Source of the DNA: Candidatus Lambdaproteobacteria bacterium RIFOXYD2_FULL_56_26
GTDB taxonomy: Bacteria > SAR324 > XYD2-FULL-50-16
Length of the DNA stretch: 50,864 nucleotides
Direction of reading: 5' to 3'
Assembly: GCA_001783715.1 (NCBI GenBank)
Contig: MFNF01000008.1
Location: 1 to 50,864, forward strand
This document shows, in pieces, positions 1 to 50,864 of this stretch. Under the pieces are notes generated by a model. That model was given only the letters and a program-made list of their open reading frames with translations, ran no database searches and was not told the origin of the DNA. The position numbers and the translations under genes are program-made. Position 1 is the first letter of the stretch, and each line of letters starts with the position of its first letter.

Positions 1-459
1 GGGCATGCGGCGGCGAACTTAAAGGAATTTGGCTTTTGGGAGCCCTTGCTCCGGGCCTTTGAGGCGAAGGTGCCGATCCTGGGGATCTGTGTGGGGCTGC
101 AACTGCTGTTTTCCAAAGGGTACGAAGACGGGGAACACGAGGGGTTGGGGTTGATCGAAGGGGAGGTGGTGAAGTTTTCCCATGACCTCAAGGTGCCCCA
201 CATGGGCTGGAATCGGGTCAACTTCAAAGCGCCGGGGGACCCGTTGCTCCAAGGGATCGGCCCGAAAAATTGGTTTTATTTTGTCCACAGCTACGCCTGC
301 TACCCCAAGGACCCGACCCAGGTGATCGGCTCGGCCCAGTATGGCCAGGACTTTTGCGCCGTTGCCAAGCGGGACAAGCTTTGGGGGGTCCAGTTTCACC
401 CGGAAAAGTCCCAAGAAGACGGACTCAAGCTTTTGGACAACTTTGTGAGGTTCTGCTGA
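1..459 (+). CDS. hisH: Imidazole glycerol phosphate synthase glutaminase subunit HisH (5' end outside window)
   Basis: HisH hydrolyses glutamine and channels ammonia to HisF in histidine biosynthesis. The reading frame is open from base 1, so the N-terminus lies upstream. [11 protein letters not shown]-like segment precedes the class I glutaminase nucleophile motif GICVGLQ, where the Cys is catalytic. The His-Glu pair of the triad is in [10 protein letters not shown] near the C-terminus. The stop codon overlaps the hisF start (TGATG), which is the usual coupling for two subunits of one enzyme. About 152 codons are visible of a family length near 200. Confidence 0.96.
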
Positions 460-1214
460 TGTTGGCCAAACGAGTGATCCCCTGCCTGGACATCAAAGGC
501 GGCAGGGTGGTCAAAGGGGTGAATTTTTTGGGACTTAGGGATGCCGGGGACCCATTGGAACTGGCCCAGCGGTACAACGAACAAAAGGCGGACGAATTGG
601 TCTTTTTGGACATCACCGCCACCAACGAAAAACGAAAAACCCTGATCGAACTGGCCAGCGCCCTGGCCCGCAAGGTGTTTATTCCTTTTACCATCGGCGG
701 GGGGATCAGCACCAAAGAGCAAATCCACGATCTGGTCAGCGCCGGGGCCGACAAGGTCTCGATCAACTCGGCGGCGGTCAAACGGCCCGAATTGATCACC
801 GAAGGGGCCGCCCAGTTCGGCTCCCAGTGCATCGTAGTGGCCATTGACATTAAAAGGGTCGGAGACCGTTGGCATGTCTTTACCCACGCCGGGAACCAGG
901 ACACTGGCATGGACGCTTTGGATTGGGCCTTGGAAGCGGAGCGCCGGGGGGCAGGGGAGATCCTGCTGACCAGCATGGACCGGGACGGAGCCCAAGGGGG
1001 CTTTGACAACCTGATCACCCGAAGGATCAGCGAAGCGGTCAAGATTCCGGTCATCGCCTCGGGCGGCGGGGGGACCTTGGAGCACTTCAGCGAGGCGGTT
1101 TTGGTGGGCAAGGCTGATGCTGTTTTGGCGGCCAGCGTCTTCCACTACGGCACCTATACCGTTGCCCAAGTCAAGGCCCACATGGCCCAAGACGGGATCA
1201 CCGTCCGGCTTTAA
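459..1214 (+). CDS. hisF: Imidazole glycerol phosphate synthase cyclase subunit HisF
   Basis: HisF uses ammonia from HisH to convert PRFAR to imidazole glycerol phosphate and AICAR. The 251-residue TIM barrel begins [11 protein letters not shown] with the catalytic Asp11, and the second catalytic Asp is in VVAIDIKRV at about residue 130. The phosphate-binding loop GGGIST and a second glycine loop near ASGGGG are present. The ATG at 459 is chosen because it gives the canonical N-terminus and overlaps the hisH stop; the frame is open further upstream but that part only reads through hisH. The length is normal for the family. Confidence 0.98.
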
Positions 1215-1235
1215 CCGGGGCTGGCCAAAGGTTTG

Positions 1236-1261
1236 ACCGGAACCAAGACTGGCGTTCCGGT
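1236..1261 (+). terminator. Hairpin after hisF
   Basis: ACCGGAAC at 1236-1243 and GTTCCGGT at 1254-1261 form a perfect 8-bp stem with a 10-base loop. It lies 21 bases past the hisF stop and is followed by only three T residues, so it is a weak intrinsic-terminator candidate. It sits between two convergent genes. Confidence 0.4.
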
Positions 1262-1312
1262 TTCACCCTCAAGATTTTCCGGCGGGCAAACCTCGTCCAC
1301 CCACCTTCGGCC

Positions 1313-1624
1313 TTACTGGGCCAAGTCCTTCTTGAGCAGGCTTTCCAGCTTTTGGGTCTTGTTCTGCAGGCGACCGGTTTGGCCGGTCCTAGCATCAATC
1401 TTGACCGTGCCGGTGATCCGGCGGCAGTCCTTCGCCATGGTCTCATAACAGGCCTTCAGCACCGCCATCACCTCGTCCCACTCTCCTTCCAGGGTCGTGC
1501 CCATCGGCCCCAAGCGGTAGGGAAGGCCGCTTTTGTCAATGATCTCCAGGCTCCGGGAGACTTCCTTGGACACACTCTCCCCTTTGTCCATCGGGGACAG
1601 GGAAAATTCCACCAGTACCGACAT
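1313..1624 (-). CDS. MTH1187/UPF0045 family thiamine-binding-type protein
   Basis: This is a 103-residue protein with the family hallmarks: N-terminal MSVLVEFSLSPMDKGES, then a central YRLGPMGTTLEGEW segment. Known members are small ferredoxin-fold proteins, some of which bind thiamine or related pyrimidines; the physiological role is unsettled. The ATG at 1624 follows AGGAG with good spacing, so I prefer it to the longer open frame upstream. It is the last gene of a minus-strand run after hldD, with a 43-base gap, and is probably co-transcribed with it. No link to thiamine synthesis is visible nearby. Confidence 0.88.
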   Translation of the reverse strand: MSVLVEFSLSPMDKGESVSKEVSRSLEIIDKSGLPYRLGPMGTTLEGEWDEVMAVLKACYETMAKDCRRITGTVKIDARTGQTGRLQNKTQKLESLLKKDLAQ

Positions 1625-1667
1625 GTTTCTCCTGAAGCTTGAGGTTCCAACCGCTCGCCCAACGGAC

Positions 1668-2630
1668 CTAGTTCCCTTTGAGCAGGTGGTTGACCACATA
1701 ATCCTTCACCCCTTCCTCCAAGGTAGTAAAGGGCCTGCCGAACCCTGCCTCCCGGAGCTTGGTGGTGTCCGCTTCGGTGAAGTACTGGTACTTCGGTTGC
1801 AGGCTCAAGGGCATGTCGATGTATTCGATCTTTGGTTCCTTGTCCAAGGCCTTGTAGGTCGCCAGTACCAAGTCCTTGAAGCTCCGAGCCTGCCCGGTGC
1901 CGCAATTGTAGATCCCGCCCAGCTTGGGGTGGTCCAGGAAAAACAGCACCACTGCCACCACATCGTCCACCCAAACAAAGTCCCGGAGCTGTTCCCCATC
2001 GGCAAACTTGGGGTTGTGGCTCTTAAAAAGTTTGACCTGCCCGGTCGCCAAGATCTGGTCAAAAGACTTGGAAACCACACTGCGCATGTCCCCCTTGTGC
2101 CGTTCGTTGGGGCCATAAACGTTAAAAAACTTCAGCCCCACCGCCGTCTTGAGCAGGCCTTGGGCCTCGGCCCAAAGGTCAAAGGCGTATTTGGACCAAC
2201 CGTAGGGGTTCAGGGGCCGAAAGTCCAACAACGGGCTTTGGTCCGAGTAGCCTTGGGCCCCGTCGCCGTAGGTGGCGGCGCTGGAGGCATAGATCAGCTT
2301 GGCTTCTTTTTCCTGGGCCAAGTGGGCCAGGACCTGGGTGTACCGGTAGTTGTTTTCCACCAGATAACTGCCGTCCAGCTCGGTGGTGGCCGAACAGGCC
2401 CCCATGTGGAGAATCGCCTCCAGGTCGGTGTCCTCAAACTGGTTGGACTGGACGGCATCAATGAATTCGTCCTTTTCCACATAATCGGCGTACCGGAGGC
2501 CGATCAGGTTTTTGTACTTCTCGGTCTTGCCCAGGTGGTCCACCACCAGAATGTCCTCGATCCCTCGTTCGTTAAGCCCATGGATGATACGGCTGCCAAT
2601 GAATCCTGCTCCGCCGGTGACGATGATCAT
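1668..2630 (-). CDS. hldD: ADP-L-glycero-D-manno-heptose 6-epimerase
   Basis: HldD epimerises ADP-D-glycero-D-manno-heptose to the L-glycero form used for the LPS inner core. The 320-residue extended SDR protein has the NAD(P)-binding GGAGFIGS at residues 6-13, a Ser/Thr-rich YASSAATYGD segment near 114-123 and the catalytic Tyr143-xxx-Lys147 in YGWSK. The later FFNVYGPNE and QLRDFVWVDD segments are typical of this epimerase. The start overlaps the stop of the upstream membrane-protein gene by four bases (ATGA). Its presence shows heptose-containing LPS and hence an outer membrane. Confidence 0.95.
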   Translation of the reverse strand: MIIVTGGAGFIGSRIIHGLNERGIEDILVVDHLGKTEKYKNLIGLRYADYVEKDEFIDAVQSNQFEDTDLEAILHMGACSATTELDGSYLVENNYRYTQVLAHLAQEKEAKLIYASSAATYGDGAQGYSDQSPLLDFRPLNPYGWSKYAFDLWAEAQGLLKTAVGLKFFNVYGPNERHKGDMRSVVSKSFDQILATGQVKLFKSHNPKFADGEQLRDFVWVDDVVAVVLFFLDHPKLGGIYNCGTGQARSFKDLVLATYKALDKEPKIEYIDMPLSLQPKYQYFTEADTTKLREAGFGRPFTTLEEGVKDYVVNHLLKGN

Positions 2631-3133
2631 AACTTTTCCTCCAAATGGGTTTTGATTTTTTCGATAAACTCGGTGCCAAGGTTTAGGCTTTGGGCCAGTT
2701 CGGCGAATTGGGACTGCTGCGCTTTTGTGGCCTGGGGGTGCGAAGCGATCAGCCGGTACTTGTAATAACGGCGCTCGGTCGGAGTCAGCCCGCCCAGGTC
2801 GGACTGTCCCCCCAGCTCCGGCTCCGTCTGGCCTTTAAAAAGCAGGCCGGTGTCGGCGGTGAATTCTTGGACGTGGCACAAACAGCCCGGCTCGTGGGGC
2901 AAGGCGGGAGGGGTTTTGTCCTGGAAAAAGCTGCCGAATTTTTTTTGGTCGTCCAACAGGCAGGCCAAGGGAGTGGTTTTGGAAAGAGGGCTGAGCAACA
3001 AGGTCGCCCGTTCCCGAAAGACCGGCGGCTTGGGTGGTAGGCCATTGGGGCCGTTTTTTTTACGGTTTCTTAACACCAAAAAACCCACCGCCCCGGCGAA
3101 GAGCAACCAAAAATAGGGGGAAGTGTAATCCAT
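2627..3133 (-). CDS. Small membrane-anchored protein of unknown function
   Basis: This is a 168-residue protein I do not recognise. Residues about 6-20 form one hydrophobic segment (YFWLLFAGAVGFLVL) followed by RNRKK, giving a single membrane anchor with the rest probably cytoplasmic. The middle has three Cys residues around GCLCHVQ, and the C-terminal third looks helical and charged (TPTERRYYKYRLIAS, then EFIEKIKTHLEEKL). It overlaps hldD by four bases, so the two are translationally coupled, though no LPS-related motif is present. Confidence 0.75.
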   Translation of the reverse strand: MDYTSPYFWLLFAGAVGFLVLRNRKKNGPNGLPPKPPVFRERATLLLSPLSKTTPLACLLDDQKKFGSFFQDKTPPALPHEPGCLCHVQEFTADTGLLFKGQTEPELGGQSDLGGLTPTERRYYKYRLIASHPQATKAQQSQFAELAQSLNLGTEFIEKIKTHLEEKL

Positions 3134-3185
3134 CGAGTCACCTGTTTGATTTTAAATCCGTCTTGGTACCCAAGACGGGGGTAAG

Positions 3186-4688
3186 TTACAACTGAATCTT
3201 GCGGACCAGAAGGTTGTACTTTTGGATCCGGTACCGCAGCTGGCGCAAGGAAATGCCCAGGGTTTCCGCAGCCTTTACCTGTACCCCCTTGGCCTGTTTG
3301 AGCGCCTCTTCGATGGCCAGCATTTCCTCATGGATCAGGTTGCCCTTGACCGCCCCGGTTTTGGCCGGAACGGAAGCCTGGGGCCGGGAGGCCGGGGCCT
3401 TTTCGGCTTTGGTCCGCCGGGACTGGGGCAAGGTGAACCAGCCGCCTTTTTCCATCAAAAATCCCGACTGGACCAGATTTTCCAATTCCCGTACGTTCCC
3501 CGGCCAATCCAGGTTGCACAGGGTTTGTAGGTCTTCGTCCCGGATTTGGATCTTCTTTTGGTCCCGGCTGTTGAAGTGGTCCAAGAAAAAGCGGACCAAC
3601 AGAGGGATGTCTTCCCGCCGCTCCCGCAGGGGGGGGATTTCAATGTTGATCACGTTGAGCCGGTAAAAAAGGTCCTCCCGAAAGGTCCCTTCGGCAATCG
3701 CCAGTTCCAGGTCCACGTTGGTGGCGCACAGGATGCGGACATCCACGCTCAAGGTCTTGTTGCCCCCCAGCCGCTCGAACTGGCCTTCTTGGAGCACCCT
3801 TAGGATCTTGGCCTGGAAGCCCAGGCTGGTGTCGCCGATCTCGTCCAAAAACAAGGTCCCGCCGTCGGCCATTTCAAAGCGGCCTTTGCGGGTCTGGGTG
3901 GCCCCTGTGAAGGCACCCTTTTCGTGGCCAAACAATTCGGACTCCAGCAGTGAGTCAGACAAGGCGGCACAGTTGACCCCTACAAAGGGGGCTTTTTTCT
4001 TGAGGCTGTAGTTATGGATTGCCTGGGCAAACAGTTCCTTGCCGGTGCCCGATTCACCCCGGATCAGGATGGTGGCCTTGGAGGCGGCCACTTTTTTGAC
4101 GATCTGGGCCACTTCCTTCAAGGCTTCCGAATGGCCAACAATCCCGTCCAGCACGGTGGGAACTCGTTCCCGCTCCGGCTCGGCCTCGGTGATCTCGGCC
4201 ACCGGAAAGCCTTTGGCGACCATGCTCAAGGCCAAAAAGTCGGACAAAAACTTGAAGGTTTTGTGCACCAGATTGACTTGGTCAAACTCGGTCACCATGG
4301 CGCTGAGCAGGCCCAAGGGTAGGTTTTGTTGCCGGTAGATCACCGGCTGGATCAGGTGGACCACTGGCTTGTTGGCCAAATCCTGGGGCCGAGGCAGGTT
4401 GAGAAAATCCTGGTCCCCAGGGTAAAGCAGGGTTTCGTGCTGGAGCTTGAGGCCCGAGAAGCTGTCGGAGGTGGCAATCTTTTGGTTCCACCGATTTTTT
4501 TCCGCTTCCCCGATCTCTGGGCCGATGTCGATAAAAAACTTGTTGATCACGTTGTCCCGGATCAGAAAAACCGGGTTTCGGACCGGGAGATAGTCCGAAA
4601 GCAACATCAAAACCACATTGACCGACCGAATCAGGTCCGAGTTGGAATTGAGTACTTTGCTGATCTGGTTCACCAAGTCTAGGGACAT
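3186..4688 (-). CDS. Sigma-54-dependent transcriptional activator, NifA/NtrC type
   Basis: The 500-residue enhancer-binding protein has three parts. Residues 1 to about 170 resemble a GAF-type sensor with no receiver Asp. The AAA+ domain carries Walker A GESGTGKE near residue 210, the sigma-54 contact loop GAFTGA, Walker B in LFLDEIGD, and FYRLNV with PPLRERREDIP. A C-terminal Fis-type helix-turn-helix follows (KAAETLGISLRQLRYRI). With no phospho-acceptor domain, it is probably controlled by ligand or partner binding at the GAF region. No sigma-54 promoter was identified nearby, so its targets are unknown. It is divergent from ftsY. Confidence 0.95.
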   Translation of the reverse strand: MSLDLVNQISKVLNSNSDLIRSVNVVLMLLSDYLPVRNPVFLIRDNVINKFFIDIGPEIGEAEKNRWNQKIATSDSFSGLKLQHETLLYPGDQDFLNLPRPQDLANKPVVHLIQPVIYRQQNLPLGLLSAMVTEFDQVNLVHKTFKFLSDFLALSMVAKGFPVAEITEAEPERERVPTVLDGIVGHSEALKEVAQIVKKVAASKATILIRGESGTGKELFAQAIHNYSLKKKAPFVGVNCAALSDSLLESELFGHEKGAFTGATQTRKGRFEMADGGTLFLDEIGDTSLGFQAKILRVLQEGQFERLGGNKTLSVDVRILCATNVDLELAIAEGTFREDLFYRLNVINIEIPPLRERREDIPLLVRFFLDHFNSRDQKKIQIRDEDLQTLCNLDWPGNVRELENLVQSGFLMEKGGWFTLPQSRRTKAEKAPASRPQASVPAKTGAVKGNLIHEEMLAIEEALKQAKGVQVKAAETLGISLRQLRYRIQKYNLLVRKIQL

Positions 4689-4716
4689 TGTCGCTCCGAT
4701 CGCTCTTGTGGGCTAG

Positions 4717-4745
4717 ATTTTGGCTACTTTGGTTTAAATTGTCAA
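4717..4745 (-). promoter_or_regulatory. Candidate sigma-70 promoter for the sigma-54 activator gene
   Basis: On the minus strand TTGACA (4740-4745) is separated by 17 bases from CAAAAT (4717-4722), a 4/6 match to the -10 consensus. Initiation near 4710 would give a leader of about 22 bases, including GGAG before the ATG at 4688. Confidence 0.45.
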
Positions 4746-4768
4746 TTTTGTAAAGCCTCCCTCGACCC

Positions 4769-4798
4769 TTGATCCTTTGGCCGACTTCAGGCTATAGA
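4769..4798 (+). promoter_or_regulatory. Candidate sigma-70 promoter for ftsY
   Basis: TTGATC (4769-4774) and TATAGA (4793-4798) are 18 bases apart. Initiation near 4805 leaves a short leader containing GGGAGAG just before the ftsY ATG at 4822. Confidence 0.4.
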
Positions 4799-4821
4799 GG
4801 GGGAAAACCAACGGGAGAGCC

Positions 4822-5901
4822 ATGTTTTTTAACAAACAAAAGTCGGCAGAGAAAAAAAAGCTCAAGGCCGAGGTCAAGCTGGAAGAACAGAAGGCCCAGG
4901 AGCTTTCCCAGGAAATCACTCGGCTGCAAAAGGAAAAACAAGATGCCCCCGGCGCATTGACCAAGGACTTACGCTCTTTGGAGCCCCAGGAAAGCGGTTT
5001 TTTTTCCGGCCTCAAAAAGGGACTGGCCAAAACCAAGGGAATTTTTACCAACAGCATCCTGTCCCTTTCCAGTGAAGACAAGGCAGACGAGGCCTTTTTG
5101 GAGGACCTGGAGGAACGGCTTTTGAGCGCCGACCTGGGGGTCGGTACCAGCCTGAAGATCTTGGAGCACCTCAGGGAAGAAGTCGGCCTGGGCAAGATCC
5201 GCACCCAGTCCCAGGCGATTTCCACCTTAAAGGTCCTGGTGGCCAATATCCTGGACCTGGGGTCCAAACCCTTGCCGGTGGCAGTAGCGGGGCCGACGGT
5301 TTACCTGTTTGTCGGGGTCAACGGGGTGGGGAAAACCACCAGCATCGGCAAACTGGCCGCCCAGTACAAGGCCCAAGGAAAAAAGGTTCTGGTCGCTGCC
5401 GGGGACACCTTTAGGGCCGCAGCGATTGAACAGTTGGTCCATTGGTGTGAACAGGTCGGGGTGGACTGTATGGCCAAAACCCAAGGCTCCGACCCTTCGG
5501 CCACCTTCTTTGAAGCGGCCACAAGGGCCAAGGAAGGGGGCTACGACATCCTGCTTTGCGACACCTCGGGACGGTTGCACAACAAAAAGCACCTGATGGA
5601 CGAGCTTTCCAAAATGGTGCGCAGCCTCAAAAAAGTCCTCCCCACCGCTCCCCACGCCTCGCTGCTGGTGCTTGATGCCAACACCGGGCAAAACGCCATT
5701 GCCCAAACCCGAGAATTCTCCGAGGTGATCGGCCTGGATGGCCTGATCATCACCAAGCTGGACGGGACCGCCAAGGGCGGGGTGATCATCGGGATCGTCA
5801 ACGAGTTTGAAAAACCGGTTTATTTCGTAGGGGTCGGGGAGCGGGTGGAAGACCTGCTCACCTTCTCGGCCCAGGAATTCGCCCAAGGTTTGTTGGGCTG
5901 A
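4822..5901 (+). CDS. ftsY: Signal recognition particle receptor FtsY
   Basis: FtsY is the SRP-GTPase receptor that docks ribosome-SRP complexes at the inner membrane. The 359-residue protein has a short charged A domain rich in Lys, Glu and Gln (to about residue 60), then the N domain and the G domain. GTPase motifs are visible: G1 GVNGVGKTTS near residue 164, DTFRAAAIEQL, G3 DTSGRLHN, and G4 TKLDGTAKGG. The C-terminal GVGERVEDLLTF is typical. GGAGAG precedes the ATG. The length is normal, with an A domain shorter than in E. coli. Confidence 0.97.
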   Translation: MFFNKQKSAEKKKLKAEVKLEEQKAQELSQEITRLQKEKQDAPGALTKDLRSLEPQESGFFSGLKKGLAKTKGIFTNSILSLSSEDKADEAFLEDLEERLLSADLGVGTSLKILEHLREEVGLGKIRTQSQAISTLKVLVANILDLGSKPLPVAVAGPTVYLFVGVNGVGKTTSIGKLAAQYKAQGKKVLVAAGDTFRAAAIEQLVHWCEQVGVDCMAKTQGSDPSATFFEAATRAKEGGYDILLCDTSGRLHNKKHLMDELSKMVRSLKKVLPTAPHASLLVLDANTGQNAIAQTREFSEVIGLDGLIITKLDGTAKGGVIIGIVNEFEKPVYFVGVGERVEDLLTFSAQEFAQGLLG

Positions 5902-5964
5902 CCCCGGGCCGCAAGGTCCCCTCCCGCCTAACCGCATCCCCGGAGGAATTCTGGCCGGGCGGTG

Positions 5965-6915
5965 TTACCGGTCTTCCTGTTTTTGCTGGAGCCGGATCTG
6001 TTTGTGGATCGCTTTCCAACGTTTTTTTGAGTTTGCCGAAGCCACCTTGTCGCTACGCCGGGCCAAGAAGGCGGATTCCCGTTCCATTTTTTGCCATTGG
6101 GCCAAAGCCTCTTGGGGGAGCGTCCCTGCCAAGACCGCCTGTTTGATGGCGCAGCCCTCCTCCCCTTGGTGGCGGCAGTTGGAAAACCGGCAGTTTTGGG
6201 CCAACCGGTCCCAAGCTTCGGGCAGCTGCCCCTGCTCTTCCCAAGCCAGCTCCCTCAAACCGGGCAGGTCTAGCAGAAACCCGCCGCCAAGCACCGGAAC
6301 CAGCCGCCGGGTCACTGTGACATGTTTCCCCCGGTGGTCCAGTTCCCGGACCGGACCGGTGGCCATTTGCATTCCGGCCAGCCGGTTGGCCAGGGTGGTT
6401 TTGCCGACCCCCGACTGCCCCAGGAGCAGCGCCGTTTTGCCCGCAGCCAAACGGGCCTGCAATTCTGCAATCCCGACCCCATCGGGGGTGCTGCAAAGCA
6501 GAGCCTCCAGCCCCAGGGCGGTCACCGGCGCTATCCAGGCTTGAGGGTTGGGACAAAGGTCCAGTTTGGTCAAGAGCACCAAAGGGGTAAACCCTTGGGA
6601 CTGGGCAAAGTGACTGAACCTTATGAGTCTGCCCCAGCTGGGTTCCCGGTCCAGGGGCAGGCAAAGCCAGACCTCGTCCAGGTTTGCCGCCAAGTCTTGG
6701 GTCTCCCCACTGGTTTGCAGACGGCTCAGACGGTTGGTGCGAGGTTCAATGGCCAACAACCGCTCCCCTTGGAAGCGGATGTGGTCACCAACCAAAGGCC
6801 GTTGGGGGAGGTGGGAAAACAAGGTGAGCCGGTGTTTGCCGCCACTGGGGTCGAGCACTTCAAGCTGGCTGCCGAAATCGGCGGAGATCCGCCCGGTCGA
6901 GGAAGTTGTCCACAT
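5965..6915 (-). CDS. rsgA: Ribosome small-subunit-dependent GTPase RsgA
   Basis: RsgA checks late maturation of the 30S subunit. The 316-residue protein shows the circularly permuted GTPase order: G4 LLTKLDL comes before G1 GQSGVGKTTLANRL (about residue 165), then G3 DLPGLREL. An OB-fold region lies at the N-terminus. A C-terminal Zn knuckle has a Cys/His set across CRFSNCRHQGEEGC. A charged C-terminal tail rich in Lys and Gln follows. It is a single gene on the minus strand, convergent with ftsY. Confidence 0.95.
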   Translation of the reverse strand: MWTTSSTGRISADFGSQLEVLDPSGGKHRLTLFSHLPQRPLVGDHIRFQGERLLAIEPRTNRLSRLQTSGETQDLAANLDEVWLCLPLDREPSWGRLIRFSHFAQSQGFTPLVLLTKLDLCPNPQAWIAPVTALGLEALLCSTPDGVGIAELQARLAAGKTALLLGQSGVGKTTLANRLAGMQMATGPVRELDHRGKHVTVTRRLVPVLGGGFLLDLPGLRELAWEEQGQLPEAWDRLAQNCRFSNCRHQGEEGCAIKQAVLAGTLPQEALAQWQKMERESAFLARRSDKVASANSKKRWKAIHKQIRLQQKQEDR

Positions 6916-7103
6916 GTCTGTCCTTTCGATTTTTGCACAAAGGCCCCCCTCTGGCGGAATGCCGGTCGGGGAAAATCGGAAAGCGGGTCTAAAAACAGAC
7001 CCTTAACAGGCAAGCTCCAACACAAAAACCTCCTCAAAGGTACAAGCTGATTTTATTCGGCCAGGGCAACAAATTCAAGTTTTTTCGTGGCCCTTCCCGC
7101 CCT

Positions 7104-8963
7104 TCAGGGTGCCCAACGGTTGGCCTGCAACAGTTCGTAGCTCAACTGGTCGAGGCTCAAGAGCTGCCCTTCCATCGCCGCCCCCAAGGCGGGGTCCACC
7201 GGGGCTTCCAACTCGCTCAGGCCTTGCCTGCCCTTGAGGTACACCCGGTTGGCCAAACTGTGGCGCAAGACTGCGTTTTTGGTGATCCACAACATCAGCT
7301 CCCCTTCCCGGGCCCAGGCAAACCCCGACCCACCTTGGGCCAAGTCCCGGCCCACCGTGGCATAGTCCCCTTGGAAGCCCATCAACCCGACCAGGGTCGG
7401 CAACAGGTCCAACTGGGAGCCCAAGGTCGAATCCCGGCCCGGCTTGAGGTAACCGGGGCTGTAGAGGATCAGGGGAATCCGAAAGTAGTCTAAAAACTGC
7501 TTTTGTCCATAATGGGGCTGGGCATGGTCGGCGGTGATCACAAACACCGTGTTGGCAAACCAAGGCTGCTTTTGGGCGGCTTTCAAAAACTCCCCCAAGG
7601 ACCAGTCGAAGTAGGCCAAGGAGTTCAGAAACCCTCCTTCCGAATCCACCCCATAAGGGTACTTCTCAAACCTCGGTTCCAGCCTGGGGAAGGGGGTGTG
7701 GGTGGTGGAGGTGACGATGAAGCCGACAAAAGGCTTTTTTTGCTCCCCAAAGCGGTCCAGGCTGAACATCAAGGTCTCATAGTCCCAACCGAAGGGGGCC
7801 GTGGCCCCGGTGGGGTAGGTCAGCCGGTTGGGGATGTCTTCCTGGCCGTAGTAGTCCAAAAACCCGGTGGCCCCGGCAATGGCATTTCCCCTGAAGCTTT
7901 CCCGTTTCATCGCCTGGATGAACAAGGTTTGGTAGCCGTTGGCCTGGGCCAGTTTGCCCAGACTGGACACCTTGGCTTGGAACCCTTCGCCGATGGTCGG
8001 CTGGCCCAAGAGGCTGGGCACGCCGGTCAACACGGTTTGCAGCCCTTCCAAGCTCCGCTGCCCGGAGGCATAAAAGTCGTCGAAAACCAAGGACTCCCCA
8101 ACCAACCGGTCCAGCTCCGGGGTCACCCCAAAGGCCTTGCCGCCCAAAGCGTCCAGGTAGTGGGCACTGAGGCTTTCCACCAAAATAAAAACCAGATTCT
8201 TGCCCTTGAGAGGCCCGGTCCCGTGGCGCAGCAACGGATAGGCCGCCTGGGGGTCCAGTCCGGGGAGGGCTTGGGAGAGGGCTACCGAAGGTTCATAGGG
8301 ATGGTGGTCTTGGTCCCGTTTGGAGAGCACCGCATGGCTGGAGGTAAACACCCCGTTGAGCGAAAGGTTGGCCAAGACCGGGTCACCGTCCTTGTAGGCA
8401 TCAATCACCGCCAACGGCTTGGCCCCCACCCCGCCACGGCCCAGAAGCACCAGGAGCAGCAACATCACCCCATAGCCCTTGAGCCCCATGGCCCGGTAGG
8501 GCCGCCGGAAGAACCACCACCACATTCGCCCCCAAAACAGGGAAAAGGCCGTAAACCCCAAAAGTTGCAACAAAAAGCCAATCTTGGCCATTTCGAACAT
8601 CAACCCCCAGTCCCCCCAGAGGTTGGCCAGTTCAAAGGCGAGGTGCCGGTGGACCTGTCCAAAATAGACCAAGTCCACCAACAAAACGGCGGTAAAAAAG
8701 AGGGAAGTCAACCCCAGGAGGACCGCCCAGGGGGCACGCCAAAACTTGGAGCGGAAGGGGCCGGGCAGGTGATACAACAACAGGCCGGGGGCCAAAAAGA
8801 GGGCCAAGCTGGATAGGTCGAAACGCAACCCTTGCAGCCAACCCCAAAAATAATCTTTTCCCCCCAAGGCCACAAAGTCCGGCCTATAGACCCAAGGCAG
8901 CACCAACCTTGCCAGCACAAAGGGCAGACCGGCGAGCAGGAAGGTTTGGAGCAGACGGATCAA
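7104..8963 (-). CDS. LTA-synthase-type membrane sulfatase / phosphoglycerol transferase family protein
   Basis: This is a 619-residue membrane protein. About five transmembrane segments fill the first 190 residues, followed by a large extracytoplasmic alkaline-phosphatase-fold domain. Metal and active-site segments are visible: VFILVESLSAHY (Glu ligand), YASGQRSLEGL (Ser at the nucleophile position usually held by Thr or Ser), TSTTHTPFP, and VITADHAQPHYG with Asp and His ligands. Relatives transfer phosphoglycerol or phosphoethanolamine to lipids, glucans or LPS; the substrate here is unknown. The TTG at 8963 is preferred because GGAGG lies four bases upstream and it overlaps the preceding stop (TTGA). 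The open frame runs 58 codons further upstream without a signal. Confidence 0.88.
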   Translation of the reverse strand: MIRLLQTFLLAGLPFVLARLVLPWVYRPDFVALGGKDYFWGWLQGLRFDLSSLALFLAPGLLLYHLPGPFRSKFWRAPWAVLLGLTSLFFTAVLLVDLVYFGQVHRHLAFELANLWGDWGLMFEMAKIGFLLQLLGFTAFSLFWGRMWWWFFRRPYRAMGLKGYGVMLLLLVLLGRGGVGAKPLAVIDAYKDGDPVLANLSLNGVFTSSHAVLSKRDQDHHPYEPSVALSQALPGLDPQAAYPLLRHGTGPLKGKNLVFILVESLSAHYLDALGGKAFGVTPELDRLVGESLVFDDFYASGQRSLEGLQTVLTGVPSLLGQPTIGEGFQAKVSSLGKLAQANGYQTLFIQAMKRESFRGNAIAGATGFLDYYGQEDIPNRLTYPTGATAPFGWDYETLMFSLDRFGEQKKPFVGFIVTSTTHTPFPRLEPRFEKYPYGVDSEGGFLNSLAYFDWSLGEFLKAAQKQPWFANTVFVITADHAQPHYGQKQFLDYFRIPLILYSPGYLKPGRDSTLGSQLDLLPTLVGLMGFQGDYATVGRDLAQGGSGFAWAREGELMLWITKNAVLRHSLANRVYLKGRQGLSELEAPVDPALGAAMEGQLLSLDQLSYELLQANRWAP

Positions 8964-9358
8964 GGGGCCTCCGGGGGCCAGAGTTTGTCTTCTTGCAAGA
9001 GCCAATTCTGGGCCTTCACCCAAGCGCCGCCCAGGGATTCCAGGGACCGGGCCAATTCCGGGTCGCTGTCCGGCCCCAGGTGGCTCAAGTGGTCCGCCTC
9101 CCGGACGAAGCTGGCCCCTTGGGTCCAAAGCGCCCAATCGTCCCCCGGCCGATTGGTCCTGGCCAACCCCGGCTTGGGGTCGAGCAGGCTGTGGCCCGCA
9201 AAGGGGGCAAGGTTGGGTTGGCCCAACATATCCATCACCGTAGAGGCCAACCGGTCCACCCCCATACGGCCCAAGATCAGGCCATGCCCCAGGGCACCCA
9301 AGAGGGACAAAAACAGGAAACCCGAGACCCCCAACCGGGAGAGGAAGCGAAAAGACAC
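8960..9358 (-). CDS. Small membrane protein resembling a detached sulfatase C-terminal subdomain
   Basis: From the GTG at 9358 this is a 132-residue protein: a basic start, one transmembrane helix (about residues 11-29) and an extracytoplasmic tail. The tail segment STVMDMLGQPN followed by FAGHSLLDPKPG and WALWTQGASFV looks like the region after the metal site of LTA-synthase-type sulfatases, where the typical pattern is DLxPTxxxLLG then GxSL. It lacks every catalytic motif. It overlaps the intact sulfatase gene by four bases. It may be a partner subunit or the remnant of a second sulfatase. A longer frame starts with GTG at 9421, but that codon lies inside a candidate -35 box. Confidence 0.62.
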   Translation of the reverse strand: MSFRFLSRLGVSGFLFLSLLGALGHGLILGRMGVDRLASTVMDMLGQPNLAPFAGHSLLDPKPGLARTNRPGDDWALWTQGASFVREADHLSHLGPDSDPELARSLESLGGAWVKAQNWLLQEDKLWPPEAP

Positions 9359-9395
9359 AAAACCCCTATCATCTGAAGAAAAAAGACCGGAGTTC

Positions 9396-9423
9396 AAGAT
9401 AACCGCTTTATCAAGAATCACAA
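9396..9423 (-). promoter_or_regulatory. Candidate promoter for the sulfatase pair
   Basis: On the minus strand TTGTGA (9418-9423) lies 16 bases from TATCTT (9396-9401). If used, transcription would start near 9389 and the GTG at 9358 would be the first good start. Confidence 0.25.
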
Positions 9424-9454
9424 AGTCGCTAGGTTAACCCCCAGAAGGGGCCTT

Positions 9455-9484
9455 TTGACTTTAGGCCGTAACCAGTAGGATAAC
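9455..9484 (+). promoter_or_regulatory. Candidate promoter for the hisA operon
   Basis: TTGACT (9455-9460) and GATAAC (9479-9484) are 18 bases apart. A start near 9491 would give a leader of about 22 bases carrying AAAAGGG before the ATG at 9513. Confidence 0.35.
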
Positions 9485-9512
9485 TTCTTTCTTCTCCCTT
9501 GAAAAGGGCCAC

Positions 9513-10268
9513 ATGAAATTTCGTCCTTGCATCGACCTGCACCAAGGCAAGGTCAAACAGGTGGTCGGCTCCAGTTTCGCCCAAGGGTTGGTCACCAACT
9601 TCGAGGCCAAGCAGCCTGCCGCTTGGTTCGCCGACCTTTACCGCCAAGACGGGCTGACCGGCGGCCATGTAATCCAGCTGGGATCGGGGAACCGGGAAGC
9701 CGCCCAAGCCGCCTTGGCGGCATGGCCACAGGGGCTCCAGATCGGCGGTGGGGTGGACGAGACCAACGCCAAGGCCTGGATCGAGGCGGGGGCTGCGGCG
9801 GTGATCGTCACCTCGGCGGTGTTTAAGGACGGCAAGGTGGACCTGGACCGGCTCAACAAATTGGTCCGGGCGGTCGGCAAAAAACGGCTGGTCTTGGACC
9901 TCAGTTGCCGAAAACAGGCAGGCCAATACTTTGTGGTTACCGACCTGTGGACCAAGTTCACCTCCAGCCGGATCGAACCCCAAACGCTCGACTTTTTTGC
10001 CCGCCATTGCGCTGAATTTCTGATCCACGCCGTGGATGTCGAAGGCAAGGGGCTGGGGATTGATGGGGAACTGCTCTCCCTTTTGGGCCGCTGGGGCGGG
10101 CACCCGATGACCTACGCCGGAGGGGTACGCTCCCAAGAGGACATCACCGCCATAGGCACCCTGGGCCAAGGGCAGATCGATTTTACCGTCGGCAGCGCCC
10201 TGGACCTCTTTGGGGGCCAGGGGCTCAAGTACAAGGACTTGGTTGCAGCCCAAACCCAAGGAGTTTGA
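9513..10268 (+). CDS. hisA: Eukaryote-type ProFAR isomerase (HisA/HIS6 family)
   Basis: This enzyme isomerises ProFAR to PRFAR, the substrate of HisH-HisF. The 251-residue sequence matches the HIS6-like branch known from fungi and plants and from a few bacteria, not the ordinary bacterial HisA. Its N-terminus MKFRPCIDLHQGKVKQ carries catalytic Asp8, GHVIQLGSGN and LQIGGGVDETNA follow, and the second catalytic Asp129 lies in LVLDLSCRK. Near the end, MTYAGGVRSQEDI and VGSALDLFGG form the second phosphate site. It heads a plus-strand run with trmL directly abutting, about 8.3 kb from hisHF on the same strand. The identification is strong; the transfer history is inferred. Confidence 0.93.
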   Translation: MKFRPCIDLHQGKVKQVVGSSFAQGLVTNFEAKQPAAWFADLYRQDGLTGGHVIQLGSGNREAAQAALAAWPQGLQIGGGVDETNAKAWIEAGAAAVIVTSAVFKDGKVDLDRLNKLVRAVGKKRLVLDLSCRKQAGQYFVVTDLWTKFTSSRIEPQTLDFFARHCAEFLIHAVDVEGKGLGIDGELLSLLGRWGGHPMTYAGGVRSQEDITAIGTLGQGQIDFTVGSALDLFGGQGLKYKDLVAAQTQGV

Positions 10269-10739
10269 TTGTTCACCCTGACCCTGATCGAACCGGAGAT
10301 CCCGCCCAACACCGGCAACATCGCTCGGCTCTGCGCCGCCACCGGCACCAGACTCGAAGTGGTCGGCCCGATCGGTTTTTCCATGGACGACAAAGCAGTC
10401 AAACGGGCCGGGCTGGACTACTGGGACCAAGTGGACCTGCTGCGCATCTTGGACAAAGCTTCATTTTTGGACGGGCTCAACCCGGAGCAATGCCACTTTT
10501 TTTCCACCAAAGCCTTGACCCCCTACCACCAAGCGAAGTACCAACCGGGGGACCGGTTGATTTTTGGTGCCGAAACTCGAGGGTTGGGGCCAGAGATTTT
10601 AGCCCGATTCGCCCACAAGACGGTTTTGGTGCCGATCTTTAATCCCAAGGTGCGGAGCCTAAACCTGTCCAACACTGCAGCCTTGGCGCTCTACGAAGCG
10701 CTGCGCCAAACCGGAGCCCTGGACCAACCATGCTGGTAG
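10269..10739 (+). CDS. trmL: tRNA (cytidine/uridine-34 2'-O)-methyltransferase TrmL, SPOUT family
   Basis: TrmL methylates the wobble ribose of certain tRNA-Leu isoacceptors. The 156-residue protein has all three SPOUT motifs: motif 1 PNTGNIARLCAATG, motif 2 LIFGAETRGLG and motif 3 VRSLNLSNTAALALYE, which form the knotted SAM site. The TTG at 10269 starts directly after the hisA stop, with AAGGAG five bases upstream. Its 3' end overlaps the next gene by ten bases, suggesting one transcript. The length is typical. Confidence 0.93.
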   Translation: MFTLTLIEPEIPPNTGNIARLCAATGTRLEVVGPIGFSMDDKAVKRAGLDYWDQVDLLRILDKASFLDGLNPEQCHFFSTKALTPYHQAKYQPGDRLIFGAETRGLGPEILARFAHKTVLVPIFNPKVRSLNLSNTAALALYEALRQTGALDQPCW

Positions 10740-11347
10740 AGATTCACAAGGATTCCCCCCAGGCCCGGAAGCTGGCCCAAGTGGTCGAGGTGCTGGAAAA
10801 CGACGGGGTGGTGATCTTTCCGACCGAAGCGACCTACGTTTTTGCCTGTGCCATCGAATCCAAAAAAGCGATGAAACGGATCGAGGCGCTCAAGCCGACG
10901 GACAAACACAAACCCTTCACCTTCGTTTGCTCCGGCCCCAGCCAATTCGAGCAGTACACCAAAGGCATCCCGACCCCCCTGTTCCGCAAGATCCGTTCTT
11001 TGATCCCCGGTCCTTACGTGTTTATCTTTGAGGCCAGCAAGCTGATCCCCAAGGTGCTGTTGACCCCTCGGTCCACGGTCGGAGTCAAGATGCCCAACTC
11101 CCCTATTGCCTTGGGCCTCGCCGAAGCGATGAACCGGCCCATAGTTACCAGCAGTCTGCCGCTCCAGCCGGACCAGGATATCTGGTACCCCTGGTCGATC
11201 GAAGAGGAGTATGGCCGCTTGGTGGACCTGATCGTGGACGGCGGAGACCTGACCATCGCCGAAAGCTCGGTACTCGACTTTTCGGTGGACCCGCCCCAGA
11301 TCATCCGGGCCGGGGTAGGGGACCTGTCTTGGCTGGAAGAGTACTGA
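10730..11347 (+). CDS. YciO/TsaC (Sua5-YrdC) family threonylcarbamoyl-AMP synthase-like protein
   Basis: This is a 205-residue YrdC-fold protein. The N-terminal DGVVIFPTEATYVFAC and the following KPTDKHKPFTFVC segment are the nucleotide and threonine-binding parts. VGVKMPNSPIALGLAEA is the typical central segment. The SANLSG-like motif of true TsaC is replaced by TSSLPLQPDQD, which is the YciO pattern. TsaC makes threonylcarbamoyl-AMP for the t6A modification of tRNA; the activity of YciO-type members is less certain. The position behind trmL supports a tRNA-related role. Confidence 0.88.
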   Translation: MLVEIHKDSPQARKLAQVVEVLENDGVVIFPTEATYVFACAIESKKAMKRIEALKPTDKHKPFTFVCSGPSQFEQYTKGIPTPLFRKIRSLIPGPYVFIFEASKLIPKVLLTPRSTVGVKMPNSPIALGLAEAMNRPIVTSSLPLQPDQDIWYPWSIEEEYGRLVDLIVDGGDLTIAESSVLDFSVDPPQIIRAGVGDLSWLEEY

Positions 11348-11405
11348 TCAACCTTGGCCCCTCAGACCCCACTCTTGGCCCCCCAACCCCCCACTTCCGT
11401 TTGTC

Positions 11406-11759
11406 ATGACAGCCCTGACGGTACAAGAAATCTTTCGTAAAGTCGCCTTGGGGATCGAACAGAAGCCCGAAAAGGTCCGGGAGGTGGATTCGGTCTTTTT
11501 GTTCAAGATCAGCGGCCCACAAGGGGGAGTCTTTCACCTCGACCTCAAGAATCACCCGGGGGTCTCCTTTGAAGAGAAACCGGCCGAAGTAGTCTTGGAG
11601 ATGCGGGACAAGGACTTCATCAAGCTGTACAACGGAACCCTGCCCGGTTTTAAGGCGGTGTTGTGCGGGAAACTGAAGATCCGAGGGGAATTGGCCTTGG
11701 CCACAAGGCTCAGCGAGGTGTTTTTTGCGGCCAAATCCAACGAAGCGGAGACAAAATAA
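11406..11759 (+). CDS. SCP2 sterol-transfer domain protein
   Basis: This is a 117-residue single-domain protein. The pattern VFLFKISGPQGGVFHLDLK, then AEVVLEMRDKDFIKLYNG and a C-terminal GKLKIRGELALATRLSEVF is the lipid-binding SCP2 fold. Bacterial members bind hydrophobic ligands such as fatty acids or quinone precursors, and the ligand here is unknown. It lies 58 bases after the YciO-like gene with no obvious terminator between, so it may be the last gene of the hisA-trmL transcript. Confidence 0.85.
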   Translation: MTALTVQEIFRKVALGIEQKPEKVREVDSVFLFKISGPQGGVFHLDLKNHPGVSFEEKPAEVVLEMRDKDFIKLYNGTLPGFKAVLCGKLKIRGELALATRLSEVFFAAKSNEAETK

Positions 11760-11764
11760 CCGGT

Positions 11765-11842
11765 CGCCGGACCGAAAAAGCCCGGCGTTGCACCCTGCCC
11801 GGACGTTCGTCCGTGGACAGGCTGGAACCCTAAGGCAGGGTG
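11765..11842. terminator. Tandem hairpins between convergent genes
   Basis: Two structures lie in tandem. CGCCGG (11765-11770) pairs with CCGGCG (11782-11787). CACCCTGCC (11791-11799) pairs perfectly with GGCAGGGTG (11834-11842), enclosing a third hairpin CGGACG-TT-CGTCCG (11800-11813). The outer right arm runs into the 3' end of the minus-strand gene. No T-tract follows, so transcription stop is inferred from position only. Confidence 0.4.
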
Positions 11843-12033
11843 CTCATCAAAAACTCGTCCACCGCCCTCTCGTCCTTGTGTTCCAGGAACTCGGGAAGGT
11901 TGGAGTCGGTAGCGATGATTTGTTTGATCTGCCCACCATGTTTGACAAACTCATTGACGGCCATGGCCAGCTCTTCGTGGCCGGGGTTAAAGGAACGAGA
12001 CTTCCTCCGTCTGGTAATGAATTTCCGTTTCAT
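11830..12033 (-). CDS. Small basic protein of unknown function
   Basis: This is a 67-residue protein starting MKRKFITRRRKSR, a very basic N-terminus that could contact nucleic acid. The middle AMAVNEFVKHGGQIKQI resembles the short VxxFLxxGGxI element seen in SutA-like small regulators, and the C-terminal half is acidic. The ATG at 12033 follows AAAGGAGG at ideal spacing, so it is preferred to the frame extending ten codons further. The strong ribosome-binding site supports a real gene, but I cannot assign a function. Confidence 0.6.
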   Translation of the reverse strand: MKRKFITRRRKSRSFNPGHEELAMAVNEFVKHGGQIKQIIATDSNLPEFLEHKDERAVDEFLMSTLP

Positions 12034-12389
12034 GCTGCCTCCTTTGGCGGCTTTAGGGTCCAATGTTTTCCCAGCCTTCCTTTTTTCAGGTTCCTCAAAA
12101 ACGTCTCCAGAAGAACTTTGGGGAGACTGTCGTTTTCGTTAGGCCACCTTCAACGGCTGTGACCCTCATGCTGCAAAGGCCATGCCGCTGTTTATTTTTG
12201 TATAATACCAGACATTTAACCGAAACCACCGAAGCCCTAACTTCGACCATTTGGGCGAGCCGATAAAAGTGGCCCGATAAAACTCGACAGAATCGTCGGA
12301 CCCACTTTGAGCGCTAACCTTGACAGCAAGTCCAAGGTCAAGGCAGGATCAAAGAGTTGGGCGAAATTCTTATTCCTTTTGGGGGAGCC
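12034..12389. other. Non-coding region between the small basic ORF and pgk
   Basis: No gene is supported in these 356 bases. A perfect -10 box TATAAT lies at 12201-12206 but has no good -35 at normal spacing. A perfect -35 box TTGACA lies at 12320-12325 with a poor -10 CAGGAT 18 bases downstream. Either could drive pgk; the second would leave a leader of about 35 bases. GGGGGAG immediately precedes the pgk GTG. Confidence 0.45.
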
Positions 12390-13574
12390 GTGAACAAACT
12401 GACCATTGAAGACCTTTCGGTAAAAGGAAAACGGGTGTTTTTGCGGGTGGACTTCAACGTCCCCCTCAAAAACGGCGTGGTAAAGGACGACACCCGGATC
12501 AGAGCCGCCTTGCCGACCATCACCTACCTGCAAAAACATGGGGCCAAAATCATCCTGGTTTCCCATTTGGGCCGCCCCGACGGCCAAAGGGCGGAAGAAT
12601 ACAGCCTTCGGCCCGTAGCAGCGGTCTTGGAATCGCTGTTGGGCCAGCCGGTCTCCTTCTCCCCCGACCTCCTGGGCCCGGTCGCCGAAACCGCCATCAA
12701 CTGCCTCAAAGAAGGGCATTGCCTGTTGATGGAAAACATTCGGTTTTACCCCGAAGAAACCGAAAACGATGCCCAATTCTCCCGAGAACTCGCCTCTCTG
12801 GCCGACCTTTACGTCATGGACGCTTTTGGCACCTGCCACCGGGCCCACGCTTCCACCTACGGCGTAGCCAAGCACTTCAAAAATGCCGCCTGCGGGTACC
12901 TGATGCAAAAGGAGCTGGAATACCTGGGCTCCCTGCTGACCAACCCCAAGCGCCCCTTTGTCACCATCACCGGCGGGGCCAAGGTTTCCGACAAGGTGGA
13001 ACTGCTCAGCAACATGCTGGACATCGCCGACCACATTCTGATCGGCGGGGCCATGGCCTACAGCTTCCTCAAGGTATTGGAGGTCAAGGTGGGTAATTCC
13101 AGAATTGAGGCGGACAAGCTTGATCTGGTCCAGCAGATTTTGGACAAGGCCAAACGGCTGGGCAAGGGACTGCACCTCCCGGTGGACCACGTGGTGGCCA
13201 CCGAATTCAACGAAAATTCCGCCCCCAAAGCGGTGGAAGGGGACATCCCCGAAGGTTACATGGGCCTGGACATTGGTCCCAAAACGGCGGCAAAGTACAG
13301 CCAGTTGATCGGCCAAGCCCAAAGCCTGTTTTGGAACGGCCCGATGGGGGTCTTTGAATGGCCCAATTTTAAAACCGGAACCATGACGGTGGCCCAAGCG
13401 GTGGCCAACAATCCGGGCATTACCGTGATCGGCGGCGGTGACTCGGTCACGGCGATCAACATGGCCGGGTTGGCAGACAAAATCTCCCATATCTCCACCG
13501 GCGGCGGTGCCTCCCTTGAGTTTATGCAAGGGAACCCAATGCCGGGGGTTGAAGCCTTAGCCGAGAGGAACTGA
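12390..13574 (+). CDS. pgk: Phosphoglycerate kinase
   Basis: Pgk interconverts 1,3-bisphosphoglycerate and 3-phosphoglycerate with ATP formation. The 394-residue protein has the N-terminal RVDFNVP, the substrate-binding SHLGRPDG, ENIRFYPEE, and DAFGTCHRAHAST, in which a Cys replaces the usual Ala. The C-terminal nucleotide-binding half shows ITGGAKVSDKVE, LFWNGPMGVFE and a final TGGGASLEF. The GTG at 12390 is chosen because GGGGGAG precedes it and the protein then begins NKLTIEDLSVKGK, as in the family. The stop overlaps the tpiA ATG by one base. Confidence 0.97.
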   Translation: MNKLTIEDLSVKGKRVFLRVDFNVPLKNGVVKDDTRIRAALPTITYLQKHGAKIILVSHLGRPDGQRAEEYSLRPVAAVLESLLGQPVSFSPDLLGPVAETAINCLKEGHCLLMENIRFYPEETENDAQFSRELASLADLYVMDAFGTCHRAHASTYGVAKHFKNAACGYLMQKELEYLGSLLTNPKRPFVTITGGAKVSDKVELLSNMLDIADHILIGGAMAYSFLKVLEVKVGNSRIEADKLDLVQQILDKAKRLGKGLHLPVDHVVATEFNENSAPKAVEGDIPEGYMGLDIGPKTAAKYSQLIGQAQSLFWNGPMGVFEWPNFKTGTMTVAQAVANNPGITVIGGGDSVTAINMAGLADKISHISTGGGASLEFMQGNPMPGVEALAERN

Positions 13575-14329
13575 TGGCTCGCAAAAAAATCATTGCCGGT
13601 AACTGGAAGATGAACCTGCTACCCAAGGAAGCTTGGGAGCTGGTGGACGGGCTCAAGGAAGGCTTGGTGATCAAGCCGCTGGTCGAAATGGTGGTGCTGC
13701 CCCAAACCGGGCTGTTGTCCCTGGTGGGCGAATTGCTGCAAGATTCGGTGATCTCCTTAGGAGCCCAAACCTCCTCCAAATACCGAAACGGTGCCCACAC
13801 CGGGGACGGTTCCCCCGACCTGTTGCGAGCCCTGGGCTGTAGGTATGCCTTGAGCGGCCACTCCGAACGGAGGCAAGACCACGGCGAAAGCGACCTGGAA
13901 GTCGCCGAACAGGCCCTCTCCCAAATCGCCGCCGGGTTAAAAAGCATCGTTTGTGTGGGCGAATCCTTGAGCGAACGGGAAGCAGGCAGCTACAAAGAGA
14001 AAATTGCCGCCCAGGTTAAGGCCCTGTACAGTACGGTCCCCAAAGAACTGATGGGTGAACTGGTCCTGGCTTACGAGCCGATCTGGGCCATTGGCACCGG
14101 CAAAACCGCCAGCCCCGAACAAGCCGAGGAAGTTCATAGCTTTATCCGCAGCCAGATTGCCGCTTTGGCAGGCGAAGCAGTAGCCAACCTGACTCCCCTC
14201 CTTTATGGTGGCAGTGCCAAGGCGGACAATGCCGCCAGCCTGATGGGCAAACCCAACATTGACGGACTCTTGGTCGGCGGTGCCAGCCTCAAGTCCGATG
14301 AATTCTTAAAAATCTACCAAGCCAGCTAG
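13574..14329 (+). CDS. tpiA: Triosephosphate isomerase
   Basis: TpiA interconverts dihydroxyacetone phosphate and glyceraldehyde 3-phosphate. The 251-residue TIM barrel has the substrate-binding GNWKMN, the electrophilic His in SGHSERR, the catalytic Glu in YEPIWAIGTGK with its mobile loop, and the phosphate-binding LLYGGSA and LLVGGASL. It is coupled to pgk by a one-base overlap and followed after 12 bases by secG, a pgk-tpiA-secG order common in bacteria. Confidence 0.98.
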   Translation: MARKKIIAGNWKMNLLPKEAWELVDGLKEGLVIKPLVEMVVLPQTGLLSLVGELLQDSVISLGAQTSSKYRNGAHTGDGSPDLLRALGCRYALSGHSERRQDHGESDLEVAEQALSQIAAGLKSIVCVGESLSEREAGSYKEKIAAQVKALYSTVPKELMGELVLAYEPIWAIGTGKTASPEQAEEVHSFIRSQIAALAGEAVANLTPLLYGGSAKADNAASLMGKPNIDGLLVGGASLKSDEFLKIYQAS

Positions 14330-14341
14330 GAGCAAACGTAC

Positions 14342-14749
14342 ATGAACGGATTTTTGACTGCATTCCACGTAATCACCTGCTTTTTCATTATCTTTGCGGT
14401 TCTGCTCCAGGTGGGCCGTGGTGCCGAGCTGGGTGCGGCGTTTGGCAGCATGGGTCAAGCCCAGTCTTCCCGTGGTCCCCAAAGCTTTATGGCCAAGTTC
14501 ACCACGGTGATCGCCATTTTGTTTATGTGCACCAGCGCCCTGCTCACCTACCAGTCCAGCCCCAGCCGTCAATCCAGCGTGATGGACAAGGTGGAGTTGC
14601 CTGCTCCTGCTCCGGCGGCTGACCCTTCTTCGGTCACTACCGAGACCATGCCTTTGACCAGCGAGGCCCTCAAGACCGCAGCCCCGGTCGAAGCCCAGGC
14701 TCCGGCCACCGTACCCCCGGTAGAAGCTCCGGCTCCTGCTGCTCAGTAG
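14342..14749 (+). CDS. secG: Protein translocase subunit SecG
   Basis: SecG is the small accessory subunit of the SecYEG channel. The 135-residue protein has the two expected transmembrane helices (about residues 5-23 and 52-70) joined by a cytoplasmic loop holding the conserved LLQVGRGAELGAAFG and a Gln/Ser-rich stretch. A long Ala/Pro-rich tail follows from about residue 85, which is low complexity and common in GC-rich lineages. It lies 12 bases after tpiA. Confidence 0.94.
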   Translation: MNGFLTAFHVITCFFIIFAVLLQVGRGAELGAAFGSMGQAQSSRGPQSFMAKFTTVIAILFMCTSALLTYQSSPSRQSSVMDKVELPAPAPAADPSSVTTETMPLTSEALKTAAPVEAQAPATVPPVEAPAPAAQ

Positions 14750-14758
14750 TACCGGAAC

Positions 14759-15082
14759 TTGGTAAAACTGATCGTTTACTGCCCCCCGGAGGCCCAAGAG
14801 CCGATTTTATCGGCCTTGGCCCAAGCGGGGGTGGGCCGGATCGGGGCCTACGATTCCTGGTCGATTGGTTTTGGGGTGGAGGAACGATTCCGCCCTCTGG
14901 AGGGTTCTCATCCCTACCAAGGGCAGACCGGCAGCTTGACCGAGTTGACGGTCCGCAGGTTGGAATTCCAGGTGGAAGACCGCCGGTACCTGGAGGTCAT
15001 AGATTTGGTCAAAGCCCACCACCCCTACGAAGTCCCGCCCATTGAGGTTTTACCTCTACTCTACCCGACCGAACCCGGTTAA
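14759..15082 (+). CDS. YqfO/NIF3-associated CutA-like domain protein
   Basis: This is a 107-residue protein of the stand-alone YqfO-type (COG3323-like) family. It begins VKLIVYCPPEAQEPILSAL and has the characteristic GVGRIGAYDSWSIG, then FRPLEGSHPYQGQTG and AHHPYEVPPIEV. The fold is ferredoxin-like and usually trimeric, and no enzymatic role is established. The TTG at 14759 begins the family N-terminus; the ribosome-binding site is weak, so translation may depend on coupling to secG ten bases upstream. Confidence 0.85.
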   Translation: MVKLIVYCPPEAQEPILSALAQAGVGRIGAYDSWSIGFGVEERFRPLEGSHPYQGQTGSLTELTVRRLEFQVEDRRYLEVIDLVKAHHPYEVPPIEVLPLLYPTEPG

Positions 15083-15103
15083 CTCCAGGCCCGGTGAGGT
15101 AGG

Positions 15104-15757
15104 TCAGACCAATTTGGTGATGTCCTTTTCCCGGCCCAGCAGGACCAAGGCATCTTTGGCCTCGATCTTGTCCCCCGCCAAGGGATTGAGAACCAGCCCA
15201 TGCGGATCGGCGTGACGGCGGATCCCGATCACCGAAACGCCGAACTTGGACCGAAGGTTCATCTCCACCAGGGTTTTTCCGACCATCCATTCCAGAGCGG
15301 GCACTTCGGCCAAACTGAATTCGTCGCTCAACTCCACAAACTCCAAAACATTGGGATGGGCCAGTTGTTTGGCCAGTCGTTGGGCAATCTCCCGTTCCGG
15401 TTCGATCACCTTGGAGGCCCCCAACTGCCGCAGGATCTGGCCGTGCATCGGGGTGATCGCCTTGGCCAGGATCTCGCCGAGCCCCAGTTCCTTGAGCACC
15501 ATCACCGCCAGGATGTTGGGCTCCATCTCCCCAATCGCCACAATCCCCAAGTCCGCTTCTGCCACCCCTGCCTCGGCCATGGACTTCGGATCGGAAGCAT
15601 CGGTCTGGACCGCAAAGGCCACAAACTCGGCGATGTCCCGCACCTTGGTTTCGTCGTTGTCGATGGCGATGACCTCCAGTCCCGCCAAGGCGAGGGATTT
15701 TGCCAATTCAAAGCCAAACTGACCCAAACCGATCACCGCTGCCGTTCGATTGCTCAT
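15104..15757 (-). CDS. ktrA: Potassium uptake regulatory subunit KtrA (RCK domain)
   Basis: KtrA is the cytoplasmic gating ring of the KtrAB potassium transporter. The 217-residue protein has an RCK_N Rossmann fold with VIGLGQFGFELAKSL at the start and Asp-Asn-Asp in AIDNDE, which contacts the nucleotide ribose. The RCK_C part begins around residue 135 (LVEMNLRSKFGVSVIGI). The ATG overlaps the ktrB stop by four bases, as expected for subunits made in fixed ratio. The length is that of KtrA rather than the double-length TrkA. Confidence 0.93.
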   Translation of the reverse strand: MSNRTAAVIGLGQFGFELAKSLALAGLEVIAIDNDETKVRDIAEFVAFAVQTDASDPKSMAEAGVAEADLGIVAIGEMEPNILAVMVLKELGLGEILAKAITPMHGQILRQLGASKVIEPEREIAQRLAKQLAHPNVLEFVELSDEFSLAEVPALEWMVGKTLVEMNLRSKFGVSVIGIRRHADPHGLVLNPLAGDKIEAKDALVLLGREKDITKLV

Positions 15758-17094
15758 CCGATATAAACCGTTTCTTTAGGGTAAGAGATACGCTCTTTTT
15801 GGTCCAAAAGCAGCGCCATAAACAAGGTTACCGGTCCCACTCTGCCTAGGAGCATGGTCAAAGAGAGCAGTAGTTTGGAACCTTCGCCAAAACCTCCGGA
15901 AAAACTGACTCCCCCCGGCGCTCCGATGGAAAGGCCCACTGTCGCAAAGGCAGAGATCACCTCAAAGAGGGAGTCGATAAAATTGGTCGTTTCCAACTCT
16001 TCGATCAAAAAGGTGACCACAAAGATATAAACCCCCGAGAGGGTAACGATCACCATGGCCTTGGACACCAATTCGGGGGCCAAGGTCCGCCGCCAGATTC
16101 GGGTTTCCCGGTGGCCCCGTAAGGTGGCCCAGAGATGCAGAAGGATCACCGCAAAGGTGGTGTTTTTTATCCCTCCGCCAGTGGAGCCCGGCGAAGCGCC
16201 GATCCACATCAAGAGCATGGTCAAGAGCAGGGTGGCGGGCTGGAGCTGGGCATAGTCCCAGGTGTTGAACCCGGCGGTCCTGGCGGTGACCGAAGCGAAC
16301 CAACTGAGCAGGAGTTGCTCCCCCCAGGAGGTTTGTTGGTCCAAAAACAAATGCCGGTGTTCCACCAAAAGATAGCCTACGAACCCAAACAGCAGGAGCC
16401 CCCCGGAGCTGGCCAAGGCCAGCTTGCTGTGCAGACTCAACCGGATCCGGCGGCCCAAAACATACTCCTTGAGGTCAAAGAGTACCAAAAACCCCAAGCC
16501 CCCCAGGATCACCAATCCGCTGATCCACAAGACCACAAAAAAATCGGTCCCATAAGACATCAGGTTGTCGTCCCAAAGGGAAAACCCGGCGTTGTTAAAC
16601 GCCGAAACGGAATGGAAAAGTCCGTAAAAGGCTGCCTCGCCCCAAGGCATTTGGGCGGCAAAGCGCAGCGCCAGCCCCAGCGCCCCCACCAACTCCACGG
16701 TCACTACAAAAAAAACTACCAACTTCAAGAACCGGGCAATGCTCAAGGCCCCGCCAAGGTTCCAGAACTCCTGGAGCCGTTTTTTTTCGGTCAGCCCCAC
16801 TTTTTTGCCCATCATCAGGCTGATCAGGATACCCAAGGTCAAAAAACCCAGCCCTCCGGCCTGGATCAGCAGGAGGATCACCGTTTGGCCGAACAGGGTA
16901 AAGGTTTGGGGGGTACTGACTACGATCAGGCCGGTGACGCAGACCGCCGAGGTGGCGGTAAAAAGGGCATTGGTCAGGCTGATCCCTTGGTAGGTAGCGC
17001 CGGGCAAGAGCAGGCCCAGAGTTCCAGCCCCAATCAGGCCGACAAAACTGAGCAAAATCAACTGGAAGGAAGAGAGCTTGGCGGAAAACTTCAT
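15754..17094 (-). CDS. ktrB: Potassium uptake transmembrane subunit KtrB (TrkH family)
   Basis: KtrB forms the potassium pore. The 446-residue protein has about eight to ten hydrophobic segments in the four M1-P-M2 repeats. Pore-loop sequences are visible: TATSAVCVTGL, HSVSAFNNAGFSL, TARTAGFNTWD and ISAFATVGLSIG, each containing the selectivity-filter Gly. The conserved SPGSTGGGIK precedes the third intramembrane hinge region. GGGAGGG stands just before the ATG. It follows the zinc-ribbon gene by 18 bases and is coupled to ktrA. Confidence 0.93.
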   Translation of the reverse strand: MKFSAKLSSFQLILLSFVGLIGAGTLGLLLPGATYQGISLTNALFTATSAVCVTGLIVVSTPQTFTLFGQTVILLLIQAGGLGFLTLGILISLMMGKKVGLTEKKRLQEFWNLGGALSIARFLKLVVFFVVTVELVGALGLALRFAAQMPWGEAAFYGLFHSVSAFNNAGFSLWDDNLMSYGTDFFVVLWISGLVILGGLGFLVLFDLKEYVLGRRIRLSLHSKLALASSGGLLLFGFVGYLLVEHRHLFLDQQTSWGEQLLLSWFASVTARTAGFNTWDYAQLQPATLLLTMLLMWIGASPGSTGGGIKNTTFAVILLHLWATLRGHRETRIWRRTLAPELVSKAMVIVTLSGVYIFVVTFLIEELETTNFIDSLFEVISAFATVGLSIGAPGGVSFSGGFGEGSKLLLSLTMLLGRVGPVTLFMALLLDQKERISYPKETVYIG

Positions 17095-17112
17095 TTCCCT
17101 CCCGATCTCATG

Positions 17113-18297
17113 TCAACGAACCTGAATCGGCTGGCCGTCTTTGACCAACCCGGTGATTTCGGCCTCCAGCTTTTGGATCCCCTCCTTGACATCCAAAAAC
17201 AGGATTTGGAAGGGAATCGGCTGGCTCGGGTCCAGGGTGGGTCCTGGGTCGTTGGGCAAGAAGGCGGAATAGGCCTCCAGCTTGGGGCGGTTCCATTCCC
17301 CGATCCGCTCGGGCTTGAGGGAACGGCCCGCCAGGTTGGAGGCGGCGGCAATCACCTTGCCGTCCTTGTCGTACAGCCGCCCCGAGATTTGTACCTGGGC
17401 CAACTGTGCCTCCGGGGGATAAAAATTCTTTAAGGTCCCGGAGAGCACAAAAATGGCTCCCACCTGGGAATTTTTGACCCACTTGCCTTTGAGCGGTTCC
17501 TGGATGCTGACCAGGACCTCTTGTTTTGGCTGGAACTGGACCGGGAACTTGGCCAAGGTGGTTTCGGCCATAAAGTCGGGGTTTTCCATCAACCACCAAC
17601 CCCCGGCACCGGCGAGCAGCACCAACAACAAAAGGGCCACCAGCAAAAAACGCCCCTTGCCGGAGCCGGACTTGGCTTCCCCGGTCTTGCCCTTTTTGGA
17701 CTTGGAGGCAGCTTGGCCTTTTTGGGGAGTGGGGCCGTCACCCAGGAAAAGCCCCTTTTCCTCGTCGGTGATCAGGTCTTCCCCGGAAAGGTCGCCAAAG
17801 TCTCCCGGACCGTCCTCGTCCTCGTCTTCGGGAAGGTCCACCTCGTCGATCAGGTCGCTTTGGGCAAAGTCTTCATCGTCCGCTTCGATCCCGCCGGGTT
17901 CGGTCGGTTCTTCCTCTTCCAGGTCCCAGGAATCGGCATCCAACTCGCCCAGGTCCATTTCCATGTCCTCGGCCAAGGCGGAGTCGGGCAATTCGTCTTC
18001 CTCCAGGTCCAGATCCGGTTGCGGGGCAGACTTGGCAGCAGTGGCGCTGGGCTTTTTGACCTCAAACCGATTGCCACACTTTTTGCAAGTCACCACCAGT
18101 TTGCTGTCGGTAAACTTTGCCAAGGGAATGGCGTAGTGGGTGTCACAAGACCCGCAGGTGACCTCTACCGCTTTGGAAGGTTTGGAAATCGAAGTGGCCT
18201 TGGCACAATGGGGACAGCGGACGAAACCGGCACCTTTGGGCAAATGACTGGGGTCAACCTCAAACTGGGCGGAACAATGTTCGCACTTTATTTGCAT
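17113..18297 (-). CDS. Zinc-ribbon (MJ0042/DUF3426-type) single-pass membrane protein
   Basis: This is a 394-residue protein in four parts. At the N-terminus two zinc ribbons (CEHC...CPHC and CGSC...CKKC) lie within the first 75 residues. A long strongly acidic linker runs from about 85 to 200, followed by a Lys/Gly-rich stretch, one transmembrane helix (FLLVALLLLVLLAGAGGWW) and a C-terminal beta-rich domain with GAIFVLSGTLKNFYP and VQISGRLYD. This order matches MJ0042 zinc-finger plus DUF3426-like proteins of deltaproteobacterial type. The ATG at 18297 begins directly at MQIKCEHC. It is upstream of ktrBA on the same strand, but a role in potassium uptake is only inferred. Confidence 0.85.
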   Translation of the reverse strand: MQIKCEHCSAQFEVDPSHLPKGAGFVRCPHCAKATSISKPSKAVEVTCGSCDTHYAIPLAKFTDSKLVVTCKKCGNRFEVKKPSATAAKSAPQPDLDLEEDELPDSALAEDMEMDLGELDADSWDLEEEEPTEPGGIEADDEDFAQSDLIDEVDLPEDEDEDGPGDFGDLSGEDLITDEEKGLFLGDGPTPQKGQAASKSKKGKTGEAKSGSGKGRFLLVALLLLVLLAGAGGWWLMENPDFMAETTLAKFPVQFQPKQEVLVSIQEPLKGKWVKNSQVGAIFVLSGTLKNFYPPEAQLAQVQISGRLYDKDGKVIAAASNLAGRSLKPERIGEWNRPKLEAYSAFLPNDPGPTLDPSQPIPFQILFLDVKEGIQKLEAEITGLVKDGQPIQVR

Positions 18298-18646
18298 CTG
18301 GATTCCGTCTTCCCTGTGGTTCCCGTTGGATCGACCGGTTGGTATAAATATCTTGGTGCGGTTGGGCCATTTTATAACCGGCGGAACAACCGTCTTCCCC
18401 AAGGAATACTAAAGCATGCGGACAAAATCAATCCAGAAGCGTTCTTCTTTGCCCCAGTCCCAGAGAGAGGGGGGAGGAGGAAACCTTTGCAAAGGTCCTT
18501 TGGTTCCTGATACCTATAAGACAAAACAAGGTTTTTTAGCAAGTTTGTGGGGGCAAAAAGAAAAAGGCCCTTTTTGTGCATTGAGGGAGCCGAACGGTTT
18601 TTCCCAAGCTCACCCTCATTATTGAGACCTCTTTAGGAGAGGCGAC
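18298..18646. other. Divergent non-coding region with a 14-bp palindrome
   Basis: These 349 bases separate the divergent zinc-ribbon and secreted-protein operons and hold no convincing gene. ACCTTTGCAAAGGT at 18483-18496 is a perfect 14-base palindrome and could be an operator. AAAAAGG-C-CCTTTTT near 18560-18576 is a second symmetrical element. TTATAAAAT is present on the minus strand near 18370, but no well-spaced -35 partner was found for it. AGGAG lies just upstream of the ATG at 18647. Confidence 0.4.
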
Positions 18647-19591
18647 ATGGCAAGCGTCTTGAAATTAGCCCAACGTTGGTTTTTACCCCTCCTGGTTTTA
18701 GGTTTGCTGTTGCCGACCTTGGCCAAAGCGCAGGTAGCCAAATCCAGCATCATCAAATCCATCAGCTTGACCCCCCAGGGCGAAGATTATGTCCTCCAAA
18801 TCAGGGGCATCCTCAATCCGGCGGAACTCGAAAAGATCCGCATTCGCCAGAAGCCCAACAGCAACAAGCTGACTTTGGAACTGCCTTCGACCTTGGTGGA
18901 CCCGGAGCAAATGCCTTCGGACTTCATCACCTTTGGGGCGGAAGAACCGGTCGAAAACCTGAAGATGGTCCAAAACCTTTTGGAAATCTCCGAGACCGAT
19001 GCCGGGTTTAACCTGGATCTGGTCATCGAAGGCAAAAAGGCGCTCAAGCCCGAGGTGCAAAAACCGATCTCCGAAACCTTGGTTCGGATCCTCTTGCGGG
19101 ACTACGAAAAGGTGATGGCCGAGCTGCAAAACAAAAACGACGGTGCCGCCAAAAGCCGCCGCCGGCAAGAACGGTTCACCAAAGAACGGCTGAAGGAACT
19201 GGAAACCCAAAAACAACAGGCCGCCGAATCCGCCCAAAAAGAGGCGAGAGAGATCATCAAGCAATACCGCAAACCGACCTTGATGCAGATCTCCATCCTC
19301 AACGGCACCGGGTACCCCAAACGGGCCTACCAGCTGAGCGTTTTTCTGGGCAACTTGCAAAAAAGAACCGTTGAAGAGGCCATGGGCATGAAGTTGGACA
19401 TAGTCAACATCTCCAACAGCCCCAGTGAAAGGCCGATCGATACCACCATCTACTACCGGGAAAACTACCTGAAAACCGCCTTGTACCTCGCCAAGTTGAT
19501 GGACGGCGAGCAAAGAGTGGTCCCGATGATGGACCAAACCGAACGAGTAGGGGTGGATCTGGAGATCTACCTTGGCAAGGACTACAAGTAA
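18647..19591 (+). CDS. Secreted protein with AMIN-like N-terminus and LytR_C-like C-terminal domain
   Basis: This is a 314-residue exported protein. A signal peptide (LPLLVLGLLLPTLAKA, cleavage after AKA) is followed by a beta-rich segment with IKSISLTPQGEDYVLQIRG, which looks like an AMIN-type domain. A basic coiled-coil stretch covers about residues 155-205. The C-terminal domain begins MQISILNGTGYPKRAYQ and ends VGVDLEIYLGKDYK, the pattern of LytR_C modules, which occur on envelope and cell-wall-associated proteins. AGGAG precedes the ATG. It leads a three-gene run ending in cheZ. Confidence 0.78.
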   Translation: MASVLKLAQRWFLPLLVLGLLLPTLAKAQVAKSSIIKSISLTPQGEDYVLQIRGILNPAELEKIRIRQKPNSNKLTLELPSTLVDPEQMPSDFITFGAEEPVENLKMVQNLLEISETDAGFNLDLVIEGKKALKPEVQKPISETLVRILLRDYEKVMAELQNKNDGAAKSRRRQERFTKERLKELETQKQQAAESAQKEAREIIKQYRKPTLMQISILNGTGYPKRAYQLSVFLGNLQKRTVEEAMGMKLDIVNISNSPSERPIDTTIYYRENYLKTALYLAKLMDGEQRVVPMMDQTERVGVDLEIYLGKDYK

Positions 19592-19627
19592 AGATCGGGA
19601 ACAATCCCATTGACTCAAGGATCAGCG

Positions 19628-21121
19628 ATGAAACCCAACTTCTGGTTCCTCACCATTGCCCTCTTGGGCTTAAGCTTGAACCAAGCTTTTGCGATGCCCA
19701 AGTACACCGACAAAGAAAACGCCATGGCCCTGGCCAGAGTTCTGGACAAGGGTTCCTTCGGACGTTTTACCGTCGCTTCCACCTACGTGCAGAACGAGTC
19801 GCCCAAGGATTATTACGTTTCGGTGATCCTTTCGGACGGCAGTTCGCAAAAATGGTATGTTGACCAGATCTTCAACTGGTCTCGGGAAGACAAACTCCTG
19901 CTTTCGGAGAACCGAAGCCTGTTGTTTTTGGACCCCCGGGACACCCGGTTCGTGCTTTTGGACAAAAACGTCTTTCACCGCCAAGCCTTGCAGGCAAACG
20001 TTTACGTGAAGCTGTACGGCAACGGGGACACCTTGGAAGGCCAGAAGTTCCAGTACCAGATCAAGTCCTTCAACTTGATCAGTCCCAATGAAACCGCCTT
20101 CGGTCGGGACGAGACCGGCTCGCAGTACAGGTATATCGTTGATTTGATGAACGGTACCAGTGAACTTTTGACCTATGAAGATGCCTACCGGCTGCTCAAA
20201 AACAACTTCCTCCTGACCCTCAAGGACCTTGGGGACGACGTGTTGAGTCGGGCCTACCAGGTGACCAAGGTGGTCCCTACCCCCAAAGGGCCGGTGGAAG
20301 ACGGGGTGGCCCAGTTTGGCGTAGAAATCCAGTTTGACCAAAACATTGCCCTGAGCGGGGAGAACTTCCCGATCGAAATCTACGAACGCAAGCTGTACAA
20401 CCAAAGGACTAAGGAGTTTACCAAGGAATTTGTGATGGACATCACCATCCCCAACTCCGAGAAAACCAACCTGATCCGGCCGATCACCAGCCTCGAATTT
20501 TTGAACAACGTCGAAGTGGTCAAAAGCAGCAAATACCCCAAACGGACCTTCCTGCGGGCCAGCTTCAACCCCGACGTGATGGACATTCCGCCGGTAGTTT
20601 ACAAAAACTCGGACACCTCGGTGTACGTCAACTTCTTCGCCTTGATCGACCAGACCGTGATCAGCAGAGGGATGTTGCTTGAAGAAAAGGAACGTAAGGC
20701 GTTGGAACGGGAAACCTTCCGTACCATCCGGGTCAAAAAGGCCATCAAATCCGATTCCGACTACGGAAGGGCCTTCATTGCCGGTTTGGAAACCCAGAAA
20801 AACGCTTTGGCGATCAAAGACGAACAGGCTCGGATCGAGAAATTGCTTGAAGCCATTCGGCAGTTCGAGGAGTCCGCCCTTTACGCCGAATCGGACGCAC
20901 AGCTCTACAACGCCTTGACGAAACGGAACCAGCTAAGGGAGAATGTCATTACTCTTACGATGGAACTGATCGAAAGCCGACTCAAGCAACCGAACTTCGG
21001 GGGCTCTAGTCCCAAGACTTTGTTGGACCAACTGGAGAGAGCCGAATCGTTTACCGGAAACCCTGACGTGCTGAAGTCGATCGAGCAAGCTCGAGAGAAA
21101 CTGATCGCCGCTCAGGAATAA
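19628..21121 (+). CDS. Secreted protein of unknown function
   Basis: This is a 497-residue protein I do not recognise. A signal peptide spans NFWFLTIALLGLSLNQAFA, with cleavage after AFA. The mature N-terminal half is beta-rich and contains many aromatic-charged segments such as TLEGQKFQYQIKSFNL. The C-terminal third from about residue 350 is highly charged and helical (LLEEKERKALERETFRTIR, then long Glu/Lys/Gln runs), suggesting coiled coil. The ATG at 19628 follows AAGGA. It sits 36 bases after the LytR_C-type gene and 17 bases before cheZ. Confidence 0.75.
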   Translation: MKPNFWFLTIALLGLSLNQAFAMPKYTDKENAMALARVLDKGSFGRFTVASTYVQNESPKDYYVSVILSDGSSQKWYVDQIFNWSREDKLLLSENRSLLFLDPRDTRFVLLDKNVFHRQALQANVYVKLYGNGDTLEGQKFQYQIKSFNLISPNETAFGRDETGSQYRYIVDLMNGTSELLTYEDAYRLLKNNFLLTLKDLGDDVLSRAYQVTKVVPTPKGPVEDGVAQFGVEIQFDQNIALSGENFPIEIYERKLYNQRTKEFTKEFVMDITIPNSEKTNLIRPITSLEFLNNVEVVKSSKYPKRTFLRASFNPDVMDIPPVVYKNSDTSVYVNFFALIDQTVISRGMLLEEKERKALERETFRTIRVKKAIKSDSDYGRAFIAGLETQKNALAIKDEQARIEKLLEAIRQFEESALYAESDAQLYNALTKRNQLRENVITLTMELIESRLKQPNFGGSSPKTLLDQLERAESFTGNPDVLKSIEQAREKLIAAQE

Positions 21122-21138
21122 CAACCTGGAGGGCAGGC

Positions 21139-22365
21139 ATGTTTGTTGATGGCAACCACCGCTGCTCGATCAGCAAGGGCGAGTTTTTGGAAAACTTCGT
21201 CCAGCTGTATCGGGCAGTCAAGGACTACGAAGCTCTGCTCTCCGAGTTTGCCAAGCAAGATGGTCAGGAGACCAAAAGTCTCCAGACCATGTTGCAAGAC
21301 CGGGTCAATGGCATGCAGTTCGACGGGCTCAACGTCCGGGCCATGGAGATGATGGGGGCCTACCTCCGTTCCACCTTGGACCACTACAAGGGCGACAAGC
21401 TCAATTTTTTCCTTCCCGAAGAACCAAACGACGAATTTTTTAAGGCTGACGACTCCTATGTCGAGCTATCCTCGAAGATCGAAGAGGTCGAGGAGCAACT
21501 AGAGGAGATCCAGGCTCGGGTTTTTTACATCACCCGCCTCTTGCCCCCCCGGAACATCGAAAAGCTTCGGCTGATCCTCAAGGGCATCGCCAGCCTCTTT
21601 AAGTCCATTGTCCGCAAAGACTTCGATGACCTGGAAGTCAACCTCAACCACCTGCACCACCTGACCGCCAACCGGGAGAGTTTTTTCCTGATCAACGAGA
21701 TCGGAAAGATGGTCCGGGGCATCCACAACAGCCTCCAGGACTTCAGCGAAACCGTCCCTACCGACAAGCTTGATCCGGGCTTGATGGACGACATGCCCGA
21801 TGCGGTGGACAAGCTGAATCTGGTCATCCAACGGATGGAACAGGCGGCCAACTCCACCTTGGACCAAGCAGAAGCCTTGCTGGACTTCAACGCCGAAAAC
21901 AGCTCCAAGACCGAAGGGATGTTGGAAACCTGCGAACAGGTGGAAGAGAAGTTGGCGGCCCTACAGATCGAGAACCCCGCCCTGGCCGAATCCTTGGGAG
22001 AGGTGGCGGCTTTGATGCACAACGGCATCAAGGAAGAGCTGCTCAACCGGGCCAAGGTCTTCCAGGAAAGCGAAGCGATTTATTTTGAGATCATTGCCAA
22101 CCAATCCTACCAGGACTTGACCGGCCAAACGCTCAAAAAGATCATCAACTTCATCGAACAGTTGGAGATCAAGCTGCTGGACATCCTGCAAAAGTACTCC
22201 GGCAAGCCCAAGGCGGCAAAAAAAGCGGCCTCCGAAGATGCCGTCTCCCCGTTGACGGGCATCGAACGGGACGGGCTCTTGCTCGAAGGCCCCCAGGACA
22301 ACCACCCGACCGACATGACCAAACAGGCGGACATCGACAAGATGCTCGCCAATTTCGGTTTCTGA
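21139..22365 (+). CDS. cheZ: Long CheZ-type protein phosphatase
   Basis: CheZ dephosphorylates CheY-P and ends the flagellar or motility signal. This 408-residue protein carries the catalytic helix NQSYQDLTGQTLKKI with Asp326 and Gln330 in the positions of E. coli Asp143 and Gln147. The extreme C-terminus ADIDKMLANFGF matches the CheY-tethering helix after a flexible Pro/Gly-rich linker. The core is long helical coiled coil. The family norm is about 200-250 residues, so roughly 180 residues are added at the N-terminus. No che, fli or pil genes are nearby; the gene follows two secreted-protein genes. Confidence 0.88.
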   Translation: MFVDGNHRCSISKGEFLENFVQLYRAVKDYEALLSEFAKQDGQETKSLQTMLQDRVNGMQFDGLNVRAMEMMGAYLRSTLDHYKGDKLNFFLPEEPNDEFFKADDSYVELSSKIEEVEEQLEEIQARVFYITRLLPPRNIEKLRLILKGIASLFKSIVRKDFDDLEVNLNHLHHLTANRESFFLINEIGKMVRGIHNSLQDFSETVPTDKLDPGLMDDMPDAVDKLNLVIQRMEQAANSTLDQAEALLDFNAENSSKTEGMLETCEQVEEKLAALQIENPALAESLGEVAALMHNGIKEELLNRAKVFQESEAIYFEIIANQSYQDLTGQTLKKIINFIEQLEIKLLDILQKYSGKPKAAKKAASEDAVSPLTGIERDGLLLEGPQDNHPTDMTKQADIDKMLANFGF

Positions 22366-22675
22366 CTCGCCCCGCTCCCCTGGAGGCACCTTGGGTGCTC
22401 CTGGAGGTTTCGTTTGGCTTAAAAACCCCCGTATTGTCTGACCCTTTGACGGTTCCGGTTAAAAGTGGGTGATCTACCCCGCCGCCAAGCGGCTGCGGGG
22501 CAACCATACCGAAATATGACAGGCTCGGATTAACTGCAAAGTGCCTTGGTCCAACAAGCTGGAGACCAAGTTTTGTTTTGGTCCGGCGGAGTATGGACTT
22601 GGCTACAAAACTCTCGGTTTGTTAACGAACCGGTGGAGCGAACGGGGGACTAGGTACAGTTCAGGAGAAGACAAA
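22366..22675. other. Non-coding region with two hairpins between cheZ and the arr-like gene
   Basis: These 310 bases hold no supported gene. An imperfect stem GGAGGCACC/GGTGCTCC with one bulge lies at about 22381-22401 and may end the cheZ transcript. A strong nested stem at 22477-22500 has CCCC and GGGG outer arms and GCCGC-CAA-GCGGC inside, but no T-tract. TTGACG at 22446-22451 is a possible -35 without a good -10. AGGAG at 22663-22667 is the ribosome-binding site of the next gene. Confidence 0.4.
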
Positions 22676-23398
22676 TTGAGCAAAGACTTGGGGGGTAAAA
22701 ACGACGATTCCAAGAAGCGGTTCTACCACGGGACCAGGGCTGAACTGAAGCCTGGAGACCAGATCTTGCCCAGCTTTCCCAGGAGCGGCGGCGTGGGGAA
22801 CGAGACCAAGACTCGGGTTTACCTGTCCCCAAATCTAGATGAAGCGGTTTGGGATGCCGAGCTCTCAGAGGGTGCAGGTCCCAGCAGGGTCTATCAGGTG
22901 GAAGTGACCGGTCCGGTGGGGAATGTCTCCGACTTTCCGGGCGAGCAGTCTCCAGGCCATCCCTCCATGTCCTGCTTTTCCTGCCAGCCGCTGCGAGTGG
23001 TTGGCGAAGTCACCGAGTGGCTTTTTTATCACGGAACAAAAGCCGACCTGAAGCCTGGGGAGTTGATTACGCCGGGGCAAACCCCAAACTTCGGCCAGAA
23101 GGTCAGGACCTCAATCCATGTCTATCTGACCCGTACCTTGGATGCTGCCATTTGGGGGGCGGAACTGGCCGCCGGTGAAGGTCGAGGCAGAGTTTATACC
23201 GTGCAACCGATTGGCCCGATTGAAGAGGACCCCAACCTTACGGACAAAAAATTTCGAGGGAATCCAACAAAATCTTTCCGGTCCCGTGAACCTCTGAAGG
23301 TTACCGGCGAGGTCACCCATTGGAAGGGGCACAACCAAGAAACAATCAAAGCCATGAAGGATGGGTTTCGACTTGGCCTCGAACCGATAGACGATTGA
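22676..23398 (+). CDS. Tandem-domain rifampin ADP-ribosyltransferase (Arr)-like protein
   Basis: Arr enzymes inactivate rifamycins by NAD-dependent ADP-ribosylation. This 240-residue protein contains two complete Arr-like domains, about residues 16-115 and 117-219, each starting FYHGT. Domain 2 has the canonical set: His119, Tyr150 in VYLT, Asp185 in EEDPNLTD, and GAELAAGEGRGRVY. Domain 1 keeps His18 and Tyr49, but Val84 replaces the catalytic Asp and the EEDPNLTD segment is lost, so it is probably not catalytic. Single-domain Arr is about 140 residues. The TTG at 22676 is chosen because AGGAG lies eight bases upstream; the frame is open to a GTG at 22541. Confidence 0.85.
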   Translation: MSKDLGGKNDDSKKRFYHGTRAELKPGDQILPSFPRSGGVGNETKTRVYLSPNLDEAVWDAELSEGAGPSRVYQVEVTGPVGNVSDFPGEQSPGHPSMSCFSCQPLRVVGEVTEWLFYHGTKADLKPGELITPGQTPNFGQKVRTSIHVYLTRTLDAAIWGAELAAGEGRGRVYTVQPIGPIEEDPNLTDKKFRGNPTKSFRSREPLKVTGEVTHWKGHNQETIKAMKDGFRLGLEPIDD

Positions 23399-23581
23399 AC
23401 GACCTCACAACAAGCGGCCAGGGCCTCTCTGATCCCCTGCCAAGTCGCATTTAGAGGAGTTTAGGCCGATATTCTTCAGGCCAGTTCAGCGCTCCGACTT
23501 TAGGCGGATGATCCAACCGACAGGTGGCTGCAGGGCAGCAAGATCGGTAGCATTAAATACCCTGATCGATATTAGAGCCCT

Positions 23582-24169
23582 CTAGGGCTGCTTCAGCGTT
23601 TCCCCATGAGGCCAGAAACATTGGACTGCGGTTTTGCTGTGCGGCAAAAGGCAGTTCAGGCCGTCTTCGTACCGAACTTGATAAAACTCCGGTCCCTTGC
23701 CTTCGGACTTGATCCGTCCGACCGAAACGATGTTGGGCACCGTCTCGCTGCCCTTACGGCCAAAGTTGCAGGAAAGCCCGGTCTTGGCGGCGGTCAGCAC
23801 ACATTCGACCGAACCGGAAAAAACCAACCGGTACAACCCCGGTCCGGGGAGGGTGGTTTGTTCAAACTGCTTGGCCACCAAATTTCCCGGCTTTTCCAGG
23901 TTGCTTTGTGTGCCCGAGCAGGACATGGACTGCTTGTTTTTGGTCACCAGACACAACCGGCCATCGGCAAGCTTTACCTGATAAAGCTCCATTGGGTCTC
24001 TACCTTCCACCTTCACCGCCACCAAACCCACCTCATTGGCCGGTTCTGCCGCCGCTTCCATTTGGAGGACCTGGGGTTTCTGGTTTTTGCCGAACACCCC
24101 CAGTTCGGTGCCGCCGTTGGTGGCAAACAGGCCCCCCACGAAGGCGGCCATCCAAAGCACATAGATCAC
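23582..24169 (-). CDS. Secreted protein with three exact 50-residue Cys repeats
   Basis: This is a 195-residue protein not recognised from any family. A hydrophobic N-terminus (VLWMAAFVGGLFA) suggests a signal peptide or anchor. The rest holds three copies of a 23-residue motif starting at residues 62, 112 and 162, exactly 50 apart. Each begins with an aromatic pair (LYQV, LYRL, FYQV) and has Cys-x10-Cys: 73/84, 123/134, 173/184. The six Cys could form one disulfide per module. The GTG start has no clear ribosome-binding site, so the N-terminus is uncertain. It is convergent with the Arr-like gene. Confidence 0.68.
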   Translation of the reverse strand: MIYVLWMAAFVGGLFATNGGTELGVFGKNQKPQVLQMEAAAEPANEVGLVAVKVEGRDPMELYQVKLADGRLCLVTKNKQSMSCSGTQSNLEKPGNLVAKQFEQTTLPGPGLYRLVFSGSVECVLTAAKTGLSCNFGRKGSETVPNIVSVGRIKSEGKGPEFYQVRYEDGLNCLLPHSKTAVQCFWPHGETLKQP

Positions 24170-24276
24170 GTTTTACCGCTGAAAAAAAGGTTACCAGGCT
24201 ACGCCCAACCCCAGGGGGAGAGCCAATGAAAGATTTTTCATCCTTTGCGGGACAGCCAACCCCAAGGGCGGTGGAG

Positions 24277-24846
24277 CTATTCCAAAACCTGGATCAAGGT
24301 GAAGGCTCCCCTCAGGTCACCTTCCTTGTAGCCTCTCGCCAAGTCGTTGGGGTACAGGGCCTTGATCTTGTCTTCCACCTCCGGGGCAATCACCGCTCCG
24401 TGGCAAGCGAGGCACCTGGGCTTGGTTCCGATGGCTTTGAGGTACCGGAAGGTTTTTTTGCCCCCTTGGGTGATAAATTCCCCTTTCTCCAGTTCCTCCA
24501 GAGCGACCCCCGAGGCCTTCTGGCGCTCAAACTCCTCCATCATCGCCCGTTCCCAGGGGTCCGGCTGGTTTTTGGGGTTTCTGAGTTTGAGGCTGGTCCG
24601 GCCCAAGGTCACGCCCTGTTTGGAGGCTGCTTCGGTCACCTTGCCGGCATTGAGGTTGCAGGTCCCGATTGCCGCCACCGGCCCGCCTTGGGACATGGCG
24701 GCCCACATTTGCACCTGTAGGTCGTCGGAAAGCCCTTGGAAGAGGGTCCGGGACTGAAGGATCTTCTGGTCCAGCTCTTGGGCAAAAAGCGGTGCCGAAC
24801 CAACCAATAACGCCAACAACAGAAGGGGAACAAAGGGTTTGACCAT
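24277..24846 (-). CDS. Periplasmic DUF3365 (Tll0287-like) c-type haem protein
   Basis: This is a 189-residue exported protein. A signal peptide (FVPLLLLALLVGSAPLFA) is followed by the DUF3365 pattern AIGTCNLNAGKVTEAAS, then LGRTSLKLRNPKNQPDPWE and YLKAIGTKPRCLACHG. The single haem-attachment motif Cys145-x-x-Cys148-His149 implies covalent haem in the periplasm, as in Tll0287-like redox sensor domains. It lies 33 bases after the MMPL exporter gene on the same strand, so it may be the last gene of that operon. The ATG at 24846 is chosen because it starts at the signal peptide. Confidence 0.85.
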   Translation of the reverse strand: MVKPFVPLLLLALLVGSAPLFAQELDQKILQSRTLFQGLSDDLQVQMWAAMSQGGPVAAIGTCNLNAGKVTEAASKQGVTLGRTSLKLRNPKNQPDPWERAMMEEFERQKASGVALEELEKGEFITQGGKKTFRYLKAIGTKPRCLACHGAVIAPEVEDKIKALYPNDLARGYKEGDLRGAFTLIQVLE

Positions 24847-24879
24847 CTTGGACTCAGGGCTGAGGTTGCTGCCCAAAGT

Positions 24880-27099
24880 TTAGGGCAATGGTCCCATTCG
24901 ATCAATCTTCCTTTTTTGGGCCAAAGGGGAAAAAAACCAGGCCACCCCCACCCCCACCCCGGCGGCTCGGCCCAGGGAGACCAAGGCCCCGGTTTGGGAA
25001 AAGGCCAACAGCCCAAAGGCCAACAGGGTGGTCACCGCCGAAAGCCACACCGCCACCAGCGTCTTGGCGGGGGTTTCCTGGCTTTCCGCAAAAAAGATCC
25101 CATAATCCACCCCAATCCCCAAAACCAACAACAGCCCCAGCAGGTCAAAAAGGTTGATCCCCTGGCCCAGCGCCCCGAGCAGTCCCAGGACGGCCAGGGC
25201 GGCCAACAAGGGGGGCAGGAGGGTCTTGGAGCCTTGGGTCCAACCGTAGCGGTGGAGCAAAAACAGGGCGATCCCCAGGTAGGCAATCCCCAAGGCCCAG
25301 CCGATCCGCTCCCGGTAGCGGCCCAACAACTTGGGTGTGTCCCGGCCCGGATCGATCCAATGGACTCCGGGGCCAACCCAACCTTGGGCCTCTTGGGCAG
25401 TGAGGGCCTTGAGCGGAACCAAGGGAGCGTACCACCGGCCCCCGGACTGCCCAAAGAGCCCCGGCAGGGGCAGTTCCTTCAGGTCCAGCGGCCTCCCTTG
25501 CGCCAACGTGCGTCCAAAGTCCTCCAGGGTTTTGTCCTCAAAGCCCAGTTTGGCAAGTTCGGTCTTAAGTCCGGCTTCCCAAGCCGAAGCCAGCGCCTGT
25601 CGCTGCCGCTCTTGGGCCTCCGGTCCGCTCCAAATTCGGGCCAAGGACCAAGCGGGGAGGGTTTGGGACAAGGCCTCCAAGCGGCCGACCAAAGCCTCCA
25701 GGTCCGGGGCCTCCACCAAAAAAAAAGACCCGAACGAAAGCTCAGGGAAGTAAGCCTGGACCAATTTTTCTTCGGCCAACAACCGGGCTGGTCGGCTGGC
25801 CAAGCGTTCCAGCTCGTCGTTGCCGTAGAGCTTGGGCAACTGGGTCAGGGAGAGCAACGTAAGCAAGAGCCCCAAAGCCTTGGGCCTGAGTTTGGGGTAA
25901 AAAGCCAAGGAACCTTGGGCCCAATCCAGCACCCAAGGACGGTCCACCAAAGGCCCCGGCCCCAGCCGCAACCGAACCCAAAGGTAGGCCCCCAAAAGGC
26001 CCAAGCCGGAAAACAGCGCCACCTGCCGCAGTCCGGGAAAGGGAGCGAGCCCCAGGGCCAAGTAGCTGCAAAGGCTGGTCAAAAATCCCCATTTTAGGGC
26101 CGGGTACAGGTTTTTCAGCGGACCTTGAGGCGGGTAACGGGTATGGACCAGCCCGTGGAACCCATAATCCACCGCCACCCCGACCAAACTGCCCCCAAAA
26201 ACCAAGGTCAACAGGTGCAATTCCCCAAAGGCCGCCAGCACCCCCGCCAGCCCCAAGGTCAGCCCGGCCAAGACCGGCAGCAGCCCGGCCCACAGATCCC
26301 GTCGGTTGCCAAAGGCGAGCCCCAACAACAAAACCACCCCCAACAAGGAACCCCCGCCGATCCAGTTCATCTCCATCCGGGCCTGCTGGGCCGCTTGGTT
26401 GGCATATCGGCTCACCCCGGTCCAGGCCAGTTGGGAGCCCGGCGACATGGTGGCGGCCCAGGCGGACTCAACGGCTTTGGGGTCCGCTTCGGTCGCCTCA
26501 AAGTCAAAGGCGCTGTGGCTCAGCTCCAGCACAAAGCCCAGGTGGGACCGGTCAAACTCTCTCAGCCCCGAAGCGAGGGGCAGCAAGGGGGCCAGTTCCC
26601 GAAGCAGGGAGGGCAACAGCAGCAAGGGGTCTTGGGCCGGGTGGCTGAAAAAGCTGGCCAGGGGGCTGTAAAGTTGGCGGCGGGTCTGTTCCAATAGGTC
26701 CGGCCCAGGGTTGGGGCCAAACAGGGCTTGGGAAGCCGGGGCGGAAAGCTTGGCCCAAGGGTGGGTCAAGTAAAGCTCCTCCAACCCCGCAGGGCTTTTG
26801 GGGGGAAGAAACCGGCCGGTTTCCAAAAGGGCGGCCAAAAATCTCCGGCTCTCTGGGGCCAACTCTTTGGGCTCTGTGGCAGAAACCAAAAAATACACCC
26901 GTTTGGCCGCCGGTTCGGCCAAATCGGCCACCGCCTGTTCCAGCCCCTCTTCCCGCTCCGAAGGCGGCAACAAGGTGACGATCCGGGTTTCAAGGGTCCC
27001 TGGTCGGCTCAAGGCCCACAGGTCGTACCCCAACAGGACCCACAACAGCCCCAAAAACAAACGGCCCCAAATCCGGTGGCCTGGCCCCCAGAGGTTCAT
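24880..27099 (-). CDS. MMPL/RND-type exporter of the aryl-polyene gene-cluster class
   Basis: This is a 739-residue membrane protein. It has one N-terminal transmembrane helix, a periplasmic loop of about 190 residues, five helices near residues 240-400, a second periplasmic loop and a final group of helices with GIGVDYGIFFAES. That GxxVDYG motif, also seen as GVAVDYGFHG in the first half, is the RND helix-4 signature. Such proteins accompany LolA-like carriers in aryl-polyene and flexirubin clusters and are thought to move the lipid product from the inner membrane. It abuts the LolA-like gene with no gap. Confidence 0.9.
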   Translation of the reverse strand: MNLWGPGHRIWGRLFLGLLWVLLGYDLWALSRPGTLETRIVTLLPPSEREEGLEQAVADLAEPAAKRVYFLVSATEPKELAPESRRFLAALLETGRFLPPKSPAGLEELYLTHPWAKLSAPASQALFGPNPGPDLLEQTRRQLYSPLASFFSHPAQDPLLLLPSLLRELAPLLPLASGLREFDRSHLGFVLELSHSAFDFEATEADPKAVESAWAATMSPGSQLAWTGVSRYANQAAQQARMEMNWIGGGSLLGVVLLLGLAFGNRRDLWAGLLPVLAGLTLGLAGVLAAFGELHLLTLVFGGSLVGVAVDYGFHGLVHTRYPPQGPLKNLYPALKWGFLTSLCSYLALGLAPFPGLRQVALFSGLGLLGAYLWVRLRLGPGPLVDRPWVLDWAQGSLAFYPKLRPKALGLLLTLLSLTQLPKLYGNDELERLASRPARLLAEEKLVQAYFPELSFGSFFLVEAPDLEALVGRLEALSQTLPAWSLARIWSGPEAQERQRQALASAWEAGLKTELAKLGFEDKTLEDFGRTLAQGRPLDLKELPLPGLFGQSGGRWYAPLVPLKALTAQEAQGWVGPGVHWIDPGRDTPKLLGRYRERIGWALGIAYLGIALFLLHRYGWTQGSKTLLPPLLAALAVLGLLGALGQGINLFDLLGLLLVLGIGVDYGIFFAESQETPAKTLVAVWLSAVTTLLAFGLLAFSQTGALVSLGRAAGVGVGVAWFFSPLAQKRKIDRMGPLP

Positions 27100-27777
27100 T
27101 TAAGGTATAAAGTCACGGCGAGGCTCCAGGAAAAAAAACTCCGTTTCCCCGAAACTGTCCTTGTACCTTTGGAAGTCGGCCAACCGGATGGACATCACGG
27201 TTTTGTCTCGCAAAAACAGCCGCACCCAATAGATCACCCCCCGGCTGCCCCGGATGCGGAACTCTGCGACATTGGCGGCCAGCACCCCGGACTGGGGTAC
27301 CACCTTGATCTCCCAAAGCTCCTCTTTGACCCCAAAGTAAAGGGCCGCTTCGGAGCCCAGCTTGGCCATCGAACCTTGGGAGAATTCCTGGAGTTTCCGG
27401 TAGAACCCCGGATCGTCCCCGACCCGCTCCTTGCCTTGGCTGCTCAGGTGAAAAACCCCGTCCTGGTTGACCCACAGCGCCTCTTTGTAGGGACTCAAGG
27501 TCTGCCACAACAGCCCCTTTTCCACATCAAAGACCACCCGGCCCTCCGAGTTGACCGGCCGCTCGATGCCCAGTTTGTACACCGAAAGGATAAACCTAGC
27601 CTGGAAGGCGGCCTCTTGGGACAAGATTGCGTTGAGTTCCTTGAGTTCCTTGGGCGGATTTTCATAGTTGACCAGCGCCCCCGGAAAGTCCTCGGGGGGC
27701 GGCAGTTCGGCATGGCAGGGGCCGGAGAGACCCAAGAGCCCCACCAGTATCCACAGCCAAAACTCTTTTTGCCTCAT
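27100..27777 (-). CDS. LolA-like outer-membrane lipid carrier
   Basis: This is a 225-residue periplasmic protein. A signal peptide (FWLWILVGLLGLSGPCHA) is followed by the half-open beta-barrel pattern of LolA relatives: ARFILSVYKLG, GRVVFDVEKGLLWQT, then LWVNQDGVFHLS and a late RGVIYWVRLFL strand. Cluster-associated LolA-like proteins are presumed to shuttle the polyene lipid across the periplasm. The ATG at 27777 is preceded by GGAGGAAGG and overlaps the ammonia-lyase stop by four bases. The exporter gene follows directly. Confidence 0.87.
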   Translation of the reverse strand: MRQKEFWLWILVGLLGLSGPCHAELPPPEDFPGALVNYENPPKELKELNAILSQEAAFQARFILSVYKLGIERPVNSEGRVVFDVEKGLLWQTLSPYKEALWVNQDGVFHLSSQGKERVGDDPGFYRKLQEFSQGSMAKLGSEAALYFGVKEELWEIKVVPQSGVLAANVAEFRIRGSRGVIYWVRLFLRDKTVMSIRLADFQRYKDSFGETEFFFLEPRRDFIP

Positions 27778-29333
27778 CCTTCCTCCGGCCCCAAGTCCAA
27801 GGCCCCATCGGCAATCAGCGCCACCAAGCGCCGCAATTCGGGCTCCAAGGGTCGGTCTTCGGTGACCAGGGGCAACAGGGATTCCAAGGGGGCCACAAAC
27901 CGTTCCAACCGCTCGGTCAAAGCCGCCCCTTGCCCCATCGCCCGGCGCAGCCGCACCCCTTGGAGGGCGGCCACCAAGGTTCCAGCCAATACCTGTTCGG
28001 TCAGCTCCAAGATCCGCATTGCATCCCGAGCGGCAATGGTGCCCATGCTGACCTTGTCCTGGTTGTGACATTCGGTGGACCGGGAAAACACCGAAGCGGG
28101 CATGGTTAATTTGAGCGCCTCGGCGGTCCAGGCGGAGACGGCGATTTGCAGCGCCTTGAGCCCGTGGTTGATGGTTTCCCGGCCCAAGGCGGCACCGGAA
28201 AGATTGGCCGGTAGGCCGTGGTTCATCCGTTCGTCAACCAGCAGGGCCATCTGCCGGTCCAAAAGGTCCGCCACGTTGGCCACGGCGGTTTTGAGGCTGT
28301 CCATCACAAAGGCGATGTGTCCGCCGTAAAAATTCCCGCCGTGCAAGAATTCCTGGGCTTCCACATCCACCAAAGGGTTGTCGTTGGCACTGTTCAGTTC
28401 AATCTCGATCCAAGAGGCAAACTGCTCCAAACCGTCAGCCAAAACCCCGATCACATGGGGAGCGCAGCGAAGGCTGTAGGGGTCTTGCAGCCGTTTGGGG
28501 CCTTGGAGCGGGGCTTTTGGACGGTAACCCAGGTCCAGAGCGATCCGGGCGGCCACCTTGCCTTGGGCAGGGTGGGGTTTGGCAGCAAAGATTCGGGGGT
28601 CAAAGTGGGCCGGGTTGCCCAGGTAGGCGACCACGTTGAGGGCGGTGATCTTCCCGGCCAGCCGCACCACAAACTCGGCCCGCTGCCAAACCAATGCGGC
28701 CAGTGCGGTCATCACGCTGGTGCCGTTCATCATCGAAAGGGCTTCTTTGGGCATCAGCCGCAAAGGAGCCAGCCCCAGTTCCTGCAACACTTGGGCAGTA
28801 GGCCTCAGGTTCCCCCGGTAGAGTACCTCCCGTTCCCCAACCAGCACGGCGGCAAGGTAAGACAGCGGGGTCAGGTCCCCCGAAGCGCCCACCGAACCCT
28901 CTTCGGGGATTCGGGGCCAAACCCCGTGGTTGTACAGGCTGCACAGCCGCTCCAACAACTCCCAACGGACCCCCGAATCCCCCTTGGCCAAGGAAATCAA
29001 CCGGGCCAAGAGCACCGCCTTGGCCGCCTTGGGCACCAAGTCCTTGCCCAGCCCACAACCGTGAAACCGCACCAGATGCAAGGGCAATTCTTCCACCAAG
29101 CTCGGCTCCACCACCCGGCCCACACTGGCCCCATAGCCGGTGGTCACCCCGTAGATTTCCTTGTGCTCCCGCCAAGCGGCCGCCACAAACTCGGCGGCCC
29201 CTTCGATCCTGCTGCGGTAGTCCGGGTCGCCGGTGAGCTGGACCGATAGCGACTCATTGCCCAAAGCCCACAAAAAGTCGGCCAACGGGACTGGCCGGTC
29301 GGAAAGAGTCAACATCTGAAGCTTTTGGTTCAT
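27774..29333 (-). CDS. MIO-type aromatic amino acid ammonia-lyase (HAL/TAL/PAL family)
   Basis: This family eliminates ammonia from His, Phe or Tyr. The 519-residue protein has the Ala150-Ser151-Gly152 triad that cyclises to the MIO cofactor (GSVGASGDLTPL), the catalytic Tyr in YGVTTGYGAS, and NSANDNPLVD. The substrate-selectivity pair aligned to His-Leu in tyrosine lyases and Ser-His in histidine lyases reads Phe90-His91. No hut genes are near. In aryl-polyene-type clusters such a lyase supplies the cinnamate or coumarate starter, which is the likely role here. It precedes the LolA-like gene with a four-base overlap. Confidence 0.92.
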   Translation of the reverse strand: MNQKLQMLTLSDRPVPLADFLWALGNESLSVQLTGDPDYRSRIEGAAEFVAAAWREHKEIYGVTTGYGASVGRVVEPSLVEELPLHLVRFHGCGLGKDLVPKAAKAVLLARLISLAKGDSGVRWELLERLCSLYNHGVWPRIPEEGSVGASGDLTPLSYLAAVLVGEREVLYRGNLRPTAQVLQELGLAPLRLMPKEALSMMNGTSVMTALAALVWQRAEFVVRLAGKITALNVVAYLGNPAHFDPRIFAAKPHPAQGKVAARIALDLGYRPKAPLQGPKRLQDPYSLRCAPHVIGVLADGLEQFASWIEIELNSANDNPLVDVEAQEFLHGGNFYGGHIAFVMDSLKTAVANVADLLDRQMALLVDERMNHGLPANLSGAALGRETINHGLKALQIAVSAWTAEALKLTMPASVFSRSTECHNQDKVSMGTIAARDAMRILELTEQVLAGTLVAALQGVRLRRAMGQGAALTERLERFVAPLESLLPLVTEDRPLEPELRRLVALIADGALDLGPEEG

Positions 29334-29376
29334 GGTAGCAGGTACTTTGGTTTTGGGCCAGTTTAGGGGATTGCGG

Positions 29377-30129
29377 TCAATGGGGCAAGGGTGTCAAAAA
29401 GTAGCCTTGGGCCAACAAACGGGGCAACAAAACCGCCAAGACCTTGCTGGCCGCAACCCCAGGGTGGGGGCCATCGTGGAGCAAAAAAACCGCCCCCGGT
29501 TCCACTCGGGCTAGGATTCTTTCCACCAGCTTTTCGAGGTTTGTCTCCCGCCAGTCTTGGGTCCGAAAACTCCAGCCCAAGGCGGTCATCCCGGTGGCCT
29601 CCAGGGCAGCGCCCAAGTGCGGATTGGTCAGGCCCACCGGCGGGCGGAAGTACCTTGGCACAACACCCAGGGACTCCAGCAGTTGGTTGGTGGGGGCAAT
29701 TTCCCTTTGCCAACCGGGGGCATTGGAAAAGTTGATCCAGCCGCTGTGGCTCCAGCTGTGGTTGCCCACCTCGTGGCCCCCCTGGACCATCGCCCGGACC
29801 AATTCGGGTTGGTCCTTAACCTTTTGGCCGACCACAAAAAAACTGGCCTTGGCCCCGTACTGCTCCAACAGCCCCAAGACCTGGGTCGTTTCCTCCCCGT
29901 TGGGGCCGTCGTCAAAGGTTAGGTAAAGCTCTTTGCCTCGGGGTTCCAGGCGGTTGAGGGTCTCCACAAAATAACCTCGTTTGGGGTCCCAAACCCCCCA
30001 GACAAAATCCAGCCCCAAGACCAGCAAAACCAAGCCCGCCACCCAGGGGCCGTAGCCGGTCCCCCACAAGCCCAAGGAGAGGATCAGCCCGCCCAAGGCC
30101 AGCCGCCAACTGCGCTCGAAGGGCCTCAC
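29377..30129 (-). CDS. Membrane-anchored NodB-type polysaccharide deacetylase
   Basis: This is a 250-residue protein. Two hydrophobic segments fill the first 45 residues, followed by a NodB domain with motif 1 LTFDDGPN, motif 2 HEVGNHSWSH, motif 3 RYFRPPVG and the late FLLHDGPHP. These supply the catalytic Asp, the metal-binding Asp-His-His set and the C-terminal His. The usual substrates are N-acetylated amino sugars. The GTG at 30129 overlaps the upstream stop (GTGA) and follows GGGAGG, so it is preferred to a longer start inside the preceding gene. Its place in the operon suggests it removes an acetyl group from a sugar head group. Confidence 0.9.
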   Translation of the reverse strand: MRPFERSWRLALGGLILSLGLWGTGYGPWVAGLVLLVLGLDFVWGVWDPKRGYFVETLNRLEPRGKELYLTFDDGPNGEETTQVLGLLEQYGAKASFFVVGQKVKDQPELVRAMVQGGHEVGNHSWSHSGWINFSNAPGWQREIAPTNQLLESLGVVPRYFRPPVGLTNPHLGAALEATGMTALGWSFRTQDWRETNLEKLVERILARVEPGAVFLLHDGPHPGVAASKVLAVLLPRLLAQGYFLTPLPH

Positions 30130-31793
30130 GGGGCCTCCCAGAAGGGAAAGAAGTTGGTCCATTGGTCGGGACGGGCGCAAACCGCTTCTTCCAAGGCGCT
30201 GAGGTATTGTTGGAGATACCCCTCCAGGGCCTGGGTCCGGTTGGCTTTGGGCAGGATCACCTGTTCGGCTAGCTTGCTGATCCGCACCTCAAACCGTCCC
30301 TCCCCGGTTTTGAGGGCAAAGACGGTGTACACCGGACATTCCAGCAGAGAGGCCAGGATCAAGGGGCCATGGCCAAAAGGAGCGGAGCGGCCCAAAAAGG
30401 GAAGCATCGAATACCGGTCCTTGGCCCCAAAGGTCAGGCGGTCCCCCAGCATCCCCAAAAACTCCCCTTTTTCGATCACCTCCTTGAGGGCAAAGATACT
30501 GCCCAGGTCCAGCTTGCTCAGTTCAAAGATGTGGGCAACCGCCTCGGGGTTGATCTTTTTGAGCACCTCCATCACCGCTTGGGCATTTTGGTTGAACATG
30601 ATCGCATGGACCGGCTTTTGTTGTTCCTTGAGGCTCAAGGCTTTGAGGAAGTCGGTACTGCCCAGGTGGGCACTCAAAAAAATTGCGCCCTGGGGCCGAG
30701 CCTTGATTTCCTCCATCCACTCCTGGCCAACCACCTCCACTTCGTACCCTTGGGTTCGGTTCCGCCAGAAGGCGAAGCGGTCCAAGAGCAGGTCCCCAAA
30801 CCGGTAATACTGCCGCCACACCAAGCCGCCTGGGGAAGCATGGTCTAAGGCGGACCTGGGGTCTTGGGCGACCTGGGCCAAAAACTCCCCCACCGCCCTT
30901 CGTCCCCTTTGGTCGGAGAGGTAATAAAACCAAATCACCGGGACCATCACCCCCCTGCTGAGCCGCGGTCCCAGGGCCTCAAACACCCGGATCGCCAGAT
31001 GGACCCAAAAGGTGTTGGTCCTTTCCTTCCTTTCAAACCACTCCGGGCCCCCTTTGGGTCCAAACAGCCTGCGCAACAGGGTGTAGGGGGACAAGGCCAG
31101 GCTCCGTAGGCTCAAAGCCAGGTGGGAACGGGCGACCAAGAGGTTGTCGGACCAATAGTGGTAGTTGGAAAGATTGCCTTCCAGGTACTTGACCTTCGTG
31201 GGCAGGCTGATCACCTCCAACCCCTCCCAAAACAACCAAACCGCAATCTCCGGGTCAAAGTCCATCCGGTTGCCCAGGGAGTGCCGGTCCAAAAGCCGCA
31301 CCGTTGGCCCCAGCGGGTAGGCCCGAAAGCCACATAGACCGTCTTTGATGGCCAAAGAAAGGCACTGGAGCCGGATCACCCAAGTAGTGATCTGGCGGCC
31401 AATCAATCTGGCCCTGGGGGCGGTTTGGTCAAAAACCGGCTGTCCCAGCACCAGCGCCTTGGGGTGCGAGGTCAGGGCCTCCAAAAACCGGGGCAGGTCC
31501 TCCAGGTTGTGCTGCCCGTCCGCATCCATCTGGATCGCATGGGTAAAGCCCAGCCGCTTGACCTCCCGCAATCCGTCCTTGACCGCTGCCCCCTTGCCGC
31601 CGTTTTCGGGCCGGGTCAGCAGGGTCAAAAACTTGTGTTCCAAGGCCAGGGCGGCAAACACCTCCTTGGCCTCTGGGCTGGAGCCGTCGTCCACCATCAA
31701 CACCGGCAGGCCGTAGGGCTTGAGGCCCTTTATGACCGCTCCGATCGGGTCTTTGTGGTTGTAATTGGGGATCACGACACAAGGGCGCATCAT
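30126..31793 (-). CDS. Fused GT2 glycosyltransferase and LPLAT acyltransferase
   Basis: This is a 555-residue two-domain protein. The N-terminal GT2 domain (about 1-240) has CVVIPNYNH, MVDDGSS and the metal-binding QMDADGQHNLED, like dolichol-phosphate-type transferases. The C-terminal domain from about residue 270 is of the LPLAT/HtrB class, with the HX4D motif in SAHLGSTDF and a later LGDRLTFG. The same pairing is seen in aryl-polyene clusters, where it is thought to build the sugar-acyl membrane anchor. The ATG at 31793 overlaps the ligase stop (ATGA), and GGAG lies upstream. Confidence 0.9.
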   Translation of the reverse strand: MMRPCVVIPNYNHKDPIGAVIKGLKPYGLPVLMVDDGSSPEAKEVFAALALEHKFLTLLTRPENGGKGAAVKDGLREVKRLGFTHAIQMDADGQHNLEDLPRFLEALTSHPKALVLGQPVFDQTAPRARLIGRQITTWVIRLQCLSLAIKDGLCGFRAYPLGPTVRLLDRHSLGNRMDFDPEIAVWLFWEGLEVISLPTKVKYLEGNLSNYHYWSDNLLVARSHLALSLRSLALSPYTLLRRLFGPKGGPEWFERKERTNTFWVHLAIRVFEALGPRLSRGVMVPVIWFYYLSDQRGRRAVGEFLAQVAQDPRSALDHASPGGLVWRQYYRFGDLLLDRFAFWRNRTQGYEVEVVGQEWMEEIKARPQGAIFLSAHLGSTDFLKALSLKEQQKPVHAIMFNQNAQAVMEVLKKINPEAVAHIFELSKLDLGSIFALKEVIEKGEFLGMLGDRLTFGAKDRYSMLPFLGRSAPFGHGPLILASLLECPVYTVFALKTGEGRFEVRISKLAEQVILPKANRTQALEGYLQQYLSALEEAVCARPDQWTNFFPFWEAP

Positions 31794-33502
31794 CGCTCCA
31801 GTTCCAAAATTCCCGATCCGCACCGGGTCGAGCCTTGGGTATAAACAAAGGACCAGCGGCCCGGTCCGGCCAACAAAATCTGCAACTCACAAACCGCACC
31901 GGGCAAAAGGGGAGCGCTGAACTTGAGCCCAGAGACCCTCTTGACCGCCACCAAACGGCCCAGCGCTTGGTTCAAGTACTGGTGAACCCAAAAAACCTCG
32001 ACCACCCCCGGCAGGACCGGGGCTTGGTCAAAGTGGCCCTGAAAGTAGGCCAGATGGTTGGGGACCCGGAGCCTGACCCACAGTTCCTCAGGCTTGGACC
32101 GGCGGCCCAGGATTTGGGGCAACCTAGGGTGGAGCAAAAGTTCGGTCATCCTACTGCGGTCCGGTTTGCCCTGGGGGTCCAAGGGAAGTTGGGGCAACAG
32201 CAAAAACCGGCGGGGGACCAGCAGCTCCTCAAAACTTTGCCGCAGGTGGTCCCGCAGAACCTGGGTCAAGGCCCGTTCCCCTGTTTGGTCCACCTGCTCC
32301 CACCCGGCCTGGGTCAAACCCAGCACCCCGGCCAACCGGACCCGTCCGGGCGGGCTTTCCAGGGCGGTCAACCAGGCCTGGGCAACCTCGGGGCGCTCCA
32401 AGAGCTTCGCTTCCATCCGGGGCAGGCTGACCCGCTTTTCCTCGATCTTGGCCACCCGGTCCGCCCGGCCCAAAAGCTCAAACCCCAAGGGCCGCAACTC
32501 CACCAAGTCGCCCATCAAAAACCACTCGGCCTGTCCCTCCAAATTCACATAAGGGGAGCGTACCAACAACTGCCCCTGGTCCGACCGAACCTCCACGCCG
32601 GGCAACGGGGTCCAAAGGCGTTCGGGTTGGCCTTCTTGGCGGCAGCGGTAGGCGACCCCTCCGGTTTCGGTGGACCCAAAGATTTCCACCGGAGCCCGGC
32701 CCCAACCTTGGGCGACCGAAAGGGCCGTCTCCCGGTCCAAAGGGCCGCCGGAACTCAGACACAGCCGCACCTTGTCGCCAAAGTCGGCCAAGCTGACCAA
32801 CTGGGGAAACCGTTTGAGGTGTGCCGGGCCACTGACCAAGACCGAAGGTCCCACCATGTCCAAGGCCAGCTCTTCGGGGTAAAGGTGGGCGAACCTCGCA
32901 AAGGGGCGGCCGGTCACCAAGGGCCAGAGCAGGCGGAACAAAAGGCCATAGATGTGTTGGTGGGAAACCGTGGCATAGACCCTGGCCCCCTTTGTGCCTT
33001 CCCCCCAAAGGGATTCTTGGGCCAAAAGTTCGGTCTCCAGCTGGTCCAGGGTTTTTTCCACCCTCTTGGGCGAACCGGTGCTGCCCGAGGTTACCAGGAC
33101 CAAAGCGGGGGTTCCGGGGCAAAGGAGGCGGGGCACTGGCACAGCGCCGCTGGAGAGTTGCCGCAAGTCCAGGTGCAGGCAACGGGCGGGCGGGTCAAAA
33201 TCACTCACCAGCCCCACCGTTTGGGGAGCCAACTCGGCCAAGGTTTCGGGCAAATCGTTGGGCGGCAGGACCACAGTCTTGCGGTTCAACCACAAGGCCA
33301 ACAAACCCAGCAAAAAGAGGCCGCTGTCTTTGGCAAACAGCAGGTAGGCCCCAGGGGGGGCCGCCGCCACCTTGTCGCTCAAGGGACCCAAGAGGCCCAA
33401 AAACCCACCCCAGTCCAGCGTTTGGTCCTTCCAAAAGCACAGGGGCCGGTCGGCGGCAGGGGGACTGAGGAGCAGTCGAGAAAGCGGGGCAGGTCGGTCC
33501 AA
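31790..33502 (-). CDS. Fused AMP-ligase and ApeI-like hotdog dehydratase
   Basis: This is a 570-residue protein. Residues 1 to about 450 form an ANL acyl-adenylating domain with LVTSGSTGSPKRVEKT, GSTETGGVAYR, GDLVEL and GRADRVAKIEEKRV. From about residue 465 a hotdog domain follows with YFQGHFDQAPVLPGVVEVFW, the ApeI/FabZ-like motif. The FabZ catalytic Glu position is Phe here. In aryl-polyene systems the ligase (ApeH) loads the aryl starter on the carrier protein, and the ApeI hotdog acts in dehydration. Here the two are one polypeptide. The TTG start has no strong ribosome-binding site, so translation may be coupled to the carrier-protein gene. Confidence 0.88.
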   Translation of the reverse strand: MDRPAPLSRLLLSPPAADRPLCFWKDQTLDWGGFLGLLGPLSDKVAAAPPGAYLLFAKDSGLFLLGLLALWLNRKTVVLPPNDLPETLAELAPQTVGLVSDFDPPARCLHLDLRQLSSGAVPVPRLLCPGTPALVLVTSGSTGSPKRVEKTLDQLETELLAQESLWGEGTKGARVYATVSHQHIYGLLFRLLWPLVTGRPFARFAHLYPEELALDMVGPSVLVSGPAHLKRFPQLVSLADFGDKVRLCLSSGGPLDRETALSVAQGWGRAPVEIFGSTETGGVAYRCRQEGQPERLWTPLPGVEVRSDQGQLLVRSPYVNLEGQAEWFLMGDLVELRPLGFELLGRADRVAKIEEKRVSLPRMEAKLLERPEVAQAWLTALESPPGRVRLAGVLGLTQAGWEQVDQTGERALTQVLRDHLRQSFEELLVPRRFLLLPQLPLDPQGKPDRSRMTELLLHPRLPQILGRRSKPEELWVRLRVPNHLAYFQGHFDQAPVLPGVVEVFWVHQYLNQALGRLVAVKRVSGLKFSAPLLPGAVCELQILLAGPGRWSFVYTQGSTRCGSGILELER

Positions 33503-33508
33503 AGGGGG

Positions 33509-33778
33509 TCAGCTGGTCTGGTGGGAGGCCACCAAACGAGCCAGACTGGCAACGGAGAAAAAATGTTCCTTGTTTTCCTCAGCGTCCCCTTGGAGTTTTA
33601 GACCGTAACTTTTTTGCAGGGCAATGCCCAATTCCAGCGCATCAATCGAATCCAAACCCAGCCCTTCCCCAAACAAAGGTTCGTCACTTTCGATTTCTTC
33701 GGGGCTCAGGTCGGGCAGGTCCAAGGTTTGGATGATCAGCCGCTTTAATTCCTGTTCCAACTCGCCAAAAGCATTCAT
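33509..33778 (-). CDS. Acyl carrier protein of the polyene cluster
   Basis: This is an 89-residue acyl carrier protein with the phosphopantetheine site Ser44 in GLGLDSIDALELGIAL. It is four-helical and acidic, with LFGEGLGLDSIDALE matching the ApeE/ApeF type. It would carry the aryl starter and growing polyene. It precedes the ligase gene by six bases and follows the chain-length-factor-like gene after 167 bases, in which I see no second carrier protein. Aryl-polyene clusters usually encode two. Confidence 0.92.
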   Translation of the reverse strand: MNAFGELEQELKRLIIQTLDLPDLSPEEIESDEPLFGEGLGLDSIDALELGIALQKSYGLKLQGDAEENKEHFFSVASLARLVASHQTS

Positions 33779-33945
33779 GGGCGCACGATCTCTAGGGGGC
33801 CTCGGTGTCCCAGGCCGGTGATTTCACTACAAAGAAGGGGGATTCTCGCCTCTTTTTTTCCACTTAGGCAAGCCCAGATTCCTTATCCCCTGTCCCCGCT
33901 CCCGGCCTTGTTCCGGGGGAGAAAATCACCCCCAAGGGGCCGGTG

Positions 33946-34668
33946 TCATAACGCCGATCCGGCCCAGGTCAACTCCAGTGGCCCCCCCGGTCCGGGCAAA
34001 AGGAAGGCACCCAAAGGGGCCTGGAGCCACAAAAGCAGGGGTACCAAGACGGCGGCCCCAAACTCCGAAACCTGGGGCGGAGGGGGACCGGGGAGAAACT
34101 TGACCTCCAGACCCGTCCCTGCGCCCAGCAGCAGGCCCAGCCCATAAGGGCCGTCCTGGCAATGGAGCGGCGGATGGAGCCCCGCCGGGACCGGTTCATC
34201 GGCAAACAGCAGGGCCACCTTGCGTCCCTCGTAGCGACAGAGAAGCCCCAGCGCCTCCACCAGCCCCGCACCCAAACTGCCCACCCCCGCCGAAACGGCT
34301 CCGGCCGGTTGGCGGTTGTCCAAGGCCAGACTCACCCGGCCCACCGGGCTGTTGTGCACCGAATGGCTGAACCCAGCGGGGCTCAAGACCTCACCTCGGG
34401 TCAACTGGTCGAGCAAAAGGGCGGTAGTGGTGATCTCTCCATGTTGGCTGGCCAAGAGCAGCAAGGCTTCCCGCATCACCGTGGGCGGAGCCAAACGGTG
34501 GGCGAGGTCCAAAGCCAGCTTGCCGACCCAAGAGACCCTCCGTCTGGCCAGGGGAGGCAAAAACTCCAGGCTCGGCTCCGGGGCCGGGCCTTCTGGCCTC
34601 ACCCAACCGGCCAAGCGGCTGGGGTCGTTGCAGCCGGGCAAAAAAAAGCACCAAGAGATCAGTTTCAT
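33946..34668 (-). CDS. Beta-ketoacyl synthase-like protein, ApeC/chain-length-factor type
   Basis: This is a 240-residue protein matching the short ketosynthase-like family (PF13723-type). Visible landmarks are MREALLLLASQHGEITTTALLL, the FSHSVHNSPVGRVSLAL segment where full ketosynthases place their active-site region, and GAVSAGVGSLGAGLVEALGLL. No Cys nucleophile in the TACSS-type motif is present, so it is probably a chain-length factor and not catalytic. In known aryl-polyene systems ApeC pairs with a ketosynthase (ApeO), which is absent from this window. The start is a plain ATG with no clear ribosome-binding site. Confidence 0.82.
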   Translation of the reverse strand: MKLISWCFFLPGCNDPSRLAGWVRPEGPAPEPSLEFLPPLARRRVSWVGKLALDLAHRLAPPTVMREALLLLASQHGEITTTALLLDQLTRGEVLSPAGFSHSVHNSPVGRVSLALDNRQPAGAVSAGVGSLGAGLVEALGLLCRYEGRKVALLFADEPVPAGLHPPLHCQDGPYGLGLLLGAGTGLEVKFLPGPPPPQVSEFGAAVLVPLLLWLQAPLGAFLLPGPGGPLELTWAGSAL

Positions 34669-34674
34669 GTTTTT

Positions 34675-34703
34675 AATCTAGGGCCAGCGGGCCAAAAAGG
34701 CAA
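34675..34703 (-). promoter_or_regulatory. Candidate promoter of the polyene operon, possibly leaderless
   Basis: On the minus strand TTGCCT (34698-34703) is 17 bases from TAGATT (34675-34680). The expected start point coincides with the ATG at 34666-34668, so the first gene may be translated from a leaderless transcript, which fits its missing ribosome-binding site. Confidence 0.35.
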
Positions 34704-34827
34704 CCTCCCAAGGAGATTACCGGAGGCCCCTGCTCTAAGGAGAAATCCTTGTAAAATCAAATTGGGCTTGGCGGAAGCAGGGTTTTTGTTTAGCTTGGAT
34801 TGACCTGAAAAAACCGATGGAGTTTTG

Positions 34828-35979
34828 ATGTTTCAATGGCCCAAAACCGGCCTGACCTTGGCCCTGCTGTTTTGCTTGACCGTCCAAGGTTTCACCGCCC
34901 AAGGACAGTTTTTGGTTCCCGAACGGCGAAGGCTCTTTGAAAACCGGCAGGAAAACGTTTACATGGTTATCCCCGCCGTGGCTTCTCTGCCGGGATTGGG
35001 GGTGTTTGCCGGGGTGTTGGGCTCCTTTTCCAACATCATGGGCACCGGAGTGGACGCAGCGGTCACCGAAGCCCGCACCTTTTCGGGCAGCTCGGACATC
35101 CGGGTTTCCGCCTACGCCTTGCGGGAAGTCCCGCTCTTTGTCCCCGGCCTGACTGTGGAATATTGGTTTGGAGACATCCAGTTCACCGACTATTTTTCTT
35201 ACCTCCCTGGCCGAGACTCGCCCAACTACCTGATTCCCTACACCGGAAAATTTAAATACTACTTCTTCAGTCCCTCCTACCGGCTTTGGGAGCGCAGGAT
35301 CGAGATCAATTACAATCTGGTGTTTTTTAAGGGCTACAGCATCGACAGCAGCGGCCAAGACACCCTGCAAGGTGCGCACAGCGCCAACGGCAGGCTGACC
35401 TTGGACCTGACCGACGACTGGGTGGACCCCGCCAAAGGGGTCCGGCTGTCCTACTCCACCAGCCTCACCGCCCCCCATTCAAGCCCTTTGGGGACCGACT
35501 CCAGCAGCAGCTCGGCGCTCCGTTCGGACCTCCAAACCAAAAGCTACCACGCCGGGTTTTACCTACCCGTTTACGACCGGACCACCTTGGCGCTGTACCA
35601 GGAACTCTCCGAGACCTGGGGCAAAGATGCCGGGAATGCCCAGGGGTTCGGCGGTGAGGCCCGGTTGCGGGGCTACCCGGCCGGACGTTGGACCGACCGT
35701 TTCGCCCAAACCGGAATCGCCGAGGTTCGTTACACCTTGCCCTACAATTTTGAAATCGAAAGTCTTTTGGTCCACGGGCACCTTGACGGGGTCCAACTGG
35801 CGGCTTTTGCCGAACAAGGCCAAGTTTCTCCAACCCGTGATTCCAGTTTGTGGTCCAACCAACACCAAAGTTTTGGGGTTGGTGCTAGACTCTTGATTGA
35901 CGCCATCATTCTGCGGCTGGACCTCGCCACCGCCGATGAAGGCCCCCAAACCCACTTGACGATCAACCATGCCTTTTAA
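34828..35979 (+). CDS. Outer-membrane beta-barrel protein, Omp85/BamA C-terminal type
   Basis: This is a 383-residue exported protein. A signal peptide (TGLTLALLFCLTVQGFTAQG) is followed by amphipathic strands throughout and a terminal Phe (TINHAF), as in BamA-inserted barrels. GGEARLRGYPAGRWTD carries the LRGY variant of the VRGF/Y motif on the loop-6 hairpin of Omp85 proteins. POTRA domains are absent, so this is a barrel-only member (bacterial surface antigen, PF01103-like). The ATG at 34828 follows GGAG. It is divergent from the polyene operon and overlaps the lipoprotein gene by 11 bases. Confidence 0.85.
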   Translation: MFQWPKTGLTLALLFCLTVQGFTAQGQFLVPERRRLFENRQENVYMVIPAVASLPGLGVFAGVLGSFSNIMGTGVDAAVTEARTFSGSSDIRVSAYALREVPLFVPGLTVEYWFGDIQFTDYFSYLPGRDSPNYLIPYTGKFKYYFFSPSYRLWERRIEINYNLVFFKGYSIDSSGQDTLQGAHSANGRLTLDLTDDWVDPAKGVRLSYSTSLTAPHSSPLGTDSSSSSALRSDLQTKSYHAGFYLPVYDRTTLALYQELSETWGKDAGNAQGFGGEARLRGYPAGRWTDRFAQTGIAEVRYTLPYNFEIESLLVHGHLDGVQLAAFAEQGQVSPTRDSSLWSNQHQSFGVGARLLIDAIILRLDLATADEGPQTHLTINHAF

Positions 35980-36538
35980 AACCACCTTGCTCACGGTTCT
36001 GGCCCTGGCTCTCTTGTCGGGCTGCGGCGGCGGAACGGACCTGAAAGAAACCCCCAAAGGCGATTTGGGGACCGGCTCGACCGGCCCCAGCCTCAGCAGC
36101 ACCCAGTCCACCCAAACCCTGGCCGCCCCTGACGGGACCTGGATCGGCAGCCTGAGCTTGGACCTGGGCTATTTTACCCCCCTGTACTCCGCCGCCGGGC
36201 CGACCGACGACCTTTACGCACTTTTGGCCAGCAGTCAATCGAGCCTCCAACTTTCCTTGGTAAGAATCCTGGGCCGCCCGGACACCGCCTGCCGCTACCA
36301 AGCGGCCCTGTTGGCCCGAGACCAGGGTTTTACCACTGGAGAAGCGGGGTTCAAGACCAACCGGCAGGGACTGGAACTCTACCAAGCCAGAGCCTCCAAC
36401 AATGCCGATTTTAGGGTTTTCACCTGCGCCAAGATCAAGGGTCAAGTGGGTGTGATCCTCAGCGCCCAGGCGAGCAGCGCCGCCGACCTGGAGGCGATTC
36501 CCTTTTATGGACTCCTTCACTCCCTCAAAGGCCTTTAA
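35969..36538 (+). CDS. Lipoprotein of unknown function
   Basis: This is a 189-residue protein with a lipobox at the end of its signal peptide (LALALLSGCGGG), so Cys19 should be acylated. A low-complexity Gly/Ser/Thr linker follows, then a small domain with Cys residues near CRYQAAL and FTCAKIKG that might pair in the periplasm. I do not recognise the family. It overlaps the end of the Omp85-type barrel gene by 11 bases, so the two are probably made together and may form an outer-membrane complex. Confidence 0.8.
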   Translation: MPFKTTLLTVLALALLSGCGGGTDLKETPKGDLGTGSTGPSLSSTQSTQTLAAPDGTWIGSLSLDLGYFTPLYSAAGPTDDLYALLASSQSSLQLSLVRILGRPDTACRYQAALLARDQGFTTGEAGFKTNRQGLELYQARASNNADFRVFTCAKIKGQVGVILSAQASSAADLEAIPFYGLLHSLKGL

Positions 36539-36559
36539 AACTCACACCCGGAGGTTTGT

Positions 36560-37273
36560 ATGCAGGTCACCAAGTACCCCGGTCCAGAGCGAGGTTATTT
36601 TGACCACCAATGGTTGCAAACCTACCACAGCTTTAGCTTTGCCGACTGGGTGGACCACGGCAAGATGGGCTGGGGGGCGCTCAGGGTTCTCAACGACGAT
36701 GTGATCCAGCCTGGACAGGGGTTTGGTACCCACGGGCACCGAGATATGGAGATCGTCACCGTCCTGCTGAGCGGGACCTTGGCCCACCAGGACAGCCAGG
36801 GGAACCGGGAAACCATTTTGCCCGGCGGACTGCAATACATGTGCGCCGGAACCGGGATCAGGCATTCCGAGTTCAACGGTTCCCCTACCGAGCCGCTGCG
36901 GCTCTTCCAAATCTGGATCTTGCCCTCCCGGGCCAACCTGCCTCCCGGTTACCAAACCGCCCCCACCGACTGGCTGACCCCAAAATCCACCCTGACCCTC
37001 TGCGCCGCCCCCACCGGAGCCCCCTTACCCTTGCAACAGGATGCCAGCCTTTGGTTGGGACATTTGCCCACCGGGACGCAGACCCAATACCCCCTCAAGG
37101 ACAACAACCGTAGGGTTTTTGTGCAGGTCGCCGAAGGTCAGCTGAAGTTGGGGGAGGTGGAATTGGAGGCCGGAGACGGGGCCGCAGTCAAGGGAGCAGG
37201 GGCCTTGTCCCTCAAGGTCTTGGAGACCTGCAAACTGGTCTTGATCGACAGCCTGGGCCAAGGTCGGGATTAA
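36560..37273 (+). CDS. Pirin family protein (YhhW type)
   Basis: This is a 237-residue bicupin. The N-terminal cupin has the metal-binding motif in GTHGHRDMEIVTVLLSG (two His) and the second part in GTGIRHSEFN (His and Glu). GFGTHGHRDMEI and the N-terminal YFDHQWLQTYHSFSFAD are typical of pirins such as YhhW, some of which have quercetin 2,3-dioxygenase activity. The role here is unknown. It follows the lipoprotein gene by 21 bases with GGAGG before the ATG. Confidence 0.93.
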   Translation: MQVTKYPGPERGYFDHQWLQTYHSFSFADWVDHGKMGWGALRVLNDDVIQPGQGFGTHGHRDMEIVTVLLSGTLAHQDSQGNRETILPGGLQYMCAGTGIRHSEFNGSPTEPLRLFQIWILPSRANLPPGYQTAPTDWLTPKSTLTLCAAPTGAPLPLQQDASLWLGHLPTGTQTQYPLKDNNRRVFVQVAEGQLKLGEVELEAGDGAAVKGAGALSLKVLETCKLVLIDSLGQGRD

Positions 37274-37287
37274 AAATCTCCAGACAC

Positions 37288-37324
37288 AAAAAAAGGGTTA
37301 GCCCCCATTGCTGGGGACCAACCC
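37288..37324 (-). terminator. Intrinsic terminator, copy 1 of a repeated hairpin
   Basis: Outer arms GGGTT (37295-37299) and AACCC (37320-37324), inner arms CCCC (37303-37306) and GGGG (37313-37316). On the minus strand seven T residues follow, giving a good terminator for the gene ending at 37332. It also lies just after the pirin stop on the plus strand. It shares GCTGGGGACCAACCCT with the hairpin at 37910-37939. Confidence 0.7.
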
Positions 37325-37331
37325 TAGTACA

Positions 37332-37736
37332 TTATTTTGAGTTGGGCTTGTCTGCAACAACGCCCTGAGATTTTGCCTGAGCGGTTTGCTGCTCTTTTGA
37401 TTCCTGTTCCAACTCCTTTTTCATCTTTTCTACCCGGTCACTTAGCCAATCCACTATTTCCTCCTCCGAAAGGTCTTGGTTCTTCAAGTTTTCGATTATG
37501 CTAGGTTCTATAAATTGGAGCGCCCTTTCTCTTTCGGCATCGGTGCTTGCAATGTGGTAGTCGTTTATTGCAGCAGTTACTCTGTCTATCACAGCTTGTT
37601 TTGTAATATCGATTGAAACTTGGGTAGAAAACCTGGTCAGTGTATTCACACTCGGGTTGGAGGAAGAAACCTCAAGTCCAACAGCCGCCATTGACAATAG
37701 AATCAAGCAAAACGCCAGAAAAATATGTTTGTTCAT
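37332..37736 (-). CDS. Small secreted protein of unknown function in an AT-richer segment
   Basis: This is a 134-residue protein. A signal peptide covers about residues 1-22 (FLAFCLILLSMAAVGLEV), and the remainder is helical and highly charged, ending in Glu/Gln/Lys-rich sequence (KMKKELEQESKEQQTAQ) without Cys. I find no family motif. Codon use is visibly AT-richer than in the neighbours, suggesting later acquisition or relaxed selection. The ATG at 37736 starts at the signal peptide. Related hairpins lie directly downstream (copy 1) and about 170 bases upstream (copy 2). Confidence 0.68.
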   Translation of the reverse strand: MNKHIFLAFCLILLSMAAVGLEVSSSNPSVNTLTRFSTQVSIDITKQAVIDRVTAAINDYHIASTDAERERALQFIEPSIIENLKNQDLSEEEIVDWLSDRVEKMKKELEQESKEQQTAQAKSQGVVADKPNSK

Positions 37737-37903
37737 CGTCTCTCTCGTAGTATGTTGGAAGCCCAATCAATTTAAGCCCCAGGTTAGCCTAAACTCCGCT
37801 CACTCAAGGACTACACCCTCTTTAGAAGAATTGTCCAAACAACTTTTAGGCTTCTGTATCCAACAATGACGATTTCGCCCGACAGCGTTATTGGTCCCAA
37901 AAT

Positions 37904-37949
37904 AAAAAAGGGTTGGCCACCATCGCTGGGGACCAACCCTTTTTATTTT
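37904..37949. terminator. Bidirectional intrinsic terminator, copy 2 of a repeated hairpin
   Basis: GGGTTGG (37910-37916) pairs with CCAACCC (37933-37939). The plus strand continues with TTTTTATTTT and the minus strand with six T residues. It lies 15 bases beyond the typA stop, so it should end the typA transcript, and it could stop transcription from either side. Confidence 0.78.
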
Positions 37950-37964
37950 CCTGCCACCGATCCG

Positions 37965-39782
37965 CTACTTCTTGCGTTTCTCGGAAATGTTCCGTTCGTT
38001 GGTGTTCAAGATCGCCTTACGCAGACGGACCGACTTGGGGGTTGCTTCCACCAATTCGTCGTCCCGCAGGAAGTTGATCGCCGCTTCCAAGGTCATGGTC
38101 TTGATCGGCGAGAGGGTGACGGCATCGTCGTGGCCCGAAGCCCGCATGTTGGTCAGCTTCTTTTCCTTACAAGCGTTGACTACAATGTCTTGCTCCCGGT
38201 TGTTTTCCCCGATGATCATGCCTTCGTAAATCGGGTCGCCGGGGACCACAAACAAAATCCCCCTGGGCTCCAGGTTAAACAAGGCGTATGCCACCGCTTC
38301 CCCTTGCCGGTCGGAGATGATCGAGCCGGTGTGGCGGGTCGGGAAGTCCCCACGGAATTCTTCGTACCCCGAAAGGTAGCTGTTCATCAGCCCGGTCCCC
38401 TTGGTGTCGGTCAGGAACTCGTCCCGGTAGCCGATCAGGGAGCGGCTGGGCACACTGAATTCCACCCGCACCCGGCCAGTGCCGTGGTTGATCAGGTTGA
38501 TCATCTTGCCTTTTTTGATGCTCAGCTTCTCGGTCACTACCCCAACGTAAGACTCTTCGCAGTCCACATAAAGGTGTTCGATCGGCTCCATCTTTTTGCC
38601 GTCTTCAAACTTGTAGATCACCTCGGGGCGGCTGACGTTCAGCTCATACCCTTCCCGGCGCATCTGTTCGATCAGGATGGCCATTTGGAATTCCCCACGG
38701 CCCTTGACCATGAAGCTGTCCTTGTCGTCGGTGAACTCCACCTTGAGAGCGACGTTGCGCAAGGTTTCCTTGACCAGCCGTTCCTTGATCTTGGAAGACT
38801 GGACCAACTTGCCTTCCTTGCCCGAAAGCGGTCCGCTGTTGATCCCAAAGCGCATGGCCACGGTAGGCTCGTCGATGGAGATACGTTTGAGCGCCTTGCC
38901 GGTGGCCGATTCGGTGATGGTGTCGCCGATCTTTACGTCTTCGATCCCCGAGATCACGATGATCTCCCCGGCTTCGGCGAAGGCCACTTCCTCAAAGCCC
39001 AAGCCCCGGTAAACCTGAAGCTTGCCGACCTTGACCGGCTCCCGTTCCCCGGCTTCGTTGATGCAGACCAACTTGTCGGCAGCGGTGACCCGGCCGTTGT
39101 GGATCTTGCCGATCGCCAAGCGGCCCAGGTAGTCCGAGTAACCCAGGTCGGAAACCAACATTTGGAAGGGCTCGTCCGGCTTGAATTTCGGGGCCGGGAC
39201 CTTGTCCACGATGGTGTCGAGCAAAGGCCGTAGGTCAACGTTTTCGTCTTCCAGCTTAAATTTGGCAATCCCATCCCGGCCAATGGCAAACAAGAGGGGG
39301 AATTCCAACTGCTCGTCCCCGGCCCCCAGGTCGATGAAAAGGTCGTAAATTTCGTTGGTGATCTCTTCGATCCGAGCGTCCTTGCGGTCGATCTTGTTGA
39401 TCACCACAATCACCCGCAGGCCCAAGGCCAGGGTTTTTTCCAGCACAAACCTGGTTTGGGGCAACGGCCCTTCGGAAGCGTCCACCAGCAAAATTGCACC
39501 ATCGGCCATCGAAAGGCTCCGCTCCACCTCGCCGCCAAAGTCGGCGTGGCCAGGGGTGTCGATGATGTTGATTTTTACATCCCCATATTTGACCGCACAG
39601 TTCTTGGCCGCAATGGTGATTCCCCTTTCCCGCTCCAAGTCCCCGGAGTCCATCACCCGGTTCTCCACCTCCTGGCCCACACGGAAGGTGCCGCACTGTT
39701 TGAACAGTTGATCGACCAGGGTGGTTTTTCCGTGGTCAACGTGGGCAATAATGGCAACCGAGCGAAGCTTGTCGTTAAACAT
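37965..39782 (-). CDS. typA: Translational GTPase TypA/BipA
   Basis: TypA is a ribosome-binding GTPase of the EF-G/LepA group involved in 50S assembly and stress adaptation. The 605-residue protein starts VAIIAHVDHGKTTLVDQLF (G1), followed by RERGITIAAKN (G2), DTPGHADFGGEVER (G3) and VINKIDRKDA (G4). Later domains include EFLTDTKGTGLMNS and the C-terminal RASGHDDAVTLSPIK, typical of BipA. It is a monocistronic gene ending at the hairpin at 37904-37949. Confidence 0.97.
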   Translation of the reverse strand: MFNDKLRSVAIIAHVDHGKTTLVDQLFKQCGTFRVGQEVENRVMDSGDLERERGITIAAKNCAVKYGDVKINIIDTPGHADFGGEVERSLSMADGAILLVDASEGPLPQTRFVLEKTLALGLRVIVVINKIDRKDARIEEITNEIYDLFIDLGAGDEQLEFPLLFAIGRDGIAKFKLEDENVDLRPLLDTIVDKVPAPKFKPDEPFQMLVSDLGYSDYLGRLAIGKIHNGRVTAADKLVCINEAGEREPVKVGKLQVYRGLGFEEVAFAEAGEIIVISGIEDVKIGDTITESATGKALKRISIDEPTVAMRFGINSGPLSGKEGKLVQSSKIKERLVKETLRNVALKVEFTDDKDSFMVKGRGEFQMAILIEQMRREGYELNVSRPEVIYKFEDGKKMEPIEHLYVDCEESYVGVVTEKLSIKKGKMINLINHGTGRVRVEFSVPSRSLIGYRDEFLTDTKGTGLMNSYLSGYEEFRGDFPTRHTGSIISDRQGEAVAYALFNLEPRGILFVVPGDPIYEGMIIGENNREQDIVVNACKEKKLTNMRASGHDDAVTLSPIKTMTLEAAINFLRDDELVEATPKSVRLRKAILNTNERNISEKRKK

Positions 39783-40135
39783 CTTTTTGCAAGTAGGGAA
39801 GGGTTAGAGAATGAATCTGATTAGCATAACGATTCCATCGCTTCCTAGCCAGCAATTTTTAAGACCTATAAAATCATATTATTACACTGATGATCCTGCT
39901 TTGTGTCCCCCCACCGGAACTTTCGGCTTTGCCGCAAACTTCATTTGAGGGGCAAAACTCTCCTGCTCCGCTTGAGGAAATGGGACCTTTTGGTGCTGGG
40001 TTTGCTCCTGTCGTCGTAGAAGCATCCAAAAGCGATTGGCAAAAACTTTGTTTTGTAAAAACCCGCAATTATTCGGCCGCAGCACTTTAAATCAAGACAT
40101 CGTGCCCCAAAAAACGGCCCGGACCCGGCTGGGGG
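39783..40135. other. Non-coding region upstream of typA
   Basis: These 353 bases are AT-rich in the first third. Only short open frames without ribosome-binding sites or recognisable products occur on either strand. TATGCT on the minus strand near 39829 is a possible -10 of typA without a well-spaced -35. A GC-rich stretch near 40107-40133, just past the outer-membrane gene stop, is followed on the minus strand by six T residues and may be a weak terminator. Confidence 0.4.
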
Positions 40136-41107
40136 TTAGAAGTAGAAGTTGAGCCGCAGGTCCGTGCCGATTGCGTCTGGGGCGTTGTTGCCCCAGTAGG
40201 TGCCTTTGGTCCGAAGTTCCAGGACCCAAGGCAGAAGAATCGGTCCTTCCTCCAGGGCCTTGAGGTTGCCCAAACCCAGCACCGCCCAGTAACGGGTCGA
40301 AAGGCTGGCATCCTTTTGGTCCAACTTGTCCACATAGGTTTTGCCTGCCTCCAAGACTCCGGCATAAAGCCCCCAATGGAACCAGCCCAACTGGTGTTCA
40401 AAACCGGATTGAAAGTATCGGTCGCCGTTGCCGTACAGATCGACCGACCGACCCTGGGCATCGGTGGTCTTGCCCTTGAAGGCTATGCTGCCCTCGGCTC
40501 TGTTGCGAAAAGCCACTCGGGTCCCCGAAAGGTAAATGTCCCAATACAGCCTCATCCCCGCCTTTCTGACCCCGGTACTGGTTTGCAGCTTCCCTGGTTG
40601 GTCGTAGGATACCGTTTCGCCCGGTTGCTGGTAAAAGAATTCGGTCATCACCCAGTGATTGTCCGAGTAGTGGTTTAGTTTGGAGCCCACCAGTTCAATG
40701 TCCCCCAAGCCGCTTCTGGTTGCGCTCTCTTGGGAGCGCACGAAGTTGTCCACATCGGCATTGCCGGGGTTGGGGTTGGACAAGGAAGAGGTGCGTTGCT
40801 CGGTGACCTGGGCCACCTTTAACCCCAGGTTGTAGTCCCGGCTGAGTCCATAGGTCAGGGCGGTCACCTGTTTGGTTTCTGTGCGGCTCAAGGAGCCCTG
40901 CAAGGGTACGCCGCCCAAACCGGCTCGGGCCGACTGTTGGGCCTGCAAACTTTCAGTCTGGGTCTTTTTGGCCATCCCTTTGGACCAAGACCAGCTTTCC
41001 TGGGCGGCCAACACCCGCACCGAACCTTCGGGCACGAACAGGATCTCCTGGGCCTTCAACTGGAACGGCAGGCCCAATAAAACAAACAGAAACAAAATCA
41101 AAGGCAT
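40136..41107 (-). CDS. Predicted outer-membrane protein at the end of the mre operon
   Basis: This is a 323-residue exported protein. A signal peptide (PLILFLFVLLGLPFQLKA) is followed by alternating amphipathic strands rich in Tyr, Trp, Gly and Asn (RAGMRLYWDIYLS-like segments), ending LRLNFYF with the terminal Phe of BAM substrates. I do not recognise the family; it looks like a barrel of 10-14 strands. It starts seven bases after maf and is therefore the last gene of the mreBCD-mrdA-maf run. Confidence 0.75.
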   Translation of the reverse strand: MPLILFLFVLLGLPFQLKAQEILFVPEGSVRVLAAQESWSWSKGMAKKTQTESLQAQQSARAGLGGVPLQGSLSRTETKQVTALTYGLSRDYNLGLKVAQVTEQRTSSLSNPNPGNADVDNFVRSQESATRSGLGDIELVGSKLNHYSDNHWVMTEFFYQQPGETVSYDQPGKLQTSTGVRKAGMRLYWDIYLSGTRVAFRNRAEGSIAFKGKTTDAQGRSVDLYGNGDRYFQSGFEHQLGWFHWGLYAGVLEAGKTYVDKLDQKDASLSTRYWAVLGLGNLKALEEGPILLPWVLELRTKGTYWGNNAPDAIGTDLRLNFYF

Positions 41108-41114
41108 GGTTCTC

Positions 41115-41705
41115 CTACGTCACCGGGCTCAAAACACCCCAATCGACCAAATCGGCCAGCAGTTCTTCGATGGGCAAGCCCACCACATTGTTGTAAGACC
41201 CTTCGATCGACTCCACCAAACAGGTCCCCAAACCTTGGATCGAATAGGCTCCCGCCTTGTCCAAAGGTTCGGTGGTCTTGGCATAGGCGGCCAGAAGGTC
41301 CAAGGAACTTTTTTTGAAGGTCACCCGGCTGATCACTTCTTTGATCAGATGCCGGTCCTTTAAGTAAAGGCCATAACCGGTGATCACTTGGTGACTTTTG
41401 CCGTTGAGCCGCTGCAACATCGGCAACACCCCCTCTGGCCCCTCCGGTTTCCCTAGAATTTGGTTTTCCAACAGCACCAGCGTATCTGCCACCACCACCA
41501 ACGTCCCTGACCGGGCCTCCGACAAAAAGGGCTCCGCCTTGGCGGCCACCATCCGGCGGACATAGTCCCAAGGGTCTTCCCCCGGCCAGACCGATTCGTC
41601 AATGTCCGCCGAACGAACCTCGAACTTGAGGCCGAACCGAGACAGGTATTCCTTACGCCTTGGGGAACCGGAGCCTAGCAAAATGGGGATTTGTTGGGAC
41701 AACAT
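41115..41705 (-). CDS. maf: Maf family nucleotide pyrophosphatase
   Basis: Maf proteins hydrolyse dTTP/UTP or modified nucleotides and are linked to cell-division arrest. The 196-residue protein has the signature SGSPRRKEYL, the metal- and substrate-site residues in SADIDESVWPGEDP, VADTLVLLENQILGKP, and YSIQGLGTCLVESIEGSYNNVVG. The last part with the Gln and Gly set suggests the dTTP/UTP (YhdE) group. The ATG overlaps the mrdA stop (TGATG). Maf genes next to mre genes are common. Confidence 0.93.
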   Translation of the reverse strand: MLSQQIPILLGSGSPRRKEYLSRFGLKFEVRSADIDESVWPGEDPWDYVRRMVAAKAEPFLSEARSGTLVVVADTLVLLENQILGKPEGPEGVLPMLQRLNGKSHQVITGYGLYLKDRHLIKEVISRVTFKKSSLDLLAAYAKTTEPLDKAGAYSIQGLGTCLVESIEGSYNNVVGLPIEELLADLVDWGVLSPVT

Positions 41706-43579
41706 CAGGCTGGATCGATGGGCAATTCAAAGGGTTCGGGAGTCAGCCCCGGCATCGGGTCGATGGTGGAGAAATAAAACTGCATGATGTCCTTCATCAG
41801 CTTGGCCGCATTGTTGCCTGATTGTCCGTTTTCCAAGAGCAGCACTGCCGATATCTTGGGGTTGTCAAAGGGAGCGTAGCCGACAAACCAAGCATGGTTG
41901 AAGAACTTTTCATCTTCCTCCCCTCCCCCTTCGGCCCGCAATCTGGTTCGGGTTTTGTGGCTGACCACCTGGGTGGTACCGGTCTTGCCCGCCACCTTGT
42001 AGAAGTCCGATCGGGCCGAATGCCCGGTGCCGTGGGCTCCGTTGACGTTGCGGAACATCGCCTTTTGGACGATTTGCAAGGTCTTCTCCGAAATCTCCAC
42101 CTTGGTTCTGACCGGGGTAAAGACCCGGGGGGATTCCTTGTCGTAGATGTTGGCGGCGATTTGCGGCTTGACCAGATACCCGCCGTTGGCGATGACGTTG
42201 ATGTAAGAAAGCAGTTGGATTGGGGTGACCGACAAAAAGCCTTGGCCGATGGAAACCGGCAGGGTTTCCCCAGGGTACCAGGGCTCGTTGAACCGCTTTT
42301 GTTTCCATTCCCGGCTGGGGACCAGTCCACTTTTTTCGTGCAACAGGTCCACCCCGGTGAGGCTGCCCAGGCCTAAGCGGGTGGCCATTTCATGGATCTT
42401 GTCCACCCCCAGTTCCTTGCCGACCTTGTAAAAAAAGACGTTGCAGCTGTTTTCTATGGCCCCGTAAACGTTGAGCCGTCCGTGACCGGATCGGTTCCAA
42501 CAGTGGGCCTGGACGTTGCCCACCCGAAAGACCCCTTCACAGACATGTTCGGTATTCTCGTCGATCAAACCCGCTTCCAAGGCGGCGGCGGCCACCAACA
42601 TCTTGAAGGTGGAACCGGGGGAGTAGATCCCTTGGATACATTTGTTGTGCAGCACATGGTCCGGGTCGTTGATCAACTCGTTCCACATCTCGGTGGAAAG
42701 CCCCTGGGAAAACAGGTTGGCATCGTAACCGGGCAGGCTCAACATCGCCTTGACCGCACCGGTGTGGGGGTCCATCACGATGGCCGAGCCGGTGTGATCG
42801 CCCATCACCTGTTCGATCTTTTTTTGCAGCTTGGCGTTGAGGTTGAGCCGCAGGTCGTGGCCGGGGACCGGTTCGATGGAGTCCATCCGCTGGATCGTCC
42901 GGCCACCGCTGTCCACCTCCACCTGTTCCCCGCCGTCGATCCCGATCAGGACCTCGTTGTAGATTTTCTCCATCCCGTCCTGGCCGATCACCCGAGCGCT
43001 CATCAATTTGTTGTCCGGGACATCCTTGACCTGATTTTTGTTGATCTGGTTCATGTAACCGATCACATGGGCAAAGGTCTCGGGATAGGGGAAGGAGCGC
43101 CGGGGGCTGACCTCGATGCTGACCCCCACAAATTCCTCCTGGTATGAGGAAATCAGGGCCATTTGGTGCCAGGTCAGATCCTTGTAGATCATGATGGGCG
43201 TGTACTTGGATTCCTTTTTACGGGAGGCCAAGGCCTGCTCCATGATCGAAACGGGGATGTTGAGGGTCGCCGAGATCTTGGCCAAGGTGCCGGGAATGTC
43301 TTTGGTGTCTTCCCGGACCAGCATCAGGTTGTAGCTGGGGATGTTTTTGGAAAGGATCACCCCCCGCTCATCGTAGATGATCCCCCGAGGGGCGGCAACG
43401 CCGAGCAGACGGATCCGGTTGCCCAAGGAGAGTTGTTTGTATTTTTCTCCTTCCTTGATCTGCAGGTCCCAAAGCCGCCACAAGATCCCGCTGAAGGGCA
43501 CCGCCAGAGCGGTCTTGATCAGCAAGTCTCGGCGGCGGAACAGTTGGAGTTCGTCTAAACTTAGGGGTTCTTCTTTCAA
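41705..43579 (-). CDS. mrdA: Penicillin-binding protein 2 (elongasome transpeptidase)
   Basis: PBP2 crosslinks peptidoglycan during side-wall growth under MreB guidance. The 624-residue protein has one N-terminal transmembrane helix (TALAVPFSGILWRLWDL), a pedestal domain starting near VAAPRGIIYDERG, and a transpeptidase domain. Its active-site motifs are SxxK in SPGSTFKM (Ser323), SxN in ENSCNVFFY, and KTGTTQ near residue 535. RRSFPYPETFAHVIGYMNQ is characteristic of PBP2. It overlaps mreD by four bases. RodA, its usual polymerase partner, is not encoded beside it. Confidence 0.96.
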   Translation of the reverse strand: MKEEPLSLDELQLFRRRDLLIKTALAVPFSGILWRLWDLQIKEGEKYKQLSLGNRIRLLGVAAPRGIIYDERGVILSKNIPSYNLMLVREDTKDIPGTLAKISATLNIPVSIMEQALASRKKESKYTPIMIYKDLTWHQMALISSYQEEFVGVSIEVSPRRSFPYPETFAHVIGYMNQINKNQVKDVPDNKLMSARVIGQDGMEKIYNEVLIGIDGGEQVEVDSGGRTIQRMDSIEPVPGHDLRLNLNAKLQKKIEQVMGDHTGSAIVMDPHTGAVKAMLSLPGYDANLFSQGLSTEMWNELINDPDHVLHNKCIQGIYSPGSTFKMLVAAAALEAGLIDENTEHVCEGVFRVGNVQAHCWNRSGHGRLNVYGAIENSCNVFFYKVGKELGVDKIHEMATRLGLGSLTGVDLLHEKSGLVPSREWKQKRFNEPWYPGETLPVSIGQGFLSVTPIQLLSYINVIANGGYLVKPQIAANIYDKESPRVFTPVRTKVEISEKTLQIVQKAMFRNVNGAHGTGHSARSDFYKVAGKTGTTQVVSHKTRTRLRAEGGGEEDEKFFNHAWFVGYAPFDNPKISAVLLLENGQSGNNAAKLMKDIMQFYFSTIDPMPGLTPEPFELPIDPA

Positions 43580-44082
43580 AACTTCCTCAAGGAGAGGCGG
43601 ATTTGGAAGAGGTCCTCCAGCCGCAACAAAAGCAGGTACATCGGCACCGAAAGGACCCCCAGCGGGATGGCATCCCGGCCCAAGAGGTCTTTGAGCCAGC
43701 TCAGCTGGAACCGATGTTCCCCCAGCAGGAGGTACAAGAGAATGTAAATCAATCCGTTGCAGGCAAGAGAGAAAAAAGCCACCACCACCGGCAGAAACAA
43801 AACTCCGTCCTGGAACATCTTAAGCCCATACCAGCGCAGAGGGAAAGAAAGCAATAAAAAGGAGACCCCATACACCCCAAAGGGAGCGGAGCTGTAGCAG
43901 TCCGCCAACAGCCCAAAGCCTACGGCCAAAAAATGACCTTCAGGACCGCGCCAGTGGAGTACCAACAGGATGGCGCTCAACAAAAAGAGGTTAGGGCCGA
44001 ACCAAGTCAACATCCCCAGGAGGTACAGTTCCCCCCAGAGGCTCAAGCCGGCAAAGGTGAGGCCTACGATGACCGGTCCCAT
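43576..44082 (-). CDS. mreD: Rod shape-determining protein MreD
   Basis: MreD is the small integral-membrane component of the elongasome. The 168-residue protein has about five transmembrane helices and the family segment GFGLLADCYSSAPFGVYGVSFL in its centre. It follows mreC with a one-base overlap and precedes mrdA with a four-base overlap, so the operon is tightly coupled. The length is normal. Confidence 0.92.
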   Translation of the reverse strand: MGPVIVGLTFAGLSLWGELYLLGMLTWFGPNLFLLSAILLVLHWRGPEGHFLAVGFGLLADCYSSAPFGVYGVSFLLLSFPLRWYGLKMFQDGVLFLPVVVAFFSLACNGLIYILLYLLLGEHRFQLSWLKDLLGRDAIPLGVLSVPMYLLLLRLEDLFQIRLSLRKF

Positions 44083-44930
44083 CAGTCGGTGAACAAAGGA
44101 GGTTCCGGGTTGCCCTTGGCCCGCAGGATCACCGCCACTTCCTCGATCCGGTTCAGGTCCACATAGGGGGTGAGGGTGAGGGTCTGGAAAAGGCCAAATT
44201 CCTTTTTTTCGATCCCCGAGACAGTGCCCACCCGAAACCCTTTGGGATAAATCCCCGAAAGGCCGGAGCTGATCACCATATCCCCCTTTTCGATGACCAT
44301 ACGCCGTGGAAAATGCAGGATCTTCAGGCCCCCTTCCAGGTTCCCTTCCACCATAGCCTTGGCCCGGGTTTCCTGGACCAAAACCGGGAACTGGCTGTTG
44401 GGGTCGGTGATCAGCTGGACTACCGACTCAAAGGGGGTGACCGACTGGATCTTGCCGACCACTCCGTCGGGGGTCACCACCGCAAAATTCTTTTTGATCC
44501 CGTACCTGCTGCCCTTGTTGAGCACCAAAAGCCGAGAAAATCCCCGTTCCACCTCTCCGACCACTTCGGCAAAAACCTTTTCGTCTTGGTTCTCCGCAGC
44601 AAATTGGAGCAGTTGTTTTTGACGTTCGTAGGCAAAGACGATTTCCTGGTGGTGGGCCACCTGTTCGGTCAGCTCCCGGAGTTTCGCCTTGAGGGCTTCG
44701 TTCTCGCTCCTGGCATTCACCAGCCAGACATAGCCCAGCCACAGGTTCTTGACCCCCTCGCCGACCGAATGGGTAACGCTCAAAAGAGGGTGGGTCAGGG
44801 TTTGGATAGCGTAGGAAAACCAGTTCTCATTCCTTCTGCTTTCCACTTGCCCCAACAAAGAAAGCATCAGAACCGCCAGGATCAAGCCGATGGAGATACG
44901 AAAGCGGTACCGTTTGAGGAAATTGAACAT
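44082..44930 (-). CDS. mreC: Rod shape-determining protein MreC
   Basis: MreC links cytoplasmic MreB to periplasmic cell-wall enzymes. The 282-residue protein has a short cytoplasmic N-terminus, one transmembrane helix (ISIGLILAVLMLSLLG), a coiled-coil stretch with NARSENEALKAKLRELTEQV, and a beta-rich periplasmic domain with LVLNKGSRYGIKKN, GVVGKIQSVTP and VISSGLSGIYPKGFRVG. All are family landmarks. It starts 12 bases after the mreB stop. Confidence 0.95.
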   Translation of the reverse strand: MFNFLKRYRFRISIGLILAVLMLSLLGQVESRRNENWFSYAIQTLTHPLLSVTHSVGEGVKNLWLGYVWLVNARSENEALKAKLRELTEQVAHHQEIVFAYERQKQLLQFAAENQDEKVFAEVVGEVERGFSRLLVLNKGSRYGIKKNFAVVTPDGVVGKIQSVTPFESVVQLITDPNSQFPVLVQETRAKAMVEGNLEGGLKILHFPRRMVIEKGDMVISSGLSGIYPKGFRVGTVSGIEKKEFGLFQTLTLTPYVDLNRIEEVAVILRAKGNPEPPLFTD

Positions 44931-44942
44931 CGCTTTTGGGGC

Positions 44943-46069
<1,127 letters not shown>

Positions 46070-46110
46070 CTGGCTCAAGAAAAAAAACCTTCCCTAGCCT
46101 GCTCTTGGAG

Positions 46111-46134
46111 CGTAAGGTTTTACCCAACCTTACG
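46111..46134. repeat. Perfect 9-bp inverted repeat between mreB and the SNF2 gene
   Basis: CGTAAGGTT (46111-46119) and AACCTTACG (46126-46134) are exact complements around a six-base centre. No T-tract follows on either strand, so it is not an obvious terminator. It lies between the two divergent promoter candidates and may be an operator. Confidence 0.6.
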
Positions 46135-46153
46135 ACAACCCTGCAAAAAGCCC

Positions 46154-46184
46154 TTGCAAAAGAGTCAAGACCGTAGTTTATAAT
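46154..46184 (+). promoter_or_regulatory. Candidate promoter of the SNF2-greA unit
   Basis: TATAAT at 46179-46184 is a perfect -10 box. TTGCAA at 46154-46159 is a 4/6 -35 match at a long 19-base spacing. Initiation near 46191 would place the GTG at 46268 as a suitable start and leave almost no leader for the in-frame TTG at 46196. Confidence 0.45.
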
Positions 46185-46267
46185 GCAACGTCTCCTTGGA
46201 AGGGCAGAAGGTTTGTTCGGCCCCTAGTCTAAGGCTCCTGTTTCCTTTCACTCGACAATACGGTGCC

Positions 46268-49200
46268 GTGAGTCTGCTTCCTTCTTCTCACCCGGTAGTG
46301 CAAGCACTCAAACGGGCCAAAAATATCTCCAAGGACCTGCAAAAGGAATTTTTGCAGTTCCTTAAAGACTATGAAGACTGGGAAGCCCAAGCTTTGTACT
46401 TGGTCGAGGACAAGGGCACCCCCATTGAACAGGTGATCCACGACCTTTTGGGCGTAGCGATCAAAGACCAGGGGGACTGGAAAAAACCCTCCTTTACCCC
46501 CACCTTTGAAGACCCGGCCTTCGACCAAGTCATCCCCCCTCCCCCCGAGCCGGGCAAAGGGGGTTACACCGTCCAGGACTACCCCCAGTTTGGCTTCAAA
46601 GACTGGAAACAGGAACATGGTTTTGACACGGTCCCCGTCGAGGTGGGGGACATCCACACTATCATCCGTTTTTACCCGGTCTTCACCCCGGAGCGGGAGG
46701 AAAAGTTTCTTTGGTGCTTTAATCGCTCCCGGTATGGAATCCGAGGCTGGGGCAACGAAAAGCCGATCAAGTCGATTTCCAAGTCGCTACTGGATAACAA
46801 CAACAACCCCGGTTGGGTGGTCAAAACCTTCCTGGACGAAAACCGACTGCTCACCGATGCCGAGCACCGTTTGCGAGAGGCAGGGGAAGAAATCCCCAAT
46901 CCCCTGGTCTTGTCCTCTAGGGACACGCACGGAGCCCTATTTTTGCTCTTGGGCCACCCCTTCTTGTATTTCGGGGACTCTACCACGCCGATCCGCAATT
47001 CCTTTTTGCCGGTCCATTTTGATGTCCAGATTTACGAACTGAACAACCACCGCATCCTGTCCGGGGTGTTTTTTGAGTATGACGAGGAGGGCAACAAGCT
47101 GCCCATTGAAGCCGACGACTTTGCCGAAGAAGGGATCATGCTCTTTGGGCTACCCAAGGCGGTGATCTACAAAAACCGGTACCACGAAATCTACCCCACT
47201 TCGGTCCCGGCCAAAATGATCCGGGACTCCTTTAAAGGGATCCTGATTCCCCACGACGAATGGGTCGATTTTGTGGACACCTGGACCGAATGGTACCCGG
47301 ACATCACCTTCACCTACGCCGACTCCGCCCAAAGCCCCAACTTTGTGGCCCGGAACATCAAAAGTTGGCAGTTTTGGCTCAGCAAGCCCGAAGTCAAGGT
47401 GGACCTTTTTGCCCAAGAAGAAGACATCATCAAAATCCACCTCCATGAGGAAACCCGCCATTTTAACACCAACAAAATGGCCCTCACCCTCTCCCCAAAT
47501 TTTGACGGGGTAAACTGCAAGCTGATCAACCCGGCGATGAGCCCCAAAGCGGCCAAGTTGATGCAGGTGATCCGAGCGATCTACCGCACCAAAATGACCG
47601 ACGGCTACTACACCGTTGAGCGCCACGGAGCCAGTCAGGTATTGATTCTGGCTGAGGAGTACCCTTACGCCTACTCCTACACCGGCGAACACATGGTCAG
47701 CCCTGAAAAGCTCGACTTTAGGGTAACCGTGACCCGCAACCCGGAGAATGAGAACCAGTACCTGCTCAAAGGGGAAATTGGCCGGTGGATTGAAAAAAAG
47801 AAAAAACGGGATTTTGCTCAGGTCCAAAAAAAGGACGGAATCATGCCCAAGGCGGTGGGCATGGTCCCGGCCTTCTTACTGCAAGAGGGGCGATTCATGC
47901 GCACTGGCTCGATGCTTTCGGGCCGATTGATCAACGACACCATGGCCGGAGTGATCGTTGAAGAAAGCGAAATCAGCGATTTTTACGCCGCCGCCCTGCC
48001 CTACCTCAAGCAGCGGAACATCGAAATTTATGACCCCCAAGGGGTACTGCGGGTCTCGGCTCTGTTCAATTACAAGCTCCACGGCAAGGTCACCATCTGG
48101 GAGGTCAAGGGTGTCTTGATGGGCCGGATGGAGACGGTCATGCTCACCGGCATCGGGGAGTTGGCTTACCCCTTTACCCTCAACGCCGATGAATTCGAGC
48201 AGACCCTAGACAAAAAGACCTACAAGGTCCCCAAGGACTTCGCCCAAGAGCAGGCGCTACGAGAAGAGCTGTACGCCACCGGCTGGGTGGACGAAGGGGA
48301 ATCGGAATACTCCATGCGGGAAGACATGGCCATGGTCTTTGTGCTGGAGGTCCTGCCCAACAAGAATCAGGATTCTAGGATCACCTACTACGGTGGCACC
48401 AAGCTCAAGCGGTGGAAAACCAAAAAACTGGTCCCCGAAATCAGCACCAGCATCAAATCGGGGATCGATTGGTTTGACGTGGAAGTGCAGGTGAAGGTGG
48501 ACGGCCAACTCTTTGACCTGCGCCAATTGGTCAAGATGTGGAAGAACAACGAAGAGGCGGTGGAACTCAAGACCGGCGACGGGATTGCGGTCATCGACAA
48601 CGCCTGGATCGAGAAGTTTGCCCCGATCTTGAACCGCCTGATCCAGACCACCCGCAAAAAAGGCAAAGACAAGGGCAAGGGGACCGAGGAACTGATCCTA
48701 GAAACCATGGAGAAGGCCAACCTCCAGGTGGACAAGTACCAAGTGGGGCTTTTGGCGGAGTTGGAGTCCATCGCCACCCACCTGGACCACGATGAGGAGT
48801 GGGAGCAGATCCAACAAAAGCTCTCCAACTTCAAGGGCATCCGCAACCAACGGATCCCCAAAGAGGTCATGGCCACCTTGCGGGACTACCAAAAAGAAGG
48901 GGTCAATTGGCTGTGTTTCCTTTATGAATACGGCTTTGGAGGCATCTTGGCCGACGACATGGGGTTGGGAAAAACCCTACAAACCTTGGCCTTTTTGGCG
49001 ATTCTAAAAAAGCGGTCCAAAAGCAAAAAGCCCAGTTTGGTCATCGCTCCGACCAGCGTGGTGACCAACTGGATGGCCGAGGTGCGCAAATTCGTCCCCC
49101 ACTTTAACGCCGTGCTGCTGCACGGCCAAAAGCGCAAGGCACTCTTTGACGATGCCGAAAAAGCGGACTTGGTGATCACCACCTACGGCTTGCTGCAACG

Positions 49201-50275
49201 GGACCTGGACTGGCTGACTTCCCAAGAGTTCCATGTGACCATTTTGGACGAAGCCCAAAACATCAAGAACGCCCGGAGCAAAACCAGCCAGGCGGTGATG
49301 TTGCTCAAAAGCGAGCGGCGGCTGACCTTAACCGGTACGCCGATCGAAAACAGCGTGATGGAGCTTTGGAGCCAATTTAACTTCCTGATGCCCGGCTTTT
49401 TTGGGCCGCTCAAGGAATTTGAACGGGACTTTGTTAAACCCAAAAAAGACGGCGGCAAAAAGAAACGCACCGACCACGGCCTCCTGCGGCGGCAGACCAA
49501 GCCCTTTATCCTGCGAAGGCTCAAGCAGAACGTGGCCAAAGAACTGCCGCCCAAAACCCAGCAGACCTTGTACTGCGAAATGGGCGAGCAGCAAAAGAAG
49601 CTTTACCATTCGGTCATGGAAGTGGTGCGCCAGCAGGTCAAGGAACGGATCAACGCCGGTGGGGTCAAGGGAGCCAAGATCGCTATCTTTGATGCCCTCT
49701 TGAAGCTGCGCCAAATCTGCTGCGACCCAAGACTCAGCCCCCTGGCCGGACCCAATCCGCCCATTTCCGCCAAGTACCGGTTGTTCATGGAAACCTTGAC
49801 GGAAATCGTGGGAGAAGGCCACCGTGTCTTGGTGTTCAGCCAATTCGTCAAGATGCTCAACCTGATGCATGAAGACCTGGAACGGGAGGGGATTCCTTAC
49901 CTGCAACTGGACGGAACCACCAAAAACCGGGAAGAATTGGTCAACCGGTTCCAGCAAAGTGACGAGTACCCGGTCTTTTTGATCAGCCTCAAGGCGGGCG
50001 GCACCGGGATCAACCTGACCGCTGCGGACTACGTGATCCATTACGACCCCTGGTGGAACCCCGCCGCCGAGGCACAGGCGACCGACCGGGCCTACCGGAT
50101 CGGTCAAAAGAACCACCTGTTTGTGTACAAGTTGATCACCCGCAACTCGATTGAAGAGAAGATCCTTGACCTACAAGAAAAGAAACAGGCTTTGGCCGAC
50201 AACATTGTGGGCAATTCCGACTCTCTTGAAGAGATGCTCAACATTGACGACCTGAACGATCTTTTCGCCCTTTAA
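46268..50275 (+). CDS. Very large SNF2-family helicase-like ATPase
   Basis: SNF2 enzymes translocate on double-stranded DNA using ATP. The 1335-residue protein has its helicase core in the last third: Walker A in ADDMGLGKTLQTL (about residue 895), motif Ia IAPTSVVTNW, the DEAQ box DEAQNIKN (about 993), LTGTPIENSVMELWSQF, VLVFSQFVKML, and motif VI QATDRAYRIGQ (about 1270). The first 870 residues match no family I recognise and show no zinc-binding SWIM motif. No restriction or methylase gene is near. The start is uncertain: GTG at 46268 fits the promoter, and TTG at 46196 is the alternative. Confidence 0.9.
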   Translation: MSLLPSSHPVVQALKRAKNISKDLQKEFLQFLKDYEDWEAQALYLVEDKGTPIEQVIHDLLGVAIKDQGDWKKPSFTPTFEDPAFDQVIPPPPEPGKGGYTVQDYPQFGFKDWKQEHGFDTVPVEVGDIHTIIRFYPVFTPEREEKFLWCFNRSRYGIRGWGNEKPIKSISKSLLDNNNNPGWVVKTFLDENRLLTDAEHRLREAGEEIPNPLVLSSRDTHGALFLLLGHPFLYFGDSTTPIRNSFLPVHFDVQIYELNNHRILSGVFFEYDEEGNKLPIEADDFAEEGIMLFGLPKAVIYKNRYHEIYPTSVPAKMIRDSFKGILIPHDEWVDFVDTWTEWYPDITFTYADSAQSPNFVARNIKSWQFWLSKPEVKVDLFAQEEDIIKIHLHEETRHFNTNKMALTLSPNFDGVNCKLINPAMSPKAAKLMQVIRAIYRTKMTDGYYTVERHGASQVLILAEEYPYAYSYTGEHMVSPEKLDFRVTVTRNPENENQYLLKGEIGRWIEKKKKRDFAQVQKKDGIMPKAVGMVPAFLLQEGRFMRTGSMLSGRLINDTMAGVIVEESEISDFYAAALPYLKQRNIEIYDPQGVLRVSALFNYKLHGKVTIWEVKGVLMGRMETVMLTGIGELAYPFTLNADEFEQTLDKKTYKVPKDFAQEQALREELYATGWVDEGESEYSMREDMAMVFVLEVLPNKNQDSRITYYGGTKLKRWKTKKLVPEISTSIKSGIDWFDVEVQVKVDGQLFDLRQLVKMWKNNEEAVELKTGDGIAVIDNAWIEKFAPILNRLIQTTRKKGKDKGKGTEELILETMEKANLQVDKYQVGLLAELESIATHLDHDEEWEQIQQKLSNFKGIRNQRIPKEVMATLRDYQKEGVNWLCFLYEYGFGGILADDMGLGKTLQTLAFLAILKKRSKSKKPSLVIAPTSVVTNWMAEVRKFVPHFNAVLLHGQKRKALFDDAEKADLVITTYGLLQRDLDWLTSQEFHVTILDEAQNIKNARSKTSQAVMLLKSERRLTLTGTPIENSVMELWSQFNFLMPGFFGPLKEFERDFVKPKKDGGKKKRTDHGLLRRQTKPFILRRLKQNVAKELPPKTQQTLYCEMGEQQKKLYHSVMEVVRQQVKERINAGGVKGAKIAIFDALLKLRQICCDPRLSPLAGPNPPISAKYRLFMETLTEIVGEGHRVLVFSQFVKMLNLMHEDLEREGIPYLQLDGTTKNREELVNRFQQSDEYPVFLISLKAGGTGINLTAADYVIHYDPWWNPAAEAQATDRAYRIGQKNHLFVYKLITRNSIEEKILDLQEKKQALADNIVGNSDSLEEMLNIDDLNDLFAL

Positions 50276-50300
50276 ACCCCTTAGAGCCCCTTTTGCGCCC

Positions 50301-50777
50301 ATGGACGACAAGCAACCGATAACCGCCGAAGGTTACAAAAAAATCCAAGAAGAGCACCAACAGCTGATCCGGGTCGAACGGCCCAAGATCATTGAGGCCA
50401 TTGAGGTGGCCAGGGCTCACGGGGACCTGAAGGAAAACGCCGAATACCACGCCGCCCGGGAGAAACAAAGCTTCGTGGAAGGCCGCATCCAAAGGCTCAA
50501 CCACATCATCGCCAATTCCAACATCATCGACCTTTCCAAACAAGAAGGGGTCAAACAGGTCCGCTTCGGTGCCAAAGTCACCTACAAGGACCTCGACACC
50601 GAAGAGGAAACCACTTGGCAGATCGTTGGGGAAGAAGAGGCGGACATCAAGGAACGAAAGATCTCCCTCAAAAGCCCCATCGCCCAAGCCCTGATGGGCA
50701 GAACCGAAGGCGACGAAGTCACGCTGCGGGTCCCCAAGGGCAACATTGAGGTGGAACTGGTGAAGGTGGGGTATTAG
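50301..50777 (+). CDS. greA: Transcription elongation factor GreA
   Basis: GreA stimulates transcript cleavage in backtracked RNA polymerase. The 158-residue protein has the N-terminal coiled coil whose tip carries the acidic residues in ARAHGDLKENAEYHAARE (Asp and Glu reaching the active site), and the C-terminal FKBP-like domain with RFGAKVTY, SPIAQALMGRTEGDEV and a final VELVKVGY. It begins 25 bases after the SNF2 stop and is probably co-transcribed with it. The last 87 bases of the window contain no recognisable feature. Confidence 0.97.
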   Translation: MDDKQPITAEGYKKIQEEHQQLIRVERPKIIEAIEVARAHGDLKENAEYHAAREKQSFVEGRIQRLNHIIANSNIIDLSKQEGVKQVRFGAKVTYKDLDTEEETTWQIVGEEEADIKERKISLKSPIAQALMGRTEGDEVTLRVPKGNIEVELVKVGY

Positions 50778-50864
50778 ATAGTGTAGTCACGAGATTGTGG
50801 CCCAAAGAAAAATGCACCTGATATGAATTGCCGCCAAGAAGGAATTCGCGTTTTTCGTGTATCT

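Follow-up and report, generated by a model that had tools for sequence, protein, structure and literature searches.

Among the closest described counterparts of the genes analysed here is the apeA-R cluster of E. coli CFT073 (PMC8253772; cluster L069), which directs production of an aryl polyene (APE) lipid. E. coli without apeR retains the lipid and without apeF or apeD it keeps partial pigment; deletion of apeK leads to immature intermediates and an apeN insertion mutant is unpigmented, possibly through a polar effect (PMC8253772). ApeO and ApeC form a ketosynthase-chain-length factor heterodimer that makes the full-length polyene alone (PMC8358021). The dehydratase pair ApeI-ApeP is a heterodimer that has a single active site; in A. 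baumannii its ApeI subunit is fused to ApeH (PMC8041823). Another related system is the flxA-Y cluster of Chitinophaga pinensis (PMC3992019).

The window, a stretch of 50,864 bases that makes up the whole of contig C8 in a draft genome of 3.08 Mb (97% complete, 68 contigs), carries an ape-type operon. Its genome has orthologues of the E. coli CFT073 genes C, E, H, I, J, L and M, in the E. coli order, in this operon and of O, P and Q, again in order, in a second one; in contrast to E. coli, a break between M/N and O gives two separate loci, and H and I are fused. No R, F or D gene was identified in the genome, and B, G, K and N are absent from the window operon, which adds an ammonia-lyase and a polysaccharide deacetylase. 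With the A. baumannii cluster (PMC8041823, PMC8358021) the genome shares the ApeI-ApeH fusion and, by prediction here, the ApeO-ApeC and ApeI-ApeP heteromers; A. baumannii has a single cluster with ApeR and two acyl carrier proteins (ACPs), whereas the window genome is split and without ApeR and the second ACP. The ammonia-lyase start, polysaccharide deacetylase, LolA, glycosyltransferase and exporter are common to C. pinensis, from which the window genome differs in having no ketosynthase III (KAS III) domain and in gene families and order that follow ape and not flx. Judged from sequence, the genome very probably codes for a functional, streamlined and split APE-lipid pathway, with starter, carrier, attachment and export genes in the window and the elongation genes on contig C57.

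The operon of the window

The operon is compact and all its genes lie on the minus strand, between 34668 and 24277 of the window:

33946-34668, minus strand: apeC-type chain-length factor, a half-length ketosynthase and non-catalytic ApeO partner (PF13723, ApeC similarity)
33509-33778, minus strand: apeE-type acyl carrier protein, starter-loading (PF00550, PRK09184)
31790-33502, minus strand: apeH-apeI fusion, an adenylating ligase for aryl acids that carries an ApeI dehydratase subunit at its C-terminus (PF00501, PF22818)
30126-31793, minus strand: apeJ, GT2 glycosyltransferase fused to an LpxL-type acyltransferase (PF00535, PF03279)
29377-30162, minus strand: polysaccharide deacetylase of NodB type (PF01522, 7e-31)
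27774-29333, minus strand: aromatic amino-acid ammonia-lyase, cinnamate-type starter (PF00221)
27100-27777, minus strand: apeL, LolA-like periplasmic carrier (E. coli ApeL similarity, fold)
24880-27099, minus strand: apeM, MMPL/RND-type exporter (E. coli ApeM similarity)
24277-24876, minus strand: Tll0287-like periplasmic protein with CxxCH, heme-binding type (PF11845, 1e-24)

A reading of the sequence alone had recognized a minus-strand operon at 24277-34668, and Pfam, NCBIfam, fold and similarity to the E. coli proteins bear out the gene families it named. All the genes it listed are present; the polysaccharide deacetylase (reading frame 29377-30180, PF01522) had been missed. The last gene of the run, coding for the Tll0287-like protein, is not a known ape gene. 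Junctions from the ACP gene onward are mostly short or overlapping, with apeL starting on the lyase stop as ATGA, and a gap of 167 bp separates apeC from the ACP gene. The comparison with known clusters that had been proposed shows that the order C-E-H/I-J-L-M is that of E. coli CFT073 from apeC to apeM, an agreement far beyond chance, with the deacetylase and the ammonia-lyase inserted between J and L. All reading frames are intact and the alignments show that catalytic motifs are kept. GC3 of the operon genes is 0.76-0.77, the short ACP gene excepted, in agreement with 0.78 for apeO on contig C57 and unlike the 0.51 of a polyketide synthase (PKS) cluster on contig C21.

The window proteins are diverged from those of E. 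coli, except for ApeE and ApeJ. The ApeC-type protein provides the sole PF13723 match of the genome (122 bits, 4e-35), is 29% identical to E. coli ApeC (3e-19) and has 6qsp_B as nearest solved structure (8e-15). The ACP, 56% identical to E. coli ApeE and 31% to ApeF, reaches 96.5 bits on NCBIfam PRK09184 (cut-off 70), a model that E. coli ApeE matches too. The ligase matches both ApeH (2e-34) and ApeI (2e-10) of E. coli; its carboxyl terminus scores just above the cut-off of the ApeI domain PF22818 (28.7 bits against 28.5) and retains the GHF histidine in the alignment. ApeJ, a Lip_A_acyltrans fusion whose frame is open from 31823 with an ATG at 31793, is 36% identical to its E. coli homologue over 559 amino acids (2e-124). 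The deacetylase frame is open from 30180, and its translation displays TFDDG, HxxxH and LLHD motifs; its position next to ApeJ suggests an amino-sugar anchor. ApeL is related to E. coli ApeL at 2e-4, and its AlphaFold model (mean pLDDT 68) matches LolA structures with a best E of 1e-6. ApeM is 30% identical to the E. coli protein over 585 amino acids (4e-49) and HpnN-like (4e-15).

The ammonia-lyase (PF00221, 510 bits, 6e-153) has the ASG of the MIO motif and is 58-59% identical to the lyases of APE clusters L060 and L019, the latter from Planctomycetota (59%). Read with the motif rule of PMC3992019, its selectivity dyad is Phe-His, without the histidine at the first position that marks tyrosine ammonia-lyases (TAL), and its second motif has Gln instead of Glu. 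Histidine is an unlikely substrate because this Gln fits a tyrosine or phenylalanine rather than a histidine ammonia-lyase. The substrate may be either tyrosine or phenylalanine, since FlxA, a proven TAL, likewise lacks the TAL dyad (PMC3992019).

Pfam searches and reading of the open frames identify no catalytic ketosynthase, ketoreductase or stand-alone dehydratase in the operon, and a single ACP, as had been claimed. The description of the operon as being without elongation enzymes stands for these three activities; it does not for the ApeI dehydratase subunit fused to the ligase.

The apeO-apeP-apeQ locus on contig C57

The sequence-only reading had left two outcomes for the chain, a polyene built by enzymes encoded elsewhere or a non-polyene aryl lipid, and had proposed a genome search for ApeO or ApeR ketosynthases, ApeQ and ApeP. 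ApeR was not found; the genome encodes the three others on its contig C57, in support of the first outcome. The ketosynthase search gave a match at C57:120622, within a tight operon of three plus-strand genes (C57:120361-122695), with overlaps of 10 and 4 bp:

C57:120361-121563, plus strand: apeO ketosynthase (tree, PRK09185)
C57:121554-121973, plus strand: apeP hot-dog dehydratase (PF22817)
C57:121970-122695, plus strand: apeQ ketoreductase (tree)

The ketosynthase branches in a clade with E. coli ApeO and the proteins at the ApeO position of other clusters (support 98/99), outside the ApeR, FabF and FabB clades. It scores 464 bits on PRK09185 (cut-off 407), for which E. coli ApeO attains 556 bits, ApeR 207 and the FabF of the window genome 233, and Cys-His-His is present in its alignment. 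The ketoreductase lies within the ApeQ clade (98/96), and the dehydratase is just above the cut-off of the ApeP-like family PF22817 (28.0 against 27). The trio is flanked by a gamma-glutamyltransferase-like gene, recognized by eye, and a chemotaxis-receptor gene; these neighbours are not ape genes.

The two loci divide two heteromers between them, ApeO on C57 pairing with ApeC of the window and ApeP on C57 with the ligase-fused ApeI. Each locus holds one subunit of each heteromer because the GHF histidine of ApeI is found in the window without its partner, while the ApeP on C57 retains the glutamate and is without this histidine (alignment). As both heteromers are obligate, the two loci would therefore have to be co-expressed to work. 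In a survey of 145 genomes, the seven that have a strong ApeC (E <1e-25) are also the seven that have a strong ApeO (E <1e-60): G000, G001, G014, G020, G024, G046 and G143. The overlap is complete, and its probability by chance, 1 in 2.3e11, is overstated in significance as the carriers are partly related.

These results bear on the second outcome, in which the window operon would place an aryl-acyl group directly on a sugar lipid and the C57 trio would serve otherwise. The operon alone has no catalytic ketosynthase, and its lyase, ligase, acyltransferase and exporter could process a bare cinnamoyl group. However, ApeC and the ApeI subunit would be useless without ApeO and ApeP, both of which are present in the genome, and ApeC and ApeO occur together in seven of seven genomes. 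With the elongation set in the genome and no positive support for it, a non-polyene aryl lipid is highly improbable.

Split layout and its occurrence in other genomes

The ape genes of the genome are found on two contigs and not in one cluster, which is the usual arrangement although the mechanism does not require it. On C57 the trio stops 9,641 bases short of the contig end, and on C8 16,196 bases lie between the apeC start and the contig end. In any contig order a minimum of 25.8 kb, with unrelated genes in it, therefore separates the two loci, a lower bound set by the draft assembly of 68 contigs. That the missing genes are not directly joined to the operon, on which the earlier reading depended, is thus borne out.

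Two genomes of the same class (G020 and G046) have a joined cluster O-P-Q-R-C-E-H-I-J-L-M. A third genome, G024, has the same order over broken contigs; its J and L are separated by a thioesterase-like gene and an ammonia-lyase, the latter placed as in the window operon. The only other family member with strong ApeC, G001, belongs to another genus; its C-E-HI-J-L-M run and its O-P pair lie on different contigs (L057, L058), each with unrelated flanks. It differs from the window genome by the absence of a ketoreductase beside O-P, of the lyase and of the deacetylase, and by its other neighbours. Since G001 has this layout, the reduced split arrangement looks common to the family rather than an assembly fault. 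The distant-phylum genome G143 has ApeC, ApeO and ApeR on three contigs, which is suggestive of another split cluster, although its ApeC is close to a contig end.

The layout could alternatively reflect an APE pathway in decay that no longer functions and was dispersed by rearrangement. The separation of the loci, the failure to find ApeR, ApeF and ApeD in the genome and the absence of ApeG, ApeK and ApeN from the operon would fit such a history. This is very unlikely in view of the intact reading frames, kept catalytic motifs and high uniform GC3, of the same reduced order in another genus (G001) and of the dispensability of ApeR in E. coli.

What is new is the layout of a known pathway, an APE system that is split and reduced. 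No split aryl polyene cluster was found in the open-access papers searched, and the survey of the phylum covered a small set of 52 genomes. The window genome may not be unique, as a similar split may occur in G143. Mining that looks for whole clusters would give too low a count of such pathways. Together the two loci approach a minimal in vivo gene set (C, E, H-I, J, L, M, O, P and Q) with which to establish the ape genes that are truly required.

Proposed route to the aryl polyene lipid

In the split APE-lipid pathway, the ammonia-lyase would yield cinnamate or 4-coumarate and ApeH would load the cinnamate-type acid onto ApeE. Malonyl units would be added by ApeO from C57 with ApeC from the window, followed by reduction by ApeQ (C57) and dehydration by the heteromer of ApeP (C57) and ApeI (window) without enoyl reduction, leaving conjugated double bonds. 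The chain would then be joined to a sugar-lipid anchor by ApeJ, probably aided by the deacetylase, and ApeM and ApeL would move the lipid to the outer membrane. As ApeF is lost, the malonyl carrier is presumably ApeE or the housekeeping AcpP.

The second ketosynthase ApeR and the second ACP ApeF are usual members of APE systems. The best match to ApeR in the genome is the housekeeping FabF (35%), an assignment also given by the tree. This FabF, on contig C1, was rejected as ApeR candidate: it scores 618 bits on fabF and 326 on PRK09116 (cut-off 470). ApeF has no match above cut-off in the genome, and the E. coli ApeD query found none there, a weak negative without a positive control. By analogy with E. 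coli, which tolerates the loss of apeR and keeps partial pigment without apeF or apeD, it is plausible that the reduced gene set suffices, with malonyl carried by ApeE or AcpP. The divergence of most window proteins and the lack of ApeG, ApeK and ApeN in the operon, given the apeK and apeN phenotypes of E. coli, count against it.

The elongation enzymes might instead be supplied by the type II PKS cluster on C21, which has a full set (ketosynthase, CLF-like protein, ketoreductase, FabZ-like dehydratase and ACP) accompanied by its own MMPL and LolA-like genes. Its ketosynthase resembles FabF and falls in neither the ApeO nor the ApeR clade, the cluster has a CLF-like protein and an ACP of its own, and its composition is foreign (GC3 0.51), making this source even less credible than decay of the pathway. 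DarB is an enzyme of ketosynthase III type, and the C-terminal domain of these enzymes, PF08541, is absent from the genome, while control matches occur in 11 of 14 genomes; there is thus no DarB-like enzyme and a dialkylresorcinol ester is unlikely. A flexirubin-type pathway, producing such an ester of an aryl polyene as in Bacteroidetes, is accordingly the least credible reading of all, the lyase attaining 322 bits on the FlxA model (cut-off 700), even if flexirubin clusters also have a tyrosine ammonia-lyase, polysaccharide deacetylase, LolA, glycosyltransferase and exporter (PMC3992019).

For the split APE-lipid pathway a further, unlikely reading is that its division lets the cell regulate the two halves apart, the window operon also shipping short or non-elongated aryl acyl groups; the deacetylase would then provide an amino-sugar anchor for an undescribed amide-linked aryl lipid.

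A second ApeI-like match is present on contig C25; at 26.8 bits it is below the cut-off and probably corresponds to FabZ.

The C21 type II PKS/FAS cluster

Besides its APE genes, the Lambdaproteobacteria draft genome carries a second type II PKS/FAS cluster on contig C21:

L010 792-12187 (C21:22791-34186), minus strand: type II PKS/FAS cluster

Its core genes code for an ACP, a FabZ-like dehydratase, a FabF-like ketosynthase, a chain-length-factor-like protein and a ketoreductase, and are accompanied by genes for an OYE-type reductase, a methyltransferase, LolA_like, porin-like, MMPL and radical SAM proteins. The chain-length-factor-like protein is ketosynthase-like and has lost both the active cysteine and histidine. 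The GC3 of the cluster ketosynthase is 0.51 versus 0.7-0.78 elsewhere, so the cluster was probably acquired. A transposase is also found nearby.

Other ketosynthase genes and the start of fatty acid synthesis

L013 7110-9014 (C68): distant ketosynthase, 634 aa
L011 (C14:1-19900) and L015 (C27): large multidomain PKS genes

In the genome as a whole, which is 97% complete, the KAS III C-terminal domain (FabH) is missing. The distant C68 ketosynthase, which is similar in size to FabY of Pseudomonas, may start fatty acid synthesis instead of FabH. The C14 PKS resembles a polyunsaturated fatty acid synthase, with KS-AT and repeated ACPs.

APE loci and their neighbours

Genes with Tll0287-like, CxxCH sensor-type domains adjoin both the window APE operon and the apeO-apeP-apeQ trio on C57:

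window 24277-24876: stand-alone Tll0287-like gene, adjoining the APE operon
L012 10747-12291 (C57): chemotaxis receptor with a Tll0287-like domain slightly under the Pfam cut-off

In G143, a genome from a distant phylum, ApeC, ApeO and ApeR are encoded on three separate contigs (L063, L064, L080), and ApeO has MMPL and LolA-like genes as neighbours; this layout is possibly an independent APE split.

Two further window ORFs are listed, the first possibly linked to export:

window 34825-35979, divergent from apeC: Omp85-family-like outer membrane protein
window 22541-23398: ORF with two tandem rifampin ADP-ribosyltransferase-like motif copies (FYHGTRAELKPG...), recognised by eye only
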